A DNA stretch of 8,056 bases from Candidatus Latescibacterota bacterium (GTDB taxonomy: Bacteria > JAAXHH01 > JACQVL01), in assembly GCA_016209865.1 (NCBI GenBank), contig JACQVL010000297.1, positions 1 to 8,056 on the forward strand, in the 5' to 3' direction. Numbering within the stretch: the first letter of the stretch is position 1; the number at the start of each line of letters is the position of its first letter. The notes below the pieces were generated by a model. It saw nothing but the letters and a program-made list of their open reading frames with translations, ran no database searches and had not been told where the DNA came from. The position numbers and the translations under genes were made by a program. This document shows positions 1 to 8,056 of the stretch, piece by piece.

Positions 1-126
1 ACGGGGTATGGCCTGGGTATCCGGCTCCAGTCGTCGCTGGGCATCTTAGGGATCGATTACGGGATCGGGGAGGATGACGCCCTGCTGAACGGGAAATTAC
101 ACATCGGCATCCGGAATGAATTTTAA
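1..126 (+). CDS. C-terminal end of an Omp85/BamA-type outer-membrane beta-barrel protein (partial)
   Basis: The open frame runs from the window edge to a TAA at 124-126 and gives 41 residues. It reads as the last strands of a transmembrane barrel: a GYGLGIR segment, then GILGIDYG, then a loop, and a final strand ending KLHIGIRNEF. A terminal Phe after alternating hydrophobic residues is the established recognition signal for insertion by the BAM complex. The order GLG-R, L-G-IDYG, G-K-H-GI-NEF is typical of the Omp85 family (BamA, TamA and relatives), which insert or translocate proteins at the outer membrane. The N-terminal part, including any POTRA domains, lies outside the window, so BamA cannot be told from TamA or a lipase-linked Omp85 protein. 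It is the clearest sign that the organism has an outer membrane. Confidence 0.72.
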   Translation, partial: TGYGLGIRLQSSLGILGIDYGIGEDDALLNGKLHIGIRNEF

Positions 127-129
127 GAC

Positions 130-143
130 GCCTTGCGCAAGGC
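130..143. terminator. Short perfect palindrome just after the barrel gene, possible weak terminator or attenuator
   Basis: GCCTTGCGCAAGGC is a perfect 14-nt palindrome starting 3 nt after the upstream stop codon, able to form a 5-bp stem with a GCGC loop. No T-run follows, so intrinsic termination would be weak. It may only slow RNA decay or mark the operon boundary. Confidence 0.3.
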
Positions 144-215
144 TCCCAGGTGGATTATCTTGAGTAAGCCGGGTTCATCTGTGTTGGTTCGCACTCGTTG
201 TCATGAGGGCCGGAC

Positions 216-1391
216 GTGTACGGAACGAAAGCGGTGTACGACATCGTCGTCGTCGGCGGCGGGCCGGCCGGGGCGTTAGCGGCCTGGGCGGCGGCTGATC
301 GAGGGGTCAGTGTCCTGCTGATCGAGAAAGACCGGGAGATCGGGGTGCCCGTCCGATGCGCCGAGGGGATCGCCGCGGCGACCGTCAAGAAATTCCTCGA
401 TCCCGACCCCCAGTGGGTCTCAGCGAAGATCGAAGGCCTCCGGCTGTATGCCCCATCGGGTGAGAGTATCGAATTTCTCGAAGAAGGCCTGGGATACGTG
501 CTGGAGCGACGTGTCTTCGATCGCGAGCTGGCCAACCGGGCCGCGAAAGCGGGGGCGGATGTGTGGGTCAGCACCTGCGCGACCGGCCTGATGTTCGATC
601 AGGATCGGCTCGCTGGAGTCCGGATGGCGAGCCGCGGTCGGGATATGACCGTCCGGTGTCGTCTGGTGATCGCGGCAGATGGAGTTGAGTCACGCGTCGC
701 GCGATGGGCGAAACTCCGGACGATGAGTTCGTTGCGGGACCTCGAAGTCTGCACGCAGTATCTCCTGCACAACGTGGCTCCGGAGAAAGGCTACTGTGAA
801 TTCTTTGTCGGGGAAGAGATCGCGCCGGGCGGGTATGCCTGGGTCTTTCCGAAGGGGCCGGACACCGCCAACGTCGGGATCGGCATCTGCGGACTGTACA
901 CCCGGAAACGCTCGTCGACGGACTATCTGCATGAATTTATCGCGCGGTGGTATCCGCAGAGTACTCCGCTCGCGATGGTGGTGGGCAGCGTCCCGGTCGG
1001 CGTCACCCTCAAGGAGATCGTGACAGACGGGGTGATGATTGCGGGGGACGCGGCACACCAGGTGAACCCGGTGAGTGGGGGGGGCATTGGCACTGCGATG
1101 GTGGCCGGAGAAATCGCGGGCCGTGTGGGCGCGGAGGCGATTAAAGCGGGGGATGTTTCCCGGAACCGGCTTGTCCGGTATCCGCAAGAATGGGAAGAGG
1201 TCTACGGGCATTACCAGAAGCGGGCGTATCGGGTCAAAGAAGCCATCCACAAGCTCAAAGATGACACGTACAACGCGACGGCAGCGCTGTTACAACGCCG
1301 GAATGATGTCCGGCTTCGGGATGTGTTCCTGACCGTGCTCCGCCATCAGCCCAGCCTGCTGATCGATGTGATCAGGATGTTCAGGAAGTAG
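216..1391 (+). CDS. Geranylgeranyl reductase family FAD-dependent oxidoreductase
   Basis: A 391-residue flavoprotein of the geranylgeranyl reductase (GGR, COG0644) family. These enzymes saturate the double bonds of prenyl chains on chlorophyll (ChlP), menaquinone (MenJ) or archaeal ether lipids. The N-terminal FAD-binding fold shows GGGPAG (residues 14-19) and the ribose-binding Glu at about 37 (LLIEKD). A CAEG motif sits at 48-51, as in archaeal GGRs. The PGGYAWVFPKG segment near 203-213 and GDAAHQVNP followed by GGGIGTA from about 277 are the second FAD-binding and family signature motifs. The GTG start has a GAGGG ribosome binding site at 205-209, 6 nt upstream. A UbiA-type prenyltransferase follows after 15 nt, so the substrate is probably the product of that enzyme. 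Whether that is an ether lipid or a quinone is not decided by sequence. Family assignment is secure and substrate is open. Confidence 0.9.
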   Translation: MYGTKAVYDIVVVGGGPAGALAAWAAADRGVSVLLIEKDREIGVPVRCAEGIAAATVKKFLDPDPQWVSAKIEGLRLYAPSGESIEFLEEGLGYVLERRVFDRELANRAAKAGADVWVSTCATGLMFDQDRLAGVRMASRGRDMTVRCRLVIAADGVESRVARWAKLRTMSSLRDLEVCTQYLLHNVAPEKGYCEFFVGEEIAPGGYAWVFPKGPDTANVGIGICGLYTRKRSSTDYLHEFIARWYPQSTPLAMVVGSVPVGVTLKEIVTDGVMIAGDAAHQVNPVSGGGIGTAMVAGEIAGRVGAEAIKAGDVSRNRLVRYPQEWEEVYGHYQKRAYRVKEAIHKLKDDTYNATAALLQRRNDVRLRDVFLTVLRHQPSLLIDVIRMFRK

Positions 1392-1406
1392 GGGTAATCC
1401 ATCGGG

Positions 1407-2237
1407 ATGAGATCATTCTCCGCGTACCTTCAACTTACCCGTCCGGTGAATTGTGCGATCGCGTTCGCGTCGGTGCTCGTCGGCGCGTTCGTCGCCGGAG
1501 CGGAGGTCGCCGGACGACTGGCGCTCATCGCGGGGCTCTCAGAGTTCTGTCTATGCGCCGGGGCCAACGTCATCAACGACTGTTACGATATGGCGAGAGA
1601 TCGCCTGAATAAACCGGCGCGGCCGCTCGTGACCGGCCGGGCGACTCGCCAGGCTGCGATCGTCTACGCCGTGCTGTTGAGCGTGATGGGCGTCGGACTC
1701 GGAGTGACGCTCGGCCTGGCTCCATCGGGCGTCGCGCTCTTCACCGCACTCGCGGCGCTCGCGTACAGCGCCGTCCTCAAGAAGATGGCCTTCGTCGGAA
1801 ACGTCACGGTCAGCGCCGTCTCGTCGCTTGCGTTCGTCTACGGCGGGCTGACTGGCCCCCGCCCGTTGCTCTCGATCGTTCCGGCAGGGTTCGCGTTTCT
1901 GTTCCACCTCGGCCGGGAGGTGCTGAAGGACATCGAGGATGCGGCCGGAGACGCTGCCAGTCGGGTTACCACCGTGCCAGTCCGCTACGGGACGACGACG
2001 GCGGTCGGGGTGATCACGGGAGTCTTCGCAGCGCTCATCCTGTCAACGCTTCTCCCTGTCATGGCCGGCTGGTATGGTCGAACGTATCTGGCGCTCGTCA
2101 TCCTTGTCGACCTTATCCTCCTCTACGTCGTGCGTTCGATGTGGCGGGATGCCGGTCCGGCGAACGCAGGCCGGCTCAGCCGAATCCTGAAAGCGAACAT
2201 GGTGCTCGGCCTGATAGCGCTGTGCGCGGGGAGATGA
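1407..2237 (+). CDS. UbiA-family prenyltransferase, DGGGP-synthase-like
   Basis: A 276-residue polytopic membrane protein with about eight to nine hydrophobic segments, normal for UbiA prenyltransferases. These transfer a polyprenyl group from its diphosphate to an acceptor. Both Mg-diphosphate motifs are present: NDCYDMARD (Asn57, Asp61, Asp65) and KDIEDAAGD (Asp175, Asp178, Asp182), with KPARPL after the first. The YSAVLKK...GN pattern in mid-protein and the REVLKDIED form of the second motif look more like the geranylgeranylglyceryl-phosphate geranylgeranyltransferase branch than 4-hydroxybenzoate (UbiA) or MenA enzymes. This is a judgement by eye. The ATG lies 15 nt after the reductase stop with AGGGG at 1390-1394 upstream, so the two genes are very likely co-transcribed. 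Alternatives are a quinone or heme prenyltransferase of unknown specificity. Confidence 0.87.
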   Translation: MRSFSAYLQLTRPVNCAIAFASVLVGAFVAGAEVAGRLALIAGLSEFCLCAGANVINDCYDMARDRLNKPARPLVTGRATRQAAIVYAVLLSVMGVGLGVTLGLAPSGVALFTALAALAYSAVLKKMAFVGNVTVSAVSSLAFVYGGLTGPRPLLSIVPAGFAFLFHLGREVLKDIEDAAGDAASRVTTVPVRYGTTTAVGVITGVFAALILSTLLPVMAGWYGRTYLALVILVDLILLYVVRSMWRDAGPANAGRLSRILKANMVLGLIALCAGR

Positions 2238-2241
2238 ACGG

Positions 2242-2721
2242 GTGCGTGTCGTCCTACAGCGGGTCACGCGCGCGGCGGTCAGCGTGGACGGGACGATGAC
2301 CGGGGAAATCGGGTCGGGACTCGTCCTGCTCGTGGGAGTGGCGAAAGGGGATACGGACGCGGATGTGGAGTACGTGGCGGACAAGTGCGCATACCTCCGG
2401 GTCTTCGAGGACGCGGACGGCAAGATGAACCGCTCGGCGCTGGATGTGAGGGCTGAGGTCCTGGCGATCTCTCAGTTCACCCTCTGCGGGGATACGCGGA
2501 AGGGGCGGCGGCCCGGGTTCGACGGGGCCGCTCCGCCGGAGGTTGCACGACCGTTGTACGAGCGGTTTATCGACCAGTTGCGCGCGTTCGGCCTTCGGGT
2601 TGAGACCGGCCAGTTCGGAGCGCGGATGCTCGTCGAAATCTGGAACGACGGACCGGTCACGTTTCTCGTCGAGAGTCGCGGAGAGACGAGCGCCGCGTCT
2701 CCCCGTCCGCCTGTCCGATGA
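2242..2721 (+). CDS. dtd: D-aminoacyl-tRNA deacylase
   Basis: Dtd hydrolyses D-aminoacyl-tRNA (and glycyl-tRNA-Ala), recycling tRNA mischarged with D-Tyr and other D-amino acids in the cytoplasm. The protein begins MRVVLQRVTRAAVSVDG, the standard family start. It carries SQFTL at 77-81 (Thr80 is the family active-site Thr) and NDGPVT at 135-140, whose Gly137-Pro138 pair forms the cross-subunit Gly-cisPro motif that rejects L-amino acids. At 159 residues it is about 14 longer than usual; the extra is a charged, proline-rich tail after FLVES. The GTG start lies 4 nt after the prenyltransferase stop, with GGGAG at 2228-2232 inside the end of that gene, suggesting translational coupling. Its stop overlaps the next start (ATGA). 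Function is secure. Confidence 0.97.
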   Translation: MRVVLQRVTRAAVSVDGTMTGEIGSGLVLLVGVAKGDTDADVEYVADKCAYLRVFEDADGKMNRSALDVRAEVLAISQFTLCGDTRKGRRPGFDGAAPPEVARPLYERFIDQLRAFGLRVETGQFGARMLVEIWNDGPVTFLVESRGETSAASPRPPVR

Positions 2722-3323
2722 GACGACCACTGATCCTCGCCTCAACCTCGCCGCGCCGGGCGGCGCTCCTTCGCCAAATTGGGCTTCCGTTCGTCGTGGA
2801 AGCCCCGGATGTCGACGAATCCGCCTGGTCGTTCCGGGACCCCGCCGAGGGCGCGCGGACGCTCGCCCTCCAGAAAGCCCGCGCGGTGGCGGCTCGACAG
2901 ACCGTGCCCGGCCAGGCCGTCTTAGGGGCGGACACGATCGTTGTCCTCGACGGCCGCATCTTAGGGAAGCCGGACGGGCCGGATGGGGCGCGTGCGATGC
3001 TACGGGCGTTGGGAGGCCGGGCGCATCGAGTGATCACCGGCCTGGCGCTCGTTGAGACGGGAAGCGGCCGGACGGTGCAGGGGGACGAGCAGACGACGGT
3101 CTGGATGCGGTCGTTGGCCCCCGAGGAGATCGAGGCATACCTCGCCACCGGAGAACCCTTAGACAAGGCAGGCGCGTACGGGGCGCAAGGGTACGGGGCG
3201 AGCTTCATCGAACGGGTTGAGGGATGTTTTTATAATGTCGTCGGACTGCCGCTCGCGCGGCTGGTCGTCATGCTACGGGAGTTTCACTGCAGTGACGAAA
3301 TGAATTTTGACGACCAAAATTAG
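2718..3323 (+). CDS. maf: Maf family nucleoside triphosphate pyrophosphatase (likely dTTP/UTP type)
   Basis: Maf proteins hydrolyse NTPs to NMP and diphosphate to remove modified or surplus nucleotides, and have been tied to septum inhibition. Visible motifs are ILASTSPRR at 6-14, Lys53, GADTIV at 70-75 with the catalytic-region Asp72, GKP at 83-85, and DKAGAYGAQG at 149-158. The GADTIV plus DKAGAYG-QG combination resembles the YhdE (dTTPase/UTPase) branch rather than YceF, judged by eye. The 201 residues match family length, but the last 12 residues (after LREF) are polar and unlike a conserved end. They are encoded by a stretch containing a CACTGCAGTG palindrome and an AGTGACG unit resembling the intergenic repeats further on. 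The start overlaps the dtd stop by 4 nt (ATGA), so the two are coupled. Confidence 0.96.
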   Translation: MRRPLILASTSPRRAALLRQIGLPFVVEAPDVDESAWSFRDPAEGARTLALQKARAVAARQTVPGQAVLGADTIVVLDGRILGKPDGPDGARAMLRALGGRAHRVITGLALVETGSGRTVQGDEQTTVWMRSLAPEEIEAYLATGEPLDKAGAYGAQGYGASFIERVEGCFYNVVGLPLARLVVMLREFHCSDEMNFDDQN

Positions 3324-3330
3324 TAAAGAC

Positions 3331-3390
3331 CTGTAGGGGCGGATCTTGTATTCGCCCCGATGCGGGCGATCACAAGGATCGCCCCTACAG
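3331..3390. repeat. Large imperfect palindrome of the GTAGGGGCG...CGCCCCTAC type
   Basis: Two 27-nt arms (3331-3357 and 3364-3390) are reverse complements at 22 of 27 positions around a 6-nt loop. The outer 11 nt, CTGTAGGGGCG against CGCCCCTACAG, are perfect. It begins 7 nt after the maf stop and would form a long hairpin in RNA or single-stranded DNA. Such GTAGGGGCGA-type palindromes recur between genes in many environmental bacteria and behave like REP/MITE-style dispersed repeats. No T-run follows, so if it ends transcription it does so without a classic intrinsic terminator. Confidence 0.8.
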
Positions 3391-3468
3391 ATGACCTGTT
3401 TTGATCATCAAATCTCATCAGCGTGATCCGTAAAAATGTCGGATGAACCTTTTCTTATCACTATTTCT

Positions 3469-3491
3469 CTCGTCACTTGTCACTCGTCACT
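3469..3491. repeat. Heptamer array YGTCACT (3 units), left arm of an inverted pair
   Basis: CGTCACT, TGTCACT and CGTCACT follow one another at 3471-3491 with exact 7-nt period. The reverse complement of 3469-3491 matches 4005-4027 at 21 of 23 positions, so this array and the one at 4005 are inverted copies framing the DUF457 gene. Short 7-nt tandem repeats of this kind (STRR-like) are known between genes in cyanobacteria and other environmental bacteria. Confidence 0.8.
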
Positions 3492-3496
3492 CTCTC

Positions 3497-4009
3497 ATGG
3501 CCTTTTACCGTCGTCATCTCTGGGGCGGGATGCTGGCCACCGGCCTGGCGATGGGCGCGGTCGGCGTCTGGCTCGCCCAGACCGGTCAGCTTGACCGGTT
3601 CATCAACGCCGACGAGTGGCCGAAAGTGCCCATGCTGCTCGGAATCGGCATCCTGTCGGCATGCTTCCCGGATATCGACACGAACAGCAAGTCCCAGCGG
3701 TTATTTTACCGGCTGATGCTCCTGTTAGACGTCTGGCTGATCGTGCAGCGGGATTATAAGTCAGCCGCACTCCTCGGCCTGGGGGGGATGCTCCCCCTGC
3801 TGGGCAAACACCGGGGATGGACGCATACATGGACGGCGGCGGTACTCGTCCCGGCGGCCTGTTTTCTCCTCCCGATGCTCATCACGCAGCGGGTTCAGTT
3901 GTTTCTGGGCATCTGCTTTGTGATCTCGGTCTCCGCGTACGTCAGCCACCTGATCCTGGATGGGTACATCGGGACGACCATCCAGAGGATGCGGCGTATA
4001 TTTCAGTGA
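3497..4009 (+). CDS. Membrane-bound metal-dependent hydrolase, DUF457/YdjM type
   Basis: A 170-residue membrane protein with four to five hydrophobic segments. It resembles the LexA-binding, inner-membrane metal-dependent hydrolase family (YdjM, DUF457, PF04307), whose substrates are unknown. Putative metal ligands are in family order: His7 (RRHLWGG), FPDIDT with Asp59 and Asp61, HRGWTHT with His105 and His110, and SHLILDG with His151 and Asp155. The frame is open back to an ATG at 3443, but those 18 extra residues are mostly translated repeat (3469-3491), so the ATG at 3497 is preferred. A start at 3530 would lose the N-terminal His. No good ribosome binding site precedes either candidate. 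The TGA stop itself lies in the first unit of the downstream heptamer array. Biochemical role is not known. Confidence 0.8.
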   Translation: MAFYRRHLWGGMLATGLAMGAVGVWLAQTGQLDRFINADEWPKVPMLLGIGILSACFPDIDTNSKSQRLFYRLMLLLDVWLIVQRDYKSAALLGLGGMLPLLGKHRGWTHTWTAAVLVPAACFLLPMLITQRVQLFLGICFVISVSAYVSHLILDGYIGTTIQRMRRIFQ

Positions 4010-4032
4010 CGAGTGACAAGTGGCAAGTGACG
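4005..4032. repeat. Heptamer array AGTGACR (4 units), right arm of an inverted pair
   Basis: AGTGACG, AGTGACA, AGTGGCA and AGTGACG run head to tail at 4005-4011, 4012-4018, 4019-4025 and 4026-4032. The array is the inverted counterpart of 3469-3491 and overlaps the stop codon of the DUF457 gene. Confidence 0.8.
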
Positions 4033-4061
4033 AAGGAAAGACCTTCTACCCCTTGTCACTT
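4025..4061. other. Stem-loop between the DUF457 gene and the epimerase
   Basis: AAGTGAC (4025-4031) can pair with GTCACTT (4055-4061), and GAAGG (4032-4036) with CCTTC (4042-4046), giving a two-part stem with an asymmetric bulge. It reuses the last heptamer unit. No T-run follows, so it is not a clear terminator. Confidence 0.45.
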
Positions 4062-4072
4062 ATCACTCCGAT

Positions 4073-4078
4073 AGGGGG
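4073..4078 (+). promoter_or_regulatory. Ribosome binding site of the epimerase gene
   Basis: AGGGGG lies 4 nt before the ATG at 4083. It fixes the start there rather than at the in-frame GTG at 4020, which would place 21 repeat-derived residues before the Rossmann fold. Confidence 0.65.
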
Positions 4079-4082
4079 AACG

Positions 4083-5027
4083 ATGAGTTACCTTGTCACC
4101 GGCGTCGCCGGGTTTATCGGGTTTCACATCGCAGAACGCTTCCTGAGTCAGGGACAGCCGGTGACCGGCATCGATTGTTTTCTCGATTCGTACCCGCGTC
4201 CCATCAAGGAAGACCGGGTGCAGCGGCTGCGGGAGTATTCCCTGTTCCGTTTTGTCGAGCAGAGTCTGATAGAGGCCAACTTAGAAGCTTTGCTGGATGG
4301 GATCAGTGCCGTCTTCCATGAGGCGGGACAGGCGGGCGTCCGGCCGAGCTGGGGGACGAATTTTCACATCTACGTGGAGAACAACATCCTGGCGACCCAG
4401 CGTCTCCTCGAAGCGGTCACCCATGCCAGGGTTCGCCGGTTTCTGTACGCGTCATCGTCCTCCGTCTACGGCAATGCCCCCGAACTCCCCATCCGGGAGA
4501 CGAGCCCGACGCAGCCCATCTCCCCGTACGGGGTGACGAAGCTGGCGGCCGAGCATCTCTGCTCTCTGTACTGGAAGAATCTCGGCCTTCCCGTCGTCTC
4601 GCTCCGGTACTTCACCGTCTTCGGTCCTCGTCCCCGGCCGGATATGGCCATCACGATCTTTGCGAAAGCCATCTTAGCGGGGGAAGAGATGGTCGTCTTC
4701 GGGGACGGGGAGCAGTCCCGTGGCTTCACGTACGTGGACGATGTGGTGGATGCGAACGTCCGCGCGGCGGAGCGGGACGTGAGCGGGCAGGTGTTCAACA
4801 TCGGCGGCGGGGGCCGGATCACGGTGAACGCGTTGATTCATCTGCTGGAAGAGATCATCGGCAAGCGAGCCATCGTCCGCCATACCGAATCTCAGAAGGG
4901 GGATGCCCTCCATACCGAGGCGGACACGTCGCGTGCCTACCAGGCGCTGGGCTACCAACCGGCCACGGACATGCGGGAAGGGTTGGCGAAGACGGTGGCG
5001 TCGATCCGGGAGTTCTATAAACTCTAA
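4083..5027 (+). CDS. NAD-dependent sugar-nucleotide epimerase/dehydratase (extended SDR)
   Basis: A 314-residue extended short-chain dehydrogenase of the UDP-glucose/UDP-glucuronate 4-epimerase and dehydratase group. These use bound NAD to oxidise and re-reduce a nucleotide sugar for polysaccharide or LPS synthesis in the cytoplasm. It shows TGVAGFIG (6-13), Asp31 for the NAD ribose, ASSSSVYG around 123-130, the catalytic Tyr149-xxx-Lys153 (SPYGVTK), GPRPRPDMA (181-189) and FTYVDDVVDA (215-224). QAGVRPSWG near 83-91 and RPDMA are most like UDP-glucuronate epimerase relatives, though exact substrate cannot be read by eye. Length fits the family. The start at 4083 places the Gly-rich motif at the usual distance and follows AGGGGG. 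No glycosyltransferase gene is next to it, so the pathway is unknown. Confidence 0.93.
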   Translation: MSYLVTGVAGFIGFHIAERFLSQGQPVTGIDCFLDSYPRPIKEDRVQRLREYSLFRFVEQSLIEANLEALLDGISAVFHEAGQAGVRPSWGTNFHIYVENNILATQRLLEAVTHARVRRFLYASSSSVYGNAPELPIRETSPTQPISPYGVTKLAAEHLCSLYWKNLGLPVVSLRYFTVFGPRPRPDMAITIFAKAILAGEEMVVFGDGEQSRGFTYVDDVVDANVRAAERDVSGQVFNIGGGGRITVNALIHLLEEIIGKRAIVRHTESQKGDALHTEADTSRAYQALGYQPATDMREGLAKTVASIREFYKL

Positions 5028-5052
5028 ACGCGGAATGATGAACGGGGTTGTC

Positions 5053-5074
5053 CATTCATCCTTCTGCATTCATC
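5053..5074. repeat. Two copies of CATTCATC, 14 nt apart, in the spacer before the coiled-coil gene
   Basis: CATTCATC occurs at 5053-5060 and 5067-5074. The 14-nt spacing is twice seven and the intervening ATTCATC-like unit is degenerate (4 of 7 match). This resembles the 7-nt period of the arrays beside the DUF457 gene but is weaker. Confidence 0.4.
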
Positions 5075-5087
5075 GTTGCAGTCGAAC

Positions 5088-5094
5088 AAGGAGG
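5088..5094 (+). promoter_or_regulatory. Strong ribosome binding site of the coiled-coil gene
   Basis: AAGGAGG is a near-perfect Shine-Dalgarno 7 nt before the ATG at 5102. It rules out the earlier in-frame ATG at 5048 and suggests high translation. Confidence 0.8.
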
Positions 5095-5101
5095 ACATAC
5101 C

Positions 5102-5407
5102 ATGAAGAGCGCACTGGAGATCGCCCTGGAAAAATCGGCCAAGCTGATGGAAGGGGAACCGGCCCAGGCCAGACTGACGGACGAGCAGCGGGCGAAGATC
5201 GCGGCGATTGAACAGGAATACCGGGCGAAGGCCGCGGAACAGGAGATCATGGTCGAATCGAAGATCAAAACGGTCGCGCTGCAGGCGACGGGTCGCGAAT
5301 TCAGCGAACAGGTCATGCTGCTCCGGGAACAATTGACTCAAGAGAAAATGAAGCTCGAAGAGGAGAAGCAGGCACGCATCCAGGCGATCCGCGAGAGCAA
5401 CGCGTGA
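5102..5407 (+). CDS. Small charged coiled-coil protein, function unknown
   Basis: A 101-residue protein with no signal peptide or membrane segment and no cysteine. It begins MKSALEIALEKSAKLMEGEP and continues with alternating Glu/Lys/Arg and Ala/Leu/Ile that predict long helices. LTDEQRAKIAAIEQEY at about 25-40 is followed by a helix to near residue 60, and a second, strongly heptad-like stretch runs from about 68 to 99. Similar short proteins opening with MKSALEIA and an LT/S-EEQ segment occur in a range of diderm bacteria; I recall them but know no assigned function. It lies 34 nt before the prepilin peptidase start and has the best ribosome binding site in the window, so it is probably abundant. 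It could be a scaffold or helper in a complex; nothing in the sequence shows a catalytic role. Confidence 0.85.
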   Translation: MKSALEIALEKSAKLMEGEPAQARLTDEQRAKIAAIEQEYRAKAAEQEIMVESKIKTVALQATGREFSEQVMLLREQLTQEKMKLEEEKQARIQAIRESNA

Positions 5408-5441
5408 ACACAAAGCCCTTCTTCCCCAGCGGGAGCACGGC

Positions 5442-6230
5442 ATGACCCCATTGATGGGTGTGAACCTGGCGATTGGTGGGATGGTGCTGTTCGTCGGAAG
5501 CGCCATCGGCAGTTTCCTGAACGTGTGCATCCACCGGATTCCGCTCGACCAATCGATCGTCTGGCCTTCTTCCTATTGCCCGTCCTGCCAGGCTCCGATC
5601 CGGGCGTCGGACAACATTCCCATCCTGAGCTACCTTCGACTGCGCGGCCGGTGCCGGGCGTGTCAGGCGTCCATCTCCATCCGCTACCCGATCGTCGAGG
5701 GCCTCACCGGCCTGGCGGCGGTCGGGTGCTACCTCTGGCTCGGCCTGACCGTCGAGGCTGTCTCGCTCTTCCTCCTGTTTCTCCTGTTACTCCCGGCCAC
5801 GGTCATCGACCTCGATCACCGGATCATCCCGAATGAACTGACGTACGCTGGATTGATCGTCGGGGTGGGACTGAGTGTGGTCAGGCCCGGCCTGGCCTGG
5901 ACGCAAAGTCTGGCGGGCGCGTTGACGGGAGGGATGATCCTGCTCGGCATCCGGCAACTGGGACAGGTCGCATTCAAGCAGGAGAGCATGGGACTGGGGG
6001 ACGTCAAGCTCATGGTGATGATCGGGGCGTTCGTCGGATGGAAGGCAGCCATCATCTCGATCTTCTTAGCGTGTCTGTTGGGGACGTTGTTCAGCATCCC
6101 GATCCTCGTCCGGGAGGCCAGGGGCGGGCAGCGTGGGACTCATCAGATTCCATTCGGGCCGTTCCTCTCCGGGGGCGGGCTGCTCGCGGCGGTGTTGCTG
6201 AAGACGCCCTGGTTCCCCTGGCCGGGGTAA
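5442..6230 (+). CDS. pilD: Type IV prepilin peptidase / N-methyltransferase (A24 family)
   Basis: A 262-residue inner-membrane enzyme that cuts the leader from type IV prepilins and type II secretion pseudopilins and methylates the new N-terminus. GSFLNVCIHRIP (23-34) marks the N-terminal domain. A zinc-type set of four cysteines follows at 46, 49, 71 and 74 (CPSC and CRAC). The catalytic Asp region is IDLDHRIIPNELT (Asp123/Asp125), and GLGDVKL holds the second catalytic Asp187. IPFGPFLSGG near 236-245 is the usual C-terminal motif. The full two-domain form is intact. GGGAG at 5431-5435 lies 6 nt before the ATG. No pilin or secretion ATPase genes are in the window, so which machine it serves is unknown. 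Confidence 0.97.
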   Translation: MTPLMGVNLAIGGMVLFVGSAIGSFLNVCIHRIPLDQSIVWPSSYCPSCQAPIRASDNIPILSYLRLRGRCRACQASISIRYPIVEGLTGLAAVGCYLWLGLTVEAVSLFLLFLLLLPATVIDLDHRIIPNELTYAGLIVGVGLSVVRPGLAWTQSLAGALTGGMILLGIRQLGQVAFKQESMGLGDVKLMVMIGAFVGWKAAIISIFLACLLGTLFSIPILVREARGGQRGTHQIPFGPFLSGGGLLAAVLLKTPWFPWPG

Positions 6231-6236
6231 TCCTGG

Positions 6237-6256
6237 ATTCCCGCGTGCGCGGGAAT
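6237..6256. repeat. dRS3-like palindrome ATTCCC-N8-GGGAAT
   Basis: ATTCCCGCG and CGCGGGAAT are perfect 9-nt inverted arms around TG. The 20-nt unit fits the ATTCCC-N8-GGGAAT consensus of the neisserial dRS3 repeat and a family of similar repeats (flanked by CCTGG and GAC) seen in many bacterial genomes. It lies 6 nt after the prepilin peptidase stop and could form a strong hairpin. A T7 run at 6277-6283 is 20 nt beyond the stem, too far for a standard intrinsic terminator. Confidence 0.75.
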
Positions 6257-6283
6257 GACCACAAACTCCGGAGACGTTTTTTT

Positions 6284-6302
6284 ACCGACCACCGACCACC
6301 GA
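6284..6302. repeat. ACCGACC tandem repeat (2.7 units) before the oxidoreductase
   Basis: ACCGACC at 6284-6290 and 6291-6297 is followed by ACCGA to 6302, an exact 7-nt period. It ends 7 nt before the Shine-Dalgarno of the Gfo/Idh/MocA gene. Confidence 0.65.
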
Positions 6303-6309
6303 TTTCGAC

Positions 6310-6316
6310 AGGAGGA
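6310..6316 (+). promoter_or_regulatory. Ribosome binding site of the oxidoreductase
   Basis: AGGAGGA sits 4 nt before the ATG at 6321. It selects that start over the in-frame ATG at 6255, whose extra 22 residues would be translated from repeats. Confidence 0.75.
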
Positions 6317-6320
6317 ACAG

Positions 6321-7304
6321 ATGGCGAAGAAGAAGATTCGACTGGGGTTGATCGGATGTGGCGGCAATATGCGGGGAGCTCATGTCCCGCGGATCAAGGA
6401 AGATGGGCAGGTCGAGCTGGTGTGTGTGATGGATACCGATGAGAGCCAGGCCCGAGCCCTGATGGAGCGGTGGGGGCGTGAGGTGGCGTACTACACGGAC
6501 TTCAGGAAGATGATCCGGAACGAGCGTCTGGACGCGCTCATGATCAGCTCCCCCCACGCGACGCACTATGAGCAGGCGAAGTTCGGACTGGAACACGACC
6601 TGCACGTCCTGGTCGAGAAGCCGTTGACGACGTCATTGACGCATTCGAAAGTCCTGATCACCCTGGCGAAGAAGCGGCAGCGTATCCTGCTCGTCAGCTA
6701 CCAGCGGCATTATTACGCCCCGCACAAGTATGCCCGTGAGTTGATCCAGCAAGGGACGATCGGCGCGATACGCGGGGTGGTGGCGTACGTGACCCAGAAC
6801 TGGCAGGGGGTCAGAGGCTGGCGGCTGATCCCGGAGCTGTCCGGCGGAGGGATGTTCCTGGATACGGGGAGCCATCTGGTGGCGGCCACCCTGTGGCTGA
6901 TCGGGCTGATGCCGGTGGAGGTATCAGCGTTCGTCGACAACGCCGGGATGGCGGTCGATATCAACGCGGTCGTGAACGTCCGGTTCAAGGGCGGGGCGTT
7001 TGGGACGCTCAACACGTTCGGGAACGCCGGGCTGCACGACGAGCAGATCGCCATTCACGGCGACAAAGGCTGCATTGTGTTCCATCTACACCAGTGGCGG
7101 ATCGCGTCCGTCCTGGTCAACGGTGAGCCGATCAAGATTCCGGCGCGGGTCAAAGAGGAGGCGCCGGACGCGGCGTTTTTCCGTCTGATCAGGAACGGGG
7201 GACAGGGCTACGAACTGCCCTATTTCGCGTTAGCCGTCGCGCAGGTGTCGGAGGCGGCGTATCAATCGGCGTCGCAAAAGCGGCCAGTGCAGGTGGCGCG
7301 GTAA
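6321..7304 (+). CDS. Gfo/Idh/MocA family NAD(P)-dependent oxidoreductase
   Basis: A 327-residue two-domain oxidoreductase of the glucose-fructose oxidoreductase / inositol dehydrogenase family, which oxidises or reduces sugars, inositols or sugar nucleotides. The N-terminal Rossmann fold carries IGCGGNMRGAH (11-21) and an acidic CVMDTDES stretch at 35-42 that fits NAD preference. SSPHATHYEQA at 76-86 and VEKPLTTSL (98-106) with the catalytic-site Glu99-Lys100-Pro101 follow. The C-terminal domain has SGGGMFLDTGSHLV (174-187) with Asp181 and His185 at the usual substrate site. The complete length and motif spacing suggest an active enzyme. Substrate cannot be read from sequence; a link to the epimerase upstream in sugar metabolism is possible but unproven. 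Confidence 0.93.
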   Translation: MAKKKIRLGLIGCGGNMRGAHVPRIKEDGQVELVCVMDTDESQARALMERWGREVAYYTDFRKMIRNERLDALMISSPHATHYEQAKFGLEHDLHVLVEKPLTTSLTHSKVLITLAKKRQRILLVSYQRHYYAPHKYARELIQQGTIGAIRGVVAYVTQNWQGVRGWRLIPELSGGGMFLDTGSHLVAATLWLIGLMPVEVSAFVDNAGMAVDINAVVNVRFKGGAFGTLNTFGNAGLHDEQIAIHGDKGCIVFHLHQWRIASVLVNGEPIKIPARVKEEAPDAAFFRLIRNGGQGYELPYFALAVAQVSEAAYQSASQKRPVQVAR

Positions 7305-7346
7305 GAAGGGTATTAAGAGCGGAAGGAACAGGAAAACCTACTGGTC

Positions 7347-7369
7347 GGTTTCATCGAGCTGGATGAACC
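7347..7369. terminator. Stem-loop at the convergent junction, possible weak bidirectional terminator
   Basis: GGTTTCATC (7347-7355) can pair with GATGAACC (7362-7369) around a 6-nt loop with one bulged base. It spans the end of the minus-strand gene and lies between two converging genes. T-rich stretches follow on both sides (TATTTTCTT on the + strand, GGTTTTCC on the - strand) but are broken and distant, so activity is doubtful. Confidence 0.25.
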
Positions 7370-7917
7370 GAGCTACGGGTATTTTCTTGGCCTGTTCGCG
7401 CTGTCTTCAGCGTCTCCTTGATCTGCCGGACAAAATCTTCCAGTCGCACCGTTTGAGGCCCCTGACCCTTCTCAGGCGGGAGACGCACCACCTTTCTCCC
7501 CTTCGCGTCGGTCTCAACCGGGACTTTCCCCTGAAAGAGTCCGAGAACGGTGTGTTCGCCGGTCGGCCGCGTCCAGAGAAACACCACCGCTTCCTCACCC
7601 ACCTCGAAGGTCGCGGCCTCCGACATCACCATCTCTATCTTCCCAACCGTTCCGCCCGGCTGCGTGATGACAACTGTCCGTCCGATATCCCCCTTCAGGC
7701 TTTCCTCGACAGCAACCGTAATCCTGGTCTTGATGCCATCGGCGGTCGACTCACTCACTTTGCCAGTCACCTTGCCGACCACGATGATGCTGGCCTTGAG
7801 CGTGAGTTCCTCCAGGCTCATCTTGACGACTGAAGCCACGACCGCCGTCCAGTCCCCCCCAAGCAGGAGCACGACCATCAGCCCGGCCCGGCAGATTCTC
7901 CGCAGCCATCCACCCAT
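7351..7917 (-). CDS. Secreted protein, matrixin-neighbour family, possible OB-fold/TIMP-like domain
   Basis: A 188-residue protein of unassigned function. Residues 1-28 form a signal peptide: Arg-rich start (RRICR), hydrophobic core GLMVVLLLG, likely cleavage after VVA at 28. The mature part has no cysteine. Its core reads as alternating beta strands: MSLEELTLKASIIVVGKV (33-50), ITVAVEESLKG (66-76), VVITQPGG (82-89), FEVGEEAVVFLW (104-115) and VLGLFQGKVPV (124-134), then a charged helical tail near 159-175. The order 'A-IVV-GKV ... V-E--LKG ... F--GEE-V-F' recalls NTR/TIMP-like OB folds, by eye only. It starts 36 nt downstream of a matrixin protease gene on the same strand, and I recall similar secreted proteins beside matrixins in other genomes. 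An inhibitor, chaperone or envelope partner are options. The 3' half shows no frame damage. Confidence 0.82.
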   Translation of the reverse strand: MGGWLRRICRAGLMVVLLLGGDWTAVVASVVKMSLEELTLKASIIVVGKVTGKVSESTADGIKTRITVAVEESLKGDIGRTVVITQPGGTVGKIEMVMSEAATFEVGEEAVVFLWTRPTGEHTVLGLFQGKVPVETDAKGRKVVRLPPEKGQGPQTVRLEDFVRQIKETLKTARTGQENTRSSVHPAR

Positions 7918-7953
7918 ATCATCGCCACCCTCTCCACCATTCAGGGGAGGGCA

Positions 7954-8056
7954 TCACTTGTACAGTGCCTTAATCCCCGCGATATCCCCTGTATTCAGAG
8001 TTCTCTTCTTCGTCTCGCCAGCCTGGGCAAACCGGTACATCGTCTCTTCAGTGCAA
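7954..8056 (-). CDS. C-terminal end of a matrixin-type zinc metalloprotease (partial)
   Basis: The minus-strand frame entering from the right edge gives 33 residues, CTEETMYRFAQAGETKKRTL then NTGDIAGIKALYK, before a TGA at 7954-7956. It is too short to appear as an ordinary open frame but fits the end of bacterial matrixins (peptidase M10A). There, a Met-turn-like 'E-TMY' is followed by GET-KRTL and 'DI-GI--LY' in the last helix. The HExxHxxGxxH zinc site would lie upstream, outside the window, so activity cannot be judged. Matrixins of this kind are usually exported. The gene is probably first in an operon with the secreted protein 36 nt downstream. Confidence rests on this C-terminal signature only. 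Confidence 0.68.
   Translation of the reverse strand, partial: CTEETMYRFAQAGETKKRTLNTGDIAGIKALYK

Follow-up and report, generated by a model that had tools for sequence, protein, structure and literature searches.

Gene Pair at the End of the Window

The locus described here raises the question of whether a bacterial metalloprotease of the matrixin family is encoded together with a protein that inhibits it. The window, i.e., the whole stretch of 8,056 nt that was analyzed, represents one whole contig (G000:C267) of an incomplete 3.75-Mb genome, and two minus-strand genes were found at its end. One of these genes (ORF 7917–7351) encodes a 188-aa protein, P0002, with a predicted signal peptide; the sole cysteine of P0002 (C9) is located inside this signal peptide, and the mature protein is thus cysteine-free. 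The likeliest cleavage site separates VVA from S29, while an alternative site separates AVV from A28. The other gene is present in the window only as a minus-strand reading frame, CTEETMYRFAQAGETKKRTLNTGDIAGIKALYK, with its stop at 7954; the protein end encoded by the last 103 bases of the window is ETMYRFAQAGETKKRTLNTGDIAGIKALYK, and the window-encoded CTEETMYRFAQAGETKKRTLNTGDIAGIKALYK showed a weak match (E = 0.036) to the last 29 positions of PF00413. The features of this region are as follows.

7351–7917, minus strand: coding sequence of the predicted NTR/TIMP-fold protein, 188 aa including the signal peptide (ORF; model with pLDDT 94.4 and pTM 0.86; matches to NTR structures)
7834–7917, minus strand: predicted signal peptide, residues 1–28 (sequence; the family has an AxA site at about the same place)
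7354–7833, minus strand: predicted mature NTR domain and C-terminal helix, residues 29–188 (model and fold matches)
7822–7836, minus strand: mature N-terminal segment A28-S29-V30-V31-K32, the proposed cleft-entering edge (TIMP register and family register)
7651–7656, minus strand: near-invariant Gly-Gly, G88-G89 (95–97% conserved; profile alignments to TIMP-like proteins)
7576–7599, minus strand: family signature GEEAVVFL, residues 107–114 (family alignment)
7372–7443, minus strand: predicted C-terminal helix, residues 159–182 (secondary structure of the model)
7918–7953, minus strand: 36-nt spacer from the matrixin stop to the start of the NTR gene, in an apparent operon (sequence)
7954–8056, minus strand: matrixin C-terminus, Met-turn TMY to DIAGIKALYK (remainder on contig C181, locus L003:6135–7004)

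The remainder of the protease gene was found on another contig of the same genome, C181, the end of which overlaps the window end by 135 bp with 99% identity (one mismatch); the join between the two contigs was deduced from this overlap, not from reads. The gene on C181 encodes a 289-aa matrixin (P0003) that contains HEIGHAAGLAH, an intact HExxHxxGxxH site, as well as the Met-turn TMY, and that matches PF00413 with 44 bits (cut-off 24). No other confident matrixin was found in this genome. The start of this protein is lipobox-like, predicting a lipoprotein. A preliminary description of the window had placed a matrixin C-terminus 36 nt before a same-strand gene for a cysteine-free protein with a signal peptide, and both the ORFs and the gene on C181 bear out this arrangement. 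That the matrixin neighbor might be a spurious match or a truncated, nonfunctional gene was ruled out, as the full gene is present on C181.

Predicted Fold of the Mature Protein

Residues 29–188 of P0002 were modeled with AlphaFold2, using 18 alignment rows from the window and related loci. The model of the mature protein presented a mean pLDDT of 94.4 and a pTM of 0.86, and its strands include E16-30, E33-47, E53-59, and E81-88, which coincide with the strand stretches named in the preliminary description. In a Foldseek search against the PDB, the only matches under E 0.001 were four agrin NtA entries (best E = 5e-4), two of which are titled as structurally related to N-TIMP-1; these were followed by TIMP-2, the NTR domain of PCOLCE, and TIMP-1. 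VIA-align placed N-TIMP-3 from the TACE complex on top (Z = 11.7, 116 residues, 2.5 Å), followed by NtA and by TIMP-1 from the MT1-MMP complex (Z = 11.1), with complement NTR domains at Z = 8–9. The top PDB matches thus represent agrin NtA, TIMPs, PCOLCE, the C345C domains of C3 and C4, and meteorin, with Z of about 8–11.7, while a structure search of BFVD with the P0002 model gave no significant match. In most TIMP alignments, residue 1 of the model falls on TIMP residue 2. Mature P0002 is therefore predicted, with high confidence of the model, to adopt an NTR/TIMP fold, with the five-stranded barrel and terminal helices typical of NTR domains. This is in line with the OB/NTR-like fold that had been proposed, as the first ranks of both PDB comparisons are taken by agrin NtA and TIMPs; of the earlier "TIMP/potempin-like" likeness, these matches retain specifically the TIMP/agrin-NtA (NTR) branch, the potempins lying outside the comparison.

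We propose, with a probability of roughly 0.6, that P0002 is an exported NTR-fold protein and a candidate cognate inhibitor of the matrixin encoded in the same operon. Non-inhibitory roles also exist for NTR folds (e.g., agrin NtA and PCPE), which is a point against this proposal, and the protein might instead be a targeting or substrate-binding subunit that anchors the protease or makes it more active toward a substrate in the matrix or at the surface. Consistent with such a role, agrin NtA, a laminin-binding domain, tops the Foldseek list, with the PCOLCE NTR domain near the top, and fusions with multi-domain PKD/TIG proteases occur among the relatives described below. However, the P0002 family is specifically tied to matrixins, the one family of proteases with known NTR/TIMP inhibitors, and its predicted mature N-terminus appears to be kept at about the TIMP distance, which would be needless in a binding module; we thus regard a targeting role as quite unlikely and retain the inhibitor as the preferred reading.

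Relation to TIMPs at the Profile Level

Neither P0002 nor its family matched PF00965, the Pfam model of the TIMPs, HMMER profiles of the family matched no PDB chain, and hhalign of the family with TIMP-3 alone was not significant (score 5.8). A link was obtained through a set of bacterial proteins with a mature Cys-x-Cys start (bacterial CxC proteins), some of which score above the PF00965 cut-off. The profile of these proteins matched TIMP-1 from residue 1 at E = 5e-8, as well as TIMP-3, TIMP-2, and, weakly, agrin, and hhalign gave a probability of 94–97% for the relation between the P0002 family and the bacterial CxC/TIMP-like profile. A three-sequence TIMP-like profile aligned to the family with a score of 28.7, as compared to at most 4.5 for 60 decoys and 8.2 for reversed sequences. 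The P0002 family hence has a detectable profile link to a known NTR family and, by this sequence comparison, is remotely related to bacterial and animal TIMPs. Because the direct comparison with TIMP-3 was not significant, the bacterial CxC proteins are needed as a bridge, and, because HMMER found no PDB chain, the link to TIMPs rests on profile–profile comparison together with the fold.

The bacterial CxC proteins (L221, L222, and L224–L240) were found in 16 of 45 genomes of one phylum. No matrixin was identified in the short flanks of the CxC protein genes that were examined. As TIMP homologs in bacteria, these proteins merit separate study.

Spread and Conservation of the Family

As a lone query, P0002 found no relatives in the genome-contig or plasmid collections, and it showed no match to Pfam, NCBIfam, or PDB; viral contigs searched for the family yielded nothing. 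A first search among sampled relative genomes identified homologs in 14 of 96, nearly all outside the window's own order. With the family profile, homologs were found in 64 of 384 sampled relative genomes and in 178 of 195 genomes of one phylum, probably Myxococcota. Hits in named organisms include Tectomicrobia, Deltaproteobacteria, Acidobacteria, Gemmatimonadetes, Latescibacterota, Planctomycetota, Handelsmanbacteria, and a Bacillota MAG. No Pfam model covers the family, which, as judged from its sequences, is new.

The most conserved positions (P0002 numbering) are T64, K75-G76, G88-G89, F113-L114, and G130; a 10-row diverse alignment was too variable to yield a scan pattern. Cysteines are absent from 78 of 128 aligned domains. 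Residues 1–3 of the mature protein are not strictly conserved across the family, which counts against the inhibitor reading.

Linkage of the Family to Matrixins

Genomic neighborhoods were assessed for 115 homolog loci with 120 domains, where a domain was considered linked if it was fused in the same frame to a matrixin or separated from it by a gap of at most 120 nt. By this definition, 101 of the 120 domains are linked to a matrixin; 70 are located upstream of a same-strand matrixin, 13 are located downstream, as in the window, and 18 share one reading frame with the matrixin (13 N-terminal and 5 C-terminal). Two further domains lie about 1.8 kb from a matrixin, while 17 have none nearby, including two at contig ends (L126 and L164); these 17 count against the inhibitor reading. 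A 4-nt overlap represents the commonest spacing (25 of 54 domain-first gaps). Within 2.5 kb of a domain, 107 matrixin ORFs were found in 563 kb scanned, of which 106 are on the same strand as the domain, as compared to two in the 597 kb scanned beyond this distance. HExxH is present in 99 of the 101 linked partners, and 14 of 18 loci from named organisms are adjacent or fused. The association between domain and matrixin is thus far above chance.

The matrixin model used to count neighbors had been seeded from such neighbors; the co-occurrence test was therefore repeated with Pfam's own PF00413, which was present in 46 of 64 genomes with the domain and in 55 of 320 genomes without it (Fisher P = 2e-17, odds ratio 12.3), and 47 of 119 best PF00413 matches were located within 4 kb of a domain. 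Circularity of the linkage through the neighbor-seeded model was rejected, as this independent search agrees; an artefact of one clade was also rejected, as the linkage is seen across many phyla. The suggestion in the preliminary description that a matrixin neighborhood would recur among homologs was borne out across these phyla. None of the three outcomes named there as refuting was seen, as the predicted fold is NTR/TIMP-like, the neighborhood recurs, and the adjoining frame has its HExxHxxGxxH site. The wider claim of a widespread bacterial pair of a protease with an inhibitor or chaperone is well supported with regard to the pair, the inhibitor function being putative.

The gene arrangements are also consistent with the NTR protein being a secretion or folding chaperone, or a removable pro-domain acting in trans, that would bind the nascent catalytic domain in the periplasm, aid its folding, and then be degraded. 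The domain-first order in most loci and the 4-nt overlaps suggest co-translation and 1:1 supply, the N-terminal fusions resemble pro-domains, and there is scant space for a propeptide within the partner proteases themselves. However, 13 domains come after the matrixin, the fold predicted for the NTR protein belongs to an established family of metalloprotease inhibitors, and this explanation is only partly distinct from the preferred one, as chaperone pro-domains usually inhibit too; we consider a chaperone role unlikely. A target outside the operon is far less probable still: here the pairing would be conserved, but the domain would act on other metalloproteases, such as those of competitors or prey, and the cell's own matrixin would be resistant. 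While the high frequency of the domain in the Myxococcota-like phylum, which has many predatory members, and the copies located away from any matrixin would fit such a target, cis fusions and tight operon coupling favor the cognate enzyme, as assumed in the inhibitor reading.

Several loci depart from the common arrangement. In L187 and L121, the partner matrixin-like ORFs lack HExxH beside an intact NTR domain and may represent inactivated proteases; NCBIfam includes an "inactivated metalloprotease" model. In L033, L143, and L148, a short matrixin is immediately followed by a single protein with two tandem NTR domains. The matrixin-less homologs of L160 and L166 are located near other HExxH proteins (HEMTH and HEMGH), perhaps a different protease partner. 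Another unlinked homolog (L021 / L195) is found within a cluster of ketoacyl-synthase, ketoreductase, and dehydratase-like genes of the aryl-polyene or fatty-acid type, and its genome has a second, matrixin-linked copy.

N-Terminus and Putative Mode of Inhibition

In TIMP–MMP structures, TIMP residue 1 binds the zinc through its alpha-amino and carbonyl groups, not through a thiol. The absence of a cysteine therefore does not disqualify P0002 from a TIMP mode, since these ligands are main-chain groups. A -3/-1 rule, which is a simple predictor, yielded a cleavage site in 117 members. In 58 of them, the core Ile/Val falls on mature residue 18, the position of V18 in TIMP-3, and in 21, P0002 included, it falls on mature residue 17. 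The conclusion in the preliminary description that a missing Cys1 would force another mode of inhibition was thus too strong, given the main-chain ligands and a register in which most homologs with a predicted site match TIMP-3 or are one residue short. Of the 82 members with register 17–19, 41 have Thr and 11 have Ser as mature residue 1, while Thr, Val, and Ser are frequent at residue 2. A review of TIMPs stresses Cys1 in describing inhibition by a processed N-terminus placed on the zinc (PMC9409782).

We put forward a TIMP-like mode of the putative inhibition tentatively, at slightly less than even odds. Removal of the signal peptide would free the N-terminus (Thr-Thr or Ser/Thr-Val in many relatives), which, along with the neighboring Gly-Gly loop, would form a TIMP-like edge entering the active-site cleft; the alpha-amino and carbonyl groups of residue 1 would cap the zinc, and residue 2 would be placed at S1′. 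G88-G89 of P0002 sits about where TIMPs have the Cys70-containing loop beside residue 1. A matrixin that appears to be nearly without propeptide could thereby be held inactive in the periplasm or at the surface for as long as it retains its partner and the complex has not been exported, and in fused proteins the same domain would act in cis. Two findings count against this reading: the likeliest cleavage site of P0002 leaves an N-terminus one residue shorter than that of TIMPs, and some C-terminally fused or tandem second copies (L147, L168, L033, L143, and L148) have no free N-terminus at the domain. In L114, L130, and L112, a C-terminal NTR domain in one frame is preceded by a signal-like hydrophobic stretch and an AxA-type site, as though the domain still required a free N-terminus; L112 has no matrixin match or HExxH ahead of its NTR domain.

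In MMPs, the catalytic domain takes up about 120 residues ahead of HExxH, the propeptide comprises about 80 residues, and the first residue of the active enzyme is Phe or Tyr. In the partner matrixins, the median distance from the predicted cleavage site to HExxH is 145 residues, which leaves little room for an MMP-type propeptide, and the +1 residue is Phe, Tyr, or Trp in 41 of 87, as compared to a background of about 9%. From these sequences we infer that most partner matrixins are essentially active once signal peptidase has cut them and depend on another component for silencing. Unlike most partner proteases, the window's matrixin has about 90 extra N-terminal residues before the catalytic domain; these could represent a pro-region of its own, a point against the inhibitor reading.

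Comparison with Known Systems

The family shares with TIMPs (PF00965, MEROPS I35) the predicted NTR/OB N-terminal fold and, in many members with a predicted cleavage site, perhaps a similar spacing between mature N-terminus and strand 1, and, with the animal MMP–TIMP pair, a matrixin partner along with the remote profile similarity through bacterial CxC proteins. Unlike TIMPs, P0002 lacks Cys1-x-Cys3, disulfides, the TIMP C-terminal domain, and a PF00965 match, and its family, in contrast to animal TIMPs, is bacterial and is co-encoded with or fused to one protease; P0002 is TIMP-like, not a TIMP. The bacterial CxC proteins have the same fold register and a signal peptide, in addition to the profile relation of 94–97%, but, unlike the P0002 family, keep Cys1-x-Cys3 and further conserved cysteines.

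With agrin NtA and other NTR domains (PF03146 and PF01759), which include the top Foldseek matches, P0002 shares a predicted NTR fold with a C-terminal helix; unlike these families, the P0002 family has no significant Pfam match. Agrin NtA, a laminin-binding domain, has no known role in protease inhibition. Among bacterial proteins, the closest precedent in function would be the potempins of Tannerella forsythia, small secreted OB-fold inhibitors encoded beside their target metalloproteases (e.g., PotA with the matrixin karilysin); we know of potempins from this one oral species. By description only, the P0002 family is set apart from them by its presence in many phyla, its matrixin fusions, and its TIMP profile link.

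In the open literature searched, no earlier report of a bacterial TIMP/NTR–matrixin pair was found. NCBIfam names an MXAN_2677/2678 protease family; a paper on myxosortase makes no mention of the MXAN_2677/2678 gene, metalloproteases, or operons (PMC11980579). A recent phylogenomic survey traced TIMPs back to the eumetazoan ancestor as their point of origin (PMC10755359). The pairs described here suggest that an animal-type combination of protease and inhibitor has a bacterial counterpart. An origin of MMP–TIMP style control before animals, with the animal pair descended or acquired from bacterial stock, would be compatible with the pairs in many bacterial phyla and the cis fusions, and is offered as a doubtful, speculative extension. 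As a Pfam-absent, matrixin-tied NTR/TIMP-fold family, these proteins represent a candidate older form of the MMP–TIMP system and a tractable bacterial model; the proposed role predicts how bacterial matrixins apparently without propeptide stay silent, and the domain may provide a new cysteine-free scaffold for metalloprotease inhibitors.

The natural fusion L210, modeled as one chain, presented a good NTR half, a poor matrixin half, and a pTM of 0.47, and the docking of the two halves in this model is not reliable.

Other Features of the Window and Its Flanks

Adjacent genes encoding a geranylgeranyl-reductase-family protein and a UbiA prenyltransferase were found at 216–2237 of the window. 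Their best NCBIfam models are archaeal (digeranylgeranylglycerophospholipid reductase and GGGP geranylgeranyltransferase type), with scores below the equivalog cut-offs; based on these matches, an archaeal-type isoprenoid lipid step in a bacterium is possible. Upstream of the matrixin, a perfect palindrome, CTGTAGGGGCGCAGAATTCTGCGCCCCTACAG, is located at L003:5769–5800 and represents the single exact short-loop copy in the genome; a longer-looped relative of this palindrome is found in the intergenic region at about 3332–3390 of the window.
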